IMG/VR virus record: IMGVR_UViG_3300035136_000094
Coordinates: 1-44,959 of that record
Direction: 5' to 3' (one strand)
From: a virus
Length of the DNA stretch: 44,959 nucleotides
Part shown: positions 1 to 44,959 of the stretch, one piece after another
Layout of the letters: each line of letters begins with the position of its first letter
Numbering within the stretch: the stretch's first letter is position 1
The notes under the pieces: generated by a model
Told to the model about the DNA's origin: nothing
Database searches by the model: none
Seen by the model: only the letters and a program-made list of their open reading frames with translations
Made by a program: the position numbers and the translations under genes

Positions 1-721
1 GAAGCTTTGACAGAAGAACTCTGGCTTTGATCCTGTTCTTTGATCCATTTTTCTTCCGCGATAACGCCTTCTGTATCCTCCTTAACTTCTGTTCATAAAA
101 TCTCAAAACTTTTTGATTTGGAAACTTCGTACCATCACTCAATACAGCCAAATCCTTGATGCCTACATCTACCCCTATACCTGCTTGGCTCTTGCAAGTA
201 TGTGAATACTCATAAGTCTCATCCAACTCTACCTGTATTGACGCAAAATACTTCCCTGCTGTTTTAGATATGACCACAGACAATGGTTTCCCTGGAAACC
301 GTAAAGATTGAGACATTCTGATCCATCCAATATTCGGTAGCTTTATGCGATTTCCTTCAACCTTGAAACACCCTACTCCAGTGTAAAAACTATCCCTACA
401 TCTACCTCGCTTCTTGAACTTCGGAAACCTTGATGTCTTCCTGAAAAATCTCTGAAATGCTTCAGAAAGATTGTGAACAGATTTCTGAACTACCCACTTC
501 GATACATCATACATCCATGGATATTGATCCCGCTTGATCGCATTCAACTGCTTCGAAAGATCGTATCCAGATGGTACCTTCGTGTCACTATCCATAGACT
601 TCTTGCAAAGATCTAATCCCCAGTTATATGCAAACCTCGCTGTTCCAAAACACATGGCAAAATAGGAAATTACCTTGTTGTTCGGATAAATACGTATCTT
701 ATGGGATAAAATTCTCTTCAT
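1..721 (-). CDS. tnpB: TnpB-family RNA-guided nuclease, C-terminal part outside the window
   Basis: Seen: 240 residues are visible, starting MKRILSHKIRIYPNN, which is the usual start of the OrfB/TnpB N-terminal helix-turn-helix. FAYNW (30-34) and KQLNAIK (57-63) are typical of that domain. A beta-barrel region follows, then RuvC-I IGVDVGIKD with catalytic Asp185. The arginine/lysine-rich linker is present at the left edge; RuvC-II, zinc finger and RuvC-III lie beyond it. Known: TnpB of IS605/IS607 elements is a DNA nuclease guided by an omega-RNA made from the element's right end. No TnpA transposase is visible. The right-hand TnpB of this window is clearly homologous but much diverged, so these are not recent duplicates. 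No good Shine-Dalgarno is seen. Family call is sure; intactness cannot be judged. Confidence 0.93.
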   Translation of the reverse strand, partial: MKRILSHKIRIYPNNKVISYFAMCFGTARFAYNWGLDLCKKSMDSDTKVPSGYDLSKQLNAIKRDQYPWMYDVSKWVVQKSVHNLSEAFQRFFRKTSRFPKFKKRGRCRDSFYTGVGCFKVEGNRIKLPNIGWIRMSQSLRFPGKPLSVVISKTAGKYFASIQVELDETYEYSHTCKSQAGIGVDVGIKDLAVLSDGTKFPNQKVLRFYEQKLRRIQKALSRKKNGSKNRIKARVLLSKL

Positions 722-755
722 CTGTTAACCATTTGTGTTACTTTTCAAGTCAGCT

Positions 756-914
756 TTACCTGCTGAAGGCCTCCTCTGCAACCCGCAGTTCACGCCCAGA
801 TTTGGAGCGGACGACGACGGAAGCAAACGTGCCCAATTGCTCCTTGCGCAATACATAACGTGCCACCCCTGCTCTGGAGAAATAAGTCTTTCCTTCGGTG
901 ATTTGCTTGATCAT
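756..914 (-). CDS. Small unassigned protein, 52 aa
   Basis: Reading frame MIKQITEGKTYFSRAG..., ending VAEEAFSR. The start is supported by a GAAGGA Shine-Dalgarno seven bases upstream of ATG. A consensus-like sigma70 promoter sits about 40 bases further upstream, the clearest promoter in the window. The protein is small, basic and has no membrane segment; the order of short strand-like and helix-like stretches suggests a compact alpha/beta fold, but I recognise no family. It is the last gene before the left TnpB, whose start is 35 bases downstream, and the two could share a transcript. It might be a separately controlled small effector or a leader for the TnpB element. Existence is fairly likely; function unknown. 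Confidence 0.6.
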   Translation of the reverse strand: MIKQITEGKTYFSRAGVARYVLRKEQLGTFASVVVRSKSGRELRVAEEAFSR

Positions 915-952
915 TGCTTTTCCTTCTTCGGGTTCCCCCGGTCCTGAGAAAA

Positions 953-981
953 AGCATAATTTGCCACCCAGTCAGAGTCAA
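953..981 (-). promoter_or_regulatory. Sigma70-like promoter for the 52-aa gene
   Basis: On the minus strand, TTGACT (976-981) and TATGCT (953-958) are separated by exactly 17 bases. Five of six -35 bases match TTGACA and four of six -10 bases match TATAAT. The predicted start lies near 946, giving a leader of about 30 bases to the ATG at 914. The rest of the gap up to 1074 holds an A/T-rich stretch with a run of seven T on the minus strand but no GC-rich stem before it, so I see no terminator there. Confidence 0.6.
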
Positions 982-1074
982 GCGTAATTTTTCAAAAAAA
1001 GTGAAGGTTGTGTCAAATATTCTTTTCGATCTTCATAAACCGAGATCAGGTTGGAAGCCTGCGCATCTTCTGGG

Positions 1075-2097
1075 TCAAGAGGCCTTGGTTTCGCCAATGC
1101 TCTCTCGGCGACCCTGTCGCATGTAGTCAATGGCCAATTGGATGCCCAACTTCTTCAGGCCTTCCAGGCCTTTCACGTTTTTGGCAGGATCACGAACAAC
1201 TGGCTCCCCATCATCATACAGAGCCACTTTCTCTCCATTCTCGATATGGATTTCGATATCCCCAGAAGATGCTACATAGTCCTTGCCGACTTTTTTGAAG
1301 TTCCACTTATCGTGACGAACAAATCCCTCCGTAACTCTCCCTGTCCGAGCAAACTCTAACAGGGAGTCGCCCAAGGACTTCGGGGCGCTCTCTTTTTGGG
1401 GCTTCGGATCATCCTCGCCATCACCACTACCGGGAAGAACCTTGCGGGCAGCCGATGTCAGAGCGTCCGATACTGCCGAGAGGAACTTGTTAGCCGTCTT
1501 GTCATCTTCGGCAACCGCAGCCAGCCCTTTCAGAAGCTGAACCATTCTGAAATACGCAGAGGAGTCCCGGTAATCCGTGTCGCGCAAGGCCTTGATAGAT
1601 GCAGCGGTCCCATCGGCCTCCATCAGCGAATCCTTATCCTCTTTGACGGGGACTTCGTCGTACCCACGGCTTCGCGTCTTATACCCAATGGTCTTCGTGG
1701 CCGCCTTCAGGATAGCTTCGTAGGGCTTATCGAGCTTCCCGTAGGACTTCATGCTGTCCTCTGGGCCGAATGACCAATCATCGTGCGGATACCCGGCAGA
1801 GATGCCACCGATGACCTTGCCATTGACCTTGAGATCAAAGTAGACATCGGTGTCTTCTTCTTCCTTGCGATTCCGGACAAGCTTGACGCTCTTGGGCTTC
1901 CTGTCCATATCGTGCGTCAAAACGGCCACGATTTTCTCTTCGTCGCGCTTGATGCGCTCGATGGCGCGTTTCTTCCAGGAATTCACCATGCGAGGGGGGT
2001 CCTCACGCTGTACGCCACCGGATAGTTCCGAAAGCTCTTCCTTGCCCCCAAACAGGGCGTTCACTTCTGCCAAATAGCTCTCATTGCTTTTCGCCAT
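1075..2097 (-). CDS. Unassigned phage protein, 340 aa, possible internal virion protein
   Basis: The start ATG is preceded by AGGAGG at ideal spacing. The N-terminus MAKSNESYLAEVNALFGG resembles the short FxxYLxEA-type capsid-targeting peptides of T4-like internal head proteins, including a potential L-A-E-V processing site. A charged region follows (about 40-80), then a strand-rich segment (about 80-110), an acidic low-complexity linker near residues 215-235, and a C-terminal domain (about 245-330) with short beta strands. No transmembrane segment and no enzyme motif is evident. It follows the HNH gene after a nine-base gap and is the last gene of the long operon before a separate promoter. 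I do not recognise the family; the head-packaging idea is inference from the N-terminal peptide only. Confidence 0.85.
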   Translation of the reverse strand: MAKSNESYLAEVNALFGGKEELSELSGGVQREDPPRMVNSWKKRAIERIKRDEEKIVAVLTHDMDRKPKSVKLVRNRKEEEDTDVYFDLKVNGKVIGGISAGYPHDDWSFGPEDSMKSYGKLDKPYEAILKAATKTIGYKTRSRGYDEVPVKEDKDSLMEADGTAASIKALRDTDYRDSSAYFRMVQLLKGLAAVAEDDKTANKFLSAVSDALTSAARKVLPGSGDGEDDPKPQKESAPKSLGDSLLEFARTGRVTEGFVRHDKWNFKKVGKDYVASSGDIEIHIENGEKVALYDDGEPVVRDPAKNVKGLEGLKKLGIQLAIDYMRQGRRESIGETKAS

Positions 2098-2106
2098 GAT
2101 TTCCTC

Positions 2107-2634
2107 CTACAGATGTTTCCATGTTTCTCCCTGTATGGCCTTATATATTCCCATGGTAGAAACACCATATTTCTTTGCCAGTTGTTTATATGTAATGCCT
2201 TTTCTAGCATACTCCTCACGCGCCTTGCGAACAATATCAGAAGTCAATAGTGCGTTACCATGACGTTCGCCACGCACTATTCGTTCCGGACATGTTTTAC
2301 TACCATGATGTTGACCGCGTGCTACTCGTTCTGGATGTGTCACCGATGGATGCCTACCTTTGTTATCCCTATCCATCATATTATCCGACTGTGTTCCAAG
2401 AAATAGATGTTCAGGATTTACGCAACTAGGGTTGTCACAATGATGACAAACATAGTGTCCATCAGGTATTGGCCCAATGAAATGATCATATGAAAAACGA
2501 TGTGCTAAAACACCTTTCCCGTCAACTCTTATCTGGCCATAACCACTGTTGATACAACTCGCCATCCATTCCCAACAGCCATCTTTTCCGTTCTTGTTAA
2601 CCTTGTTAATAAATCTTTCAAATGATGTTTTCAT
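2107..2634 (-). CDS. HNH homing endonuclease with C-terminal helix-turn-helix
   Basis: Residues 15-100 hold an HNH_3-type nuclease: GCWEW near the start, GYGQI, AHRFSY, then YVCHHCDNPSCVNPEHL with the catalytic/metal His, Asn and His, and GTQSDN followed by GRHP. Two PERxxRGxxHG units follow (about 100-130), typical of NUMOD-like DNA-binding repeats, and the C-terminus (about 135-172) is a helix-turn-helix (ITYKQLAKKYGVSTMGIYKAI). Its ATG overlaps the stop of the preceding 670-aa gene by four bases, so it is translationally coupled to its host operon. An AGGAA ribosome site precedes it. Such enzymes cut alleles lacking the insertion and spread by repair. All key residues appear present, so it is probably active. 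Confidence 0.94.
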   Translation of the reverse strand: MKTSFERFINKVNKNGKDGCWEWMASCINSGYGQIRVDGKGVLAHRFSYDHFIGPIPDGHYVCHHCDNPSCVNPEHLFLGTQSDNMMDRDNKGRHPSVTHPERVARGQHHGSKTCPERIVRGERHGNALLTSDIVRKAREEYARKGITYKQLAKKYGVSTMGIYKAIQGETWKHL

Positions 2635-4643
2635 AAAATAATTCCTGTTTCTTTTACAAAAACATCTTGCAACATATCATTGAATATGTCGTTATAAATT
2701 TTAATTTTTTTGTATCCCACCTGCGCACTTCGAGACTTTTTCCCGAATTCCACTTGGTATGTATCCGTCGGCATCAGGGTGATTTGCACAAAATTGATGC
2801 CATTCTTGGCCTTTGGAATACTGAAGGCCAATCGATTCTTGTCTCCCATAAAATTCTTGGCGCCGGTCATGACCTGAAACTTGTTCCCACCCAATTGTCG
2901 CAAGATCTCCTTGGGGACGAGCATGTTGTCACTGGCGCCTTCGGATGGATTTTTCCTCTTTTGTGTGCGCGCCTCCTGGCCCTTTCGGACGGAATCCGGC
3001 ACATTGGGGACGGTACTCGATACAGGTCCATTCTTGGCACGATTGATGTATTTGAACAGAGGTGCCGTCGCCGAGACAATCTTCTTCTTTTCGGCTGCGT
3101 TCCACACCGGAGACCACGCCGGGAGCATGACAACAACGCCATCCTCAGAGCTGATTACAATATGGTTCCCATAGGTCATGAATCCAAGACCAATGCTCTT
3201 CAAGAAGCTGGTGATCTCCGAAGATGGACGATCCGGAGTGTATCCGCTGTGCTTCATCCAGAGAACCGGATCGTCTGTTCGTTCTCGGCCGATGATTTTG
3301 CCCGCATTCGAGGTGTCATACATGGCGAACTCTGGGTCCGGCTCCAATCCCGACTCCTTGGGCAAAGGCTTCTTGACACTGAGATCGTTCTTTGTCCCCA
3401 CGAATTTCCGGTGCACACCCGCCATCTTCTTCTTGACATCGCCATCCATGGTCGATCCCATGATGAAGGTGTAAGCGTTCTCGATGGTGGACACACGGGC
3501 ATCCCGATCCGGAGTACCCTTGACCTTGAAGTCGCTCAGCTTTGGATCAACCTCTGGGAATATAAAGATACTATCAGAGAGCGGCTTCCTGGCTTCCATA
3601 TTAGCGAAGAAGTACACGGGATCCCCGTTAAGCCCTTTCGAGCGGAACAGATAGATGAATTTATGGAATCCGTCTGTGACCTCATCCCCTATCTTGAAGG
3701 TTGCTCGCTTCATGGTCTTTATGGGACCGATGCGTGTTACCGTGGCCATTCCACTGGTCTTCGGAGTCGCCCGGAGAGAACGACGATCTCTTGTCATGGC
3801 GACCACACCCTTGTGAATGTCAAAGGCAATGGCCACACCGTATTCGCTGTCGTCGATACCGGCCTGGCGCGTCTTCTTGCGCAGCTGGGCGTCCAGTGGT
3901 GAGAAGGTGTATCCGGCTATTTTCAGGGCCTGCACTGCATTTAAAGCCGTGACTTCGCCCACTTTGGACTGGCCGGTTCCCATGTTGATCTTGTGAATCT
4001 CAAACTGAATGCCAGTTTGTACCACATTATCCTTCTTGGGAGCATGGGCCCCGTCAGGAGGTGTCTTCTCCTGACCTACAGGGCGATACCCGCGAGTGCG
4101 CAAGGATTGGCCCTTCTCTTTCGGGCGCGTCTTTTCGGCCTCGGGTTCACGCTGAACCTTCTGCTCCTTGGGCTTTTTCGTGGTAGATATAAGCCGACCG
4201 AAAAACGAGTCGTTCCGGCGACTATTCCCCACGGCCTGCAACATGGGATTGCCCTTGTCAGGCGCCCCAGTCGGAGCTACATTGCTTGCTTTCCGCTCAT
4301 ACTGGTTAAGGTATGGAGCGGTGACTCCGTCACTTACAGCCAGCCCCTCGGCCTTCTCAATGGCTTCCTTGGCAACACTCAGAGCCATGGCATAGGTTCT
4401 GGCTCGCTTTACCCAGTTGATGAACTCGTCAATGGGTTTATTCGCGTCCGTATTTATGGTGTTGCGCACGAGCACAAAGAGATCGGCTTTCTTGGTTCGG
4501 TCACCTGCATGCCTCAGATCCTCAACGACAACACTACTTCTTTGAACGTAAATACGGATGGCACCATTATCGATAACGGCCCCCGGCTGCACGGCCTCCG
4601 AAAGATAGGATCTCCCTCGAAGTCGATTGGATGTGTCTTGCAT
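2631..4643 (-). CDS. Unassigned large protein, 670 aa, possible head-internal protein
   Basis: An in-frame GTG lies at 4706, but the ATG at 4643 has AGGAGG eight bases upstream and is the better start. The protein begins MQDTSNRLRGRSYLSEAVQ: the L-S-E-A sequence fits the (L/I)xE|(A/S/G) cleavage rule of T4 gp21-type prohead proteases. Residues of about 130-230 form a basic, low-complexity linker rich in K, E and P; flanking regions look globular. There is no signal peptide or membrane segment and no catalytic motif I recognise. Upstream lie small unassigned genes; the HNH gene starts inside its stop codon. Large polypeptides with this kind of targeting peptide are often injected or internal head proteins in T4-like phages; that is inference. 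Confidence 0.87.
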   Translation of the reverse strand: MQDTSNRLRGRSYLSEAVQPGAVIDNGAIRIYVQRSSVVVEDLRHAGDRTKKADLFVLVRNTINTDANKPIDEFINWVKRARTYAMALSVAKEAIEKAEGLAVSDGVTAPYLNQYERKASNVAPTGAPDKGNPMLQAVGNSRRNDSFFGRLISTTKKPKEQKVQREPEAEKTRPKEKGQSLRTRGYRPVGQEKTPPDGAHAPKKDNVVQTGIQFEIHKINMGTGQSKVGEVTALNAVQALKIAGYTFSPLDAQLRKKTRQAGIDDSEYGVAIAFDIHKGVVAMTRDRRSLRATPKTSGMATVTRIGPIKTMKRATFKIGDEVTDGFHKFIYLFRSKGLNGDPVYFFANMEARKPLSDSIFIFPEVDPKLSDFKVKGTPDRDARVSTIENAYTFIMGSTMDGDVKKKMAGVHRKFVGTKNDLSVKKPLPKESGLEPDPEFAMYDTSNAGKIIGRERTDDPVLWMKHSGYTPDRPSSEITSFLKSIGLGFMTYGNHIVISSEDGVVVMLPAWSPVWNAAEKKKIVSATAPLFKYINRAKNGPVSSTVPNVPDSVRKGQEARTQKRKNPSEGASDNMLVPKEILRQLGGNKFQVMTGAKNFMGDKNRLAFSIPKAKNGINFVQITLMPTDTYQVEFGKKSRSAQVGYKKIKIYNDIFNDMLQDVFVKETGIIL

Positions 4644-4680
4644 TTCCTTCTCCTCCTTCCAGGAGATATTTTTTTTCGAT

Positions 4681-4776
4681 CTACGGCGATGGTTTTGAAT
4701 CGCCACTGCTGATCAGGCGTTTTTGCTTGGTGATCCAGGTCCACTTGGCCTCAGGTGGGTATCCACGTCGTCTCAT
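4681..4776 (-). CDS. Putative mini-protein, 31 aa
   Basis: The ORF starts MRRRGYPPEAKWTW and ends in SKPSP. Its ATG overlaps the TGA of the upstream 80-aa gene as ATGA, the same coupling used repeatedly in this operon, and AAGGAAG lies just upstream. It fills most of the gap before the 670-aa gene, which argues that the gap is used. The peptide is strongly basic with two tryptophans. The start resembles the LRRRSYL-like peptides of neighbouring proteins, with Gly in place of Ser. No family is recognised. At this length chance cannot be excluded. Confidence 0.42.
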   Translation of the reverse strand: MRRRGYPPEAKWTWITKQKRLISSGDSKPSP

Positions 4777-5015
4777 GACACTTCCTTCGAAAAAGCAATG
4801 GCCATCTTCTTGGCATCGTCCAAGGTCTTGGCTATTTTCCCGGCCATGGCCGAAGGCATGTCGTTCCCATCATCCTTGACATGGTGCCACACGATAAACC
4901 CATATATTGCACGATGTGAAAAGCCGTGCAACTTCTGCTCCTTTTCGGAGAAGGCAATACTGACATTGGGATAGGAAACGCGCTTGGCGCCATATTTATC
5001 CAGGAACTTACTCAA
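4773..5015 (-). CDS. Unassigned small protein, 80 aa (TTG start)
   Basis: No ATG is available at the N-terminus. TTG at 5015 is preceded by GGAGGG with seven-base spacing, so I take it as a true non-canonical start. The sequence begins SKFLDKYGAKRV and ends AIAFSKEVS. A central hydrophobic strand (GFIVWHHV) and a C-terminal amphipathic helix (SAMAGKIAKTLDDAKKMAIAF) suggest a small alpha/beta domain. There is no membrane segment. It lies 38 bases after the 157-aa gene and is coupled to the mini-ORF that follows. Function unknown. Confidence 0.75.
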   Translation of the reverse strand: MSKFLDKYGAKRVSYPNVSIAFSEKEQKLHGFSHRAIYGFIVWHHVKDDGNDMPSAMAGKIAKTLDDAKKMAIAFSKEVS

Positions 5016-5053
5016 ACCAGAACCCTCCGTAAGATAAAACCGATGTCGAAGTA

Positions 5054-5527
5054 TTATTTTACCCCATCCTGTCGCACAGCATAGGCGATCTGAGTGGCAA
5101 TAAATTGCTCTTGCTTTTTATCTGACCAACCATCTGGATTTGGCATTTTTAGAAAATCCTTTATAATATTTGCTACGGCCCTATTATTCCTGATCTCATC
5201 TTTGTGTTTTTTATCTCTGGAATACTTTACTGCCAAATCGACAACGCGCTTAAACCGATCACCATTACCACTCTCCTGAAGAGTATACTGATAGGTCTCG
5301 GTACCAAACGACATCACATTTTCCGTGTGCCACTCCCGGATGGCCTGTGTGGACGATTTTGAACGAAACAGGACAGCACCCCGGCGATCCCGCACTTCAA
5401 ATACCCCGCTCTCCCCACCTACGGTCGCATGAGGTGTTACCAGGCGTTCGCCTTCCTCGATGAGGGTGGCGCATTTTGTGACCATGCCCTGGAATCCAGA
5501 GCTATATCGTCTATTTCTGAGTGTCAT
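5054..5527 (-). CDS. Unassigned phage protein, 157 aa
   Basis: Starts MTLRNRRYSSGFQG, again an arginine-rich peptide with Tyr similar to those at the ends of neighbouring proteins. Residues of about 30-65 carry alternating hydrophobic strands (GVFEVRDRRGAVLF), like a small beta domain; the C-terminal half is helical and charged (about 85-150). A purine-rich AAAGG precedes the ATG. It sits between the 280-aa and 80-aa genes with short gaps, consistent with one transcript. No catalytic motif, cysteine pair or membrane segment is evident. I cannot assign a family. Confidence 0.82.
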   Translation of the reverse strand: MTLRNRRYSSGFQGMVTKCATLIEEGERLVTPHATVGGESGVFEVRDRRGAVLFRSKSSTQAIREWHTENVMSFGTETYQYTLQESGNGDRFKRVVDLAVKYSRDKKHKDEIRNNRAVANIIKDFLKMPNPDGWSDKKQEQFIATQIAYAVRQDGVK

Positions 5528-5552
5528 ATCTAAAACCTTTATTTATTTCAAC

Positions 5553-6395
5553 TTATTCATGAGTTGATTTTTTTATATAGCTCCGTCGACGGAGACATTG
5601 AGACTCCCCAATAGCCTGGATGCGTCCGGTCAGGATGCCAATGCACGCCGTCGCAAAACCCATCAGGTTGTCCAGCTGTCGTTCGGTGACACCAAAGGCG
5701 ATCCCGTAGGCAGAGGCCGCCGTCTGAATAAGACGGACAATCTCTTTCCGGATAAAGCCTGGGGTGACACCGCGTCCCATCTGAAGGGTATGGGCCATGA
5801 CACCCAAGATGGCCTTGGCTACGCCCTTGGATACCAACACCTCCATGGCCTTCGTTCGACCATCTTTCGCTGCCTTCATGATACGATCAAGGGATTGCTT
5901 GGCCGCAGTTGGTGGGGTCCTCATCAGGTCATTGACGACCGCGAGATTCCCGTTACTGAGTTTACCGTATTCCGCCGTAAGATCCCGGAGTGCCTCCAGT
6001 AGAACGGCAACGGTGTCGTCGTCAACGTCTTCCCCGATCAGGGAGCGCATGGATTCTTTGACACTCGGGTTCAAGGACATCATCAACTCGTCGACAGGGT
6101 CCATTTTCGCCTTCTTTCCGTGGAACTTGTTGGCCAAATTGCGCTTCTCGACAGCCCTGTCATAGGCTTCCTTGGCCCTCCAGTAATCCACAACAACCGG
6201 CCCCTTAAGGTTTCCCTTCATGTAGGCCATGCGCTTTTTATCGAGCACATAGGAATAGTTGTGCCCCTCGATCTTCTCCGGCAACATCGCCAGCTTGAAG
6301 ATCTTAGCCCGTGATGGGCTTTTTACCGTCTTGTCGCGCAATGTTTCCCCTGTCAGGTACCCGTCTCCAACCAATATTACATATTTGTCACTCAT
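5553..6395 (-). CDS. Unassigned phage protein, 280 aa, C-terminal LRRRSYI motif
   Basis: The start is supported by TAGGAGATAGTC before the ATG. The N-terminal half (1-110) is mixed alpha/beta and basic; the C-terminal half (about 110-265) is mostly helical with a hydrophobic stretch around 245-262 (NLMGFATACIGILTG) that may be a single weak membrane or core helix. The last residues, LRRRSYIKKSTHE, repeat the peptide found at the N-terminus of the adjacent 187-aa protein (LRRRSYLENK). A shared short motif at opposite ends of neighbours suggests a common binding partner or targeting signal. Nothing else identifies it. It follows the u-spanin candidate by nine bases. Confidence 0.84.
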   Translation of the reverse strand: MSDKYVILVGDGYLTGETLRDKTVKSPSRAKIFKLAMLPEKIEGHNYSYVLDKKRMAYMKGNLKGPVVVDYWRAKEAYDRAVEKRNLANKFHGKKAKMDPVDELMMSLNPSVKESMRSLIGEDVDDDTVAVLLEALRDLTAEYGKLSNGNLAVVNDLMRTPPTAAKQSLDRIMKAAKDGRTKAMEVLVSKGVAKAILGVMAHTLQMGRGVTPGFIRKEIVRLIQTAASAYGIAFGVTERQLDNLMGFATACIGILTGRIQAIGESQCLRRRSYIKKSTHE

Positions 6396-6404
6396 GACTA
6401 TCTC

Positions 6405-6890
6405 CTAATTATCAATTTTGGACCAAACAAGGCCAGCCCCAATCACAGAACATCCACCAAGAATGAAACCAGTAGCCACAAAAATAAAACCTTTATGTTT
6501 TGACCACCAACTATTTTGTATCTTTCGTAATACAGCGTCTTTCCTAACTAATTCAATGTCGGCTTTAGCAAGTTCCTGCTCCAAAATACGAAGAGAAATT
6601 AAATATGCAGATTTCTGTATTCTTGAAATTCGATAGACTTCATCATATGCGACCCTAAGCTCAGCGACAGCAAAAGCTTTTGTCTCGTCCATTAGTATTC
6701 CGGAGAATGGCGCCTCATCTCCCTCCATTAGCCGAGAGACGCTACCCTTGGTCGGATCCACGTATTCAGGCATGGTAACCACCTCATCCACCTGCTCGGA
6801 GATGGAGAGGCGTTCTGGTGTCTCTGGGACTGGGATCGTCTTTGCACATCCAAGGGCCAATAGCACAGTGATCAAGATAGTGTAGAGCAT
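6405..6890 (-). CDS. Candidate unimolecular spanin (u-spanin) lipoprotein
   Basis: The N-terminus MLYTILITVLLALGCAK is a short hydrophobic signal ending in a relaxed lipobox (A-L-G-C, Cys15). The centre (about 25-130) is hydrophilic with a predicted helical segment rich in E, K and L. The C-terminus has one strong transmembrane helix (about 134-156, GFIFVATGFILGG...) after a basic WWSKHK stretch. Known: u-spanins such as T1 gp11 combine an outer-membrane lipoyl N-terminus with an inner-membrane C-terminal helix and fuse the two membranes in the last lysis step. The topology fits that role, although the middle looks more helical than the beta-rich T1 prototype. The start overlaps the upstream stop (TGATG), with AGGAG in front. 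A plain structural lipoprotein is the alternative. Confidence 0.68.
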   Translation of the reverse strand: MLYTILITVLLALGCAKTIPVPETPERLSISEQVDEVVTMPEYVDPTKGSVSRLMEGDEAPFSGILMDETKAFAVAELRVAYDEVYRISRIQKSAYLISLRILEQELAKADIELVRKDAVLRKIQNSWWSKHKGFIFVATGFILGGCSVIGAGLVWSKIDN

Positions 6891-7453
6891 CAGAGACTCC
6901 TGTACATACGACGAAGCTTCTCTAACATCTCCTCTATATCGTCAAAGGCAGATGTTAGAGAGCCAGCTACGTGCATCCAGTTTTGATTCTTCTTTAGGGA
7001 GGGGTCTTTACGTTCCTTCTTGTCCAGGCGGTTCAGCTCCGTCTCGACTTCGATTTGCAACTCTCCAAGATCGGCGATAAAGGTTTGGAAATCCAGCTCG
7101 GTAGCGTCCTTAGTTGCCCGGAAGATCTTCTTCATGGCCTCCTTGAACTCCCGGGATTGAATGACGCGCCCAGAACCCTTCTTGCTTCTCGCCAAGGCAT
7201 CTTTGAAAGGACGTAATGCGTATTCCATCTCTCCATAGGCATCCGTCGTGTCTTCTTCCTCGGTGGGATCCCAACCAAAATGACCTTCTGATAATTTTCG
7301 ATCCATAATGTTTCCACATTTAGGACATTTTGTTTCATCACATGGTTTTCCAATAATATGATCGGCAATGTAACCACATTGCGTGCACACACATTTACCA
7401 CCAGGTCCAAGACCTTTTTTATTTTCTAAATAACTTCTTCTGCGCAAAACCAT
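6890..7453 (-). CDS. Zinc-ribbon protein, 187 aa
   Basis: Residues 1-9 are MVLRRRSYL. Residues 14-48 form a double-knuckle zinc ribbon with CVCTQCGY and CPKCGNIM, preceded by LGPGGK; small bacterial proteins with a GPGG...C.CG...CPKCG arrangement are common, and this looks like one of them fused to a tail. The remaining 140 residues are helical and charged with likely coiled coil (about 125-185). AGGAGACGGTC precedes the ATG. It could bind nucleic acid or simply use zinc for stability as a virion component. It lies between the BppU-like gene and the u-spanin candidate. No enzymatic activity is implied. Confidence 0.85.
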   Translation of the reverse strand: MVLRRRSYLENKKGLGPGGKCVCTQCGYIADHIIGKPCDETKCPKCGNIMDRKLSEGHFGWDPTEEEDTTDAYGEMEYALRPFKDALARSKKGSGRVIQSREFKEAMKKIFRATKDATELDFQTFIADLGELQIEVETELNRLDKKERKDPSLKKNQNWMHVAGSLTSAFDDIEEMLEKLRRMYRSL

Positions 7454-7462
7454 GACCGTCTC

Positions 7463-7852
7463 CTAAAGCTTCGTCACTGTGTATTTGATATTGAATCGAC
7501 TCGGCGCTACCGCCTGAATCGTCTTCCCGTCTGCATTCTCAATCACAAGATCAAACCAATACCCACCATCCTGTAAAGTGTTAGTGTCATCCGGGGTGAA
7601 ATAGACTTCGAGGATGCCATTGGTGGGATCAATAATGTTGATTTCCGTGTCATCACCACCGGCCAAATCATTCCGCTTTATAATGACCGTCGCCGCGTCC
7701 GAGTCCGTTTTCTCCTTGACCGTCAGCCACGCTTTAGCACCTGTTAGGTCGTATGGTGTAGACGGAGATGGGTTGCTCGTCGTCAACGTGAACTTGGCCG
7801 TATAATCTCGACCGGCAAAAATGGAAATTCCCGAAGGACAATCACATGACAT
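7463..7852 (-). CDS. BppU-like N-terminal domain protein (fibre/baseplate connector)
   Basis: The 129 residues form a single beta-sandwich: DYTAKFTL strand, SPSTPYDLTGAKAWLTVK, a TxxNGILEVYFTPDDTN segment and YWFDLVIENADGKTIQ. This order (linear potential terms, 'DLTGA', 'G.....Y.F...') matches the BppU N-terminal / DUF2479-like domain found in baseplate upper proteins that attach receptor-binding parts. The ATG follows directly on the upstream stop with ACAGGAG in place. Cysteines 3 and 5 in the N-terminal MSCDCPSG are unusual. In context it is probably a peripheral tail part acting with the neighbouring small beta proteins. Confidence 0.62.
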   Translation of the reverse strand: MSCDCPSGISIFAGRDYTAKFTLTTSNPSPSTPYDLTGAKAWLTVKEKTDSDAATVIIKRNDLAGGDDTEINIIDPTNGILEVYFTPDDTNTLQDGGYWFDLVIENADGKTIQAVAPSRFNIKYTVTKL

Positions 7853-8125
7853 TCAACACTCCTGTATACTTCCATCTATATCACCACTGACCGCAACATC
7901 GGAACTGACATTTTCCACAACCTCAATAGAAGTCGTGATCTCATCGGATGAAAATTCAACCTGGGCTCCCACTTCTTCGGCGTGGGTCATATCAACATCT
8001 ACTACTATACGATCCTCTATTTCCGTGTGAATGTCCATGAAGTGGTCACGTCTAATGATGATAATCGGTTTCCCACCAACAGCCTTGGGATAGAGACGCC
8101 CCTTCGTTACCAATGCCATGCTCAT
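7853..8125 (-). CDS. Unassigned small beta-rich protein, 90 aa
   Basis: MSMALVTKGRLYPKAVGGKP begins a sequence with a short basic strand pair, IIIIRRDHF, then an acidic valine-rich C-terminal half with alternating residues that suggest beta strands. The ATG overlaps the previous stop as ATGA, and the stop abuts the next start, so it is locked between two tail-like genes. There is no membrane segment or motif that identifies it. It is most likely a minor fibre or baseplate-periphery protein judged only by context. Confidence 0.72.
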   Translation of the reverse strand: MSMALVTKGRLYPKAVGGKPIIIIRRDHFMDIHTEIEDRIVVDVDMTHAEEVGAQVEFSSDEITTSIEVVENVSSDVAVSGDIDGSIQEC

Positions 8126-8694
8126 TCTTTCACCTGTCGATATGTCTGGAATTGGTTGATTGTCTCCCAGTTCGTCGTCTGAGTGTATGTGGCCAGCAAG
8201 CCCTCTGTCTCCGAACCACCGTCCGTGGCCGCCTCACAGTGCGCCTTGGTGTCAAATATGCGCACACGAGATGTCAAAAGCTGACTATTAGGATCGTATG
8301 TTGTGCTATCGATGAAGATGTTCTCTTGACTCAACCCAAGAACCCGACCAACTATCTCCGTGAGATCGTCCACTCTGACTTGCAGTGCTGCAAGCTCAGT
8401 ATTCAGATCATCCTCGGTGTATTCGCGAATATCAAAATTCCACTCAAAAAGATCCTTATTGTAATCCACGAGAATCTGCACCTTGAGTAAACCAGATGCA
8501 CCTGCATCCAGTTCAATTTTGTATTCGCCCGTTGTTCCAATTTCTGTGATGGTCACCACGGATGAGTCAACAACGCCATCGCGCCAAACCCATGTGGTAA
8601 AAGCGGAAAGGCCGGTTACCCGGGTGAAGCCGTCATAGTCGATACCAGGGAACGAATCGACTATGGTCGTTCCTGACTGTACTTGACGAGACAA
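8122..8694 (-). CDS. Unassigned tail-periphery protein, 190 aa
   Basis: The best in-frame start is TTG at 8694 (SRQVQSGTTIVDSF...), but the ribosome site GGAAGGAG lies 12 bases away, longer than usual, so the start is uncertain. Residues 1-90 look like a beta-sandwich (WVWRDG, GEYKIELD, LLKVQILVDY), similar in character to the BppU-like neighbour. Residues of about 95-125 form a short coiled coil (DLNTELAALQVRVDDLTEIVGRVLG), and the remainder is mixed. A beta domain followed by a trimeric-type coiled coil is common in fibre connectors. No enzymatic motif is seen. Confidence 0.78.
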   Translation of the reverse strand: MSRQVQSGTTIVDSFPGIDYDGFTRVTGLSAFTTWVWRDGVVDSSVVTITEIGTTGEYKIELDAGASGLLKVQILVDYNKDLFEWNFDIREYTEDDLNTELAALQVRVDDLTEIVGRVLGLSQENIFIDSTTYDPNSQLLTSRVRIFDTKAHCEAATDGGSETEGLLATYTQTTNWETINQFQTYRQVKE

Positions 8695-8701
8695 TCGACA
8701 A

Positions 8702-9223
8702 TCATTCTCCTTCCTTTATGGTGAAAGTCTTCACGCTCTTTATATCTTCCTGCATAGAACGCAAAGTCTCAAGGATTTGCACATCCCTTGAGTCACCCTT
8801 GGAAGTGGAATCTTTGATTTCGGCCACACTATCCTCTACAGAGGTCACCTTGACATTTAATACCGCCTGCTCTCCCTTGAGCTGGAAGACAAACCAGGCC
8901 CCAGAAAGAAGAGCAATCAGTAAGGCGATAATGGCGCCCAACTTTAAAGTCCGCCAGGAATTCAATGTCTTGTTAATAGAGGAAATACTTGAACGAATTT
9001 CCTGTAAAGCCTCACCTTGATGACAAACGTGGGGCTTCCCTGCCTCCTCCTTTGCCTCTTTAGAAAGCTTCTCAATGATAGCCAATCTACTGTGCATATT
9101 CGCAACCTCTAAGGACGCCACTGTCTTGTCCCTCTTCTTATCTATGGATGCCTGTAACCGCTTTTCCATCTCATGTATCTCATCGCGCAGGTCTCTCCTG
9201 GTTTCCTCGATGTCGATGCGCAT
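8702..9223 (-). CDS. Coiled-coil protein with one transmembrane helix, 173 aa
   Basis: An N-terminal charged coiled coil (1-90, EETRRDLRDEIHEMEKRLQ...) leads to a membrane helix at about 93-115 (LGAIIALLIALLSGAWFVF) and a second coiled coil (118-165). The N-terminal half is likely cytoplasmic. The organisation resembles XhlA-type holin-associated proteins or inner-membrane spanin subunits, but it lacks a decisive signature. The ribosome site is weak (AGGCTGAATT). It lies among tail-periphery genes, about 1.8 kb upstream of the u-spanin candidate; a lysis role is possible and unproven. Confidence 0.8.
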   Translation of the reverse strand: MRIDIEETRRDLRDEIHEMEKRLQASIDKKRDKTVASLEVANMHSRLAIIEKLSKEAKEEAGKPHVCHQGEALQEIRSSISSINKTLNSWRTLKLGAIIALLIALLSGAWFVFQLKGEQAVLNVKVTSVEDSVAEIKDSTSKGDSRDVQILETLRSMQEDIKSVKTFTIKEGE

Positions 9224-9231
9224 AATTCAGC

Positions 9232-9792
9232 CTATTCAATAACATCAGCTTCGCTGTGTCTCGTCATAAAATATCGACAAATGGCAATTTCAGGTTGTGC
9301 ATTATCATGCATTTTGAAAGGCTGATGATTATCAATGCGAGCAACCAAACTTTGAAATTTTGTCTCACCCAATTTGTCTTGTCCTGGTGTACTCCACAGA
9401 ATAATCTGTTTGGCAAAGAAAAGTCTAATGATGGCAATTGGATGCGTAATATCACCTCCATCAGCCATTAGATCGATTATCTCTACCCTATCAGCTCTCT
9501 TGATAAAGTCGGAAACACCATTGTATCGCGTAATTGGAACTACGATAGGATCTCCACCTGTTTCAATCTTGGCCTCAATAGCTAATGCATTACTACTGTC
9601 AAACTTCATTCCTGAAGAAAATTTTATTAAGCATTCACGTAAGACCATGAGTTCGCCACTTTCAGGTGAAATTTCGAATGTGCTGTCTTCAGTACCATTA
9701 ACCCATGACGCAGGATCCCCCCAATCATGTGTACTCAATGTAACATTTTCAATTATAGTCTCCGGGACACCATGTGCATATATGTTGGCCAT
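9232..9792 (-). CDS. Unassigned tail-periphery protein, 186 aa
   Basis: The ATG is preceded by AAAGGAG. The sequence MANIYAHGVPETI... is rich in alternating hydrophobic residues with few cysteines, fitting one or two beta-sandwich domains, for example ELMVLRECLIKF and ITHPIAIIRLFFAKQII. There is no membrane segment or repeat. It is flanked by the 205-aa protein upstream and the coiled-coil membrane protein downstream. I cannot name a family; context suggests a virion component. Confidence 0.8.
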   Translation of the reverse strand: MANIYAHGVPETIIENVTLSTHDWGDPASWVNGTEDSTFEISPESGELMVLRECLIKFSSGMKFDSSNALAIEAKIETGGDPIVVPITRYNGVSDFIKRADRVEIIDLMADGGDITHPIAIIRLFFAKQIILWSTPGQDKLGETKFQSLVARIDNHQPFKMHDNAQPEIAICRYFMTRHSEADVIE

Positions 9793-9804
9793 AAGATTTC
9801 TCCT

Positions 9805-10422
9805 TTAATCGTTTACGGCATTCCAGTCAAAAGAAAGAAAACCTTGTGTATTGGGAGGTCCAATGACGGTCACTCGATACTTGAACCCAAATTTTGTTAT
9901 GTTATAAACCACCAGATCAGTCAGGCCATCCATAAAAACATTGGTCAAAACAATTCGATCAGGGGTACTCTCTGGATTGTTATTGAATTGCACAAAAACA
10001 CGATAGGTGCGATACATCCCATGACTATCGAAAACGTTCTCATGATACCCGTGTAGACCACTCTGTGCCACAACAGGGTATCCACGTAAGGAAAACTGTT
10101 CTTCGGTAACATCCTCAATTTCACTATCACCACAGAATGGACAAGATACAGGAAAAGCCTTGGACCTAATATCAAACCATTTAGATTCATTGTAGCACCA
10201 AAGACGATACTCATTCAGAATCATACACTCAGTGCCATCAACAACTTGAAATAATAGGGACTCCATCTCTGACTCTAGGGCATCATCGAATACAATAGTA
10301 AGATTTCCTGTCTCACTATCATAGGCCATTGATGATGGAGATGAAATGCCAGCTGCGTTCATCTCAAATTGCAGTGTGCTCAATACAACAGAATCCTTTA
10401 CGAATGTGTATATCTCCGACAT
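9805..10422 (-). CDS. Unassigned tail-periphery protein with a CxxC, 205 aa
   Basis: The ATG follows AAGGGGGATTAG. The protein is beta-rich (YTFVKDSVVLSTLQF, NLTIVFDD, YRTYRVFVQF, FKYRVTVIG). A CPFCG motif lies near residue 94, with two further cysteines around residues 66 and 76, which could make a four-Cys metal site, but spacing is not a standard finger. It directly follows the depolymerase-like gene and may be its connector or assembly partner. No homologous family is recognised. Confidence 0.8.
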   Translation of the reverse strand: MSEIYTFVKDSVVLSTLQFEMNAAGISSPSSMAYDSETGNLTIVFDDALESEMESLLFQVVDGTECMILNEYRLWCYNESKWFDIRSKAFPVSCPFCGDSEIEDVTEEQFSLRGYPVVAQSGLHGYHENVFDSHGMYRTYRVFVQFNNNPESTPDRIVLTNVFMDGLTDLVVYNITKFGFKYRVTVIGPPNTQGFLSFDWNAVND

Positions 10423-10432
10423 CTAATCCCCC

Positions 10433-12211
10433 TTATGCTAGTCGTGTTATCAATATGCGAGCCCGTCGGATATAAGCAGTACCACTACCGCTCGCATTTT
10501 TATAACTAATAACAACACTAATTGTGCCATTCAGAGCTGTAGATATAGAATGCCCACAAATAGAATGAAAGTTCTTCGATCCTGTTCCATTTGCCAATAC
10601 ACACTCTGACTCCGTGGTTCCATCAACATCTACCTTGTAACCAACATTGTACCCATTCTCTTGACCAATCTCCAGGAACCATTCTACCTTGTATCTGGCA
10701 CCAAGTAAAAGAATAGGCGTCGTCAAGGAAATACGGGAAACATAGGATGTACTTGTCGTTTGCGCCTCTGATTCCTCTGACACGTCAGCAATAACACGAT
10801 CTCCACCTGTGTAGCGCAAAATAGAACAAGATTCGCTGCTACTAGAAAAATCTAATACTAATTTGGCACCCTCAATATATCGGAAATATATATCCGAATC
10901 AACAGTGTCTACCTGAATGGAAGGAGTAAGACTATAAAGATGAGTCAGATCTGATACCTCTTGGCGTGACCACCATTTAACGGAAGCCGAACTTGCACCG
11001 TAATAATCATCACTAGAACCCCAAGCATCAAGTGAAGTCATAATGGCACTTAAAAATCCAAAATCAAAAAGGTCTTGTCCAGATGAATTACTGTTTCCAA
11101 TAATACCGACACCAGCAATATTAATGCCAAAAGTATATCGCCTCGCAATAACCTTACTTGCGCGAGCTGCCCAAGTAGCCTTTGGTTCATACCCATTTGT
11201 TCCTGTATATACAAGACTGTTGACGCCAAAACTCTCCAAAAGATACCAATCGTTTTCTGTCAAATTGGATTCGTCTGGATTAGGATTCCAAGTAGTATTT
11301 GGATAGGATGCATCATTTTCTGTGCCAATAACGTGATCCATATTCCAAGCATTCGCAAAACACAGATTAGCCGTCGATTGTGCATGTACATAATCGACCT
11401 TCGTGTTGAATGCAGTCCTACTGTTTGTTGTAGTAGTACCATAATCATACCCGGCTTCATCCATAAAAATCCCATGAACACCAATCGTATTCCATTGCCC
11501 AGATTTAGTCTGAAAAGCCGAAAGAGCTTGGTTGACTGTCACATATCCAAATATTTTAGCATTCGGATTTATTGTCTTAATGCGCGAAATAATAGTTGTC
11601 GTATTGCTGTAATCACCATGGGATGGATCTTGAATACCGTCACCAAGGACGATTATAGAATATCTAGCCATATCCTGGGCTACCAACTCATTGTTCCAAG
11701 AATTCTGAGCGCTATTAAAAGAATTTAACCATCCATAATAAAAAAGAATGTCCTTTGGAGAACCATATAGAGCCTTATTCACTTGCGCCTGATGCCACCC
11801 GGTCTTGCCATGAATAGTATTTAATGAAGTAACAGCTGGATTCAATGCGACAAAACCAGGGACGTATAGCGGATTCTCTGTATCATTAAATAATTCACGT
11901 CTATTTACTAATGACTGCATTATATGTGGAGGACCATTTATATTTGTCAATGGGTCTTCCCAAATTGCATTTTCATCAAGAAAGTCAGTTAAATCCTGTG
12001 ATTGAAAAACAATTTCATCTCCAAGTACATACTGAGATGTCGATGTATTCCAATAAACAATATATTTCAACAAATCATATGGACACTTATTTTGATTTCC
12101 TGGATATATAATCTGTTGAGTACCTGAATCATAATCAAAATCGCTTTTACCAGCCTTGAAAATGCGAATTTGACCAGAACCTGTTTCTGCCACCAATCTA
12201 TAATCAGCCAT
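10433..12211 (-). CDS. Tail spike with TIM-barrel glycosidase-like domain (Spherulin4/GH114-like)
   Basis: Residues 1-130 are an attachment region. Residues of about 155-345 read as a TIM barrel: ILFYYGWLN (first strand), YSIIVLGDG, NPNAKIFGYVTVN, then GVHGIFMDEAGYDYG (about 243-257) where Asp-Glu would be catalytic, and NLCFANAWNMDHV. This progression resembles the spherulation-specific family 4 / endo-polygalactosaminidase group. The C-terminal 170 residues are beta-rich and look like a carbohydrate-binding or trimerisation domain. In a fibre cluster, such an enzyme would degrade host capsule or exopolysaccharide during adsorption; that is inference. The ATG overlaps the previous stop (TAATG). 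Confidence 0.68.
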   Translation of the reverse strand: MADYRLVAETGSGQIRIFKAGKSDFDYDSGTQQIIYPGNQNKCPYDLLKYIVYWNTSTSQYVLGDEIVFQSQDLTDFLDENAIWEDPLTNINGPPHIMQSLVNRRELFNDTENPLYVPGFVALNPAVTSLNTIHGKTGWHQAQVNKALYGSPKDILFYYGWLNSFNSAQNSWNNELVAQDMARYSIIVLGDGIQDPSHGDYSNTTTIISRIKTINPNAKIFGYVTVNQALSAFQTKSGQWNTIGVHGIFMDEAGYDYGTTTTNSRTAFNTKVDYVHAQSTANLCFANAWNMDHVIGTENDASYPNTTWNPNPDESNLTENDWYLLESFGVNSLVYTGTNGYEPKATWAARASKVIARRYTFGINIAGVGIIGNSNSSGQDLFDFGFLSAIMTSLDAWGSSDDYYGASSASVKWWSRQEVSDLTHLYSLTPSIQVDTVDSDIYFRYIEGAKLVLDFSSSSESCSILRYTGGDRVIADVSEESEAQTTSTSYVSRISLTTPILLLGARYKVEWFLEIGQENGYNVGYKVDVDGTTESECVLANGTGSKNFHSICGHSISTALNGTISVVISYKNASGSGTAYIRRARILITRLA

Positions 12212-13641
12212 TACAGATCCTCCCTATATCCCATGGCAAATATTCCAGCACTAGCACCTGATTGCACATAATACTCAATCAATTGACTTGAATCAGTTAC
12301 CATTGTTTCTGCAATACCATCTTCGCTATGTACTCTCCATAGATCATTAGATGTTTGACCATTTGTCCTAACATATACAGTTTGACCTCCTGTTCCTAAG
12401 TTTTTTAGGTGCATAAGAAAATCTCTTGATACTGGAGGTAATTCATCTGAGCAATCAACATCAGTCCATGATGTGTTTGTTCCAAATACTAAGATTGATT
12501 TATATCCATCGGTATACATGTATCTACGCTCAATCCCTGTACCGCCCTGTGCAAATGGAATAATATTGCTAGAACTATTATTCCTGAAGGAACCTATCCT
12601 TCGCTTCTTTGTGTATCCAGATGGCATAGTAGGACTGGTACTTGAAGTTGAAATTAAACCTGCCGTCGTATCAGTAGTTGGATTATATATAATCCACACA
12701 TAATACCAAGTGCTCGATGATTCAGATCCAGTATCTAATCCATTTACTCCAGATGATGCTAAACTTACAGAAATAGGAGCTCCATTGTATGATATAAATC
12801 CATCATTATCACTGTTTCTGGCTATACCACTTAATATTTGAATCTGAGAAGATGAAAAATATGTAATTTTATAACCATATATATAACCCAATATAGCAAC
12901 ATCTGAAACTATACTGCTAATTTGAATTTTCTTTTTCGCATAAGATGCAGCACTATCCTCAATAAGTATTATGTCCTGATCAGTAGGAGACGACTTTACA
13001 CTAATGGCATTTATCTCACCAGATGAGTTTACATGAACAGCATTACTATCTGTATGATCTAGGTCTGTAATATCATCCTCAATATGAGTATGTGAAGATT
13101 CAGCAGCTCCAACTTGTGAAAATGTAACAGAATGAGGATTATCTGTCCTTACATCATGATCTCCGTCAGTCACAAGATCCAATTGTGATTTATTTGTATG
13201 AATATGATCATTGGCAACAGCACTAGTTGTGTCAATATTAGGAACATTACTGAGCCCTATCTGTGTTTTTGTTACAGAATGAGGGTTTCCTGTGTTGGAA
13301 ATATGACTGTCAATCTGGGTATGTGTATTTGTCCCTGTGTCACCAAAATCACCATGACTTATAGACCCAATAGAAGTTGCCTGTGGATTACCACCAGAAT
13401 CGCCAAGCCATAATTGATCTTCAGAAAGGACAGGAAGACTAGCTGATCCAACCTCTTGCCACTGAATAGATGGAGAAATAGCCTTTAATAGCCAGACTGT
13501 ATTATCATCCTTCTGCCATGCAAATAGACCAAGATCAACAGATGTAAAATTTGAGTCACCGGTCCGTGCCGTTGAATCAGAATACTCACGACTGATAGCT
13601 GGGTGACGACTTAACAGAGATTCTGCACTATGTTTTGCCAT
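12211..13641 (-). CDS. Tail fibre protein with NPHSVT repeats
   Basis: The N-terminal ~80 residues (SRHPAISREYSDS..., VWLLKAISPSIQWQEVG) look like an attachment domain. From about 105 to 200 lie tail-fibre repeats: GNPHSVTKTQIGLSNVPN, DNPHSVTFSQVGAAESSHTH, each containing the NPHSVT core common in phage fibres. The C-terminal ~220 residues (SSSTWYYVWIIYNPTTD..., RRIGSFRNN, SVTDVDCSDELPPVSR-like) form a beta-rich tip ending AGIFAMGYREDL. The DNA is noticeably A/T-rich compared with the operon's core tail genes. The gene precedes the spike gene with a one-base overlap, so fibre and enzyme are likely co-expressed parts of one adsorption device. Confidence 0.86.
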   Translation of the reverse strand: MAKHSAESLLSRHPAISREYSDSTARTGDSNFTSVDLGLFAWQKDDNTVWLLKAISPSIQWQEVGSASLPVLSEDQLWLGDSGGNPQATSIGSISHGDFGDTGTNTHTQIDSHISNTGNPHSVTKTQIGLSNVPNIDTTSAVANDHIHTNKSQLDLVTDGDHDVRTDNPHSVTFSQVGAAESSHTHIEDDITDLDHTDSNAVHVNSSGEINAISVKSSPTDQDIILIEDSAASYAKKKIQISSIVSDVAILGYIYGYKITYFSSSQIQILSGIARNSDNDGFISYNGAPISVSLASSGVNGLDTGSESSSTWYYVWIIYNPTTDTTAGLISTSSTSPTMPSGYTKKRRIGSFRNNSSSNIIPFAQGGTGIERRYMYTDGYKSILVFGTNTSWTDVDCSDELPPVSRDFLMHLKNLGTGGQTVYVRTNGQTSNDLWRVHSEDGIAETMVTDSSQLIEYYVQSGASAGIFAMGYREDL

Positions 13642-13644
13642 TTG

Positions 13645-13980
13645 TTATCCACTAACGAGAACGTTTCCATCCTCGTTTGTCAATACATCCCCATCTTCAT
13701 TGACAAGAATGGTATCCACATCAAACACACCAGTTCCAATAGGAATACCAGGATATGGATGATCCGAATCAAACTGATATAATATACCGTTAGAGCGATA
13801 CCAACCAACAGTCTCATCCCGATCTGTCGCGTCTTGCACGTATCCACCGGCACTCTCAATGACGTCTTCTTGTGGTTCAATAGGGTCAGGCGTACCAAGG
13901 AGACTCTCATCGCCCCCGTCTCCTCCTCCGGCAACAGTCTCGAACTTGGCTACCTGAACCCTATCTGTCCCAATGGCCAT
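13645..13980 (-). CDS. Small fibre-associated protein, 111 aa
   Basis: MAIGTDRVQVAKFETVAGGG begins a glycine- and acid-rich sequence. Residues 28-65 (DPIEPQEDVIESAGGYVQD...) may be flexible; WYRSNGILYQFDSDH is a likely strand pair; and the C-terminus has two near-identical units, LVNEDGDVLTNEDGNVLVSG. It overlaps the preceding fibre gene by one base (TAATG) and ends four bases before the next fibre gene, so it is probably a connector or capping protein of the fibre. No family recognised. Confidence 0.78.
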   Translation of the reverse strand: MAIGTDRVQVAKFETVAGGGDGGDESLLGTPDPIEPQEDVIESAGGYVQDATDRDETVGWYRSNGILYQFDSDHPYPGIPIGTGVFDVDTILVNEDGDVLTNEDGNVLVSG

Positions 13981-15680
13981 TACGCGGCCTTCTTGCCAAT
14001 GTATTGCGGTTTGACTTCGAGGTCAGTCGCGTTTTTGGCGGTACCAACAAAGATGACGTGGTTACCGGCCGAAACACTCCCGATCCCCGTTACCAGTCCG
14101 CCGGTGTTGCCAACGTAGATACGATCCCCAACGGTCGCACCACTCAGGACGCCAACGGCTACACCGGCCCGGACACAGGTTCCGGTACCAGAAGCCGAAA
14201 TGCCTCCCGACTCTTCCACAACAGCCATGCAGTCCACACGGGCAGTTGTGTTTGCTCGGCACTGACGAACCTGGTTGTTCGTGGTTCCCCACTCAATGGG
14301 ATCACCTTGATTCAACGCCTCTTCCGCAGTCAGCTCATCTTCCAGTCGCGTGGTCGCAGAGATCGTGTGCGAGTGAAGGGCATCCGCATTGGACCCGTCG
14401 GTCAAGGTGTCGAGATTTGCAGCTGTCACCGTGGCGCCAACCGCAACACCATTCACCTCGAACAGGGATGGCAGGCCTTTGACCCGGAGACCAGTGGCCG
14501 TCTTCTCCAAAGTGGTCCCATCGAGTTTGACTTCGAGGTCGCCAGAACCGTCAAAACCAAGACCAGGAGTTGTGGCCGCAATATCAATCGCGAACCCACT
14601 GGCCGTGATTTCCATACCGGCTGTGGTATCGGCGATACCCTGGAGATCACCTCCACCATCGAATCCAAGTCCCTTATTTGAGGCCAAGGACATCCGGAGG
14701 ATACCCGAGTTGACCAGGAGACCATACTCTCGATCCACCGTTACCTTACCTTTGATGCCACCACCGGAAGCCGAAGTAGCGTCAGGGATGGACCCGGAGC
14801 CATTCATTTGCTGCCAGGTCGCAGCGTCATCATCCCAGCTGTACATGGTATCGTTGTTACGGGCATTGTGCATCTCACCCGTGACCAACGAAGCTGTAGT
14901 GCGACGGAAACCGAAGTTGGTGCTACCTGGCGCCGAACTCGGCATTGCAGCCAAGGTGGAGGAGTTGTACTGGTCCGCTCCACCGAAGTTGACGTACTGA
15001 ATGTCAGCCTGCGTGGCCCAGGTTGCATAAATCTGAGATGCGGTACCATCGTTATCATCCTCGACGATCACAACGACACCGTCCGTGTCGATGGACTCAA
15101 GAAGCAAGAAGGCTGCGCCCCAGATAGCACTCCCATCACCATCGATAGCAGCCGCCAAATTGGACATGGTATCAGCTACGGTTGCACCGATTGTGTACTG
15201 AACATCGCCGCCCGATGTGGCGCCATACGTACGGGTCGTGGTCCCATCCGTGATGATGATGGTATCACCAGCGGTTGGGTTATTGGCCATGGTCAGGACC
15301 GTGGCAGCTAGAACACCCTCGGTATCGTTGAGCTGGTTCTCATGGAGAACTTGCTCTTTTACCTGACCACCATTGATGACAGCGCTATCCAACTGCGCCT
15401 TGTTGACGGCATCATCTGGATCAGTACCGGCAGCCAAGCCAGTGATCTGATTGTCACCAACGGCCAGATCACCCGTCAGTGTGAGACCAGCCAAGCTCCC
15501 GCCTGACTGACCATAGGAAAGGGCATCACCGGAAGCAGTCGCAGCCGCCAGACCTGTGATCTTGTTGCTTCCCATTGTGATGTTGCCGGACATTGCAAGT
15601 CCACCAAGGGCAATGTCATCAGCCGCAGCCATTTCCTCCGCGCCGACTTCGCCCAGGAATAGGGGTTTCCTCGTTGCCAT
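13980..15680 (-). CDS. Tail fibre protein, 566 aa
   Basis: The N-terminal 100 residues repeat units of the type GLAMSGNITMGSNKITGLAA / LTLTGDLAVGDNQITGLAA and AVNKAQLDSAV, a classic fibre-shaft pattern. A middle domain (about 110-270) follows, then further low-complexity beta repeats (KGLGFDGGGDLQGI / PGLGFDGSGDLEVK, 330-390). ALHSHT near residue 430 is a histidine-containing tag common in fibre collars. The last 100 residues (QGDPIEW...VEESGG...VRAGVAVGVLSG...) match the body of the 146-aa protein encoded upstream. The ribosome site GGGAGG stands next to a hairpin. This is most likely a long or side tail fibre. Confidence 0.85.
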   Translation of the reverse strand: MATRKPLFLGEVGAEEMAAADDIALGGLAMSGNITMGSNKITGLAAATASGDALSYGQSGGSLAGLTLTGDLAVGDNQITGLAAGTDPDDAVNKAQLDSAVINGGQVKEQVLHENQLNDTEGVLAATVLTMANNPTAGDTIIITDGTTTRTYGATSGGDVQYTIGATVADTMSNLAAAIDGDGSAIWGAAFLLLESIDTDGVVVIVEDDNDGTASQIYATWATQADIQYVNFGGADQYNSSTLAAMPSSAPGSTNFGFRRTTASLVTGEMHNARNNDTMYSWDDDAATWQQMNGSGSIPDATSASGGGIKGKVTVDREYGLLVNSGILRMSLASNKGLGFDGGGDLQGIADTTAGMEITASGFAIDIAATTPGLGFDGSGDLEVKLDGTTLEKTATGLRVKGLPSLFEVNGVAVGATVTAANLDTLTDGSNADALHSHTISATTRLEDELTAEEALNQGDPIEWGTTNNQVRQCRANTTARVDCMAVVEESGGISASGTGTCVRAGVAVGVLSGATVGDRIYVGNTGGLVTGIGSVSAGNHVIFVGTAKNATDLEVKPQYIGKKAA

Positions 15681-15692
15681 TATCTACCTCCC

Positions 15693-15707
15693 GACGGACG
15701 TTCCGTC
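15693..15707 (-). other. Perfect hairpin directly upstream of a fibre gene's ribosome site
   Basis: Minus strand GACGGA-ACG-TCCGTC: six perfect base pairs with a three-base loop, immediately before the GGGAGG ribosome site of the 566-aa fibre gene and after the stop of the 164-aa gene. No U-run follows, so it is not a standard terminator; mRNA processing, stability or translation control are possible. Confidence 0.5.
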
Positions 15708-15709
15708 TT

Positions 15710-16204
15710 TCACGCGTCGGCTTTTCCGGCCTCCGCCTTTTGTTTAGCCCGATTGAATGGTTCCTCAACCACCGAGATGACCCGGGTCTCTGTGTCGTAA
15801 CTCGTATTTGGATTGGAGAAATTTACACCATATTTCTCGCTCAACTTATTGATTAGTCTCTTCTTTTTGTCGTTCAGCTCGATATGCTCCTGTGCCAAAT
15901 CATTGGCATCCTGGCGCATTTTGCGAATCTTCATAACCGTTTTCATTTCCAATTGATCCGCCTCCACAGACATTAGTCGTGAGGAGGCGGCAACAGCTCG
16001 AATTTGCGAGTGGAGCAATTCCAAGGTGAGCAAATCCACCTCTGTCAGGACCTTGTGGTCAACCCCCTTTACATTCATCACCTCGGGGACAAAGACGTCC
16101 TCCTTGGCCTTCTCAGGAGCTGATTCAATCACCTGTTTGTTTTCCCCGGTCTTTGTCATTTCCTTTGCCTCTGTTTCCTTTTTCATGGTTTTCTTCCTTG
16201 CCAT
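15710..16204 (-). CDS. Unassigned coiled-coil protein, 164 aa
   Basis: A frame open from an ATG at 16228 exists, but the ATG at 16204 (MARKKTMKKETEAK) has AGGAAG five bases upstream and is the better start. The N-terminal 40 residues are lysine/glutamate-rich and probably disordered. Residues of about 50-130 form a long helix or coiled coil (TLELLHSQIRAVAASS..., DANDLAQEHIELNDKKKRL). The C-terminus is short and mixed. No signal, membrane segment or motif. It follows the intergenic omega-RNA-like element, whose 3' flank provides its leader. It could be a fibre assembly chaperone, suggested only by position. Confidence 0.75.
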   Translation of the reverse strand: MARKKTMKKETEAKEMTKTGENKQVIESAPEKAKEDVFVPEVMNVKGVDHKVLTEVDLLTLELLHSQIRAVAASSRLMSVEADQLEMKTVMKIRKMRQDANDLAQEHIELNDKKKRLINKLSEKYGVNFSNPNTSYDTETRVISVVEEPFNRAKQKAEAGKADA

Positions 16205-16258
16205 TTTTCTTCCTGCACTTTCTCTCATCTAGACATAACGGACTTGAACTCGTACTTG

Positions 16259-16370
16259 TTAACACGATCTGCCGCCTTCCTGGTTCATCGCGCCACTTGG
16301 CGCTCCACAGGCGTTTATGGTCCCACGCGTAGCGTGTGACATTGTCTCCCAATGCCTTTGGGCGACCTTT
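16259..16370 (-). pseudogene. Decayed TnpB C-terminal tail
   Basis: One frame reads VAQRHWETMSHATRG, then TINACGAPSGAMNQEGG and RSC-stop. It matches the end of the complete TnpB tail in this window (LERINACGAANAAMRQEV) in the order INACG, A-P/A, AM, QE. There is no RuvC or zinc-finger sequence before it. It is the coding face of the RNA element listed at the same place. Confidence 0.6.
16279..16370 (-). ncRNA. Free-standing omega-RNA-like element (copy B)
   Basis: It lies in a 200-base gap between the 146-aa and 164-aa genes. The 33-nt core (16279-16311) has outer helix CCTG/CAGG and inner hairpin GCGCCA-AG-TGGCGC. Upstream come GGTC...GACC, GCC-CAAA-GGC, ATTG-GGAGA-CAAT and CACGC-TAC-GCGTG pairings. 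The core has the same length, helix positions and TGGA/ATGA linkers as the genuine tnpB 3' end, with compensatory changes in both helices. Known: the 3' end of tnpB and the element's right end form the guide RNA scaffold. Inference: a stand-alone reRNA that could be used in trans. The rest of the gap (16205-16278) holds no gene that I can see. Confidence 0.6.
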
Positions 16371-16374
16371 ATGA

Positions 16375-16403
16375 ACTTTAAAAAGAACAACACCTATTAC
16401 CAA
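16375..16403 (-). promoter_or_regulatory. Candidate promoter for omega-RNA copy B
   Basis: Minus-strand TTGGTA (16398-16403) and TAAAGT (16375-16380) are spaced by exactly 17 bases, with four of six consensus matches in each box. The predicted start, near 16368, falls directly at the first base of the GGTCGCC helix of the RNA element. The match is moderate, and the -35 overlaps the stop region of the upstream gene. Confidence 0.4.
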
Positions 16404-16404
16404 T

Positions 16405-16845
16405 TTACCCTACACGTTTTATGAGATTCAAGCTTCCGCCATTATTGATTTGTAAAACATCAGAGGCAACTGGTGTACCCAGAAACTGCACCAATGAATA
16501 TCCACCAGGACCGATTACGGGCTGGATCGATGATAGTCGGCCGTCAACCCCCAGGAAATACACCGTCCGTACAATATCCAATCCTGTGAAAATTTCACAC
16601 AATCCGTACATTTGGATCACCCCCACCGTGGGGGTCACCTTGGAAACCAATACGCCAATCGCTGGCATTTTGCCGATATCCTGTGGATCTGCTCTCTGAA
16701 CACGCAATTTTCCGTTTACAACTTCACCACGTTTACATACCCAATCTCCAACCGTATCCGTGGAGAGACAAGCAACCTCCTTGTACTGTCGAAGGTACCG
16801 GAGGTCAGCCCTTGGGATCGTAAGTGGGTTGACTAAGCTTGGCAT
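16405..16845 (-). CDS. Small virion protein, free-standing copy of a fibre C-terminal domain
   Basis: The 146 residues carry GEVVNGKLRVQ, PAIGVLVSKV, QMYGLCEIFTGLD and YFLGVDGRLSS, then GYSLVQFLGTPVASDVLQI. The order and spacing of these strands match the last ~100 residues of the 566-aa fibre. It is therefore a beta-rich decoration or fibre-tip domain made as its own protein. The ribosome site (AGTAGGG) is moderate. It follows the holin and one-TM genes, so lysis and fibre genes are interleaved here. The exact place in the virion is unknown. Confidence 0.72.
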   Translation of the reverse strand: MPSLVNPLTIPRADLRYLRQYKEVACLSTDTVGDWVCKRGEVVNGKLRVQRADPQDIGKMPAIGVLVSKVTPTVGVIQMYGLCEIFTGLDIVRTVYFLGVDGRLSSIQPVIGPGGYSLVQFLGTPVASDVLQINNGGSLNLIKRVG

Positions 16846-16860
16846 GGGCCCTACTTTGGG

Positions 16861-17205
16861 TTAAAGATTTTGTTCAAGGTAAAAAGCGAGCTTATCCAAA
16901 CGGGCCTTTTTATCTTTATCCCGACGGATTTCCTGAAGCTCCTTCCGTTTGGCCGCAGACTGTTCTTTGATGATCGCGTGATCCACCTTTACATCAACGA
17001 GAGCCTGGTCGATTCTTTCGCGCGCATTCATTGAAAAGCTTGGTGTCTTCTCCGACAGAGCATCATCAAGCTCAATCTCATTGGCCTCATCTTTGCGTCT
17101 CAGAATTACGATTGCCACAATAACAACGGCAAGTAGGATGGCCCACCAAGCAATTCTGAGAAAACCCCAGACCATCCGAAATCTTGTTTTTAACTTCTCA
17201 GACAT
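16861..17205 (-). CDS. One-TM coiled-coil protein, possible inner-membrane spanin or antiholin
   Basis: A frame open further upstream overlaps the preceding gene heavily and lacks a ribosome site; ATG at 17205 (MSEKLKTRFRMVWGF), eight bases inside the holin gene's end and after GGAACCAGAGG, is preferred. A basic N-terminus is followed by a strong membrane helix (about 14-35, LRIAWWAILLAVVIVAIVILRR) and a charged helical domain to the end. Next to a holin candidate, this N-in/C-out single-TM coiled coil fits an i-spanin (Rz-like) or a holin antagonist. No outer-membrane lipoprotein partner is embedded in it; the lipoprotein encoded at 6.4-6.9 kb could be separate. Confidence 0.7.
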   Translation of the reverse strand: MSEKLKTRFRMVWGFLRIAWWAILLAVVIVAIVILRRKDEANEIELDDALSEKTPSFSMNARERIDQALVDVKVDHAIIKEQSAAKRKELQEIRRDKDKKARLDKLAFYLEQNL

Positions 17206-17542
17206 CCTCTGGTTCCTCCGATTTGGCCTTTCGGCTGGCCTTGCTCCCCAGAAACATCTTGATCTTATCCCCAAGAGCCTCACGCAAAACCCCATATAGA
17301 CTGGAAGACAAGGACCCGGCAATGCCGCCAATGACGCAACTCTGAACCATGTCTGTCATAGGGCGAAGCTGTGGAATCATGGCAATGCCAGCCCCCAACG
17401 AAACCGGAAGAAGTCGCAAGACCACTTTCCATACCTTATGGTTTTCGATATGATTCGGCAAAATTTGACGGATCATCCATATGATTGTCCCCACTGCCAA
17501 AAGGACCAGGATCGTATTGGTGTTGATGATTGCATCGATCAT
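17198..17542 (-). CDS. Holin candidate, 114 aa
   Basis: There are about three hydrophobic segments: 7-27 (NTILVLLAVGTIIWMIRQI), 42-58 (LLPVSLGAGIAMIPQL) and 68-88 (VQSCVIGGIAGSLSSSLYGV). A short basic/acidic C-terminal tail (KASRKAKSEEPEDV) follows. Size, membrane content and charged tail fit a class I-type phage holin, which permeabilises the inner membrane at a programmed time. No endolysin gene is visible nearby. Start overlaps the upstream stop as ATGA and the stop overlaps the next start, so all three genes are coupled. A simple membrane protein of other role cannot be excluded. Confidence 0.68.
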   Translation of the reverse strand: MIDAIINTNTILVLLAVGTIIWMIRQILPNHIENHKVWKVVLRLLPVSLGAGIAMIPQLRPMTDMVQSCVIGGIAGSLSSSLYGVLREALGDKIKMFLGSKASRKAKSEEPEDV

Positions 17543-17742
17543 TTTACATTTCCTTCCTGAAAACTTCTTTCTACGTCTTCGATTATACTACGAAACTTTT
17601 CAGTTAAAAGCTGAGCACCACTTTTTCCTTCCCGAGCGCCTGCACGCGTAAGCAATGCGAAAATCCCTTTTGGAACAGCCATAGGAATCAGAATCACATT
17701 ACTCTTGGGTTGACCATCATTGTCATCCAGGGTGAACTTCAT
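17539..17742 (-). CDS. Unassigned small protein, 67 aa
   Basis: Begins MKFTLDDNDGQPKSN, then has a hydrophobic strand (VILIPMAVPKGIFALLT) and a C-terminal charged helix (LLTEKFRSIIEDVERSF). The central hydrophobic stretch has a proline and is too short for a confident membrane helix. ATGA overlaps join it to the CIS-tube-like gene before and the holin candidate after. Family unknown; it may be a lysis regulator or a small tail protein by position. Confidence 0.7.
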   Translation of the reverse strand: MKFTLDDNDGQPKSNVILIPMAVPKGIFALLTRAGAREGKSGAQLLTEKFRSIIEDVERSFQEGNVK

Positions 17743-18428
17743 GATTTCCTCTTGTACAAGTTCGCCAAATCAGCGAAATCAACAGCACTGTATGGGTAAA
17801 TCTTTCCGGCGATTTGGATCGTCTCAGAACAACTAATCGCAATGCTGGCAAAACGCGTCTTCCCACTCTGAAACCAATTCATTCGCGTTGTATCAACTGA
17901 ATTTACAGTAACATAAATTCCACTGCCACCATTATTAAACAATAAATCAAATTGACGCGGAGAATTACTAGCAAAAGAAGATTCTGTTTTCAAATTTCCA
18001 CCAAGGTAATTATTCGGTGCAAAAAGCCATACCACTGGAGGTGCATGAGCCACCTCACTGTCCCCAACTGCCTGATAAGTAGGCAAGGTCAACATGTTCA
18101 ACCAGGCAATAGCCGCCTCCACGTTGACATTGAATTTGTCCTCTTTCACCTTACCATCCATATCTGTGGAAAACACCACTGTAAAGTTGATGGTATGCTC
18201 CCCTCCACCCGTCCATTGACGGAGAGGCACCGGGAGCCCAGATATCGATTTTCCAGACCAGTTCGACGTTCTGCTCGTCTGAATACTCTCTGGCCAATAT
18301 TGTAGCACCTTGGCGCCACCATAATCATCATTCTCTGCCCCACTGTCATCAATAGGCATCACGATGAATTCAGCAGGCTTCTGAAAACCAATAAAAGGAC
18401 CTTCTAATGCTCCAAATGTACCAGCCAT
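17739..18428 (-). CDS. CIS-tube N-terminal-like protein (spike/hub adaptor)
   Basis: Residues 20-120 show the pattern of the contractile-injection-system tube N-terminal family: AEFIVMPIDD, YWPESIQTSRTSNWSGK, RQWTGGGEHTINFTVVFST and VEAAIAWLNMLTLP. They continue with HAPPVVWLFAPNNYLGG, TVNSVDTTRMNWFQSGKTRFASIAISC. The family (Afp7-type, often with LysM) sits between tube and hub in these machines. What is unusual is its place among fibre and lysis genes, some 13 kb downstream of the LysM and hub genes. I see no LysM domain in it. Function as hub-tube adaptor is inference; the domain match is by pattern only. Confidence 0.55.
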   Translation of the reverse strand: MAGTFGALEGPFIGFQKPAEFIVMPIDDSGAENDDYGGAKVLQYWPESIQTSRTSNWSGKSISGLPVPLRQWTGGGEHTINFTVVFSTDMDGKVKEDKFNVNVEAAIAWLNMLTLPTYQAVGDSEVAHAPPVVWLFAPNNYLGGNLKTESSFASNSPRQFDLLFNNGGSGIYVTVNSVDTTRMNWFQSGKTRFASIAISCSETIQIAGKIYPYSAVDFADLANLYKRKS

Positions 18429-18430
18429 TA

Positions 18431-20335
18431 CTAAAACTCTGAAACTATTCGTGCGAAAGTACCACCAAAACCAAATGATACCTCTATAATCTTCGTGTCA
18501 CCATTACTGAAACTTATCGGTATAGTTGTTCCTGTCTCCCAATTCCATGCAACTGGAAAACCATCCATTGTATAAGATCCAGATGAACTAACATATAACC
18601 TAATTATCTTACCATTATCATTATTACTAACCGTAATGCTTGTTATATTTTCACCTAAATATAATGAATAATTATTGGATAAATCAGCATCAATAGATAA
18701 TACACCAGATGATGACGCGACAGTTTTAGGAATATTGAATAGTGACCCTGTTATCTCTAGACCCTCAGATGGATACATTGATATTTTGCTATTTGAGTAT
18801 ATGCTTGCATAAGAATCACCTCTTATGTTTATTCCTGTACCTTGGGAATTTATTGTACTATGCCACGGTGAAAGTGTATAAAAATCATTTGTTACATACC
18901 CCATATATGTTCCCGATGACATATTATGTGCAAATGCAGAGAAGAAACCACCATTCCTGATTCCAAGTATAGATACATCAGAAGTTTCAAGAATTGATGA
19001 TCTTATTTGGCCTGTTCCGGCATCCCAAAATCCACCCTGTAGAATAAAATATGTTTTTACACCCATATATATAGATACGGTATCTTCTGATACCAAATTA
19101 TTCGAAAATATACCACCACTTCTATACAGTAATACATATTCATCAGTAGGTATGGTTTGCGTATCTATCCTTGTGTCATTTATGTGACTCAACAATGTTT
19201 GCAAGGCATCCTGTATCGTACCTGAAGATAATGTCCATCTGTCATTTGCGTTACCTTCTTTTTTTGATAAAATATCTTCTGCATGAATTGCACTGTTTGA
19301 CACAGCAAATCCAAGTGATGATAAATAGTTTTCACCGTCACTTATATTTATTCGCCTGGAATGAACACAAGCAACAGTATCATTATCAATCGATCCTGAA
19401 CTAACAGATAAGTATACCCATGGGTTTGTATAGAAACCAAAACTGTCAGCATGAGTCGATGGGACAATGATTGTAATATCATTACTTGTTTTTAGAAAAT
19501 CAACAGATACTATTGCACCATCAGAATTTACGTATGGACTATTACTATATACATCTTGAACAATTTTAATGAATGATTTAACGGATGAACTTATTGTGCT
19601 TTTTCCAATATAAATATCACCGATTAACTGAAATTTAATATTCGATGATATTGTTACACTTGACACGTGTCCAACTGATTTTTTATGCGATGACATATAT
19701 GATGACGTGATGAATCTATTGGATGCACTAGGTGAACCAGGATCACCAACTAACGCATCTTTTTCATCAGAACTTGGAATTCTGTATGCAGAAACATTAT
19801 CTAAGAGCCCAAACTCTCTATCTGTGCTAAGCACCGATCCAGATGTGACCCGTTCTGGATATGGTTTAGGTGCCGACCCAGCCAAGGGGGTAATGGTAGC
19901 CTGATTTAGTCCTGTGTCAGAAGCATGCAAGGTTACCTGGCAAAAAACCAATTCGTCTTTCCCAACAAGGTGCTTATCAAGGGGAAGTACATCTGTCATA
20001 AAAAACTCACACGTTGTCGCTGAACCTGTCGTGTACGTGATCCGTAGGCCAACATACCAGTCTTTCTGGGTAGCCACGGGAAACAAAGAGCTGCAATCGA
20101 TCTCAGTTGCATCAGGATCGCGAAGGATCATCCCAAATCCATTTGCGGTATCCTGCACAACATATTTTCCAGCTGCAATACGTAGGGTCGTGGTCGTGGA
20201 ATAGTCGACATCGCCACCCTCGTACAGGCCAGGGGGGATCACGCTCATTTGGCGATTGATCCCACGGCTGACATAGGTCTCTTCCCAGCGGGTACTGACT
20301 TTCTCGTTGGAAACACTTTGTGTCAATTCAGCCAT
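18431..20335 (-). CDS. Tail fibre protein, 634 aa, mosaic
   Basis: The N-terminal ~160 residues (GINRQMSVIPPGLYEGGDV, VQDTANGFGMIL, LVGKDELVFCQVTLH, APKPYPERV) resemble the anchor domain of phage fibres and use balanced base composition. From about residue 160 (STDREFGLLDN) onward the DNA becomes strongly A/T-rich. The shaft (200-540) is a long Ser/Asn/Asp-rich beta structure without clean repeats. The last ~95 residues (GVLSIDADLSNNYSLYLGE..., WNWETGTTIPISFSNGD) match the C-terminus of the 735-aa fibre. It most likely is a receptor-binding fibre. Confidence 0.85.
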   Translation of the reverse strand: MAELTQSVSNEKVSTRWEETYVSRGINRQMSVIPPGLYEGGDVDYSTTTTLRIAAGKYVVQDTANGFGMILRDPDATEIDCSSLFPVATQKDWYVGLRITYTTGSATTCEFFMTDVLPLDKHLVGKDELVFCQVTLHASDTGLNQATITPLAGSAPKPYPERVTSGSVLSTDREFGLLDNVSAYRIPSSDEKDALVGDPGSPSASNRFITSSYMSSHKKSVGHVSSVTISSNIKFQLIGDIYIGKSTISSSVKSFIKIVQDVYSNSPYVNSDGAIVSVDFLKTSNDITIIVPSTHADSFGFYTNPWVYLSVSSGSIDNDTVACVHSRRINISDGENYLSSLGFAVSNSAIHAEDILSKKEGNANDRWTLSSGTIQDALQTLLSHINDTRIDTQTIPTDEYVLLYRSGGIFSNNLVSEDTVSIYMGVKTYFILQGGFWDAGTGQIRSSILETSDVSILGIRNGGFFSAFAHNMSSGTYMGYVTNDFYTLSPWHSTINSQGTGINIRGDSYASIYSNSKISMYPSEGLEITGSLFNIPKTVASSSGVLSIDADLSNNYSLYLGENITSITVSNNDNGKIIRLYVSSSGSYTMDGFPVAWNWETGTTIPISFSNGDTKIIEVSFGFGGTFARIVSEF

Positions 20336-20344
20336 GACAACTCC

Positions 20345-21343
20345 TTAGAAAATGAAATCAAAGGTGTGGACGATTTCCAATGGCGCCACTTTCCTTTGCT
20401 TATCAAAAGTGAAATAGGCGATCAAGACATCATTGCTGTCAAAAATACCGCCCTCGAAATAATATGGCGTTCCACCATAGGAACTACCCCTACCATCATC
20501 GATACCCTCAACCGCCTGCAATTTCATTTTGCACCGAACGGTTGCGTATCCAGTCCCTCTCACGATGACTTCCGTGTCCACATCGGCCCCAAAGCTCTTC
20601 GTGAAAGTAAAAAGCTCGGGGTTCCCGTCAGAAGCCAATGGGGATCCAATCGCCTCAATATCCGTGTAGGCAACCCCGACGGATGCATCTTTTCGACGAT
20701 CATGGTATTTGAAACGCACACGAACCACGTTGCCAGCACCAACAGGATCATCAAACGTGACATCCAGAGCCCCTGTCTTATAGTTGATTGTCCCTGTCCC
20801 GTCGCCGGTCAGCCCCCCCTCTCCAGTGGTATCCGTGACTGACTGCACCACAGTCGAAATGCCCGTTATCTCCTCAACCACCAAAGGATAATGCGTCGAG
20901 TCATCAGAAGGACCAATTGCAACGGGTAAACGAGTGACATAGATGAGCCCATCAGCAGTATCAACGGGAATGGTCTCGTTAAATTTTATGAACGTATTTC
21001 CACCAGACTCTGTTGCACCTCCACTGTCCACAGTATAGGCCCCATCGTTACCTGATGAGTTTTCAATTCGTACCAGTACATCTCCTGGGAAAAAATCCGC
21101 ATACTCACCGGAGATCTCAACCTCATTGGTCACAAGGTTGATGTCGATGATGGCAAAATCACCGCCACTGATCGTGTGAGTATAGTTATCTTCCGCCCCA
21201 GAAGCAGAAGCATCAATGACTTCGGTTACCTCAGGAGAAAGAATGAATCCGCCCTCACCAATCTTGAAGTAAGAAATTTGAGCCTGAAGCATATTCGCAA
21301 TCGCATCCAAACCAACTGTTGTTTTCACACCTGAACCACTCAT
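20345..21343 (-). CDS. Tail/baseplate-periphery structural protein, 332 aa
   Basis: The N-terminus (GLDAIANMLQAQISYFKIGEGGF) resembles the amphipathic helix and FKIGEGGF strand at the start of several phage tail-collar proteins. A central module (about 173-215, GLTGDGTGTINYKTGALDVTF) is shared with the sheath insertion and the 183-aa protein. The rest is beta-rich, ending in EIVHTFDFIF. It has no membrane segment. It precedes the mosaic fibre gene by nine bases and probably attaches fibres to the baseplate. Confidence 0.78.
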   Translation of the reverse strand: MSGSGVKTTVGLDAIANMLQAQISYFKIGEGGFILSPEVTEVIDASASGAEDNYTHTISGGDFAIIDINLVTNEVEISGEYADFFPGDVLVRIENSSGNDGAYTVDSGGATESGGNTFIKFNETIPVDTADGLIYVTRLPVAIGPSDDSTHYPLVVEEITGISTVVQSVTDTTGEGGLTGDGTGTINYKTGALDVTFDDPVGAGNVVRVRFKYHDRRKDASVGVAYTDIEAIGSPLASDGNPELFTFTKSFGADVDTEVIVRGTGYATVRCKMKLQAVEGIDDGRGSSYGGTPYYFEGGIFDSNDVLIAYFTFDKQRKVAPLEIVHTFDFIF

Positions 21344-21353
21344 AAATCACTCC

Positions 21354-21905
21354 TCACCATGAAGTATCATCCAGGGCAACATGTAACCCAGGTGTATCCA
21401 ATGGTTCTGTATCACCTTCAATCACATCGAAACGATACACAATATTTACACCGTACATTTCTTCGAGAAGCTCTCCGAGGATCTCCACATGGACAGGCAG
21501 AATGTCCCTCTCTATTTTTGTAAAGAGACGAGTGAAAGCATCCTGTATCGTGAACTGATCGGAACCAGAAATCTGGTTTGGCGTCACCGAAAGACGAACA
21601 TAAGAAGTTAAACATTTACCGCATCCACCCATTACGCATCCACCCTCAACCGGATCATAGTCGGCAAGAACAGGAGTCCCTGTCGTCGGATTTGGACCGT
21701 AAAAATCAAAAGCCATCCATCCTGTGTCGTAATCTATGATGCCAATACCATCTCCGGATATGACACCATTGCTATTATCCGTCAACTCTTTATCATTAAC
21801 ACCATCACGGCACAAAATAACAAGTGTCCCAGGAGTAATAGGTGCACATTTCAGCTGTATTAAGTACGAACCGTTTCCGGTTTCAAAACTCCACGTAAAT
21901 GGCAT
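21354..21905 (-). CDS. Tail/baseplate structural protein with Cys cluster, 183 aa
   Basis: Residues 1-60 form a beta domain with ISGDGIGIIDYDTGWMAFDFYG, the same module seen in the 332-aa protein and the sheath. A GGCVMGGCGKC cluster (about 89-99), preceded by Cys near positions 19 and 32, could bind metal or form disulphides. A following segment (SVTPNQISGSDQFTIQDAF...) and a helix (RDILPVHVEILGELLEEMYG) complete the chain. Between two other small structural genes, it is probably a baseplate rim or fibre-socket protein. Confidence 0.78.
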   Translation of the reverse strand: MPFTWSFETGNGSYLIQLKCAPITPGTLVILCRDGVNDKELTDNSNGVISGDGIGIIDYDTGWMAFDFYGPNPTTGTPVLADYDPVEGGCVMGGCGKCLTSYVRLSVTPNQISGSDQFTIQDAFTRLFTKIERDILPVHVEILGELLEEMYGVNIVYRFDVIEGDTEPLDTPGLHVALDDTSW

Positions 21906-21910
21906 TTATT

Positions 21911-22345
21911 TTACCATGTCACAGGCAACTCTTTCGTTGCCTCGTTTCCAAACTGATCCGTTGCTGTCACTCGAATCACCACTTCTATATTTTCATCCCA
22001 TGGAATATTTTTTTCAATTTTTATGATAGTTTTCTGAGGATCTGATTGGTGAAAATCAACATAACTATCAGGGGCATTATATGGTGATACAAAATTACCA
22101 TTGGTGTATGCATCCACAAAAGCACCTCCATTCTCGCTTACTTCTACTCGAATGTTCTGTATACGACTGGAAAAACAGTAAATTTCAGTCTTCGCCGCAA
22201 CAAAAAGGATTGAAATTTCAGTGCTTCCGTCACCTGGATTCGATTCATTAAATCTTGGTTCAATATCAGTTTTTACACCACCAAAATTAGAACGACCAAA
22301 CGGTTGATGACCCCAACCACCATTATCACCTGTAATAATACTCAT
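21911..22345 (-). CDS. Small structural protein with GHxPFGR motif, 144 aa
   Basis: MSIITGDNGGWGHQPFGRSNFGG is a glycine/aromatic motif that also opens the gpI-like protein (GFGHGSFGEDPFGRTDW). The remaining residues are an Ig-like beta-sandwich (TEISILFVAAKTEIY, IRVEVSENGGAFVDA, IEVVIRVTATDQFGNE). The motif is common in baseplate-periphery proteins of large phages. The 45-base gap before it (22346-22390) holds no gene or hairpin that I see. Confidence 0.78.
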   Translation of the reverse strand: MSIITGDNGGWGHQPFGRSNFGGVKTDIEPRFNESNPGDGSTEISILFVAAKTEIYCFSSRIQNIRVEVSENGGAFVDAYTNGNFVSPYNAPDSYVDFHQSDPQKTIIKIEKNIPWDENIEVVIRVTATDQFGNEATKELPVTW

Positions 22346-22390
22346 ATGTCTCTCTCATTCCAAAATGTAGTGTAAATAGTAATATATCAA

Positions 22391-24598
22391 TCAACTTAAA
22401 ACACCAAGCCAAAGTGCATAATAACTACCTCCATCAAAATATATCCATGCTGCATATCTTTGTGATGCAGAAACAGTAAACGGAGCAGAGCCACCAATTG
22501 ATGACCATCTCCATCCAGAAGGACTATCAATTATCCCGGATATAGTAGAATAAAACCTAATAATAAAAAAACCAGGACCCCTTGGATCAGATACACTCCA
22601 TGTATTTATTGATGCACCTACTGAACAATAGAAGAAATTGCTTTTTTCAAAATCTATAGTCACATTGTTTGATATAACACTTAACGTCTCAACAGATTCA
22701 CCTGTAAGTGATCTACCGATCATTAACGTATCCTCAACGTGAAGATATGTACTACCAGCTGTTCCTCCAAGAAAAACTCTACCTTTTGATGCTGATCTTG
22801 ATATACCAATCCATTGTGTATCGTCACTACTGACACTTGTCGCTGAATGCAAGAACAAACATGGGTCGTTTGATACTGTATCATGATTGTGATCTATATC
22901 AATATTACCAATTGAAGTGATAATTATATTTCCGTTCCCCTGATCTGTTGTAGTATTTACACCAAAGTGTACACCGTCATCACCATAGGCTCTAACTTTC
23001 AAAAAATCAACAGAAGACAAACGAATACTCATTGTATCTTCAAACATAGAAGCTCCATACACATACATGTCACCATCTAAATACGTATTCAAGCTAACTT
23101 CGATGTTTCCAGTTACTAAATCACCATTATTTGATAATCCATGATTTGTAGACTGAGCACCAATTGACAAAAACCCTGATCCCTGCTGGATTTCAGAACA
23201 AGATCCATTATGACATAAAGACATCCATTTTGTACTGTCAGAGTCAACATCTACACTTGAAAATAAGAACAATGTTGGATCTGACGATAATGATCGCTCA
23301 TGACTTTTTTGGGCATTACTAGATGTAGTAAGTATCAAATTGTTATTATCAGCTGGACTTGTACCAGACATGCAAATATGGATACCATCATCTTGGTATC
23401 TATGAATCTCCATATATATTGAATATGAATCACTAAGTCTCAATAATGGACTAGTTGAGGAACACCTTAGTTCCAATGCAGGACCACTCAAGTTTACACT
23501 ATCGCTATTTATAAATAAGCCTGGATATGTAGCACCTGATGGAGTAGATATACTAACAGAAGACGTGTCAGCTACTATACTACTTCCTTCGTTATATGCA
23601 TCACCTAAACTTATTGCATTATTAGAAGATTGGTTTATAGCATTTAAAATACTAACAGATCCATAATTACTTACAAAATCATTCCATTCTGACTGTGAAT
23701 TAGAAACATAAAGATTACCAGAATATGAAGAACCTACTTTTAGGTAATCTTCGATTGATATTCTACAATGAGCACCACCAATATTGACAAATGATGATGC
23801 ATCAACCCCATTAGCGTCCAAATTCAATACAGCCGCACCAGAGGAACTTGTTGCCATAACATTTACAGATGATCCAGCATCACCAACAGCATACAAGTTT
23901 GCACCGGCTATAGATACAGAAGTAGAACGTAGTTCAAAATCCGTGGATCCAAAATCAATAATTGGATCTCCAGATTCAAACTTCACAGAAAACAACTTTG
24001 CACCACCAGAAGATAAACCAACTTCACCATCAGCCACTAAATATAATCCAGTATCAATATCACTATTAAACTGTATACTAGGGTTATCTACAGTTCCATT
24101 CCCAGATCTTAATCTTGTACTCGATGATATTGGTTGTAACACATCAAAACCAACATCTAAGTCCCATGATACACCATTGTCAAATTTTATCAAAAGATCG
24201 TTTATTTTTTCCTCAGTACCACGACTTCCATCATATGGACTCTGTGAATTATCCTGGTTTGTCTCATTTAATGCAGGTAAACAACCACCAGTGCCTAAAA
24301 GCGCAACACCTATATATAATGTTGTTGCACTTTCATCAATCTCTCCTTGGTTTACTGTTAATCTAATTAAATATCCATATCTTGTGGATAATGTAAACTC
24401 ACATGTATGTGACGTTGGATTTGTTATGACAATAGTCTCTCCAGGAGGACCACTTATCATTTCCCATAAATATGAAGACTCAGATTTGTTCTGCGCCTCA
24501 CATTCAACATCTCCAAGACTAATATCTCGCCGAGAACGATCCCAGTATGTGTACCCAGTAGCTGGTGGTTGATTAATACGAAATGACGAAACACTCAT
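22391..24598 (-). CDS. Tail fibre protein, 735 aa
   Basis: Residues 1-95 (INQPPATGYTYWDRS, SYLWEMISGPPGETIVI, CEFTLSTRYGYLIRLTV) look like a PKD/Ig-like domain, an attachment point. Residues of about 100-630 form a long Ser/Asp/Asn-rich beta shaft with recurring GNIxxxLNTYLDGDMYVYG and GGAKLFSVK/GGAHCRISIE-like segments. The last ~95 residues (NNVTIDFEKSNFFY..., PSGWRWSSIGGSAPF) match the C-terminal tip of the 634-aa fibre. The DNA is A/T-rich throughout. It follows the gpI-like gene and is likely a tail fibre or spike. Confidence 0.82.
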   Translation of the reverse strand: MSVSSFRINQPPATGYTYWDRSRRDISLGDVECEAQNKSESSYLWEMISGPPGETIVITNPTSHTCEFTLSTRYGYLIRLTVNQGEIDESATTLYIGVALLGTGGCLPALNETNQDNSQSPYDGSRGTEEKINDLLIKFDNGVSWDLDVGFDVLQPISSSTRLRSGNGTVDNPSIQFNSDIDTGLYLVADGEVGLSSGGAKLFSVKFESGDPIIDFGSTDFELRSTSVSIAGANLYAVGDAGSSVNVMATSSSGAAVLNLDANGVDASSFVNIGGAHCRISIEDYLKVGSSYSGNLYVSNSQSEWNDFVSNYGSVSILNAINQSSNNAISLGDAYNEGSSIVADTSSVSISTPSGATYPGLFINSDSVNLSGPALELRCSSTSPLLRLSDSYSIYMEIHRYQDDGIHICMSGTSPADNNNLILTTSSNAQKSHERSLSSDPTLFLFSSVDVDSDSTKWMSLCHNGSCSEIQQGSGFLSIGAQSTNHGLSNNGDLVTGNIEVSLNTYLDGDMYVYGASMFEDTMSIRLSSVDFLKVRAYGDDGVHFGVNTTTDQGNGNIIITSIGNIDIDHNHDTVSNDPCLFLHSATSVSSDDTQWIGISRSASKGRVFLGGTAGSTYLHVEDTLMIGRSLTGESVETLSVISNNVTIDFEKSNFFYCSVGASINTWSVSDPRGPGFFIIRFYSTISGIIDSPSGWRWSSIGGSAPFTVSASQRYAAWIYFDGGSYYALWLGVLS

Positions 24599-24609
24599 AG
24601 ATCACCTCT

Positions 24610-25086
24610 TTATCCAATCACACCAATCTGTTCCTCGCTGACATGAGGTCCAGTTGTTGTATTATTTGTCCCAGAGCTCCAAACATGGGAAACATCCACG
24701 TTGAAGCCGTGAATGGCACAAAGAACCTTGTATGCATTCTCAGTGCCCTTGATTAGCCGCCATCTGCCAACAATCTCAATTTTCGTTCTCTGGAATTCCT
24801 CAGGCTCATCCAAATCAGGAATGATCCCAAAGTTGCCCGCAATGTACCGAAGCAAGTCCGCTCTGGCCGTCCTCGGATCAAGTACGTAGTCGTGCGACTT
24901 ATAGATGAGGAACTTCAATTCATTGATAGGCATCGCCAAGCATTGAACGAACTTTTGGAACCATCCACCCGTATCAAGATCTTCCTGTTTCTTGTACTCA
25001 GGTAGTTCTTCCCAGAGTACTTGATAGGCCCAGTCGGTCCGGCCGAATGGATCCTCTCCAAAACTCCCGTGTCCAAAGCCAATCAT
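24610..25086 (-). CDS. Tail protein I (gpI)-like baseplate protein, 158 aa
   Basis: After GFGHGSFGEDPFGRTDW, residues 20-130 follow the P2 gpI-type pattern: WEELPEYKKQED, helical FQKFVQCLAMPINELKFLI, LDPRTARADLLRYIAGNFGI, then VGRWRLIKGTENAYKVLCAIHGF near the end. Known: gpI-type proteins link the baseplate wedge (gpJ) to tail fibres. Position right after the gpJ/gp6-like gene and two paralogues, and before the first fibre gene, matches that order. Start overlaps the upstream stop as TAATG. Confidence 0.75.
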   Translation of the reverse strand: MIGFGHGSFGEDPFGRTDWAYQVLWEELPEYKKQEDLDTGGWFQKFVQCLAMPINELKFLIYKSHDYVLDPRTARADLLRYIAGNFGIIPDLDEPEEFQRTKIEIVGRWRLIKGTENAYKVLCAIHGFNVDVSHVWSSGTNNTTTGPHVSEEQIGVIG

Positions 25087-25511
25087 TACACAACATCCAA
25101 TTGATTGCGCAGAACAATATTGTTTCCACGACGAAGGCCAACAAATACCTTGTTGAAGTTGTCGCCGATCCCGGTACCAGAACTCAGGGTCAACTCCTTG
25201 ATGCCACTCACTGGTCGTGCTACTTCGACATAAACAACCTCACCATCGGCAATACCAACCAAGGAACCAGTAGGGATCACAATTTTTCCGCCACTCAGTG
25301 TTGAGATAATTTCCAGATCGACAGACCATGAGAGCGTCCCAGTACCGCTATCGAAACCGACTGTCCCACCACCAGTGAGCACCAAATTCGTGTTTTCAAT
25401 CGCAACCCAGACATGCGCGTCAATCGAATTGATTAAAGCCTTGAAAATCGGATACCATTCAGGTTGACCTTCTGTGGGGTATTCCAGATTCAATTTACTC
25501 GTTGTAGGCAT
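25086..25511 (-). CDS. Baseplate-associated protein, paralogue of its upstream neighbour, 141 aa
   Basis: A frame open at 25532 exists, but ATG at 25511 (MPTTSKLNLEYPTEG) has AAGGAG seven bases upstream and avoids overlap with the previous gene. The core IENTNLVLTGGGTVGFDSG, LSWSVDLEIISTLSG, VIPTGSLVGIADGEVVYVEVARPVSG aligns residue for residue with the gene before it. Both are small beta-rich proteins of the type found between wedge and gpI genes in large myophages. The pair arose by tandem duplication, now well diverged. Role unknown. Confidence 0.78.
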   Translation of the reverse strand: MPTTSKLNLEYPTEGQPEWYPIFKALINSIDAHVWVAIENTNLVLTGGGTVGFDSGTGTLSWSVDLEIISTLSGGKIVIPTGSLVGIADGEVVYVEVARPVSGIKELTLSSGTGIGDNFNKVFVGLRRGNNIVLRNQLDVV

Positions 25512-25521
25512 CCAAAACTCC

Positions 25522-25959
25522 TTACGTACCAATCAGGACAGAATGGTATCGGCTATGCATTACCAAGTTGTCTCCAATACGTTGGGCAAAAAAGGTCCTT
25601 GTCCTTAAACTATCCATCGAATCCACGGCAGTCATTGTTGCCGACGTGATCGTGTTGATAGGCCTCGAAATAGAAAGACATAGGATTTTCCCATCGGTGA
25701 CTCCCGTGATAGAGCCAGCTGGGACAGTAGCCTTCCCCCAGCTGATCATGGAGAAAACACCAATATCCTCAGACCAAGAGACCTCATTCGTAGCCGAATT
25801 CAATACAATCGTACCACCGCCATAAATGACAAAGTTTACATCCTCGATAGAAGAAAAAAGATCCGTGCTCATACCAGTCATCATTTCCTCAAAAAGCCCA
25901 TACCAGGACTTATCCCGGTAAGAAGGAAATGGCCACTGGAGTATATTGGTTCGGTTCAA
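25522..25959 (-). CDS. Baseplate-associated protein, paralogue of its downstream neighbour, 145 aa (TTG start)
   Basis: A GTG frame start at 25989 lies inside the gpJ gene. TTG at 25959 (LNRTNILQWPFPSYRDKSW) has AGAGGAG eight bases upstream and overlaps the previous stop as TTGA, so I prefer it. The core is IEDVNFVIYGGGTIVLNSA, VSWSEDIGVFSMISWG, VPAGSITGVTDGKILCLSISRPIN, matching the following gene. Nothing suggests catalysis. Conservation of both copies implies that each is used, perhaps in different baseplate positions. Confidence 0.76.
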   Translation of the reverse strand: MNRTNILQWPFPSYRDKSWYGLFEEMMTGMSTDLFSSIEDVNFVIYGGGTIVLNSATNEVSWSEDIGVFSMISWGKATVPAGSITGVTDGKILCLSISRPINTITSATMTAVDSMDSLRTRTFFAQRIGDNLVMHSRYHSVLIGT

Positions 25960-28670
25960 TCTGTTATCTCCTCTACCGTGATCTCCCACTTGGTGATCAC
26001 TTCATATTCCCCAACAAAAAGATTCCCATTGGCATCCACCGTCGGAGCTATCCCTGTGTTCAGTGAGGACTCATACCGGGTATTCGTAATACTCGTGTTG
26101 TGATATTCGACACCATCGACGGCATCAATAACGTCATAGTACTCACTGCGAGACAACTTGCCACCATAGGCGCGATCCTTCAGCATGGCGTCCATGGCGC
26201 TCTCGACACTGGCACGTACCGTGTTGAACACAAACTGATCCTCTACCTTGATACGGATAAGCATCTGAACACCAACAAGATAATAGTCCCCACTCACAAC
26301 ACTGTTGTTCACAGTTACAATTTTTCGTTCATCAAGATAGATTCTCAAATCGTTTTTGAGTGCATCGGATGGAGCGGTGTAAAAACCATTCTCATCTTTC
26401 GTCAAACATGATACCCGAACAATATTGGCTTTACATGGAGAGGAGATCACACCGTCCAAGTATTCACTCAGGGCGTCAACGTCACCCTCAATTTGTTCAG
26501 GGATGGCACCCGCTAACGATGCTTGCGCGCGCGAATTGGCAGTCAGCACCTCTATGCTGTCACACAAAGTGTCTACATCAATCAAGATGGCTGATGCCGC
26601 TGTCACGGTGCTGTCTATGGAGGCCCCATAAGATGAGAAATCACTATTGGCCGTATCAGCTGCATCAATCTCTGTGTCGGCACTATCCAACACCCCTTGT
26701 ATGGCCTCGTTGATGTACTGATATGTTGCCACGATAGGAACGCCGTACTTCCCAGCAACGCCACCAGGGGCCGTTGTAAACGTCATTGAAACAGAACCCG
26801 AGATGAAGTTAACGGAACCTGTTACACCAGTTGCAATGATGTTCCCATTGGTATCTGTATAACCAGAAGTGCTAGGTGGAAATACCTCAACAATCAAGGA
26901 TGTGCCGTAAATTCTTGGACCACTATATTCAATGACTGATGCACCGATATATTTCTGAATCTGCCGGAGCTGACCACCAATGCGAATCAATTTACCAACA
27001 TCGGCAGAGCTGAAAGACACTGTCATAGTGGCCGTGAGTCGGCCTGGAGTCGTATCACAGTCACCATCCGTAGCATCACTGCTCGCAACTGTGCTGCCAA
27101 CGACAAATGAAAAAGATCCTGGTTTAATTGGCTTCATCGCCAACGTTTTAGCAAAAACGGTTGTGGTCCCATCCCCGGTACCGATGATCTCCTGGTATGG
27201 CAGGAACTCAAGCTGCGTTTTGGCAAGAGCGGTGTATTCCTTCGCTTCTGCTAGATCCCCATGAACCGTCGTCACATTGGCAGATATGGCCGCCGTCTGC
27301 GTAGAAATAGAACCATGCAATATTGCAATCTGATCTGCATCATCCCGGATCGTTCCTGATGTACCGGCCTCGCCTGTCACATCATCGATACCATCCTGAT
27401 CCAGTGTAATCTGATCAAGGTACCCTTGGAGTGTATCCTTCTCTGCGTTGATAGCATCCAGTAAAGCTTGAAGCTCAATGTCATCCTCAATCCCGCGTAC
27501 GATGATAGCATTTGCCTTTGCGATGGCCCCCGAGATGGAACTAAAGCTTCCGGCAAGAATTTCATAATCACCTTGCGTGACAAGACGGTCAGCAGAAATG
27601 AAGAATCTTGGAGCATTCGCCTTGATGCTCTCCATGCTTTCGACGTCAGCACCACCGGATACAGCCTTTGTGTTTGTCACCTCAATAGGAATGGTCTGGA
27701 AATTCGTGACCACTGGTGTATCGCTCACATTGATGGAACCCGAGATTGCCAAGCCAGCACTTTTACCTTTCGTCGAAGTGTACCTGACTCGAATCTCTGT
27801 CCCACCCGGAGGGATACGACCGATGACGCCATCACCAAAACGAAGCTTCGGTGGGCTTGTCGCATACTGAACCTCGTAGGCATCTTCGACACCGTAGGGA
27901 AGGAAATCATGCTCTGTCCACTCAGCCAGATCTACGGTGACCTTCACGCGATCACGGGCCAAGAATTCATTAGCTGGAACACGTGAAAGCAAGAAGGTCT
28001 GGTTCGGTGTCCCATCACTTGTAAAAACCTCGGTGTACGTAATACCCTGGTATACCCCAACAGTTTTGGTGGTATTTCCGGCGCCAATCACCTGGTCCGA
28101 GGCTAACTCATATGTTTGACCATTTGGACCTGTGAAACGATGCAATTCGTTCAGCGGAACATCAAACCCATAGGGACCCTCTTTGAGGGTCACCAGTAGG
28201 TCAGCAGACCCCGCAACGGCAGGTTGTGGTTTATACCCAAGGTATCGAGCCAAGCGCGCCACGTTACTGGATACGCGCGCCAGCTCCATGTAGTGATCAT
28301 CTGTTTCACGATCCATGTACCAGGAGAGCGTATCGAAAGCAGCTGCCACATATTCGGCAATCATCATCGCCGCGTCCGAACTCATGAAATCATTGAAGGA
28401 GTTTCCCCATTTTTCGGAGATATATGCAACGATCTCATCCAGAAATGTCTGGTAATCTTTTGCAGAATATTTGGACCGCACCAGGGTGATCTCGTGACGC
28501 ATCTCGTCTCGGACTGCCGCACCTTCGGCCATTTCTACCCAATTCGGATATGAACCATCACTTGGATCCAGTACTTGTATAAAAATCTTATCCAAGGATG
28601 TGTTGTAGTACCGATCCCATTGATCAGGACTAGCTGGTGCAGAAGAATATTCTGGTATCGCTAAAATCAT
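25956..28670 (-). CDS. Baseplate wedge protein, gpJ/gp6-like, with inserted helical segments
   Basis: The N-terminal half is gp6/gpJ-like: DAAMMIAEYVAAAFDTLSWY, DDHYMELARVSSNVARLARYLGY, then beta domains with RVKVTVDLAEWTEHDF, RFGDGVIGRIPPGGTEIRVRY and APRFFISADRLVTQGDYEIL. These are the core of the wedge that frames the hub. The protein is far longer than P2 gpJ (about 300 aa), with additional helical stretches around 400-490 and 640-740 and a beta domain between them. The C-terminal 130 residues resume the gpJ pattern (VMLIRIKVEDQF-like, MDAMLKDRAYGGKLSRSEYYD). It is followed at TTGA overlap by the paralogous pair. Confidence 0.84.
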   Translation of the reverse strand: MILAIPEYSSAPASPDQWDRYYNTSLDKIFIQVLDPSDGSYPNWVEMAEGAAVRDEMRHEITLVRSKYSAKDYQTFLDEIVAYISEKWGNSFNDFMSSDAAMMIAEYVAAAFDTLSWYMDRETDDHYMELARVSSNVARLARYLGYKPQPAVAGSADLLVTLKEGPYGFDVPLNELHRFTGPNGQTYELASDQVIGAGNTTKTVGVYQGITYTEVFTSDGTPNQTFLLSRVPANEFLARDRVKVTVDLAEWTEHDFLPYGVEDAYEVQYATSPPKLRFGDGVIGRIPPGGTEIRVRYTSTKGKSAGLAISGSINVSDTPVVTNFQTIPIEVTNTKAVSGGADVESMESIKANAPRFFISADRLVTQGDYEILAGSFSSISGAIAKANAIIVRGIEDDIELQALLDAINAEKDTLQGYLDQITLDQDGIDDVTGEAGTSGTIRDDADQIAILHGSISTQTAAISANVTTVHGDLAEAKEYTALAKTQLEFLPYQEIIGTGDGTTTVFAKTLAMKPIKPGSFSFVVGSTVASSDATDGDCDTTPGRLTATMTVSFSSADVGKLIRIGGQLRQIQKYIGASVIEYSGPRIYGTSLIVEVFPPSTSGYTDTNGNIIATGVTGSVNFISGSVSMTFTTAPGGVAGKYGVPIVATYQYINEAIQGVLDSADTEIDAADTANSDFSSYGASIDSTVTAASAILIDVDTLCDSIEVLTANSRAQASLAGAIPEQIEGDVDALSEYLDGVISSPCKANIVRVSCLTKDENGFYTAPSDALKNDLRIYLDERKIVTVNNSVVSGDYYLVGVQMLIRIKVEDQFVFNTVRASVESAMDAMLKDRAYGGKLSRSEYYDVIDAVDGVEYHNTSITNTRYESSLNTGIAPTVDANGNLFVGEYEVITKWEITVEEITD

Positions 28671-28679
28671 CCTTTAACC

Positions 28680-29042
28680 CTAACCCCTATCCAAGGAAAC
28701 GGACGCTTGCTGACGAATCCCCTGATAGGAATAGTCCACAATGACATCCACTGGATCATTATCCTGCGCACCCTCCACGACGTCAACGTTTAGCACACTG
28801 ATTGCAGGAAGGTGGAAGCGAAGCGAATTGGTGATTTCTCGTGAAGCCAGGGCATTCAATAGGGCGCCCTTGTTTTCAAAAACGAGACGGATGACATGGC
28901 TTCCATGAAGCGTATTCATCTTGCGCTCTCCGACTGTAGTAAAAACGACATCGGAAATTGCCGCCTGTATAACATCCTCGTCATAAGCAAAGTCAGGCAC
29001 CACTTTCCATGGCCAAGTTGTTCCCATGAGTCCATTATTCAT
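28680..29042 (-). CDS. Baseplate wedge protein, gp25/gpW-like
   Basis: ATG at 29048 lies too close to AGGAG; ATG at 29042 (MNNGLMGTTWPWKV) has six-base spacing and is preferred. The sequence has the gp25 pattern: AISDVVFTTVGERKMNTLHGS followed by LLNALASREITNSLRF and IPISVLNVDVVEG-like and YSYQGIRQQ. Known: gp25-type proteins are the small lysozyme-like wedge component that joins the gpJ/gp6 protein and the hub. Its place between the 167-aa and gpJ genes agrees. Fold call is good. Confidence 0.85.
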   Translation of the reverse strand: MNNGLMGTTWPWKVVPDFAYDEDVIQAAISDVVFTTVGERKMNTLHGSHVIRLVFENKGALLNALASREITNSLRFHLPAISVLNVDVVEGAQDNDPVDVIVDYSYQGIRQQASVSLDRG

Positions 29043-29051
29043 ATCCATCTC

Positions 29052-29555
29052 CTAAAATACCAAAGCCGGAGGGGGAGGTCCGGCTGGTGGAGGCGGTGTC
29101 GTATATGTCACCAGAACAGTCTTCGTGGCGATATCGAGCTGGGTTGCTATCTGTAACGCAATCGAATCTTCCGTATTTTTCGTATTCCCAAAGGCAGCTG
29201 CCAGCGGTGCGACAATAGCCATTGCTCCGGATACCACAGTGACAATCCCCGTAGCCGGACCGCCAACAAAAGGTACGGGAGGAAGCAGCCAATACGCATT
29301 CACGGCGTCGCCAAATGATTGGGCAACAGCCTGTGCACTCCCATTTTCTCCCAAGGATAGGGCAGCAAGAATGAGACCCTCAAATGCTGGTTTCTCGGCT
29401 CCTGTAAACACGGGTAAACCGGGGGCTGCAACTGCATTTTTGCAGTAACTATCATATTCTGTGGCAATCTGACGCGCCACATCTGCTGGTGATGATAGCT
29501 GTGATTTAAAAACTTGAGCCAATCCAGCCTGCAATGTTGCCATAACGAGTGGCAT
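29052..29555 (-). CDS. Unassigned tail structural protein, 167 aa
   Basis: The sequence runs MPLVMATLQAGLAQVF... with amphipathic helices to residue 120 (ATEYDSYCKNAVAA, FEGLILAALSLGENG), two hydrophobic stretches (about 93-110) that are alanine/valine-rich but not clearly membrane, and a proline-rich end (TTPPPPAGPPPP). Proteins with this look occur beside gp25 in myophage baseplates, but I cannot place the function. AGGAGG precedes the ATG. It lies between spike and gp25 genes. Confidence 0.72.
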   Translation of the reverse strand: MPLVMATLQAGLAQVFKSQLSSPADVARQIATEYDSYCKNAVAAPGLPVFTGAEKPAFEGLILAALSLGENGSAQAVAQSFGDAVNAYWLLPPVPFVGGPATGIVTVVSGAMAIVAPLAAAFGNTKNTEDSIALQIATQLDIATKTVLVTYTTPPPPAGPPPPALVF

Positions 29556-29564
29556 ATAACCCTC

Positions 29565-30500
29565 CTACGGGAAAAGGACCTTATTGGTCAAAACGTCAGT
29601 CTTGACTGGCATCTGCAAAGGTGGAACATTCAGCGGGGGACCACTGGGGCCCACCCCCGTGCCATGCTTGTGGGCCAGATAATGCTGAAGGAATGTATTA
29701 ACAAACCAATCAAACCATGTCGTCCCGCGTACTGCTTCTTCACCAGCCGCATCAACCTTCAGCTTACTCACCTGGAGATCCATTTCCTCACCATTGAATT
29801 TGAAATTCTTGCTTCCCGTGGCCTCCATAAGATCCTTGGATAGAGCAAGCTTATTCCCATTGTAATCCTGTACAATAGTGCCATCTTTATCCTGAATTAT
29901 GGAGTTTCCGCGCTCATCATAGATTTTGTTGATGTTCTCGTCATCTTCAACAGCAGTCATCTCCAATACACCACCCTTGTGATTCTCGATGCGGACACTC
30001 CCGTCCTTGTCGATGGTCACATGGGTAACTTTTCCTTCATTCTCCCCGCTGTTCCACAGGAAGTGACAATACCGATCCTCTGGATTATCACAGAATGCAA
30101 TCTCGTGCCCTGACTTTGTGCGGAACATTCGGATTACCGGAGCCCCATCAACATATCCCTTTGGGGTGAAGTTATCACTCCCGCCAACCTTGGGCCAGCT
30201 CCCACCCGTGTACTTGGGGTACGATGGGTTCCCATTTCGAAATGTCACCGTTACAGGATCGCCAACATCGGGAACGACAAAGAAACCAGAATCCCTACCC
30301 GACCAAAGCGAGGTTGGCCACGCCCAGTCTCCAATAGGGACTCTCCCGGCAACACCAGGCACCTTAACCTTGATGCGTCCCTGCTCACTGGGATCCTCGT
30401 TATCCACACAGACCCCATCATACTCCCCGTAATAGAGGCCAAAATGTTCTAACCCATATTTGAGAAGGGAATCCAAAAATCTCGTAAAAACACTTTTCAT
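29565..30500 (-). CDS. Baseplate central spike, gp5/gpV-like OB-fold protein
   Basis: Residues 18-100 form an OB-fold: YYGEYDGVCVDNEDPSEQGRIKVK, VPIGDWAWPTSLWSG, FFVVPDVGDPVTVTF and YPKYTGGSW. These are the phage_base_V / VgrG hub motifs. Residues of about 110-260 are beta-rich with TKSGHEIAFCD, VTIDKDGSVRIENHKGG and IIQDKDGTIVQDYNG, consistent with the triple-stranded beta-helix of a central spike. A histidine/proline-rich end (HYLAHKHGTGVGPSGPP) may hold a tip ion. Start overlaps the hub gene by four bases. Known: the spike trimer punctures the outer membrane. Confidence 0.85.
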   Translation of the reverse strand: MKSVFTRFLDSLLKYGLEHFGLYYGEYDGVCVDNEDPSEQGRIKVKVPGVAGRVPIGDWAWPTSLWSGRDSGFFVVPDVGDPVTVTFRNGNPSYPKYTGGSWPKVGGSDNFTPKGYVDGAPVIRMFRTKSGHEIAFCDNPEDRYCHFLWNSGENEGKVTHVTIDKDGSVRIENHKGGVLEMTAVEDDENINKIYDERGNSIIQDKDGTIVQDYNGNKLALSKDLMEATGSKNFKFNGEEMDLQVSKLKVDAAGEEAVRGTTWFDWFVNTFLQHYLAHKHGTGVGPSGPPLNVPPLQMPVKTDVLTNKVLFP

Positions 30501-31852
30501 ATGCCAACCTTGGGTTCCAAATAAAGCTCATCAACATTGCCATCAGCAGGCTCCTCGGCGGTAGCCGCCTCCCCAGCGAGGGCGTCTAAATCAGAATCTG
30601 CAACCGGGAATCCACGACCGAAGAGTTCGCCATCCATAGAGGCACCATCACTGCTTATGGAAACCGAAGCTTCATTGATCATGTACGTACTGGAGAAGTA
30701 GTCGCCAACACCGATCACCCGGACATACATTCCAGGCAGAAGATTTGGAATAGCAATGCCGGTCATCTTGGCGATAATTCCATGCTCCCCAGCCTCGTCA
30801 CCATAAACGCCGGAAATCTGGTTGGCGAAAAAGGCCTCACTCTCCTCTCCATTCAATGGAGGGGTATAACATCTCCCCCCCTCATCAATATCGCCATTTA
30901 CCGCAATGGATGCCTTTACACGTACATCGCCCATTCCCTTCGTTTCATTCCCGTCAACATCAGATGTCGTGTACGTACTTTTAGAGGAAAAAGAGTTGTC
31001 CTCGGAATTCGCCTCTGTCACAGAAGTGGCCTGCGCCTCCGCCTCTGGATCACTATTGGGTCCATACATGATCGATTGTATTCCATGAAGGTTCCGAATA
31101 AAAAGAGCACCCATTGATTCCGTACTGAAAGACGTCATTGGCAGGACGTTCTTTGTCACGTCAACTTTGGCATAATAACCAAAGGTCGCGTTCACGGTTG
31201 GGTACCCCGGGACCGGTGCAACACTGTCAATCAAGACGAGCTTCTGATTCTGAATGATCATACGGGCGCCACATCTCTCCACCTCAAACATTAGGAATTG
31301 CATGTCCGTTCGCCCCCCTTGGACAAAGGAACTCTGCTCGGTCTCAAGTAGTGTTTTGGAGTGGTTGTTGATGATGGCGTAATCAACCTCTAAGCCATAT
31401 CGATCCGCAATTTCAATTGCAATCGAAAGCAACGTGCGTGGACTATCCGTTGATGCCCAGTCCCTGCTTCTGCTCATGCGATCCATGTGCCAAGCCAGTG
31501 CTGTCCCCTCAATCGTAATAGATATGTCTTCCCCAAAGCTGATTTGTGGTTGACCCATGAAGCCATAATGCCAATCGGAGATCATGCCCTCCATGTCTGC
31601 ATACCCCCACCGGATAGCAATCGTATTCCCGAGTCGAAACCACTCACTGTCCTTCGAAATCAGATTGATTGCTTCCTCGTATGGTGGAGACAAGGTAATA
31701 GACATACCCATGTTGACGTTCCTAGCCATATCCAAACGAACCTCTTGCACATAGGGCAAATTCTCATCACCACCAAACAGGGAAAGAGAGGCCGTTCGTC
31801 CAGTCTTTGGATTCGAAATACGACAGTCAACGAAGGGGCTCTGAAATGCCAT
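30497..31852 (-). CDS. Baseplate hub protein, gpD/gp27/XkdQ-like
   Basis: The order matches tail-hub proteins: SLFGGDENLPYVQEVRLDMAR, MSITLSPPYEEAINLIS, IAIRWGYADMEGMISDWHYG, ISITIEGTALAWHMDRM, SPRTLLSIAIEIADRYGLEV, then DMQFLMFEVERCGARMII and LVLIDS. A second half with acidic linker (EAEAQATSVTEANSEDNS) and a beta domain (IAIPNLLPGMYVRVIGVGDYFSSTY) follows. It forms the trimeric hub that carries the spike and receives the tube. Starts inside the LysM gene's stop (TAATG). Good confidence for the hub fold. Confidence 0.86.
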   Translation of the reverse strand: MAFQSPFVDCRISNPKTGRTASLSLFGGDENLPYVQEVRLDMARNVNMGMSITLSPPYEEAINLISKDSEWFRLGNTIAIRWGYADMEGMISDWHYGFMGQPQISFGEDISITIEGTALAWHMDRMSRSRDWASTDSPRTLLSIAIEIADRYGLEVDYAIINNHSKTLLETEQSSFVQGGRTDMQFLMFEVERCGARMIIQNQKLVLIDSVAPVPGYPTVNATFGYYAKVDVTKNVLPMTSFSTESMGALFIRNLHGIQSIMYGPNSDPEAEAQATSVTEANSEDNSFSSKSTYTTSDVDGNETKGMGDVRVKASIAVNGDIDEGGRCYTPPLNGEESEAFFANQISGVYGDEAGEHGIIAKMTGIAIPNLLPGMYVRVIGVGDYFSSTYMINEASVSISSDGASMDGELFGRGFPVADSDLDALAGEAATAEEPADGNVDELYLEPKVGI

Positions 31853-32154
31853 TAGAAGAGTTCCTTTCGCACCTTGGAGGCGTTCGGAATGATAATGCGG
31901 CGACCGGGAACAAGATCATCAGGGAAGCTCCTCAGATTGTTTCGATGCGCCAATACCCAGTATAGACCATCCTGTTTATAAAAATGACGCGACAGGGTGT
32001 CTAATCGCTCACCGTCCACGACAGTGTGCTGCAAGTCGCTGCTTCCCTCCGTCAGATCTGGAATCTCTGGCCTCGAAAAAAACTCGATACCATCTATGAC
32101 ATGAAGATCCGCGTGTACCAACCTTGAGTTCCCCTTTTTAATTTTTACTGACAC
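31852..32154 (-). CDS. LysM-domain baseplate protein, gp53/gpX-like (GTG start)
   Basis: GTG at 32154 has AGGAGG at good spacing. After an N-terminal ~40 residues, a LysM motif is clear (about 45-90): VVDGERLDTLSRHFYKQDGL, WVLAHRNNLRSFPDD, PGRRIIIPN. Known: small LysM proteins in contractile tails (P2 gpX, T4 gp53, XkdP) hold wedge or hub parts and bind sugar polymers or neighbours. Located right after the tape measure and before the hub gene, as in many myophages. The full LysM pattern makes this call reliable. Confidence 0.86.
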   Translation of the reverse strand: MSVKIKKGNSRLVHADLHVIDGIEFFSRPEIPDLTEGSSDLQHTVVDGERLDTLSRHFYKQDGLYWVLAHRNNLRSFPDDLVPGRRIIIPNASKVRKELF

Positions 32155-32164
32155 CGGTTACCTC

Positions 32165-35100
32165 CTAAAATCTCGCATTCGAACGCTGATGCTTTTCGAC
32201 CCCACGGGCGACCTCTCGACCATCAATCTTGGAAACAACGGTCAGATCAATCGGCCGATTCGCAAGCTCTTTCATGGAATCTTTGAGGGACTCCATCTGG
32301 GAACGAATCTCGTCAACCTTCCTCTGATTCTCCGCAAGCATCTTTCGGTAATCCAAGCTGACGGCAGCGCGCTCATCTTTGGATGCGATATGTTTCAAAT
32401 CAGATTTTCTGCGGCTCTGAATACCTGAGCGTTCTTTTTCCAGCTTCTGAAGTTCAGACATATAAGAAGCCTGTGCTTTGGCCTTCTCCTTTACCTGATC
32501 CTCGAAAACCATGGTCCGTTGAGCCTTCTTGACGCGCTCAACGTTCTTTTGCGCCTCGGACTGAAGACGATTGGAATACTCATCAATGCCTTTGGATGTC
32601 TGCTTCCAATCCTCCGCAATCGCATCCATGTTGGTAGCCCGGATTCGCTTGTTGATCGACTCCTGTGTGGCCATGAATTGATCATTGATGTCCCGACGAT
32701 CTTTTTCCAAGCCAGATCGACGTTCGGCCCAAACAGCCTTATCGGCAGCTGCGCGTTTCTCCTGTCGTTTGACATAGGCATCGGTGAACGTCTTCTCGCC
32801 ACCCAAAAACCTCTTTTGATCATCCTGGGCCTGCTTGGCATATTTCTGGATCCCCCGCACGGAATCCTCCCCCATTACCTTAGAGATAATCTCCGTAACG
32901 GCGTTGGACTCACCCGGTTTACCAAAAATACCCTCAATGAAATCAGCCATCCACCCCTTTAGATGGAAGGACAGATATTCGAATGGGTACATGAGTTTGG
33001 ATCCCAATCCCTTGAATGCGGACTCAATACTTTCGGCGATGTCATACATGATGCCGATGCCAGAGTTCTTGATCAGCTCAAAACCATGTCCAATGCGCGC
33101 AAATACCATTTCTGCATGCGCCGAAATATTATCCCAGATGTTTGATGCCGTCCGACCAAGAAACTTGAATGTTTCCACAGTAGCATAGATAGACGTCTCT
33201 GCTGACGCCACCATGTAGTGATAGAAGCCTGTTAAATCATCACGTGTAATTCCCAGAGCCCCACCAATGGTACTCGGTAATCCCATGAACATCGCATCAA
33301 TGGTTTCCGCAACACCAAGAAAACCTTCCTGAGACTTTAACAGAAATTTTTCCTGCTCAGAAAGCATTTGGCTCAAGGTTATCTCCTGGATATTCTTCGT
33401 GCGCTTTGAGAGCTGATTAGCCCCTTCAAAAAGAGCAGCCATGGCCACGACGCCACCCATGCCACCAACTTTACCAAGGGCATTTTTGGCCCCACCATAC
33501 ATCTTTCCAACCCGGCTCTGACCAAACTTCTGCCTCTTATCCATGCGCCATTGCCGGAATCGCTCTCGTCGGTTCGCCTTGCGAATCTTTCCACCTTCAA
33601 GCCCACCATCTGGCACCCATCCACCAGGTCCCATAACCATGCGAGGGTTGCCCACGGTGGCTCCTGACGGCATGTAAACACCTCCGGATAGCCTGGACTG
33701 GGCAGTCACTTCTCGCCGGTACACGTCCGTCCTGTTGGACTTCAAAATGCCATCTTGTCCCGCGCGCCTACGCGAAGCTTCATGGGGTGGCGGAGGAGGC
33801 GCATCAAACATCCCAGCGATCCCTGAGTAATACGCATCGCCACCACCGCGAGGGGCCTGGGGAACACCACCTTTTCCGCCGAACATCCAGCTGGCACCCT
33901 TTTTGGCGCCTCCCCATAGCCCCCCCATCATTTTTCGCCGGAAAGTCCCAGACAGAATCGTCAAGGCACCAAATCCAACCGTGGCCGTCTTCAGGATATT
34001 CTCGAATGTCTTTGACAGAGAATCAGGTTCAAAGATAGAGTACCATAGACCCTTTAGGGCCCCCTTACCAGCATCTTTGAGGATATCTATGGCACCTACC
34101 ACCGCATCCTTCAGGAGTTGGCTGACGGCGTCTGTGGCCTCCTTCTCGCTATCTCCAAAGATGGCCTCCCAGACCCCATCCACGACAGCGCGAATACCCT
34201 TGCCGATCCATCGAAAAGCCGTACGACCCACATCCTCCCATGGCACATCCCTCAGCATTCCACCGAGCGCCCTGGCGACTCCCTCCGTCTTCCCCAAGAC
34301 CATATCCCAAACCTCATCCCAGGGGATCTTGGCCAAATTCCCTGTGATTGTCTTGATAATACCCTTCTTATCAAGATCATCACGGAGACCTTTGAGAAAT
34401 GCGCGCGTGCCCGAGTGTTTTTTCCCAGTAAAGATCTTGTTCTCCATGATGTCAAACAGTGAATCTTTCATCTTGGAGAGCTTGTTCACTACTTCATCAG
34501 GACCATCGGTGAACATTTTGAATAGAAGATATGCTCCGCCACCAACACCAGCCAACTTCCCAATATCGGAGAACCGGACCCCCATAGATCCGAGGGCCGT
34601 CAACATGGGAAGCGACTGTGTGGTGATCCCCCCGAAAATAGGACCAAGAGCACCCAGCTCCGGAAGCAGCGCTGAAAGACCTACTCGTTGCACCGCCAAA
34701 AGTCGCCGTGTCAGGGTACCCAGTGGCCCCTTATCTTCGGCGAAAGATTCTACAACATCGAAGGAATCTTTGAAGCCTCGGCGCATATCCTTTTCCCACT
34801 TATTGACCTCGCCACGACTCAATCTGAAGACTTTGTCCTTCATGTTGTTGACCATCATCTCCCAGGCCTCACCAGCTGTCAGTGATGATTTCCAGTGCGC
34901 CTTTGCGACATCCTTCAGGGTCCCTTTGGACTTCGACAACACCTCCGGGATCTGCTGCATCTTCTTGGTGACGCTATCCCAGTTCCCTTGAACAGCAAAC
35001 GCCATGTTGGGTCCCAGCGTATCGGAGATGACTGCATTTAGCCGCTGGAATGCGGCACCAGTCTCACCGCCCCGTTCTTGCGCCACCTTTCCAATCTCGC

Positions 35101-36088
35101 GCATCATATCCATGAATTTCAGAGGGTCGCCCGTGGCCATAACATTGAACACCTCGTTGATGTCATCGCCTGCCGACATGACTTCCTTCGCGAAATCGGT
35201 AAACGGACCACCCATCCCGTACGCCATCCGGGCAATGTTTTTCCTCTCATTTGCAAGGGTGGAGAAAGCATTGATCGCCAATTCTGTGGCCTCCGTTGCG
35301 TCGATGCCTAGAGCTTCATGAAAGCCGCCACCGAGCTGGACAATGGACGTTGTGAGTGCATCTACAGTCTTGGGACTCATCTGCCTTCCAAAGTCCGCAA
35401 GCTCCTTATTAAGAACGCCCATTATCTGCGGCCAAGACTGCAAGGCCTCACGCCCCATGTTGAACTCACGACCAACGGCGACGATCTTATCCCCAAGGGC
35501 GCCAATCTGCTCTTCCGTAAAGCCAAAGCTTTTCTTCAGGGAACCGGCGACATTGGCAAGCTGTCGACCCTCAATGCCGAACACGGATGTAATCTTGATC
35601 ATATCCCTGATCGTTCCCGATAGCCCACCGGTCCCCAGAACTTCGTCCAGAGCGATGCCCTGTTTTTCAAAAGCTACCCAGTTTTGGGCAGCCGCATTCA
35701 TGTCCTCCCCCATTCCCTGGGCAATCCCACCGATTCGACGTCGAGCCTGATCCACCCTACCCTCGGTATCCTTCATACCGGCCGTTAGCGCGCTAAACTC
35801 CTTGTTGAACCCTGCATAAAGTGAGGCGTATGCCGTATCCAACTTGGGATCCATGGCGCTATCAATCATCCCACCAATGGCAGTAGTCACCATGCCAACA
35901 TAATGGGAGCTTTTCTCTCCCATGCGATTCAATCCACGGGTGATTCCAGAAGCAAAACGTGGGACAGAGGTACCAGCTTTCTTGATCGAGGACCACAGTG
36001 TGTCAACTGAACTTGATATTCCAGAGACCTTTTTCTCTGCACCATCATCCTCTACTTCAAACCCGATACCCAGACCATCGAAATTCAT
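32165..36088 (-). CDS. Tail tape measure protein, 1307 aa
   Basis: Very long and mostly helical, it follows the chaperone and precedes hub genes as tape measures do. Residues 95-380 hold the phage minor-tail pattern (AAAQNWVAFEKQGIALDEVLG, MIKITSVFGIEGRQLANVAG, AFSTLANERKN, AVQGNWDSVTKKMQQIP). Hydrophobic segments around 475-540 (LLPELGALGPIFGGITTQ, GGGAYLLFKMF) and near 880-900 (GVVAMAALFEGA) may insert in the host membrane. The end (1100-1290) is a charged coiled coil (RNMDAIAEDW-like, ERSGIQSRRKSDLKHIAS). AGGAG precedes the ATG, overlapping the previous stop. If all helical at 1.5 A per residue, a tail of roughly 195 nm is the upper estimate. Confidence 0.9.
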   Translation of the reverse strand: MNFDGLGIGFEVEDDGAEKKVSGISSSVDTLWSSIKKAGTSVPRFASGITRGLNRMGEKSSHYVGMVTTAIGGMIDSAMDPKLDTAYASLYAGFNKEFSALTAGMKDTEGRVDQARRRIGGIAQGMGEDMNAAAQNWVAFEKQGIALDEVLGTGGLSGTIRDMIKITSVFGIEGRQLANVAGSLKKSFGFTEEQIGALGDKIVAVGREFNMGREALQSWPQIMGVLNKELADFGRQMSPKTVDALTTSIVQLGGGFHEALGIDATEATELAINAFSTLANERKNIARMAYGMGGPFTDFAKEVMSAGDDINEVFNVMATGDPLKFMDMMREIGKVAQERGGETGAAFQRLNAVISDTLGPNMAFAVQGNWDSVTKKMQQIPEVLSKSKGTLKDVAKAHWKSSLTAGEAWEMMVNNMKDKVFRLSRGEVNKWEKDMRRGFKDSFDVVESFAEDKGPLGTLTRRLLAVQRVGLSALLPELGALGPIFGGITTQSLPMLTALGSMGVRFSDIGKLAGVGGGAYLLFKMFTDGPDEVVNKLSKMKDSLFDIMENKIFTGKKHSGTRAFLKGLRDDLDKKGIIKTITGNLAKIPWDEVWDMVLGKTEGVARALGGMLRDVPWEDVGRTAFRWIGKGIRAVVDGVWEAIFGDSEKEATDAVSQLLKDAVVGAIDILKDAGKGALKGLWYSIFEPDSLSKTFENILKTATVGFGALTILSGTFRRKMMGGLWGGAKKGASWMFGGKGGVPQAPRGGGDAYYSGIAGMFDAPPPPPHEASRRRAGQDGILKSNRTDVYRREVTAQSRLSGGVYMPSGATVGNPRMVMGPGGWVPDGGLEGGKIRKANRRERFRQWRMDKRQKFGQSRVGKMYGGAKNALGKVGGMGGVVAMAALFEGANQLSKRTKNIQEITLSQMLSEQEKFLLKSQEGFLGVAETIDAMFMGLPSTIGGALGITRDDLTGFYHYMVASAETSIYATVETFKFLGRTASNIWDNISAHAEMVFARIGHGFELIKNSGIGIMYDIAESIESAFKGLGSKLMYPFEYLSFHLKGWMADFIEGIFGKPGESNAVTEIISKVMGEDSVRGIQKYAKQAQDDQKRFLGGEKTFTDAYVKRQEKRAAADKAVWAERRSGLEKDRRDINDQFMATQESINKRIRATNMDAIAEDWKQTSKGIDEYSNRLQSEAQKNVERVKKAQRTMVFEDQVKEKAKAQASYMSELQKLEKERSGIQSRRKSDLKHIASKDERAAVSLDYRKMLAENQRKVDEIRSQMESLKDSMKELANRPIDLTVVSKIDGREVARGVEKHQRSNARF

Positions 36089-36462
36089 GGCAACTCCTCA
36101 GCTCCAAGTCGTCGCAAAATCAACCAGACGACAAAATTCACGGAGGATTGAAGAAACCCGAAAAGTATCGTGTCCAAAGCGGAATACTCCGTAATCCTCA
36201 TATACATGATAGAATCCCGAGAAATCAGATACAAGAAAACATACATGAGCGACCCCACGATAACCACAAGGGAAGCATGAGATCGCAACAACCCACCAAT
36301 GAAATTTGATCTACATCCTGTTAGTCGGTTACAAGATGAAAGGCGACGAAACTTTTCATCTGTAACGCCAGATAAAAGGCGACGAAACCATTCGAAAGAG
36401 CGCAAGTGCGCCAATGCATTCGTGATTCCAAAACCAACAGAAAGAAATAGAACAAATATCAT
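36085..36462 (-). CDS. Membrane protein between chaperone and tape measure, possibly DUF1360-like
   Basis: Hydrophobic helices occupy 1-17 (MIFVLFLSVGFGITNAL), 62-82 (LVVIVGSLMYVFLYLI) and 97-115 (TILFGFLQSSVNFVVWLIL). The N-terminus resembles the FGxTN start and Cys-pair-with-GG segment of DUF1360 phage membrane proteins, though the Cys spacing here differs. AAGGAGG precedes the ATG, and the stop overlaps the tape-measure start (ATGA). Small membrane proteins at this place may help the tape measure or chaperone. Assignment is tentative. Confidence 0.75.
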   Translation of the reverse strand: MIFVLFLSVGFGITNALAHLRSFEWFRRLLSGVTDEKFRRLSSCNRLTGCRSNFIGGLLRSHASLVVIVGSLMYVFLYLISRDSIMYMRITEYSALDTILFGFLQSSVNFVVWLILRRLGAEELP

Positions 36463-36480
36463 TCACCCTCCTTGGTGAGA

Positions 36481-36654
36481 TCAAACACCCATCAATGAAA
36501 TTCTCTTCTTGATGTATGCCGTGTGTTCCTTGACGAGAATGTACCGGCGAGAAGCTGGCATCGACATCACAGATTGATACGTTAACCCGGCACTGCTAAC
36601 CAGAAAATTCACCTCGGCGATTAGTCTTCTGACGTCGCCGAATGGTAGAAAAAA
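36481..36654 (-). other. Frameshifted extension of the tail assembly chaperone (55 codons)
   Basis: Beyond the slippery site the -1 frame is open for 55 codons after the shift and ends at TGA (36481-36483). It reads LPFGDVRRLIAEVNFLVSSA, then GLTYQSVMSMPASRRYILVK, EHTAYIKKRISLMGV. The shift fuses 262 in-frame residues to this tail for a product near 317 aa. Its helical, hydrophobic character is like the T part of lambda gpGT. The gap would otherwise be an unexplained 158 bases in a very dense operon. Confidence 0.72.
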
Positions 36655-37433
36655 TCAAAGCCACGAACCAGGAGAATATCCTTGAAATGAGAACCACATT
36701 CCTTGCAGTCCGCATCAAACGTGGTGTCAATTCCACCTTCCAAGGGAATCATGTGATCACGGATCTCTTCCCTTTCGGATTTGGTCATTTTCTTTAGAAT
36801 CTCCTCGGACGCTGGCTCCCCATTCACTGTCATGACGCGCATCAGAAGCGCGGCTGTGCTCTTATTGGTTTTCGATCTGTTCGTTTCAAATTGAACACGA
36901 GATCTGGCCGTGGCAAATTGCCAAGTAATACGGGTCCCCCGAGTGGTGATAAACTCCCGAACGACAAGACCCGGGTCAGTGCAAGCAACAATCGGGAAGT
37001 CCTTACGGATGTCAAATCGAGCTGTCCATTCCAGTGGCTTTCCATCCCCGCGATCACAATTCGGGTTGAGACATCGTACTCGCTGATTAAATTCCGATCC
37101 TGTGGTCAAGCAGCGAAGCTCAAACATGCACGCAGTCATATCACCGATAGTGAAATTCATGACCGCCTCATGCAACGTCTTGGAATCTGTGATCTCGTTT
37201 CCCTGGTCATCGGCAAGGGATACAAGGCAATTCCCCACGATGCGAACCATCCTTCGACTGAACCCAAGACTGTCATTCTCGATGATGTCTTCTTCTTCCC
37301 CGGTGAGTTCTCTTAATGTGGCGCGATAAAAACGATATGTCTCTCCTTTTTTTGTCACTACATATCCACGTGGAAGCTCTACTTCTCCCTCTGTCGCCTT
37401 TGGCTCCTCGTAACTGGTGAATTCCTCGGTCAT
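36621..37433 (-). CDS. Tail assembly chaperone (zero-frame product), zinc-binding, 270 aa
   Basis: The protein lies directly before the membrane protein and tape-measure genes, the standard place of tail assembly chaperones. It begins MTEEFTSYEEP, has GETYRFYRATLRELTGEE and two Cys pairs: CLNPNC near residue 120 and CKECGSHF near 247, probably one zinc site; T4 gp26/baseplate-type proteins have similar arrangement, so that alternative is open. ATGA overlaps join it to the ribbon-helix-helix gene upstream. A slippery heptamer near codon 261 opens a longer product, the hallmark of this gene class. Known: G and GT-type proteins coat the tape measure and recruit tube subunits. Confidence 0.78.
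   Translation of the reverse strand: MTEEFTSYEEPKATEGEVELPRGYVVTKKGETYRFYRATLRELTGEEEDIIENDSLGFSRRMVRIVGNCLVSLADDQGNEITDSKTLHEAVMNFTIGDMTACMFELRCLTTGSEFNQRVRCLNPNCDRGDGKPLEWTARFDIRKDFPIVACTDPGLVVREFITTRGTRITWQFATARSRVQFETNRSKTNKSTAALLMRVMTVNGEPASEEILKKMTKSEREEIRDHMIPLEGGIDTTFDADCKECGSHFKDILLVRGFDFFYHSATSED
36648..36654 (-). promoter_or_regulatory. T_TTT_TTC slippery heptamer for -1 frameshift
   Basis: Zero-frame codons read GAT TTT TTC (656-648). Slip by -1 re-pairs on TTT TTT exactly. It sits nine codons before the zero-frame stop, at the expected position for a G/GT-type tail chaperone. I did not find a strong stem-loop right after it. Confidence 0.68.
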
Positions 37434-37663
37434 TCCTGCACTCCCCTGTCCTTCTCTTCTTTCTCTTCTTGTTCTTTTTTCATCTTGGCCAGGGACTCAC
37501 TATCCCTTAGATGTATAAAAATCACATGCCGGACAATGTCCGACACAGTTCTGCCCTCGAACTCTGCCAACATCCGCAAGTCATCATAAACCTTTCCATT
37601 GACGCGAATATGAATCCTCTTTGAGTCCGAGACATTTTCCGGTTTGTCGCCATCTTGTGCCAC
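37430..37663 (-). CDS. Ribbon-helix-helix protein, 77 aa (GTG start)
   Basis: GTG at 37663 has GGAGGT at good spacing. Residues 14-52 read KRIHIRVNGKVYDDLRMLA, EFEGRTVSDIVRHVIFIHL: a beta strand followed by two helices as in CopG/Arc-type DNA-binding dimers. The end is lysine/glutamate-rich. It stands directly before the tail chaperone with an ATGA overlap. A DNA-binding protein in the middle of the tail operon is unusual; it may regulate late genes or have been recruited for assembly. Domain call is fairly sure, function is not. Confidence 0.78.
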   Translation of the reverse strand: MAQDGDKPENVSDSKRIHIRVNGKVYDDLRMLAEFEGRTVSDIVRHVIFIHLRDSESLAKMKKEQEEKEEKDRGVQE

Positions 37664-37735
37664 TTTGTCACCTCCTTGCGTACACTAATATCCTATGGCG
37701 CGCACATGATGCACTTCAATATTTCGCACATGTTT

Positions 37736-37819
37736 TTATTTTTTTCTTGGTGGCGCCGGGGGTGGCTGAGGCTTATGGGATATGGGAGGATGTGATGGGT
37801 TTGGAGCTTTTTTGCTCAT
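37736..37819 (-). CDS. Putative proline-rich mini-protein, 27 aa
   Basis: MSKKAPNPSHPPISHKPQPP followed by PAPPRKK: ten prolines in 27 residues, basic at both ends. Its ATG overlaps the stop of the 60-aa gene as ATGA, and a purine-rich AGGAGGAG stretch lies just before it. It ends 72 bases before the ribbon-helix-helix gene. Such peptides can be unstructured ligands or linkers. Size alone leaves doubt, but coupling and the ribosome site support it. Confidence 0.5.
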   Translation of the reverse strand: MSKKAPNPSHPPISHKPQPPPAPPRKK

Positions 37820-37998
37820 CTCCTCCTCTTCTTCTTCTTCTTTGTTCGGAAAATCTGTGTCACAACTCTATAGATACGATCCACGGTTCCCGTCAACGTC
37901 GGGGTCGAAGATCGTCTTCTGACGGAAAAGCCACCGACAACATCCGGGACAGCTACACTCGTGGTCATCTCATCCAGATATGCGCGTTTGCGAATCAT
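37816..37998 (-). CDS. Unassigned small protein with polybasic tail, 60 aa
   Basis: Begins MIRKRAYLDEMTTSVAVPDV and ends in QIFRTKKKKKRRR, a ten-residue basic run. The ATG overlaps the stop of the tube-like gene as ATGA. The middle is short and mixed, without a membrane helix. The polybasic end could contact DNA or RNA, or be a by-product of the purine-rich ribosome site that its last codons form for the following mini-ORF. No family recognised. Confidence 0.62.
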   Translation of the reverse strand: MIRKRAYLDEMTTSVAVPDVVGGFSVRRRSSTPTLTGTVDRIYRVVTQIFRTKKKKKRRR

Positions 37999-38675
37999 CC
38001 CAATCCTCCCATAAGCTCAAAGCGAGTATAGGCAATCTCCAGTTCCTCAATGCTAACGGTTGTCGCATTCGCATCAAAATCTTCCGCAGCCTTAAACCGA
38101 ACGGGAAGGCAATCAAATAGCATATAGGCACGCCCCGGGATACCGAGGAGATTTAGATCGAAAGTCCCCTGACTCAAGAGAGAAATAGCTGCCGAGGACG
38201 CAGCCGTTATCCCAGCAGCGGGGAGAAGGGTCGTTGCAAGGGCTCTTTCCTTGATGCTCCCGATCTTCACTGTCTCCATTAAGCCTTCCACAGAAATGCC
38301 GGAGGATTGGATGAGCATGAGATTTCGACGTCGAGCCGGAGGGATAGGAACGGCATTCGTAGCCAACCCAATCGAGTTCTCGTTCTTTCCCGATATGGAT
38401 CCTAACATCCACCTCCAGAAGTCAGTATTAAACATACTAACTCCCTTGGAAAGTGTCATTGGCGACATTGATGACCGATTGACAACCGTATACGTATAGT
38501 CGCTTGTTCCTTCCACTATTGCTGTTGTGTCCGCCGTCATCTCAGGTGCTGTAATAGAAGAGAATCCCACCGTTGGCCACAGGACCAATGGCGGGTTAAA
38601 TGGTGGTTGAATATCAACATCAATTAGATGAAACTCATGAGAAAGAAGTTCATCTAGAATAGGCGTACGAGCCAA
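37995..38675 (-). CDS. Second tail-tube-like protein, 226 aa (TTG start)
   Basis: A GTG-started frame reaches 38753 but overlaps the previous gene by 70 bases. TTG at 38675, after AGGTG with five-base spacing, gives (M)ARTPILDELLSHEFHLIDVD, which aligns with the true tube start MARTTAEDQLQSFRFRLFEVD. The homology continues: GFSSITAPEMTADTTAI with GFTTITTPEVTSEVATY, TLSKGVSMFNTDFWRWML with TLSRGILIGDNTIFNWIL, and FDANATTVSIEELEIAY with LDANAADVNMQELTVAI. It has an additional ~65 residues in the middle. Known: T4 gp48 and gp54 are tube-like starters at the baseplate; this may be one. It is encoded after the coiled-coil gene and before the small ORFs. Confidence 0.82.
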   Translation of the reverse strand: MARTPILDELLSHEFHLIDVDIQPPFNPPLVLWPTVGFSSITAPEMTADTTAIVEGTSDYTYTVVNRSSMSPMTLSKGVSMFNTDFWRWMLGSISGKNENSIGLATNAVPIPPARRRNLMLIQSSGISVEGLMETVKIGSIKERALATTLLPAAGITAASSAAISLLSQGTFDLNLLGIPGRAYMLFDCLPVRFKAAEDFDANATTVSIEELEIAYTRFELMGGLG

Positions 38676-38683
38676 GGTATCAC

Positions 38684-39031
38684 CTATTTTACCTGAAGAG
38701 CTTTGCCGGTAATACGATGTATCATGGATTTTACATCGTTCAATGCCTTCCACTCTTTCTCCATAGCGGAGACAATACTACTACCTGCACCTCTTTTTCT
38801 TTTTTCAACCTGCTTTGCGTCGGCCAATATGGATCGAAACTCTTTCTCAACTTCAGCAATCTTCTCATGAAGATTAATCAATCTCTCTGACATATCAGCC
38901 CAAACAGCTTTGTAATCATTTCCAGAATAATTCAATAGATTATACTGAACTTTTTCCGTTAGCCATGATCCTTTCATACTGGCATTAAGATCTTCAATTA
39001 GTTTGTTAACTTGAACTGATAAATTTTTCAT
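38684..39031 (-). CDS. Unassigned coiled-coil protein, 115 aa
   Basis: MKNLSVQVNKLIEDLNASMKG and later helical stretches (MSERLINLHEKIAEVEKEFRSI, MEKEWKALNDVKSMIHRI) make it nearly all helical. There are no cysteines or membrane segments. Its ATG overlaps the tube stop (TAATG), and eight bases separate it from the next TTG. Between two tube-like proteins, it could be a tube chaperone; no family is recognised. Confidence 0.76.
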   Translation of the reverse strand: MKNLSVQVNKLIEDLNASMKGSWLTEKVQYNLLNYSGNDYKAVWADMSERLINLHEKIAEVEKEFRSILADAKQVEKRKRGAGSSIVSAMEKEWKALNDVKSMIHRITGKALQVK

Positions 39032-39516
39032 TACTCGTTCTCAATTTCCTCAATCGCGACGGTCAGCTCCTGCATGTTCACGTCAGCCGCGTTGGCATCA
39101 AGGTCACCCTTGGCTTTCACGCTGGTCGGAATACATTCCTTCCAAGTTTGACTTGCAACGTGTACATCATCAGAGGATGTTCCATCACCCTCCTGGTTGT
39201 ACATGCGCACCTCAAGATCTGTACGGAATGGACGCTTGTTCTGGTAAGCAAGAATCCAATTGAAGATCGTGTTGTCACCGATCAGAATTCCACGGCTCAA
39301 TGTCGCCTCACCGACTTCAACAGGACCGAGAAGTTTCTTAGTGTGCCTGTCAGCTCCCGTTCTGTAGGTTGCCACCTCCGATGTCACTTCCGGTGTTGTG
39401 ATGGTTGTGAACCCAGCAATCGGCGTCTCATCCGCAAAAACACCTGGTCCGCCATCAACCTCGAAAAGGCGAAACCGAAAGGACTGGAGTTGGTCTTCAG
39501 CAGTTGTTCTGGCCAT
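39031..39516 (-). CDS. Tail tube protein, gp19-like
   Basis: 161 residues with the T4 gp19-like pattern: MARTTAEDQLQSFRFRLFEVD, AGFTTITTPEVTSEVATYRTG, LGPVEVGEATLSRGILIGD, FNWILAYQNKRPFR, then VRMYNQEG and NMQELTVAIEEIE. Its length matches the family. AGAAGGAG gives a strong ribosome site, lying within the 3' end of the homing endonuclease gene; the start itself is overlapped by that gene's last codons. Hexamers of it stack inside the sheath as the inner tube. Confidence 0.9.
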   Translation of the reverse strand: MARTTAEDQLQSFRFRLFEVDGGPGVFADETPIAGFTTITTPEVTSEVATYRTGADRHTKKLLGPVEVGEATLSRGILIGDNTIFNWILAYQNKRPFRTDLEVRMYNQEGDGTSSDDVHVASQTWKECIPTSVKAKGDLDANAADVNMQELTVAIEEIENE

Positions 39517-40378
39517 GATTATCTCCTTCTATCTGATGGCGTAAAGAAGATACCTCGTCTGCCATCTTATGGTTTAAATAGTACTCTTCGGCCAAACCCA
39601 ATGCAACCATTTCGGCAGGACCGATTATCCTCAATGTTTCTTCTGGATACCTTGAAACAAACGCTTTGATGCGCCAGATCGTGCGTGCATCCAACCAACC
39701 TTTTACTTCGTGATACTCGACACCATGTTCCGTTTGCACACGAAAATCTGGCGTGTAGATATAGCCATCAAGGATGAATTTCTTAGGCTCATATTCCCAG
39801 TCTAGATCTTGATCATCAAGATACTTCGCATAAGCCAGCTCCCAGCGGCTCTTGAACACGTGCTCGTTGCCCTTAAGATCCAACCATGGTTCCGTCTTGA
39901 ACTTCCCCCAACCAGTACGAGAGGGCACACCAAACTCAACCAAAGCCGAACTAATAGTCGATGTCGACACATCAAAAAAACTGGCTATTTCACAAAGGGT
40001 TTTCCCAGATTCATATTGGATTGCCGCTTCAAGACGATTATCTTCTTCTAACGCAAACGGACGTTTTTTTTCGCGACGTGAAATTGCATTTCTACGTAAC
40101 ACCTTAAGGATAGTGCTTGGTACAATATCTACTTCTCTAGCAACATTCATGGTTGATAATCCAGATAAGTAAAGCTTAATGATTTCATCTTCGGTATTTC
40201 TAGAAAGTGGCTCTATTCTGCCAGGCCCTCTTGGTTTTTCCCTTTGTATGCCATTTCTTTTGAAAATATTGCGAACAGTAGACGGTGACACTTTAAAGGA
40301 GGAAGATAACTTACCTGGAGTGACCCCATTCTTAAAATCTTCAATCAATTTTCTTTCTTGTGCCACCGTCAATTTCAT
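39497..40378 (-). CDS. Homing endonuclease: three helix-turn-helix units and PD-(D/E)XK nuclease
   Basis: TTG at 40384 is possible, but ATG at 40378 has AAGGA nine bases upstream. Three helix-turn-helix units of ~45 residues follow one another (KLTVAQERKLIEDFKNGVTP, RNTEDEIIKLYLSGLST, IASFFDVSTSTISSALV). After residue 150 comes a PD-(D/E)XK nuclease: WELAYAKYLDD, WEYEPKKFIL, YTPDF (Asp about 209), then EYHEVKGW (Glu about 224, Lys about 226). Known: such free-standing enzymes mobilise themselves in phages. It is inserted between the sheath and tube genes; its last 20 bases overlap the tube start, so it supplies the tube's ribosome site. Catalytic residues are all visible. Confidence 0.85.
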   Translation of the reverse strand: MKLTVAQERKLIEDFKNGVTPGKLSSSFKVSPSTVRNIFKRNGIQREKPRGPGRIEPLSRNTEDEIIKLYLSGLSTMNVAREVDIVPSTILKVLRRNAISRREKKRPFALEEDNRLEAAIQYESGKTLCEIASFFDVSTSTISSALVEFGVPSRTGWGKFKTEPWLDLKGNEHVFKSRWELAYAKYLDDQDLDWEYEPKKFILDGYIYTPDFRVQTEHGVEYHEVKGWLDARTIWRIKAFVSRYPEETLRIIGPAEMVALGLAEEYYLNHKMADEVSSLRHQIEGDNHGQNNC

Positions 40379-40390
40379 TTGCAACTATCC

Positions 40391-42532
40391 TTAATTGCTT
40401 ATTTTTTGGGAAAATCGCATCCTGATAAATTCTGCCGGTTTATTCGGCGCAATGTAGTAATCGACAATAATGTATCCCGCATCCACAGATTCAGTGGGAT
40501 TATTGGTCTCATCACATACGATGGCAAATGCCTCATCCGGAGAAGCTCCCCGGAAATAGTTGTCACGGAACAAGCGAAGGAAGAATCCCTCACTCTGTTT
40601 CTTCACACGCGCCCAAAGGGATGGACCGTTGTTTTCGAACGGAATCCAGAAGCTGGCATCGTACACAGACTGTTCACAGAACATGAACAAACGTCGTGCG
40701 TTAACATTCAGCCACTCGGCATCACGAGACAGAGTGCGACCGCCCCAGACAGCCAATCCGGTCTGTGGACTCGAAGCAAGCGGATTGATGCGATGCGGAT
40801 ACACGAGGTCCCTCTCACCCTTATCCAGGATTCGCTCCAGGCCGGTAATGCCATTGAGTTTTCCATCGGTCAAACCAGCAGGTGTCTTGCCAACGTTCCG
40901 ACTGTTGTCTGTTCGAGAGTAAACGCCAGCAACAAAGCCATCAGGCGGCACAACCAGGTTACGACCATCATTGGCGATTGGGTCATAGATTTTGACCCAT
41001 GGGTAGTACAGCGCCGCATACGAAGTGTTGTACTGAGCGGTGTTTCGGACAAATTTCTTTGCATCCGCAGGGGTTGTGCCAATTGGTGTGGTCAAAACTG
41101 CGAAGCGATTCGTGAATGCCTCCGCATACGCAATCAGATCATTGCTGACTGTCACATTACCGGCAAAGTCCGGAAGGGAGATATTCAGGATCTCGTCCAG
41201 GGCATCAAAGGAATACAGGCCAACCTTGGTCACCTGAAGAGCTGGATCGGAAACATCACCACGCGTCAATGGCCCGGTGCCATCACTACCACTTGCCAGT
41301 TGCGCAGCCACTTCCTCAGCCACTGGTGGTGCATAATAGGTAGCCAGAATCTGAACATCAGTAGCAGGAGCCACCGAAAATGTGATTGCATAGACGCCAG
41401 TGTCATAGTCAATAGTCGCGCTGGCAACACCGGTTCCTGTTAGTGTTCCATCACCTTGATCAGTAGCCGTAATACCGGCAGCAACAATGACAAGTGTACC
41501 ATCAACAACCTTTGTGTTTCTTAGTTGGCCACTATACTCTGTAGTTACACCATCACCATCTTGCAACCACTCAGCAAGATTATATGTTGGTCGAAGAGAC
41601 CTTGGGGCAGCTGCTGTTGCACCTGCTTCTAAAATTGCGTAATCAGTTTTCTCATTTAAAACGGTCTCAACCCAAAAATCAGACGAATCATCATCAAGAT
41701 CCACCGCCTTATATACCTCAAGTTGCTCCCAGTCAGCAGATCCAGCTTCAGACTCAGCTTCTACGTACACATCATATCGAGAAAAAAGACCATTAGAGCC
41801 TTCATAATCAGGATTACCAGTAATGGCAATACGAACCAAGTCGTACCAGGCACCATTCCATCGAGCTGTCACAGTCCAATCAGAAGCAGCTTCACCAGTA
41901 TAGTCATATGTTTTTCCACCAGATACATCAAGACCAAGAATTATATCTGTAGCATCGTTAGCAGTAGCCTCCTCGAAATGAAGTGATGATGTAGCACCGG
42001 GAGTATCACTGACTATGCTTAATTGTTGTGTATAAGTACAAGTTGCACCTGTTAATGCAGTATCTATTGCACTAGCAATTTCAGATATAGTTGTAGAAGC
42101 TGGAGTCGATCCAGCACAATCAATCTGCTGGACAGCTCCACCGTCTACGGATATAGCAACATAGGAATTTGTACTTAAATCTACAGTAGGAGTCAACATC
42201 CTACCAAGAAATGATGCTGCTGTCGCTGCATCATCAAGCCCAGAAGAGTTCACGGATTTGGATGCATCACTAGGCGTCACGCGCGTGATATACGCACGAG
42301 AACCTCCATTTTGAAAGAATCCCGCCAACATAAAGGGAACGTAACTGTTTCGCCAATAACTTCCGAACTTCTCCACAAAAGCGCCAAAACTGGTGATCAA
42401 CTGCGGATCATTCTCGGGCCCCTTCTGAAGCCAGCCCACAGTGGCGTATGTCGATGTCGAAGCACTGGCCACGGGCCCGGCGCTCGCCTTCCTTTCCTCC
42501 CGAAATACCCAGGGGCTCAGATACTCTGCCAT
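40391..42532 (-). CDS. Tail sheath protein, 713 aa
   Basis: The N-terminus AEYLSPWVFREE is a variant of the conserved YLSPGVYVEE sheath start, and residues of 25-95 continue the family pattern (STYATVGWLQKGPENDPQLIT, GSYWRNSYVPFMLAGFFQNGG, RAYITRV). The C-terminal 240 residues include GLERILDKGERDLVYPHRIN, TGLAVWGGRTLSRDAEWLNVN, FMFCEQSVYDASFWIPFEN and a final DYYIAPNKPAEFIRMRF. The middle (about 100-400) is an insertion, including a GTGVASATIDYDTGVYAITF module near 355-400. AGGAGG precedes the ATG. Its contraction drives the tube through the envelope. Reliable call. Confidence 0.93.
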   Translation of the reverse strand: MAEYLSPWVFREERKASAGPVASASTSTYATVGWLQKGPENDPQLITSFGAFVEKFGSYWRNSYVPFMLAGFFQNGGSRAYITRVTPSDASKSVNSSGLDDAATAASFLGRMLTPTVDLSTNSYVAISVDGGAVQQIDCAGSTPASTTISEIASAIDTALTGATCTYTQQLSIVSDTPGATSSLHFEEATANDATDIILGLDVSGGKTYDYTGEAASDWTVTARWNGAWYDLVRIAITGNPDYEGSNGLFSRYDVYVEAESEAGSADWEQLEVYKAVDLDDDSSDFWVETVLNEKTDYAILEAGATAAAPRSLRPTYNLAEWLQDGDGVTTEYSGQLRNTKVVDGTLVIVAAGITATDQGDGTLTGTGVASATIDYDTGVYAITFSVAPATDVQILATYYAPPVAEEVAAQLASGSDGTGPLTRGDVSDPALQVTKVGLYSFDALDEILNISLPDFAGNVTVSNDLIAYAEAFTNRFAVLTTPIGTTPADAKKFVRNTAQYNTSYAALYYPWVKIYDPIANDGRNLVVPPDGFVAGVYSRTDNSRNVGKTPAGLTDGKLNGITGLERILDKGERDLVYPHRINPLASSPQTGLAVWGGRTLSRDAEWLNVNARRLFMFCEQSVYDASFWIPFENNGPSLWARVKKQSEGFFLRLFRDNYFRGASPDEAFAIVCDETNNPTESVDAGYIIVDYYIAPNKPAEFIRMRFSQKISN

Positions 42533-42558
42533 GATTTCCTCCTAAATAGGCTCACGCC

Positions 42559-43092
42559 TTATTCTTGATCTTTGTCATCTCTTTTGCCTGACCGAGATCG
42601 TTTGCGTCTTTTCTTGGCAGGCTCTTGGCATAATGAAATATCATCTTCTTGTCTCATTGGATCCTGTGACCCTCCACAAGCGTTTATGGTCTCCACATGC
42701 CCTACGGCGACCTCTACTGTTCCATTATCAGGCTCACCGGATTTTGAAGTCAAACTATCACCGTCTTTTTCTTCTTCCAATTCAGCCTCTTGGACAGGTC
42801 CCGCCGTTTCTGGCGCCATTTCATACACAATAGGATCCTCTATGGTAACCTCTTGCACTTCTTCCTCTGCATGAATAGCGGCCTCAAGATTCCCTTCCGG
42901 CTGGACTTTCACAGGAACCGCAATCAATTTCAGCCGCCTTCCTTTGATGTTGCGCTGGATCTCAGCACACGAAAATTCTGTTTCTGTGCATTCTAAAATC
43001 CCACCGGCAGCCAAGGATATGCTCTTCCCAGCATACTCCAATGGCAATGGTTGTCTCATTCTATTCTTCAGTTCAAATTTTCCATCTTGCAT
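42559..43092 (-). CDS. Tail-proximal protein carrying an in-frame TnpB-tail remnant, 177 aa
   Basis: Residues 1-60 (KNRMRQPLPLEYAGKSISLAAG, RNIKGRRLKLIAV) look like a small beta domain. Residues of 70-125 are acidic and low-complexity. Residues of about 126-149 (VEVAVGHVETINACGG, SQDPMRQE) match the C-terminal tail of TnpB, and the DNA beneath holds the same folded element found at the end of tnpB. A basic end follows (KKRRKRSRSGKRDDK). I infer that an element's right end was inserted and has been kept in frame. The rest is unassigned; location between the 244-aa gene and the sheath suggests neck or tail-terminator function. Confidence 0.78.
   Translation of the reverse strand: MQDGKFELKNRMRQPLPLEYAGKSISLAAGGILECTETEFSCAEIQRNIKGRRLKLIAVPVKVQPEGNLEAAIHAEEEVQEVTIEDPIVYEMAPETAGPVQEAELEEEKDGDSLTSKSGEPDNGTVEVAVGHVETINACGGSQDPMRQEDDISLCQEPAKKRRKRSRSGKRDDKDQE
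42648..42714 (-). ncRNA. Omega-RNA-like element (copy C) inside a coding sequence
   Basis: The 33-nt core (42648-42680) has outer helix CTTG/CAAG and inner hairpin GGGTC-ACAG-GATCC, with the same linkers (TGGA, AATGAGA) as copies A and B. Upstream GGTC...GACC and GCC-GTAG-GGC pairings match copy B. It is encoded in frame in the 177-aa gene, so it would be present in that mRNA and could be processed from it. Whether it still functions as RNA is unknown. Confidence 0.5.
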
Positions 43093-43100
43093 TCAAGACC

Positions 43101-43835
43101 TCATTCTTCTGTTTTGTGATCAAAGCTTTGCTGTACCGATGTTACTGGCTTCTGAATATAGGGATCACGGACGTCAATTTCCGCCATCACTCGGCAAGTC
43201 AAGGCCATGATAATCGTTCTATCTCTGATATCACCAATCGATGTCAGATCAGAATATCCCTCTGTGTGTACCCAATAGCTTCGACGCCTACCCTCTGTAT
43301 CCTCCACGAAGACCTTCCCGTGTGGATAAAAGAACTTCATGCAATGCTTCAAAAGAATATGCGCGTTTCGCTTGGCTGCCTTCCCGTTTGCCTCGCACAT
43401 GATCGTATAAGAAAGATCCGTTGGTATGCCGTCTTCCTGTTCTTGATATTCCGAATACCCTGTAAAGATCTGCCCGCGATACTGCATGGTGACCTCCGAG
43501 GCACCCGGGGCAGGAGCACGATATTTCACCCTGTGACCATGCTGTCGTTCCAGAGCTGGGCTGGGATCCTCCCTCTTTATGTGGATACATGGAATCAATT
43601 GTCGTACCACCTCAGATGGCTCCCCCATTGAAAAAGGGATCCCTGGCATCGGCTGTCCAATATCCGACTCATTTCCGGTAAACTCCGAAAACGATGGTGG
43701 TTGAATCGTAGGCACAAGGATCTGAGGGAGATAGTACCGATTTCCAATCCTCTCTCCCTTTAGCGTGGTGATAAGACCCTCGTCAAATTCCCGATAAAAC
43801 ACATCTCCAAGGATTTCTGTGTTGTGTCTAGCCAT
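43101..43835 (-). CDS. Tail-proximal (neck or tail terminator-like) protein, 244 aa
   Basis: MARHNTEILGDVFYREFDEG begins a mixed alpha/beta chain with beta-rich stretches (YSEYQEQEDGIPTDLSYTIM, RNAHILLKHCMKFFYPHGKV, RSYWVHTEGYSDLTS). Its size and location two genes upstream of the sheath fit a head-tail connector or tail terminator (gp15-like), but I see no decisive motif. It starts 24 bases after the TnpB stop, with only a weak ribosome site (CGGTG), as if the TnpB insertion had replaced its original leader. ACGGTGACCGT, a perfect inverted repeat, stands there. Confidence 0.75.
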   Translation of the reverse strand: MARHNTEILGDVFYREFDEGLITTLKGERIGNRYYLPQILVPTIQPPSFSEFTGNESDIGQPMPGIPFSMGEPSEVVRQLIPCIHIKREDPSPALERQHGHRVKYRAPAPGASEVTMQYRGQIFTGYSEYQEQEDGIPTDLSYTIMCEANGKAAKRNAHILLKHCMKFFYPHGKVFVEDTEGRRRSYWVHTEGYSDLTSIGDIRDRTIIMALTCRVMAEIDVRDPYIQKPVTSVQQSFDHKTEE

Positions 43836-43858
43836 GCACGGTCACCGTTCTGTAAAGA

Positions 43859-44959
43859 CTAACATTTGCTACAGTTATGCAGCAAAACGCTCACTTCTTG
43901 CCTCATAGCGGCATTTGCCGCTCCACAAGCGTTTATCCTCTCCAGAGAACTTCCGGCGAGTCTTTGTAGGTTTATAGAAGCATTCACATCACGATCATGA
44001 ACCGTGCCACAAAAATTGCAAGCCCACTCACGATCTGATAACTGCAACTTCTCATTCTTCTGGCCACAAACGGAACACAACTTCGATGACGGATAAAAAC
44101 GATCCGCAATAACCAAATCCTGATTGGCCAACTTCGTCTTGTAGTCCAGCTGTCTCCTAAATTCTCCCCACCCTTGATCCGATATGGACTTGGCAAGATT
44201 GTGATTCTTCACCATGTTAGATATAGCTAGATCCTCGATAACAATAGTGCCAAACCTACGAACCAAATCCGTAATCAACTTGTGCAAGAAGTCCTGACGG
44301 ATATTCCGGATTCGAAGATACTGTTTTGCCACAAAAAATCTGGCCCTTTGACGATTTCTGGAACCCTTCTTCTTGCGTGACAAAGACCGCTGAAGCCTTT
44401 TTAGTTTCCTCTCATTCGAACGAAGTGCCTTCGGCCCATGAACCCTATCTCCCGTAGACAAAACAGCAAAATCCTTGATGCCCAAGTCTACCCCAACCAC
44501 AGTTTGATTCTCGCTGTGATATGTATATTCGTAGGTATCAAGCAATTCAACTTGGAAAGATGCAAAATATTGATCCGCTTTTTTCGAAATAGTTACTGAC
44601 AAAATTCTTCCAGGAAACCGAACCTGTTCATCCATTCGAATAGAAGACTTCAATTTTGGAACCCTCAAATGTCTTGATTCCGGTCTCAAATTGTAACTAT
44701 CAGCAGAGATAGTAAAACTGTCATGCAGACCTTTCCTGTGAAACCTTGGGAATCCAGACTTCTTCTTGAAAAACATCTGAAAGGCTTTTCCGCTATGCAA
44801 TATCGCATTCGTGGGTGCATGCTTGGTCACCTCATACATCCATGGATACTCTGTCTTCTTGATGGCATTCAGCTTCTTCTTGAGTTCATATGCAGAAAGT
44901 GACTTACCAGTTTCCTCATAATGCTTCTTCGATGTGGCTATCGCCCAATTGTACGCAAA
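43859..44959 (-). CDS. tnpB: TnpB-family RNA-guided nuclease, N-terminal start outside the window
   Basis: 366 residues are visible, open at the right edge. Positions count from the edge. FAYNW (1-5) and KLNAIKK (29-35) belong to the N-terminal domain, with start beyond the window. RuvC-I VGVDLGIKDFAV (Asp158), the basic KKKGSRNRQRAR linker, RuvC-II IVIEDLAISNM (Glu242), a four-Cys zinc finger CSVC...CNFC (295-317) and RuvC-III HDRDVNAS (Asp324) are intact. The tail INACGAANAAMRQE and the hairpin beneath it form the omega-RNA end. Catalytically complete on sequence, it is probably an active nuclease. It is inserted upstream of the neck-like gene; no TnpA is seen. Confidence 0.95.
   Translation of the reverse strand, partial: FAYNWAIATSKKHYEETGKSLSAYELKKKLNAIKKTEYPWMYEVTKHAPTNAILHSGKAFQMFFKKKSGFPRFHRKGLHDSFTISADSYNLRPESRHLRVPKLKSSIRMDEQVRFPGRILSVTISKKADQYFASFQVELLDTYEYTYHSENQTVVGVDLGIKDFAVLSTGDRVHGPKALRSNERKLKRLQRSLSRKKKGSRNRQRARFFVAKQYLRIRNIRQDFLHKLITDLVRRFGTIVIEDLAISNMVKNHNLAKSISDQGWGEFRRQLDYKTKLANQDLVIADRFYPSSKLCSVCGQKNEKLQLSDREWACNFCGTVHDRDVNASINLQRLAGSSLERINACGAANAAMRQEVSVLLHNCSKC
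43897..43960 (-). ncRNA. Omega-RNA 3' region overlapping the end of tnpB (copy A)
   Basis: The 33-nt core (43897-43929) has outer helix CTTG/CAAG and inner hairpin GCGGCA-AA-TGCCGC with the linkers TGGA and TATGAGG. An additional hairpin TTTGCTGC-ATAACT-GTAGCAAA (eight pairs including one G-U) follows at 43866-43887. Known: TnpB guide-RNA scaffolds come from exactly this part of the gene. Copies B and C share the core. The guide part would lie after the element's right end, which I cannot place. Confidence 0.65.

What the first reader, a model, noticed from the sequence alone, without database searches (positions are those of the whole stretch)
43897..43929. Three copies of a 33-nt two-helix RNA core with compensatory base changes
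Seen: copies at 43897-43929, 42648-42680 and 16279-16311 (all minus strand) have identical layout: four-base outer helix, TGGA, 14-base inner hairpin, seven bases containing ATGA, outer helix closure. Outer helix is CTTG/CAAG in two and CCTG/CAGG in the third. The inner hairpin is GCGGCA/TGCCGC, GCGCCA/TGGCGC or GGGTC/GATCC: sequence changes but pairing stays. All can also be read as the TnpB tail INACG...M.QE. Known: the tnpB 3' end encodes the guide RNA scaffold. Inference: a dispersed omega-RNA family in one phage genome, only one copy of which sits on a nuclease gene. This is the best candidate for an undescribed system: one TnpB served by several trans-acting guide RNAs.
Basis: partly seen in the sequence, partly recalled or inferred. 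Interest (0 to 1): 0.88.

Follow-up and report, generated by a model that had tools for sequence, protein, structure and literature searches.

The report
Stand-alone TnpB guide RNAs in phages
A phage genome fragment carries two extra copies of the guide-RNA scaffold used by the DNA-cutting enzyme TnpB (the ancestor of Cas12), lying far from any nuclease gene; many other phages do the same, which suggests that small guide-only elements borrow a TnpB made elsewhere, although this has not been tested in cells.

Summary
Each 33-nt core is the middle of a complete TnpB guide RNA (omegaRNA/reRNA). Upstream lies a 3+5-bp hairpin. For A and B, a 3' end lies downstream that can pair with the hairpin loop as a pseudoknot. 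A covariance model built only from 30 tnpB-linked omegaRNAs of other phages ranks A, C and B as the three best places in the window (E 3e-5, 5e-4, 7e-3; next 0.09). C is a sub-threshold match to Rfam RAGATH-18, a known TnpB guide scaffold. Copy A ends tnpB. B (inside ORF177) and C (between genes) have no tnpB. A relative phage carries A- and B-type scaffolds at other loci, beside its capsid gene, where relatives have none. About 34 omegaRNAs in other phage contigs also lack tnpB within 1.5 kb upstream. They keep the hairpin, follow the direction of the downstream gene, and sit in phages that usually encode TnpB elsewhere. Best explanation: tnpB-deleted, guide-only elements served in trans by TnpB, probably spreading by RNA-guided homing. 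That these are omegaRNA scaffolds is well supported; action in trans is inferred. "One TnpB, many guides" is not shown: the window has two tnpB genes, both cut by contig ends.

The parts
43845..43960 (-). Copy A: omegaRNA at the 3' end of tnpB_R. Hairpin 1 43960-43938, core and outer helix 43929-43897, third hairpin, pseudoknot partner GAACG 43850-43846
   Evidence: R1 model 27.8 bits, E 3.4e-5; two-hairpin MFE z -3.2, 0 of 200 shuffles as good
43825..43844 (-). Predicted guide of copy A; overlaps the start codon of ORF244
   Evidence: Follows the conserved 3' end GAACGG; inference from the register of other omegaRNAs
43859..44959 (-). tnpB_R, C-terminal 366 aa of a TnpB nuclease, N-terminus cut by the contig end; RuvC D/E/D motifs and zinc finger present
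   Evidence: Pfam OrfB_IS605 and TNB; NCBIfam guided_TnpB 297 bits; nearest PDB chains an AI-designed nuclease (9yyg) and then ISDra2 TnpB 8bf8
2..721 (-). tnpB_L, N-terminal 240 aa of a second, different TnpB (46% identity to tnpB_R); its 3' end and omegaRNA lie off the contig
42625..42711 (-). Copy B: stand-alone omegaRNA scaffold embedded in frame in ORF177. Hairpin 1 42711-42689 with loop GGGCA, core 42680-42648, possible pseudoknot partner TGCCA 42630-42626
   Evidence: R1 19.1 bits, E 0.007; no scaffold insert in homologues L065, L066, L068, L069
42605..42624 (-). Predicted guide of copy B, in ORF177 coding sequence just 3' of the scaffold
   Evidence: Boundary agrees with the resumption of weak protein homology (EPAKK); inference
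16244..16340 (-). Copy C: stand-alone omegaRNA scaffold between ORF146 and ORF172. Hairpin 1 16340-16320, core 16311-16279, third hairpin, 3' end GTTCAA 16249-16244
   Evidence: R1 23.5 bits, E 5e-4; Rfam RAGATH-18 34.1 bits, E 3.5e-5 in a 201-nt search, below gathering 44.9
16224..16243 (-). Predicted guide of copy C; overlaps the ORF172 start codon
   Evidence: Follows GTTCAA; inference, since the pseudoknot of C is not clear
42559..43092 (-). ORF177, host gene of copy B; acidic/basic low-complexity C-terminus
   Evidence: no Pfam or PHROG match

Best explanation
The three copies are scaffolds of TnpB guide RNAs (omegaRNA/reRNA, RAGATH-18-like). Copy A is the ordinary 3' end of a tnpB gene. 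B and C are guide-only elements in which the tnpB reading frame has been lost and the guide scaffold kept. Proposed mechanism: they are transcribed within the phage mRNAs, and a TnpB made from another locus binds and trims the scaffold. The approximately 20 nt just 3' of the scaffold then act as guide. Because the guide is the element's own flanking sequence, a related phage that lacks the element at that site carries an intact target next to a TAM and is cut. Repair from the element-bearing phage copies the element in (RNA-guided homing or gene drive). Shown here: scaffold identity, structure, stand-alone status, presence/absence between relatives, and co-occurrence with TnpB. Inferred: transcription, trans binding, cleavage and homing.
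For: (1) A model trained only on tnpB-linked omegaRNAs recovers A, B and C and the two relative copies. In 24 control phage records it fires once, beside that record's only tnpB. (2) Covariation: 98.9% of cells paired and 71 double changes against 20 in shuffles. Hairpin-1 loop and guide-proximal 3' motif also vary together: GGAAC with GTTCA 29/29, GGGCA with TGTCA 11/13, AGTTC with GAACG 5/6, with almost no cross-combinations. This is the pseudoknot seen in the ISDra2 structure (PMC10097598). (3) Relative phage G001 has A- and B-type scaffolds on either side of its major capsid gene, with no TnpB gene in the fragment. Three relatives have none downstream of that gene and two have none upstream. 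(4) 34 stand-alone omegaRNAs with at least 1.5 kb upstream lack tnpB similarity; 33 keep a hairpin of 5 bp or more that was not part of the search pattern (shuffled 23%). (5) Same or near-identical scaffolds with different guides: L125/L150, L113/L171, L118/L137. (6) 21 of 25 records of 40 kb or more with stand-alone copies carry TnpB similarity elsewhere (25 of 39 over the Pfam cut-off), against 1 of 24 controls; only 5 of 39 have a Y1 TnpA. (7) 22 of 26 stand-alone copies point the same way as the downstream gene (p 5e-4). (8) Precedent: TnpB acts as a gene drive in plasmids (PMC11870625).
Against: No RNA, binding or cleavage data. B folds poorly alone and the pseudoknot of C is not evident; per copy, the pseudoknot match of A or B is no better than chance. 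No near-identical empty allele was found, so TAM and insertion boundaries are not fixed. Orientation bias could reflect replication-strand bias of insertion. Other stand-alone elements keep short tnpB remnants and left-end hairpins, so some are ordinary deletion derivatives that a TnpA could move. G001's third copy lacks part of the scaffold. TnpB similarity includes some weak or partial matches.
Confidence: 0.52

Rival explanations
1. Relics: B and C are inert 3' fragments left when a tnpB insertion was mostly deleted. Their structure is inherited from the functional tnpB they came from and is not maintained.
For: Short tnpB remnants (for example NEGLRLLS) precede several stand-alone scaffolds. 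G001's third copy is a collapsed tnpB start fused to the core. G002 has a decayed tnpB with stops. B folds poorly.
Against: In the window and G001 the surviving tnpB-derived pieces are the omegaRNA end, not random parts of the gene. 33 of 34 stand-alone copies in other phages keep hairpin 1. Orientation bias. Strong co-occurrence with TnpB.
Confidence: 0.28
2. TnpA-mobilised miniature elements (PATE/MITE-like): the scaffold is kept as part of the transposon right end. An IS200/IS605 TnpA in trans moves the element, and TnpB in trans stops its loss after excision.
For: Several stand-alone copies have IS605-like left-end hairpins about 100 nt upstream. Some of these phages encode a Y1 TnpA.
Against: Only 5 of 39 records have a Y1 TnpA over the cut-off and the window has none. 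B is an in-frame insert with no visible left end. TnpA needs only the terminal hairpin and cleavage site, not hairpin 1 and the core (background knowledge).
Confidence: 0.14
3. Regulatory use: the stand-alone RNAs guide a TnpB (or a nuclease-dead TldR) to phage or host promoters, as TldR guides do.
For: Predicted guides of A and C overlap start codons (window sequence). Phage-encoded TldRs exist, and a broken tldR locus was suggested to supply guide RNAs in trans (PMC13418256).
Against: tnpB_R keeps the RuvC D/E/D motifs. Guides match their own downstream sequence, which lacks a TAM where the scaffold sits.
Confidence: 0.05

Closest known systems
RAGATH-18-derived reRNA of IS607 TnpB (Rfam RF03064; PMC11061315)
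   Same: Same core: outer helix GCYTG/CARG, TGTGGAG, inner stem, GAAGCARGAA. C scores 34.1 bits and stand-alone L170 passes gathering. Guide lies 3' of the scaffold.
   Different: A, B and C have a shortened inner hairpin and none reaches the gathering score; A gives no match even by E-value. In that study 64% of RAGATH-18 RNAs adjoin a TnpB; the rest were left unexplained.
IS200/IS605 TnpB-omegaRNA (ISDra2; PMC10097598)
   Same: tnpB_R is closer to ISDra2 TnpB than to 8iaz in the PDB. The omegaRNA overlaps the 3' end of tnpB. The hairpin-1 loop pairs with the guide-proximal end.
   Different: B and C have no tnpB, and no TnpA is present in the window.
TnpB gene drive in plasmids (PMC11870625)
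   Same: TnpB guided by its own flank cuts element-free copies and so biases inheritance.
   Different: There nuclease and guide travel together; here the guide element lacks the nuclease.
PATE/MITE non-autonomous IS200/IS605 elements (from memory)
   Same: Short tnpB-less derivatives with right-end RNA structure.
   Different: Defined by TnpA-recognised ends; the window copies show no left end, and phages with such copies rarely carry TnpA.
Trans-acting omegaRNAs of IscB (from memory, Altae-Tran 2021)
   Same: Guide-RNA loci apart from the nuclease gene.
   Different: A different nuclease family (IscB, not TnpB).

Membership tests
TnpB omegaRNA/reRNA scaffold | Sequence and secondary structure of tnpB-linked omegaRNAs | tested here: met
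   R1 model from 30 tnpB-linked RNAs: A, C, B rank 1-3 in the window; 24 control records give one hit, beside a tnpB
TnpB omegaRNA/reRNA scaffold | Pseudoknot between hairpin-1 loop and guide-proximal 3' end | tested here: inconclusive
   Strong in the family. A and B have the class motif, but per copy it is not significant; C is not evident
TnpB omegaRNA/reRNA scaffold | Overlaps or directly follows a tnpB gene | tested here: not met
   Met for A; not met for B and C. This is the point of the finding
TnpB omegaRNA/reRNA scaffold | Binds TnpB and guides cleavage | not testable with these tools
   Needs biochemistry
Rfam RAGATH-18 (RF03064) | Bit score at or above gathering (44.9) | tested here: not met
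   C 34.1 bits, E 3.5e-5 in a 201-nt search; A and B no match at gathering
RNA-guided TnpB nuclease (NF040570) | Family score and RuvC catalytic triad | tested here: met
   tnpB_R 297 bits against cut-off 100; D in VGVDLG, E in VIEDL, D in DRDVNAS read in the sequence
IS200/IS605 transposon or its MITE/PATE | Y1 TnpA in the genome | tested here: not met
   None in the window; 5 of 39 stand-alone records over the cut-off. A contig is only a fragment
IS200/IS605 transposon or its MITE/PATE | Left-end hairpin and TAM | tested here: inconclusive
   Seen by eye in several other stand-alone elements; not seen for A, B, C. No close empty allele
Homing element | Present/absent at one site among relatives, target intact in the empty allele | tested here: inconclusive
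   Presence/absence shown at the G001 capsid flanks and in ORF177; one relative matches the G001 A guide with 3 mismatches. Alleles too diverged to fix TAM

The most novel reading that the evidence does not exclude
Phages carry a distributed guide-RNA repertoire: several nuclease-less TnpB guide loci that share TnpBs made from other loci, home into the essential genes of co-infecting relatives and so exclude or convert element-free phages. This would be a multiplexed, CRISPR-array-like use of TnpB without an array.
Probability: 0.4. Interest if true: 0.88.

Novelty: new variant of a known kind. Interest (0 to 1): 0.66.

Why it matters
TnpB is the ancestor of Cas12, and how guide and nuclease came apart is an open question. 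CRISPR requires guides encoded separately from the nuclease. Stand-alone TnpB guide RNAs in phages would be a natural example of that separation. They might also explain the 36% of RAGATH-18 RNAs that do not adjoin a TnpB (PMC11061315), and they give a concrete, testable model of RNA-guided homing between phages. The dataset (about 109 omegaRNA cores in phage contigs, roughly 40 of them without tnpB) gives ready targets for tests with cultivable phages.

Tried and rejected
Rfam at gathering threshold: nothing in the window; RAGATH-18 appeared only by E-value. Annotated phage genomes (INPHARED) searched with three omegaRNA sequences: two gave nothing; the third gave 37-nt matches inside Escherichia phage ORFs, taken as chance and not inspected. 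Stringent core pattern in viral contigs: only two hits, G001 and L052. Relatives of ORF172 and ORF146: none, so no empty allele for C. Relatives of ORF177: only G001's B-type copy. All-against-all flank BLAST for empty alleles: only occupied copies. Guide-target search across loci: most hits look like chance; L196/L202 looked like an empty site but is complicated by a second insertion in the opposite direction. Per-copy pseudoknot significance: not better than shuffles. R1 matches at 39205(+) and 5960-6004(-): below the gap in scores and treated as chance. The first-pass idea that the copies are only a conserved protein tail is rejected: C has no gene frame (44 codons), and G001 copy B keeps pairing while changing INACG to INACV and M to K. 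Papers by Meers 2023 and Altae-Tran 2023 are not held, so prior reports of trans omegaRNAs could not be checked there.

Full report
What was checked. The window is a 45-kb IMG/VR virus record whose recognisable genes are tail genes of a contractile-tailed phage, almost all on the minus strand. ATAAACGCYTGTGGAG has three exact matches and no other match within three mismatches.

What the cores are. Copy A is the 3' end of a tnpB gene (Pfam OrfB_IS605 and TNB; NCBIfam guided_TnpB). Related phage TnpBs showed a common layout around the same core: a hairpin, the letters [T/A]ACGCYTGTGGAG, a variable inner stem, GAAGCARGAA, a third hairpin, then GTTCAC, GTTCAA or GAACGG, after which the sequence varies as a guide would. 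A degenerate pattern scan of viral contigs gave many more; after removal of duplicates 109 distinct cores were listed. An alignment of 30 tnpB-linked examples, with none from the window, gave 98.9% paired cells, 71 double changes against 20 in shuffles, and a covariation score of 0.61 against 0.17. The hairpin was not part of the search pattern, so its covariation is independent of the selection.

A covariance model from that alignment ranks A, C and B first in the window, with a gap to the next match. In 24 control phage records it gives one hit, directly after the only TnpB domain match among them. Copy C is also found by Rfam's RAGATH-18 model at 34.1 bits, below gathering. RAGATH-18 is the scaffold of IS607 TnpB guide RNA (PMC11061315), so the identity of the RNA is settled at the level of family: a TnpB guide scaffold.

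Pseudoknot. In ISDra2 the hairpin-1 loop pairs with the bases just 5' of the guide (PMC10097598). Across the set the loop and the 3' motif vary together: GGAAC with GTTCA 29 of 29, GGGCA with TGTCA 11 of 13, AGTTC with GAACG 5 of 6. Copy A (AGTTC; CAGAACGG) and copy B (GGGCA; TGCCA) fit their class. For B the predicted end agrees with the point where weak homology of ORF177 to relatives resumes. Searched without that prior, such 4-bp matches are common by chance in any one copy, so this is supporting and not decisive. Copy C has no clear partner.

Stand-alone status. B is embedded in frame in ORF177. Homologues in four relatives lack the INACG segment, and the alignment puts a gap of about 15 residues there. 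C lies between ORF146 and ORF172. No other piece of tnpB is found in the window apart from the two truncated genes. tnpB_R is absent between the corresponding genes of relative L065, and the sequence just upstream of ORF244 in L066, L068 and L069 likewise shows no scaffold.

The relative phage G001 (IMGVR_UViG_3300042731_008775, 25.5 kb) carries an A-type scaffold just downstream of the major capsid gene and a B-type just upstream (capsid). The fragment has no TnpB. Three relatives have no scaffold downstream of that gene (L065, L099, L100), and L099 and L100 have none upstream. The A-type copy in G001 has lost the third hairpin but keeps GTTAGTCTTT-CAGAACGG. A third, C-like piece in G001 is a collapsed tnpB start fused to the core and is probably inactive. 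So the same three types occur in two related phages at different places.

How general it is. Among cores with at least 1.5 kb upstream available, 34 have no tnpB similarity upstream. Of these, 33 keep a hairpin of at least 5 bp (shuffled 23%; tnpB-linked 40 of 47). Examples with the same or near-identical scaffold and different guides are L125/L150, L113/L171 and L118/L137. The model finds several stand-alone copies per record, up to five. Of the 39 records with stand-alone copies, 25 have a TnpB TNB domain over the Pfam cut-off on the same contig; counting weaker matches, 21 of the 25 records of 40 kb or more do. Only one of 24 controls has one. A Y1 TnpA is over the cut-off in five and absent from the window. 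Stand-alone copies mostly point the same way as the downstream gene (22 of 26, p 5e-4). This is expected if they must be transcribed, but it could also come from strand-biased insertion. Many carry short tnpB remnants or IS605-like left ends, which shows that they arose by loss of the tnpB frame.

How it most likely works. Shown: conserved scaffold, no nuclease gene, variable downstream guide, presence/absence between relatives, co-occurrence with TnpB. Inferred: transcription within phage mRNAs, processing and binding by a TnpB made elsewhere, and cleavage of element-free relatives followed by copying-in of the element. TnpB processing of its own mRNA (PMC10278001, abstract seen) and TnpB gene drive in plasmids (PMC11870625) are precedents for two of these steps. 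The main rival is that B and C are relics. B's poor fold (target 6 kcal/mol above the MFE) and C's unclear pseudoknot keep that rival alive for the window copies, even if it is less likely for the wider set.

What is not supported. 'One TnpB served by several guides' is not shown for this phage. It has at least two TnpBs, whose missing halves lie off the contig, and A and C end differently. Precise insertion boundaries and the TAM could not be fixed because no near-identical empty allele was found.

Novelty. The RNA and the nuclease are known kinds. Guide-only TnpB loci as a widespread feature of phage genomes were not found in the papers held, although PMC11061315 counted 36% of RAGATH-18 RNAs as not adjacent to TnpB, and PMC13418256 suggests guide RNAs in trans from a broken tldR. 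Two central papers were not held, and trans omegaRNAs of IscB and PATE elements are known from memory. Hence: a new variant of a known kind.

Noticed in passing
window 1-721 and 43859-44959: Both contig ends break inside tnpB genes (two different ones). G012, one of the two records with the most stand-alone scaffolds (five), also has partial TNB matches at both of its ends. Repeated tnpB genes may be breaking assemblies, so TnpB/omegaRNA copy number in such phages is probably underestimated.
   Followed up: partly
window 39497-40384 (minus): 295-aa protein with several helix-turn-helix motifs and a C-terminal endonuclease / Holliday-junction-resolvase-like domain (PHROGs), lying between the tail sheath gene and ORF161. 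Relatives L065, L066 and L068 have no room for it there: a likely free-standing homing endonuclease.
   Followed up: partly
window 2107-2634 (minus): HNH_3 endonuclease gene within 1.4 kb of tnpB_L; a third probable type of homing nuclease in the same phage.
   Followed up: no
L064 12235-12320 (minus): Third scaffold-like piece in G001: the first codons of a tnpB (YLSHKMRIYPN) fused to a C-type core, an internal-deletion derivative.
   Followed up: yes
L203 286-5942 (G018, 6.2 kb): Two omegaRNA scaffolds in opposite orientation near the two ends of a 6.2-kb record that has a TnpB, a Y1 TnpA and a weak partial second TnpA match; each scaffold is preceded by an inverted copy of its own core start, so the ends look palindromic.
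   Followed up: no
L113 5844-6504: A cluster of six tRNA genes lies near the stand-alone omegaRNA of this phage locus; L163 also has a tRNA near its scaffold.
   Followed up: no
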